A stretch of DNA of 7,716 bases, taken from positions 1 through 7,716 of the forward strand of contig JAUZQA010000185.1 of NCBI GenBank assembly GCA_030705665.1, read 5' to 3'. The DNA is from Bacillota bacterium. GTDB taxonomy: Bacteria; Bacillota; Bacilli; Bacillales_B; DSM-18226. Below the pieces are notes generated by a model. The model was not told the DNA's origin and searched no databases. It was given only the letters and a program-made list of their open reading frames with translations. Numbering within the stretch: position 1 is the stretch's first letter; the number at the start of each line of letters is the position of its first letter. Below, piece after piece: positions 1 through 7,716 of this stretch. Made by a program: the position numbers and the translations under genes.

Positions 1-1961
1 GTGTAACGAGGAGTAATATTTTGGTATTTTCCATTCCAAATCGCAAACAATGCACCGATCACAATCATAAAGGAACCGATCCAAATCCAATCCATCATCG
101 GATTAACTTTCACAAGGAATGTCGCATTGCCGTTTTTATCCCAAGTACTTAAAACAATATACAAATCTTCTTTCAAAGAAGAGATGATTGTAACTACTGA
201 AGAAGGTTGTGAATCCGTTTGGTTATAAAAGACTTTTTCCGGTTCATATGAACCAAGTTTTTCACCATTCTTAAACACAGTGATACCTGCATAGACAATG
301 TCATTACTATTTTCTTTTTTCTGATCCAAACGATCGTAATTAATGTGATAGGCTCCCAAATCGATTGACTTTCCTAATGAGACTGTTTTCATCGTTTGCA
401 AATCATAGTTTTGGGAACCAATAATCCCCATTGTAATACACGCAATTCCAAGATGAACAAGGTATCCGCCATAACGTCTACGGTTCTTAACCATTAAGCG
501 ATAAAGTGCCACAAAAGGATTTTCATTTGTCATCTTTCTTCTTGCTTTTACCCCTCTATAAAACTCTAAAAAGTGAGTGATTAATAATAGAGTAATGACA
601 CCATAGCCGATAACCGCCCAAGCTTTTTGCATACCCAAAGCAACCATTAATCCCATTGCAATGACAGCGAGTATTGCTGGAATTAAGAAGTTTTTCCTCA
701 GGTTCTTAACTGTTGAGCGCTGCCATGCCAAGAGTGGACAAACAGCCATTACAAACATCATACATAAAAGAATCGGTGCCTCTACTGTGTTAAAGAAAGG
801 AGTTCCAACCGTAACCTTTGTTCCTTTTACAGCTTCAGAAACTAATGGGAAAATCGTGCCCCAGAATACTGCAAACGCCGCACCTACCAACAAGAGGTTA
901 TTAATCAAGAAAGAACTTTCCTTTGAAACATATGATTGAAATTCTCCTGCACTTCTTTTTAGTAAACTATATCTGCTCATCAAAACATATAATGATGCAA
1001 TTACAGCAACACCCATGAAAATTAAGAAGTATAGTCCTAAATTTGAATTTGCAAATGCATGGACAGATGTGAGAACTCCGCTTCGTACTAAGAATGTTCC
1101 AAACAGGGTTAAAGCATAAGAGATGATGATTAAACTGATATTCCAAACCTTAAGCATATTTTTCCGTTCTTGAATCATCACGGAGTGTAAAAATGCAGTG
1201 GCCGTTAACCATGGCATAAAGGATGCATTTTCTACTGGATCCCATGCCCAATAGCCGCCCCAGCCAAGCTCAACATATGCCCATTGACCGCCAAAAATAT
1301 TTCCTAAGCTTAAGAACAACCATGCAATGATCGTCCAGCGTCGAGTCATTTTAATCCAGAAGTCATCCATATTTTTCATGATTAAGGCAGCCATCGCGAA
1401 AGCAAATGGAACGGAAAGTCCAACGTATCCAAGATATAATGTGACAGGGTGGATAATCATCCCTGGATTTTGCAGCATTGGATTCAAACCTCTTCCATCT
1501 GCAGGTACCGATGTTAAAACCTCAAATGGTTTAGCAACAAATCCAAGAATGAAGAAGAAAAATACTGCATTTGCCATTAAAATCGATACGATATACGGAA
1601 TCATTGGATTACCTTTCATTTTTCTGGAATAGGTAATCATAATGGAATAAAGTGTTAAAAAGAATGTCCATAAGAGTAATGAACCGGCGTTACTTGCCCA
1701 GAGAGCTGTTAATTTGTAAATCAACGGCAGGTCTTTGCTCGTATAATCAGTGACCGTTGCGTATTGAAATTGGGAAGTCCCTAATAAGTAAAACAAGGAA
1801 ATCATGGCAAGTGCTGCACAAATGAATACGGCAATTGTTCCGCCTTTACCGCTATTAATAAATTTTTGATTTTTTGTACTGATCCCCAGCGTCATGATCA
1901 GTAGTGAATAGATTGCAAGAGCTAAACCAAGGTAGATGGTAGCGTTAGCAAATAAAAACAT
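1..1961 (-). CDS. ccmF: CcmF/NrfE-family haem lyase subunit (C-terminal end cut by window edge)
   Basis: Polytopic membrane protein of System I cytochrome c maturation. The family takes haem from holo-CcmE and helps attach it to CxxCH motifs of apocytochromes outside the membrane. The frame is open from ATG at 1961 to the left edge, giving 653 codons without a stop, close to usual family length, so only a short C-terminus should be missing. The tryptophan-rich haem-handling (WWD) motif WGGYWAWDPVEN is at residues 234-245. Four histidines sit where CcmF haem-ligand histidines are expected: H171 (IIHPVTLYLGY), H259 (FLHS), H301 (TSVHAF) and H503 (YLVHLG). Many hydrophobic segments are visible, and a last membrane segment lies near residues 625-645. 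The start has an AGAAGGTGA ribosome binding site about five bases upstream. The gene lies 26 bases after ccmE and is probably co-transcribed with it. Family identification is firm; the substrate cytochrome is inferred. Confidence 0.95.
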   Translation of the reverse strand, partial: MFLFANATIYLGLALAIYSLLIMTLGISTKNQKFINSGKGGTIAVFICAALAMISLFYLLGTSQFQYATVTDYTSKDLPLIYKLTALWASNAGSLLLWTFFLTLYSIMITYSRKMKGNPMIPYIVSILMANAVFFFFILGFVAKPFEVLTSVPADGRGLNPMLQNPGMIIHPVTLYLGYVGLSVPFAFAMAALIMKNMDDFWIKMTRRWTIIAWLFLSLGNIFGGQWAYVELGWGGYWAWDPVENASFMPWLTATAFLHSVMIQERKNMLKVWNISLIIISYALTLFGTFLVRSGVLTSVHAFANSNLGLYFLIFMGVAVIASLYVLMSRYSLLKRSAGEFQSYVSKESSFLINNLLLVGAAFAVFWGTIFPLVSEAVKGTKVTVGTPFFNTVEAPILLCMMFVMAVCPLLAWQRSTVKNLRKNFLIPAILAVIAMGLMVALGMQKAWAVIGYGVITLLLITHFLEFYRGVKARRKMTNENPFVALYRLMVKNRRRYGGYLVHLGIACITMGIIGSQNYDLQTMKTVSLGKSIDLGAYHINYDRLDQKKENSNDIVYAGITVFKNGEKLGSYEPEKVFYNQTDSQPSSVVTIISSLKEDLYIVLSTWDKNGNATFLVKVNPMMDWIWIGSFMIVIGALFAIWNGKYQNITPRY

Positions 1962-1987
1962 TTTGTCACCTTCTTTTTAGATGCCTT

Positions 1988-2467
1988 TTATTTTTGAGTA
2001 GTTGTTGTCTTTGCAGGTAAATCTTCTTTGTGGGTCTCAGGATTATAGTTTTTCGGCATATCCTTTATACTTTTGCCTTCATATTTCGAAGGGCATCTTG
2101 TTTGGACACTTTCAGCTTTAAATTGATTATTTCCCAGCGGTGCTCCTTGAAGAATTGTATCAATGTTATCAGTAAAGTTATCTGGTTTTACTCCGTGATA
2201 AATAACATGCAGGGTTTCTGTATTCTTCTTGTCTTTATCTTTGAGATCAAATTGCAATTCAACTTTCTGTGCATCCCACTTTATTGATTTCTCTATTAAT
2301 AAACCTTCAACAGTGACATAATCCTTTTTGTGCTGATCCTGTGTTGCGATAAGCTGTTTGAGTGGAAGTTCCACCCCGCTTGAACCTGGGGTAGCAGCCA
2401 TTAGAAGGAATACAATTGCACCAGCAATAATAAAGCCGCCTATTAAAACCATTGTATTTTTTTTCAC
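1988..2467 (-). CDS. ccmE: CcmE-type haem chaperone, CxxxY variant
   Basis: Membrane-anchored periplasm-side haem chaperone that carries haem to CcmF. It has an N-terminal membrane segment (about residues 6-24), then a soluble domain with the OB-fold pattern of CcmE, including DYVTVEGLL and LHVIYHGVKPDNF. The haem-binding motif is CPSKY (C125, Y129), so cysteine replaces the usual histidine of HxxxY. This CxxxY form is known from archaea and some anaerobic bacteria as a System I variant. The C-terminal tail is hydrophilic and ends in a Thr-rich stretch. I chose GTG at 2467-2465 (159 aa), because the AAAGAGGG ribosome binding site (2483-2476) is about nine bases upstream. An in-frame GTG at 2476-2474 touches that site and has no room for one of its own. 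The gene begins 14 bases after the SHOCT-tail gene stops, suggesting a tight operon. Confidence 0.9.
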   Translation of the reverse strand: MKKNTMVLIGGFIIAGAIVFLLMAATPGSSGVELPLKQLIATQDQHKKDYVTVEGLLIEKSIKWDAQKVELQFDLKDKDKKNTETLHVIYHGVKPDNFTDNIDTILQGAPLGNNQFKAESVQTRCPSKYEGKSIKDMPKNYNPETHKEDLPAKTTTTQK

Positions 2468-2481
2468 ACCATACACCCTCT

Positions 2482-3519
2482 TTAAAGTAATTTCTTCATT
2501 TCTTCTTCGTATGTTTCTTGATCAATCTTTCCGTTTAAAAGCTTCTTACGTAGTTCTTTCTTCTCTTCAGCATTTGCCAATTTATCTATTTTTTTAGAAG
2601 TTGGTTTACCAGGCTGTTTCTTGGTTGATTTATTGGAAGTTAAAGAGGATGTTTTTCGCATTCTTCCTCTCAAACCAAAAAAGATGAATAATCCAGCTAT
2701 GATAATGGCTATTCCAATAATAGAGGCTCCTCCGATTCCAATAATCGGCTGTTTGCTCTTATCGGTATTACTTGTTGTTGTATTTCCGTTAACACCTGAA
2801 TGGGTTGAATCCTTTGGCGGCTGCTCTTTATTAATTACCGATAATGAAGATACATTATCCTTTTTGGTATAAGTAAATGAGTAGTTTACCGTATTTCCCG
2901 GTTTTACATTTTTGTATTCGTAATAATAAAGATCTTCTTTATAGTCACTTTTAGATGTGCTTTGTGCCTTTGGCGTTAATGCGATAGTTTTGGCATTCAT
3001 AGGTGCGTAGAATACAACATCCAATGTTCCAATGTCTGCTTGGTTCGTAAATTGATAGTTAAAGCTTTTTTGATCACTTACATTAATAGAGTTCGTATAA
3101 TACTCAATAACGTAACGGTATGTATCACCGTTTTTAATTGCCTTACCTGGTTTCCATGAGATGGTGCCCTTGTCCTTATTTACTTCAAATGGGCGTTGTA
3201 CTTCTGATTTATTTACATCAGGAAACTCCGCGACAAGATTGACCTCAAAATTTTTATCCTTTGTCGGAACAGGAATTTCTATATTGCCGCTATAATCCTG
3301 TCCACTTTTATTGGTAAAAGTCCCATACTGGCCTACTAGTAATGAGGGAGTGTCCTTTGGCCAGTCAGCCGGATAATCAAACTCTGGCATAACTTGAATC
3401 TGCATGTCTTGGTATGGAAATTTGTCCGCCTGGAAGGGAGCTTCGGCATTTGCATTTTTAATGACAAAACTTGATAAGAATGTTGTAATCACAAATAAAG
3501 CCAACAACTTCTTTCGCAT
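2482..3519 (-). CDS. Secreted, membrane-anchored protein of unknown function with SHOCT-like C-terminal tail
   Basis: I do not recognise the extracellular part. The 345-residue product has a Sec signal peptide (residues 1-25, positively charged start, hydrophobic core, cleavage likely after NANA), then an exported domain of about 230 residues rich in Tyr, Asn and beta-type alternation. Next come a Ser/Thr/Asn linker, one membrane segment (about 257-282), a basic cytoplasmic stretch, and a terminal segment 317-345 with the pattern of a SHOCT short helical domain (LRKKLLNGKIDQETYEEE). It contains no cysteine at all, so it is neither a CcmG/CcmH thiol-disulfide protein nor a c-type cytochrome. 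The start has an ideal AGGAGG site six bases upstream. It is first in a probable operon with ccmE and ccmF, so a role in cytochrome c assembly or in presenting apocytochrome is reasonable inference, but no function is shown. Confidence 0.85.
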   Translation of the reverse strand: MRKKLLALFVITTFLSSFVIKNANAEAPFQADKFPYQDMQIQVMPEFDYPADWPKDTPSLLVGQYGTFTNKSGQDYSGNIEIPVPTKDKNFEVNLVAEFPDVNKSEVQRPFEVNKDKGTISWKPGKAIKNGDTYRYVIEYYTNSINVSDQKSFNYQFTNQADIGTLDVVFYAPMNAKTIALTPKAQSTSKSDYKEDLYYYEYKNVKPGNTVNYSFTYTKKDNVSSLSVINKEQPPKDSTHSGVNGNTTTSNTDKSKQPIIGIGGASIIGIAIIIAGLFIFFGLRGRMRKTSSLTSNKSTKKQPGKPTSKKIDKLANAEEKKELRKKLLNGKIDQETYEEEMKKLL

Positions 3520-3827
3520 ATTAAGCCTCCTATTAATCTTCTAATAATGGGGAGAAACTTTATTAAAAAACACTTTTTCACTATAGTCCTCTTTGAAATA
3601 AATATAATATTATTCCACCCTCTATAGTTAAATCACTCTTGAACATTTTGTTAAAGAGAATAAATCGTTGCGTTTTCGTCAAAAAAACACCACAGAATGT
3701 TCACAATTATAAATAGTCATTTCTGGCTGTTTAATATAGGTATTTAGAATTAACTATTTTTCTTGTTTTTGAGATTATGTATTTACTTGATAGTAGGATA
3801 GGTATGGTATTACTAAGCATTTAGAAA
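3520..3827. other. Intergenic spacer upstream of the cytochrome maturation operon
   Basis: Very AT-rich, with no credible coding frame on either strand. It probably holds the promoter of the SHOCT-tail/ccmE/ccmF operon (minus strand). A TTGTGAACATTCTGTGG stretch at 3707-3691 (minus strand) resembles TTGTGAA-type ResD half-sites, but is too degenerate to call. Confidence 0.5.
3604..3632 (-). promoter_or_regulatory. Candidate sigma-A promoter for the SHOCT-tail/ccmE/ccmF operon
   Basis: On the minus strand TTTAAC (3632-3627) is followed after exactly 17 bases by TATTAT (3609-3604). The -10 matches consensus at five of six positions and the -35 at about three of six. It lies about 85 bases upstream of the ATG at 3519. 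The region is so AT-rich that chance matches are expected, so this is only the best candidate I found. Confidence 0.3.
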
Positions 3828-3855
3828 CCCTGTAACGATTTACATCGTTACAGGG
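3828..3855 (-). terminator. Intrinsic terminator after the di-haem cytochrome gene
   Basis: A perfect 12-bp inverted repeat, CCCTGTAACGAT and ATCGTTACAGGG, separated by four bases. It starts 14 bases past the cytochrome stop codon. On the minus strand it is followed by TTTCTAAAT, a short and imperfect U tract. It separates the lipoprotein/cytochrome unit from the maturation operon. Confidence 0.75.
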
Positions 3856-3869
3856 CCATCCCTTTGTCA

Positions 3870-4517
3870 CTACTTTTTCTGTAGCGAACGAATATAACTG
3901 ACAATATCGGTGATGTCATTTTCCTTTAACTGCCGTACGCCTTCCTGACCTTTTAAAGATGGTCCCATCCTGGTATCTTCACGACCGAATGCTGTGGTGA
4001 TCCAGATTTGCTTATCACTTGTGTATTTCAAGTATTCGGTATTTGATAAAGAGGGTCCCATTTTTTGCATTCCAGCTGCATTTTCACCATGGCAGGTGAG
4101 ACAATAGGTTTTGTAAAGACGAATACCGTTTTGAACATTCCCTCTAATATCCTTTGGTGCAGAGAGTGCAATGTTTTCTGTTTGCCAATTTCTAATATAA
4201 GCTACAAGATTATTTAGATCCTTATTCGAAAGAGATTGATAACTCGGCATCTCAGTGCCAGTTCGGCCATACCTGATATAATTTTTTAAATCATTGTCCG
4301 AACTAGTATTAAGGAAGTGTTGATTATTTAATGCTGTACCAGTCTTCGGTCCTTCACCTTTTCCAGTTTCACCATGACAGGTGATGCATTGCTGTTCAAA
4401 AATCTTTTCTCCAGCTGAAACAACTTTATTTTTCTTTTCTTGAAGGTCATTACTAAGTAGCAGGATAAAAATCCCCACTATAATAATAAGATAAAGCCCT
4501 ATTAATACTTTTTTCAT
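3870..4517 (-). CDS. Membrane-anchored di-haem cytochrome c
   Basis: Extracytoplasmic electron carrier with two covalent haems. From ATG at 4517 it is 215 residues: an N-terminal membrane anchor (about residues 4-21), then two class I cytochrome c domains in tandem. The first has CITCH at 44-48 and a likely axial Met at 90 (TEMPSY). The second has CLTCH at 139-143 and a likely axial Met at 184 (TRMGPS). Each ends in the usual C-terminal helix (LVAYIRNW and IVSYIRSLQ). I chose the 4517 start because ribosome binding site AAGAGGTG (4529-4522) is directly upstream and the protein then begins with its anchor (MKKVLIGLYL). An in-frame ATG at 4583 would add 22 non-hydrophobic residues inside the tail of the preceding gene. 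The gene starts ten bases after the lipoprotein TAA, so the two are probably translationally coupled. Its redox partner is unknown; the CcmE/CcmF proteins encoded downstream could mature it. Confidence 0.93.
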   Translation of the reverse strand: MKKVLIGLYLIIIVGIFILLLSNDLQEKKNKVVSAGEKIFEQQCITCHGETGKGEGPKTGTALNNQHFLNTSSDNDLKNYIRYGRTGTEMPSYQSLSNKDLNNLVAYIRNWQTENIALSAPKDIRGNVQNGIRLYKTYCLTCHGENAAGMQKMGPSLSNTEYLKYTSDKQIWITTAFGREDTRMGPSLKGQEGVRQLKENDITDIVSYIRSLQKK

Positions 4518-4521
4518 GGGG

Positions 4522-4530
4522 CACCTCTTA
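4522..4530 (-). promoter_or_regulatory. Ribosome binding site overlapping the lipoprotein stop codon
   Basis: On the minus strand TAAGAGGTG contains both the TAA stop of the selenoprotein frame (4530-4528) and the AAGAGGTG ribosome binding site of the cytochrome gene, four bases before its ATG. This overlap fixes the cytochrome start at 4517 and independently supports translation of the lipoprotein frame past its internal TGA. Confidence 0.8.
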
Positions 4531-4974
4531 CTTTTTTGGCTCAGGAGTTGGAGTTCCTTCTCCAAGGTTTCCATATTTCTCAACGATTAAATCATATGTT
4601 TCCTTTGGACTTTTACCACTATCATGCATTTGTATCGCGTCACGCGCGATATTTACACAGGTGTCTCACGTTATCCCATGCTGATCCCATGCTTCAACAG
4701 CATTATTGGAACCCATTTTTTGTACAAAGCAATTTAGGTTACTTTTATGTCCATCAGCTACACAGCCGCAAAAACATGGTACCTGAGAGAGGACATTAGG
4801 ATTGTTAGAAGCCATAACATATGTTTCTTGAACTTTAGTTGATGAATTTAAAACGTAATTAGGAAATGGTTGATGTTTCTTGTTTAGTGTTAAATCTTCC
4901 TTTTTAGTTCCACAGCCTGCCACAATAACGGCCAAGGCAATAATGGCTATTAGTATAAAAGAAAAACGTTTCAT
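4528..4974 (-). CDS. PCYCGC-type lipoprotein read as a selenoprotein (in-frame TGA = Sec103)
   Basis: Exported lipoprotein of the PCYCGC-motif family, whose function is not established. It has a lipoprotein signal with lipobox VAGC (C21), PCFCGC at residues 66-71 (C67, C69, C71), a GHKSNLNCF segment (H76, C82) and WDQHGIT at 96-102. Then comes TGA at 4668-4666, followed by DTC. The family normally has CxxC here (from memory of the family), so TGA falls on the first cysteine and gives UxxC (U103, C106). After the TGA the frame is open for 45 codons and stays family-like (NIARDAIQMHDSGKSPKETY, then LIVEKYG), ending at TAA 4530-4528; total 148 residues. A SECIS-like hairpin directly follows the TGA. 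AAAGGAGGGG is an excellent ribosome binding site before ATG 4974. The many Cys/His suggest redox or metal chemistry outside the membrane. Alternatives are a nonsense mutation or a sequencing error (TGT or TGC to TGA). Confidence 0.85.
4633..4668 (-). promoter_or_regulatory. Candidate bacterial SECIS element directing selenocysteine insertion at TGA 4668-4666
   Basis: Fourteen bases after the TGA begins a perfect 7-bp stem, TATCGCG (4651-4645) with CGCGATA (4639-4633), closed by the loop CGTGA (4644-4640). The loop starts 21 bases after the TGA and has G at its second position. This fits the general bacterial SECIS description: a short hairpin inside the coding region shortly after UGA, with a small apical loop and a G in the first two loop bases. 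It lies wholly within the open frame. The stem is GC-rich in otherwise AT-rich DNA. SelB recognition is inferred. Confidence 0.75.
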
Positions 4975-5014
4975 TTCCTTCCCCTCCTTTCACATCTTTA
5001 GATAGCTTCGTTTC

Positions 5015-5102
5015 CATTTTAGCAAACCGATTTCAACTAAAATGCTTTTAATTTTTACTATTTAGTGAAGTTTGAAATGGTAGCAACTGTTAAAAATCGG
5101 TT
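5015..5102 (-). repeat. Nested, interlocking inverted repeats in the lipoprotein leader
   Basis: Two inverted repeats interlock between the response regulator and the lipoprotein gene. AACCGATTT (5102-5094) is complementary to AAATCGGTT (5033-5025). The second arm sits in the 14-base loop of a separate 8-bp pair, CATTTTAG (5044-5037) and CTAAAATG (5022-5015). In RNA these could form either a pseudoknot or two alternative folds; in DNA they could be operator sites. The innermost arm ends about 40 bases before the lipoprotein ATG. No U tract follows, so a plain terminator is unlikely. Confidence 0.45.
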
Positions 5103-5113
5103 CTCACTTTTAT

Positions 5114-5782
5114 TTATATATTTTGGAGCCAGCCCTCTTGAAGAGCATAAGTAGCTGCTTGGACCCGATTATTCATTTGCAGCTTTTCCATAATATTTCT
5201 GAGATGATTTTTTACCGTATTTTCGGAAATACAAAGTGAAATCGCTATTTCACGATTGGTATAGCCTTTAATTACATGCATTAAGATTTCCTTTTCTCTT
5301 TTCGTTAGTATGTTTGTTTTCTTTAAAGTTCTTACCGATTTTAGTTCTGCTGGCTGATGGCTTGTTATAAATTCAACAATTTTTCTTACAATCGGTCCTG
5401 AAATGATACTCTCGCCTCGGTTAACCATGTGTATAAATGTTAGTAACTCATTAGGCAGTAAATTTTTTAACAAGTACCCTTTTGCTCCTAATCTTAGTGC
5501 TTCAAATAACTGATCTTCAATTTCCTCGATGGTTAACAAAAGGACCTTTACTTCCGGCATATTCTCAGAAATCTTCCTCAAAACCTCTAATCCGTCGATA
5601 TTTTGCAAATTCACATCCATTAATAGAACATCAGGTTTATATTGTTTTGTTAATTCATACGCATCATAGCCATTTTGAGCTTTGCCAACGATCTCCAATG
5701 TTTCATCATCAGAAAGAATACTTTCTATTCCTCGGATAAACATATAATGGGCATCGGCGATTAATATTTTGACCTTATCCAT
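5114..5782 (-). CDS. NarL/LuxR-family response regulator (orphan in this window)
   Basis: Two-component transcription factor of 222 residues. The receiver domain (about 4-120) has the phospho-acceptor D56 (LLMDVNL) and the conserved switch residues T84 and K106. The DNA-binding LuxR-type helix-turn-helix spans about 157-217 (LTKREKEIL, NREIAISLCISENTVKNHL). The usual acidic pair near the N-terminus (DD) is D10-A11 here, so one Mg-binding acidic residue is missing. The usual MPxMDG run is LQNIDG. This may weaken or alter phosphorylation. No histidine kinase is adjacent. The gene lies upstream of, and in the same direction as, the lipoprotein/cytochrome pair with a 139-base gap, so it is a likely regulator of that unit or of the maturation operon; this is inference. 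A long AT-rich leader precedes it. The start is ATG 5782, with a GAGGG site close upstream. Confidence 0.93.
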   Translation of the reverse strand: MDKVKILIADAHYMFIRGIESILSDDETLEIVGKAQNGYDAYELTKQYKPDVLLMDVNLQNIDGLEVLRKISENMPEVKVLLLTIEEIEDQLFEALRLGAKGYLLKNLLPNELLTFIHMVNRGESIISGPIVRKIVEFITSHQPAELKSVRTLKKTNILTKREKEILMHVIKGYTNREIAISLCISENTVKNHLRNIMEKLQMNNRVQAATYALQEGWLQNI

Positions 5783-5969
5783 TTAACATCCCTCAATTTA
5801 CAGATAAAATTAAGAACTCTCCCAATTCTTTTTCATTTTAGACATAAAAAAATATGCTTACTAGGCATAAAGAATTAGTTTTATAAATTGTTCAAAATTT
5901 TAGAGACACATTTTCACAAAACGCTCATATTTGTGATTTTTGTGAAGAAAATTTTTCTGAAATAAAAAA
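5783..5969 (-). promoter_or_regulatory. Leader and promoter region of the response regulator gene
   Basis: Non-coding and AT-rich. On the minus strand a TATAAA (5885-5880) is a plausible -10 element with no good -35 before it, as expected for an activator-dependent promoter. Nearer the gene, TATGC (5869-5865) and GCATA (5857-5853) form a weak 5-bp hairpin followed by seven T residues, which could act as a leaky attenuator. Neither element is strong. Confidence 0.35.
5907..5951. promoter_or_regulatory. Cluster of TTGTGA-type motifs upstream of the response regulator
   Basis: TTTTGTGAAAATGTG lies on the minus strand (5921-5907), and TTTGTGATT plus TTTGTGAAG occur in tandem on the plus strand (5930-5947). 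TTTTCACAAAA and TTTTTGTGAAGAAAA make a gapped inverted repeat. TTGTGAA resembles half-sites described for the oxygen-limitation regulator ResD in Bacillus. The minus-strand copy would sit near -34 to -44 relative to the TATAAA at 5885, a usual place for an activator. It is not a proper Fnr palindrome (TGTGA-N6-TCACA). Confidence 0.35.
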
Positions 5970-5997
5970 GACTGAGTACCATAAAAAGTACTCAGCC
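5970..5997 (-). terminator. Intrinsic terminator after efp
   Basis: On the minus strand GGCTGAGTAC and GTACTCAGTC pair over ten positions with one G-U, around an 8-base loop, followed directly by TTTTTT ATTT. It starts 12 bases after the efp stop codon. It ends the housekeeping pair and isolates the response regulator transcriptionally. Confidence 0.9.
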
Positions 5998-6009
5998 TTT
6001 CATTACATA

Positions 6010-6567
6010 TTATGCACGTGAAACGTAAGTGCCATCTGTTGTGTTAATGATTAAACGGTCACCTTGGTTTACAAAGAATGGAACTTGAACAACCAGACCA
6101 GTTTCACATGTTGCTGGTTTCGTTCCTCCTGAAGCTGTATCTCCCTTAATTCCAGGTTCAGTTTCAGTTACTTCTAATTCAACGGTATTTGGAAGCTCAA
6201 CCCCAAGTACTTCACTTTGGTACATGATGATAAACACTTCCATGTTTTCTTTCAAATATTTTAATTCATTATCAATTCTCGCTGCAGGCAGTTCGATTTG
6301 TTCATATGATTCATTATCCATAAACACATGTTGGTCACCACTGGCATATAGATATTGCATTCTGCGGTTATCGATTTGGGCCTTTTCAACTTTTTCGCCA
6401 GCACGGAAGGTTTTTTCTTGAATAGCTCCTGTACGAAGGTTACGAAGCTTGGAACGAACAAATGCCGCACCTTTACCTGGTTTTACGTGTTGGAAATCAA
6501 TGACGCGCCAAATGCCGCCATCCACTTCAACTGTTAAGCCTGTTTTAAAATCGTTTACTGAAATCAT
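6010..6567 (-). CDS. efp: Translation elongation factor P
   Basis: Binds the ribosome between the P and E sites and relieves stalling at consecutive prolines. The 185-residue length is standard. The N-terminal KOW-like domain carries the loop [10 protein letters not shown] with K32, the lysine modified in bacterial EF-P (5-aminopentanol in B. subtilis). The middle OB domain and the C-terminal OB domain follow, with the family signature region at about residues 145-170 ([16 protein letters not shown]) and the end [16 protein letters not shown]. The ATG at 6567 has AGGAGG five bases upstream. It starts 21 bases after the Xaa-Pro peptidase gene and is very likely co-transcribed with it, an arrangement also seen in B. 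subtilis (yqhT-efp). Confidence 0.98.
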
Positions 6568-6588
6568 AAAATCCTCCTAAATTTGTTA

Positions 6589-7650
6589 TTACAAAATAAT
6601 AAGTTCTTTTGCTGAATGCGTTAATGCTTCATTATGATCTGAAGTAATCCTTGTATCATCTTCAATGCGAACTCCGCCAAGACCCGGGATATAGATTCCA
6701 GGTTCACAAGTAACCACCATTCCTGGTTCTAAAACCATTTCAGAACGAGAAGAAACGGCCGGGCCTTCATGAACCTCAAGACCAATCCCATGACCGGTTG
6801 AATGGCCAAAATATTCGCCATACCCCTTTTCAGTGATGTAATCCCGTGTTAAGGCATCTGCTTCCTTACATGTCATACCTGGCTTATACCCGTTCATTCC
6901 TCTAAGCTGTGCTTCGAGAACAATTTCATATATATCCTTTAGCTTTGGATCAGGTTCGCCAACAGCGATGGTTCTCGTGATGTCAGATACATAACCTTTA
7001 TAATAGGCACCATAATCAAGCGTCACAAAATCCCCTTTTTCAATCGTTTTTTCAGTTGCCACCCCATGTGGCAGGGCAGACCTAAGTCCCGAAGCAACAA
7101 TCGTATCAAAGGAAGATGATGTGGCCCCCGCTTTTCTCATAAAGAACTCCAATTCATTCGAAACCTCAAGTTCTGTTTTCCCAGGACGAATGAAGTCTAA
7201 AATATGCTTAAATGCAGCATCAGCGATATCTGCTGCTTCCTTTAATATCTTAATCTCTGCGTCAGTCTTAATCAAGCGTAACTTTTCAACCAAGCCCGAA
7301 ACAGGGACAAGTTTCGCATTAATTACTTTTTCATAAGCTTTGAAGGAAGAGAAGGTTAAATCATCTTCTTCAAAACCAAGACTTTGAATCCCCAAATTCT
7401 TTACTTGTTTAGCAACCTCATCCGGAATGGTTCCAACATGCTTTACAATTTCGAAACCTGTACATTGCTTTGAAGCTTGTTCCACATAACGAAAATCTGT
7501 GATAAATTGGGCTCTATCTGCACTGATTAATACTATTCCTGCAGTACCAGTAAAGTTTGTCATATAACGGCGGTTATATGGACTTGTAATCAGTAAGCCA
7601 TCAATCCCAGCAGCTGAAAAATTATTTCTTAGCTTTGCTAATTTTTCCAT
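6589..7650 (-). CDS. yqhT: M24-family Xaa-Pro aminopeptidase/dipeptidase (YqhT-like)
   Basis: Cytoplasmic metallopeptidase cleaving peptide bonds before proline, recycling proline-containing peptides. It has 353 residues: an N-terminal creatinase-type domain (about 1-125), then the pita-bread catalytic domain. The five metal ligands are all present: D212 (TLDYG), D223 (SDITRT), H287 (GHGIG), E316 (CEPGIY) and E330 (VRIEDD). The additional conserved histidines H195 (LPHG) and H294 (VHEGP) are also there. No signal peptide is seen. AAAGGAGAG lies nine bases before ATG 7650. It is the first gene of the efp pair in this window. Whether it releases single N-terminal residues (aminopeptidase) or cleaves only dipeptides cannot be told from sequence alone; length and efp linkage favour the YqhT type. 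Confidence 0.96.
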   Translation of the reverse strand: MEKLAKLRNNFSAAGIDGLLITSPYNRRYMTNFTGTAGIVLISADRAQFITDFRYVEQASKQCTGFEIVKHVGTIPDEVAKQVKNLGIQSLGFEEDDLTFSSFKAYEKVINAKLVPVSGLVEKLRLIKTDAEIKILKEAADIADAAFKHILDFIRPGKTELEVSNELEFFMRKAGATSSSFDTIVASGLRSALPHGVATEKTIEKGDFVTLDYGAYYKGYVSDITRTIAVGEPDPKLKDIYEIVLEAQLRGMNGYKPGMTCKEADALTRDYITEKGYGEYFGHSTGHGIGLEVHEGPAVSSRSEMVLEPGMVVTCEPGIYIPGLGGVRIEDDTRITSDHNEALTHSAKELIIL

Positions 7651-7716
7651 AACAGTATTCTCTCCTTTTTAAGCCAACCAAGCAAAAATAACTTGCTTTG
7701 GACAGTAATATGCCTA
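7651..7716 (-). other. Short leader upstream of the Xaa-Pro peptidase gene
   Basis: Sixty-six bases with the ribosome binding site of the peptidase gene and a small hairpin, AAGCAA and TTGCTT around a 7-base loop. No recognisable coding sequence is visible; the upstream gene lies outside the window. Confidence 0.4.

What the first reader, a model, noticed from the sequence alone, without database searches (positions are those of the whole stretch)
4528..4974. PCYCGC-family lipoprotein as a selenoprotein: TGA replaces the first Cys of a CxxC motif
The frame runs 102 codons to TGA (4668-4666), then 45 more codons to TAA with continuous family-like sequence (TGA-D-T-C, then VNIARDAI and KETYDLIVEKYG). 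The TGA falls where a cysteine is expected, giving UxxC, a classic selenoprotein redox motif. A SECIS-like hairpin follows at the right distance, and the true stop overlaps the next gene's ribosome binding site. I do not know of a described selenocysteine form of this family, so it may be new; that novelty is unverified.
Basis: partly seen in the sequence, partly recalled or inferred. Interest (0 to 1): 0.93.

Follow-up and report, generated by a model that had tools for sequence, protein, structure and literature searches.

The report
Selenium-using lipoprotein beside cytochrome c genes
This gene from a Bacillus relative carries a stop codon exactly where its relatives have a cysteine, followed by a conserved RNA hairpin, so it is predicted to make a membrane-anchored selenium-containing protein that likely helps mature cytochrome c; the family was already listed as containing selenium proteins, but many proteins of this branch sit in databases cut off at that stop codon.

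Summary
The frame 4974-4528 (-) has one in-frame TGA (4668-4666, codon 103) and runs on to TAA. Across the window and 129 homologous loci, TGA falls in this one column in 85 of 85 TGA-bearing genes and Cys fills it in 45 of 45 others. A bacterial SECIS stem follows at a fixed distance. Its four inner pairs are intact in 53 of 53 distinct Sec sequences and 0 of 44 Cys sequences, with compensatory changes at synonymous sites. Of 62 genomes with the TGA form, 60 hold both SelA and tRNA-Sec. So this is a selenoprotein gene with a UxxC motif, short of biochemistry. It is not a new selenoprotein family: PF13798 is already listed as CYCXC/OS_HP4, UxxC (PMC13188914). What looks new is the branch. NCBIfam's model scores it below cut-off (72.3 of 90). 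It sits just upstream of a diheme cytochrome c and a System I* ccm cluster (CcmE 2.4-3.8 kb downstream in 28 of 201 genomes searched). Its domain is remotely similar to CcmH (hhalign 84-89%). I propose a CcmH-like thiol reductase for cytochrome c maturation (about 45%). A metal-handling role is the main rival.

The parts
4528..4974 (-). PCYCGC-family lipoprotein gene, predicted selenoprotein, 148 aa; lipobox Cys21, PCFCGC 66-71, Cys82, Sec103-x-x-Cys106
   Evidence: (PF13798, 99.5 bits, gathering 25)
4666..4668 (-). in-frame TGA, predicted selenocysteine codon (residue 103)
   Evidence: TGA in this column in 85 of 85 TGA-bearing loci, Cys in 45 of 45 others
4634..4650 (-). SECIS stem-loop AUCGCG-CGUGA-CGCGAU inside the coding sequence (17 nt; loop 4640-4644)
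   Evidence: fits the bSECIS limits quoted from PMC13188914
3870..4517 (-). diheme c-type cytochrome (CITCH and CLTCH), start codon 10 nt after the selenoprotein stop
   Evidence: homologue with two CxxCH at +1 on the same strand in 32 of 130 loci, the window included
2482..3519 (-). 345-aa exported/membrane protein of unknown family, next gene of the cluster
   Evidence: no Pfam match; at +2 or +3 in 27 loci, the window included
1988..2476 (-). CcmE haem chaperone with a CPSKY motif (System I* type)
   Evidence: PF03100 71.3 bits; motif meaning from PMC3601427
3..1961 (-). CcmF holocytochrome c synthase component, cut by the window end
   Evidence: PF16327, PF01578

Best explanation
The gene at 4528-4974 (-) carries an in-frame TGA at codon 103, exactly where its Cys relatives have the first cysteine of a CxxC motif, with a conserved SECIS hairpin behind it, and is therefore predicted to make a 148-residue selenocysteine-containing PCYCGC lipoprotein that likely works as a CcmH-like thiol-disulfide reductase in cytochrome c maturation. 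Shown by sequence: the column identity, the hairpin and its compensatory changes, the Sec machinery in relatives, and the gene order. Inferred: SelB and tRNA-Sec decode the UGA; the lipobox Cys21 anchors the protein on the outer face of the cytoplasmic membrane; the Sec103/Cys106 pair, with the Cys cluster C67/C69/C71/C82, keeps or makes the CXXCH cysteines of the apo-cytochrome (first of all the diheme cytochrome encoded next door) reduced for haem attachment by the System I* proteins encoded downstream, drawing electrons from the CcmG/ResA-like thioredoxin seen in the orthologous cluster of Neobacillus sp. PS3-12 (the window ends before that gene). I put the selenoprotein part at about 0.96 and the cytochrome c maturation role at about 0.45; the confidence below is for the whole.
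For: Sec column: 85 of 85 TGA-bearing and 45 of 45 Cys-bearing loci agree, and no other TGA lies in any match. SECIS: four inner pairs intact in 53 of 53 distinct Sec stems and 0 of 44 Cys sequences; pair (20,32) occurs as CG, TA, TG and AT and pair (23,29) as CG, GC and AT; 2000 shuffles reach at most 43 and 49 of 53. In the window's clade the Ala codon GCG goes with Asp GAC (3 sequences), elsewhere GCC with Glu GAG (48). Mean MFE -11.1 against -6.4, Mann-Whitney p 4e-16. Arg of the loop codon in 82 of 85 Sec loci and 2 of 45 Cys loci. Machinery: 60 of 62 TGA genomes have SelA and tRNA-Sec; of 39 genomes with only TGA-less forms, 20 have both and 19 neither. SelB and SelD over cut-off in five of six genomes checked. 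Role: diheme cytochrome at +1 in 32 of 130 loci, 30 Sec and 2 Cys; same-strand CcmE 2.4-3.8 kb downstream in 28 genomes; 40 of 41 genomes with the window-type clade have CcmE against 28 of 160 others. CcmH, B, C, an ABC ATPase in the CcmA place and a redoxin/thioredoxin follow in Neobacillus sp. PS3-12. Domain similar to Bacillus CcmH: hhalign 84.0% (best of 60 column shuffles 21.7%), 88.6% without the signal peptide, where 29 control families give at most 30.1%; five Cys/Sec columns aligned. The two best PDB matches of the AF2 model are CcmH domains. PCYCGC is fused to a thioredoxin domain in one genome (L142).
Confidence: 0.6

Rival explanations
1. A selenoprotein whose job is metal handling rather than cytochrome maturation: the CxCxC + Cys + UxxC set would bind or pass Cu(I) or Zn(II) outside the membrane, for oxidase assembly or detoxification.
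For: Other copies lie near P-type ATPase (23 of 130 loci), ArsR (11) and SCO1 (6) genes (one representative of each family named by Pfam). The second copy of Neobacillus sp. PS3-12 lies within about 5 kb of multicopper-oxidase-like genes and Met-rich proteins. CYCGC looks like a soft-metal site (inference).
Against: The window's own copy is in the diheme cytochrome/ccm cluster, conserved in 28 genomes; the domain resembles CcmH. UxxC is a redox signature more than a metal site (established knowledge).
Confidence: 0.3
2. The TGA is a true stop: the gene makes a 102-residue truncated protein, or is a decaying pseudogene.
For: Gene callers end it there: 39 of 64 database homologues (one of them the window's own) end one residue before this codon. 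The hairpin of the single sequence is not significant alone.
Against: Low dN/dS after the TGA, 85 of 85 in one column, RNA-level covariation, Sec genes in 60 of 62 such genomes.
Confidence: 0.02
3. Sequencing error in a Cys or Trp codon of this one assembly.
For: P0030, a metagenome protein, has Trp at this column.
Against: The 102-aa product (P0009, one member sequence) stands for three contigs (whether these are independent assemblies is not known), and the TGA recurs in 84 homologous loci.
Confidence: 0.005
4. UGA is decoded as another amino acid (general readthrough or a UGA=Trp code) rather than Sec.
For: P0030 shows Trp; its DNA was not seen and an annotator using table 4 would give the same.
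Against: The aligned residue is Cys, never Trp, in 45 of 45 TGA-less loci; no second TGA lies inside any match; SECIS stem present only in TGA forms.
Confidence: 0.01

Closest known systems
CYCXC family (seleno)protein, OS_HP4 (NCBIfam NF041379; listed with UxxC, PF13798, in PMC13188914 citing its ref. 60)
   Same: Same Pfam family, same UxxC motif, same Cys-rich CYCxC signature; NF041379 matches residues 45-134 (E 2.5e-20).
   Different: Window protein scores 72.3 against a cut-off of 90. So do all six further members scored (61.1 to 80.7), so the equivalog model does not reach this branch. The branch is a lipoprotein of Bacillus relatives and, in the window's clade, is tied to a cytochrome c/ccm cluster.
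PCYCGC lipoproteins with Cys (e.g. AOT13_14730 of Parageobacillus thermoglucosidasius, PMC13068155, passages read)
   Same: Lipobox, PCYCGC, conserved cysteines; that paper gives no function.
   Different: I did not see that protein's own sequence. The 45 Cys loci that I examined have Cys at the Sec column, and none of their 44 distinct sequences has the SECIS stem. The paper puts it next to a Fe3+ substrate-binding protein gene.
CcmH / NrfF thiol-oxidoreductase of cytochrome c System I (PF03918)
   Same: Remote profile similarity with Cys columns aligned (hhalign 84-89%); CcmH is top of the fold search; genome linkage.
   Different: No PF03918 match; U103 of the UxxC aligns to CcmH Cys87 while its Cys106 has no CcmH counterpart; a CcmH gene is already in the cluster.
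System I* cytochrome c maturation (CcmE with CPSKY; PMC3601427, passages read)
   Same: The window CcmE reads RCPSKYEG, and firmicutes are named there among carriers.
   Different: No selenoprotein is mentioned in the passages I read.

Membership tests
PCYCGC family (PF13798) | Pfam gathering score 25 bits over the domain | tested here: met
   99.5 bits, residues 33-146
PCYCGC family (PF13798) | PCYCGC motif and conserved downstream Cys | tested here: met
   PCFCGC 66-71, C82, U103, C106; invariant columns in the 81-sequence alignment, except Y/F at 68
CYCXC/OS_HP4 (NF041379) | curated cut-off 90 bits | tested here: not met
   72.3 bits; six other members 61.1-80.7. Related, not filed as a member
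Bacterial selenoprotein | in-frame TGA aligned to Cys in homologues | tested here: met
   85 of 85 and 45 of 45
Bacterial selenoprotein | bSECIS: 3-9 nt loop, 4-16 bp stem, G in first two loop positions, 16-37 nt spacing, MFE <= -7.5 (limits from PMC13188914) | tested here: met
   5-nt loop CGUGA, 6-7 bp stem, 21 nt spacing, -11.1 kcal/mol
Bacterial selenoprotein | selA, selB, selC, selD in the same genome | tested here: inconclusive
   own genome not held; present in its nearest relative G001 and SelA plus tRNA-Sec in 60 of 62 TGA-bearing genomes
Bacterial selenoprotein | selenium shown in the protein | not testable with these tools
   needs 75Se labelling or mass spectrometry
Lipoprotein | signal peptide with lipobox Cys | tested here: met
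   VIVAGC with Cys21; C21 nearly invariant. Judged by eye, no dedicated predictor
CcmH (PF03918) | Pfam match over gathering score | tested here: not met
   P0001 matches only PF13798 at E <= 0.001
CcmH (PF03918) | CcmH-like fold and Cys placement | tested here: inconclusive
System I* cluster (genome context) | CcmE with CPSKY | tested here: met
   CcmE at 1988-2476 reads RCPSKYEG

The most novel reading that the evidence does not exclude
The window encodes a selenocysteine-containing, CcmH-like reductase dedicated to System I* cytochrome c maturation in Bacillus relatives: a selenoprotein that reduces apo-cytochrome c, and PF13798 as a whole is a divergent CcmH superfamily branch whose UxxC/CxxC is the catalytic site.
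Probability: 0.35. Interest if true: 0.8.

Novelty: new member of a known kind. Interest (0 to 1): 0.5.

Why it matters
The TGA form is widespread (62 of 201 searched relatives), and many database copies are cut at the stop codon (39 of 64 homologues, one of them the window's own, end there). The reach of NCBI's own selenoprotein model could be widened to cover it. The family has no assigned function; the operon and the CcmH resemblance give it a testable one, and would link selenium use to cytochrome c maturation in Gram-positive bacteria, where System II is the machinery named for Bacillota (PMC9145763, passages read). The natural Sec-to-Cys changes inside the clade (5 loci) offer a ready comparison of the two residues.

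Tried and rejected
Rejected: stop codon, pseudogene, sequencing error and other UGA decoding (see rivals). Rejected: that this is a new selenoprotein family. Papers with 'PCYCGC' and 'selenoprotein' together: none; 'PCYCGC' alone: two, PMC13068155 and an oak transcriptome paper. 'CYCXC' only in PMC13188914. 'PF13798' in four papers; the two that bear on this family are PMC13188914 and PMC13068155, the other two, on perinatal psychoeducation and on oak, were not opened. 'Neobacillus' with 'selenocysteine': none. One search (selenoproteins with Bacillaceae, SECIS, Bacillales) listed four; of PMC5029168 I had searched the text earlier and found no mention of the family names; PMC1794560 was seen in the listing only. 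The original Olavius paper (asked for by DOI and by PMC id) and two papers by Haft and colleagues are not held, so a description of this branch there cannot be excluded.

Rows dropped: one search lists 130 matches; fragment G080:C123:14392 (upstream part of a frame-broken copy) was left out of the column count. The tree left out one short row (G172) and kept 129. Identical 24-nt stems were counted once (85 to 53, 45 to 44). In one search the Arg count in database proteins covers the 18 of P0002-P0022 that fitted the search pattern.

Full report
OBSERVATION. The next start codon lies 10 nt after the TAA, whose bases overlap its ribosome-binding site. The protein is PF13798 (PCYCGC, 99.5 bits, cut-off 25) with a lipobox at Cys21.

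IS THE TGA A SEC CODON? (a) Column. I searched the 201 genomes that the tool chose as relatives of Neobacillus sp. PS3-12 (the nearest named relative of the window, 94% identity over the protein); 101 of 201 hold a family member, 130 matches. With 129 of the 130 plus the window aligned, 85 rows carry a TGA, each in the column of codon 103 and nowhere else in the match, and the other 45 rows all have Cys there. (b) Hairpin. The stretch after the TGA folds to -11.1 kcal/mol on average in the Sec rows and -6.4 in the Cys rows. Four inner pairs of the stem are intact in 53 of 53 distinct Sec stems and in 0 of 44 Cys sequences; partners change together at synonymous third positions (ATC/GCG, ATA/GCT, ATT/GCA), and in the window's clade a Glu-to-Asp change (GAG to GAC) goes with Ala GCC to GCG. 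2000 shuffles reach at most 43 and 49 of 53 at the two variable pairs. Related sequences inflate such counts, and the outermost pair is not conserved (58% in Sec, 89% in Cys). Identical-codon use at the stem Ala codon is 0.85 in Sec and 0.35 in Cys genes, against 0.50 and 0.48 over the 20 codons upstream. The Arg encoded by the loop codon is kept in 82 of 85 Sec loci but 2 of 45 Cys loci; among 18 Cys database proteins close to the window 6 keep it. On the window alone the fold is not significant (z -1.19, 19 of 200 shuffles). The element meets the bSECIS limits given in PMC13188914 (section 5 passages). (c) Machinery. 60 of 62 TGA-bearing genomes have SelA and tRNA-Sec over cut-off. Exceptions: G060 (SelA match with an internal TAG, no tRNA found, but SelB and SelD present) and G112 (none of the four). 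Of the 39 genomes with only TGA-less members, 20 have both and 19 neither. SelD is itself TGA-containing in the five genomes where it passes cut-off, of six checked. (d) Purifying selection continues after the TGA. (e) Of 64 database homologues of the protein, 39 (one the window's own) end one residue before the codon.

Together these leave little room for anything but Sec. The window's own genome is not held.

WHAT IS AND IS NOT NEW. NCBIfam has NF041379 'CYCXC family (seleno)protein' (OS_HP4), and a 2026 review lists 'CYCXC family protein (hypothetical protein OS_HP4), PF13798, UxxC' (PMC13188914, passages; an earlier review, PMC9312934, lists OS_HP4 as UxxC, passages). So the family and motif are known. 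The window protein scores 72.3 against the cut-off of 90, and six other members including two from other Sec clades score 61.1-80.7. I found no paper naming this branch, within the limits; key papers are not held.

EVOLUTION. A tree of 129 rows needs five changes between Sec and Cys (bootstrap 4-5). Thirty-nine Cys rows form one side; five Cys rows are nested in the window-type Sec clade, read as Sec-to-Cys changes (midpoint root, few columns). By motif I call the groups Sec-A (window type, 60 loci with the window), Sec-B (22), Sec-C (3), Cys clade (40) and Cys within Sec-A (5).

CONTEXT AND MECHANISM. The downstream gene is a diheme cytochrome c (CITCH, CLTCH). Its homologue, with two CxxCH in each case, stands at +1 on the same strand in 32 of the 130 loci, the window included, all of Sec-A kind (30 Sec, 2 Cys). 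CcmE lies 2.4-3.8 kb downstream on the same strand in 28 genomes (26 Sec, 2 Cys). In Neobacillus sp. PS3-12 the cluster continues CcmF, CcmH, two unassigned proteins, an ABC ATPase in the CcmA place, CcmB, CcmC and a redoxin/thioredoxin protein that I read as CcmG/ResA-like. The CcmE has CPSKY, the mark of System I* (PMC3601427 passages). 40 of 41 Sec-A genomes have CcmE against 28 of 160 others (Fisher p 1e-22, not corrected for kinship), but only 2 of 20 Sec-B and 2 of 39 Cys-clade genomes do. So the link is specific to the window's clade. Four of four genomes tested also have ResB of System II.

The AF2 model (mean pLDDT 90.3) has as its two best PDB matches the CcmH domains of E. coli and P. 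aeruginosa, at weak E 0.43 and 0.55. Profile comparison with the Bacillus CcmH gives 82.0-84.0% and 88.6% without the signal peptide. C67, C69, C71, C82 and Sec103 fall on the five invariant CcmH cysteines C71, C73, C75, C82 and C87 (alignment, columns). Sixty column shuffles reach 21.7% at best, and 29 control families at most 30.1% after trimming; untrimmed, four controls reached 40-64% through signal peptides. E. coli CcmH alone gives 58.7% over 24 columns (GKSKKEI region). A second family member modelled separately puts CcmH at ranks 2 and 4. P0001 has no PF03918 match. So: works like CcmH, proposed; member of CcmH, not shown. N-CcmH is considered a thiol-oxidoreductase for the CXXCH cysteines (PMC3601427). 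One genome fuses PCYCGC to a thioredoxin domain (L142, PF00085 25.8 bits), which also speaks for thiol redox.

RIVAL. Other copies sit by P-type ATPase, ArsR, SCO1, DsbD_2 and rhodanese genes, so a metal-handling role remains open.

VERDICT. The finding is right as a selenoprotein (about 0.96), not new as a family, and points to a branch missed by the curated model with a testable link to cytochrome c maturation (about 0.45).

Noticed in passing
window 1988-2476 (-), and L049 2490-9800: A System I* cytochrome c maturation cluster (CcmE with CPSKY, CcmF, and beyond the window CcmH, B, C and an ABC ATPase) in a Bacillus relative whose nearest kin also carry System II ResB (4 of 4 genomes); CcmE in 68 of 201 relatives.
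   Followed up: partly
window 2482-3519 (-): 345-aa exported protein with no Pfam match, conserved at +2 or +3 behind the selenoprotein in 27 loci, the window included; unknown part of the cytochrome cluster.
   Followed up: no
G112, locus L119 (C28:32440): TGA form with intact SECIS stem in a 5.1 Mb genome in which SelA, SelB, SelD and tRNA-Sec were not found over cut-off: recent loss, missing sequence or contamination.
   Followed up: partly
L142 2234-3283 (+): Thioredoxin-PCYCGC fusion protein (PF00085 and PF13798).
   Followed up: partly
P0030: Metagenome homologue with Trp at the Sec column and the IAREA sequence typical of Sec forms: possibly TGA read under table 4 by its annotator; DNA not seen.
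   Followed up: no
L028, L031, L064, L071, L020: Five Cys forms nested in the Sec clade, without the four-pair stem; three of their genomes (G022, G040, G074) keep a Sec copy as well.
   Followed up: partly
L161-L174: Bacillus-relative CcmH proteins that lack the Cys cluster, in five genomes (G192, G203, G204, G205, G207) next to or in addition to a Cys-bearing CcmH.
   Followed up: no
window 5114-5782 (-): NarL-type response regulator (by NCBIfam below cut-off) directly upstream of the selenoprotein gene in the window and in G001, G004 and G014; in 18 other loci EF-P is directly upstream instead. Possible respiratory control of the cluster.
   Followed up: partly
Sec-B loci, e.g. L117, L109: A second Sec clade (22 loci), 10 of them near a P-type ATPase and 7 near an ArsR gene, and mostly in genomes without CcmE (18 of 20).
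   Followed up: partly
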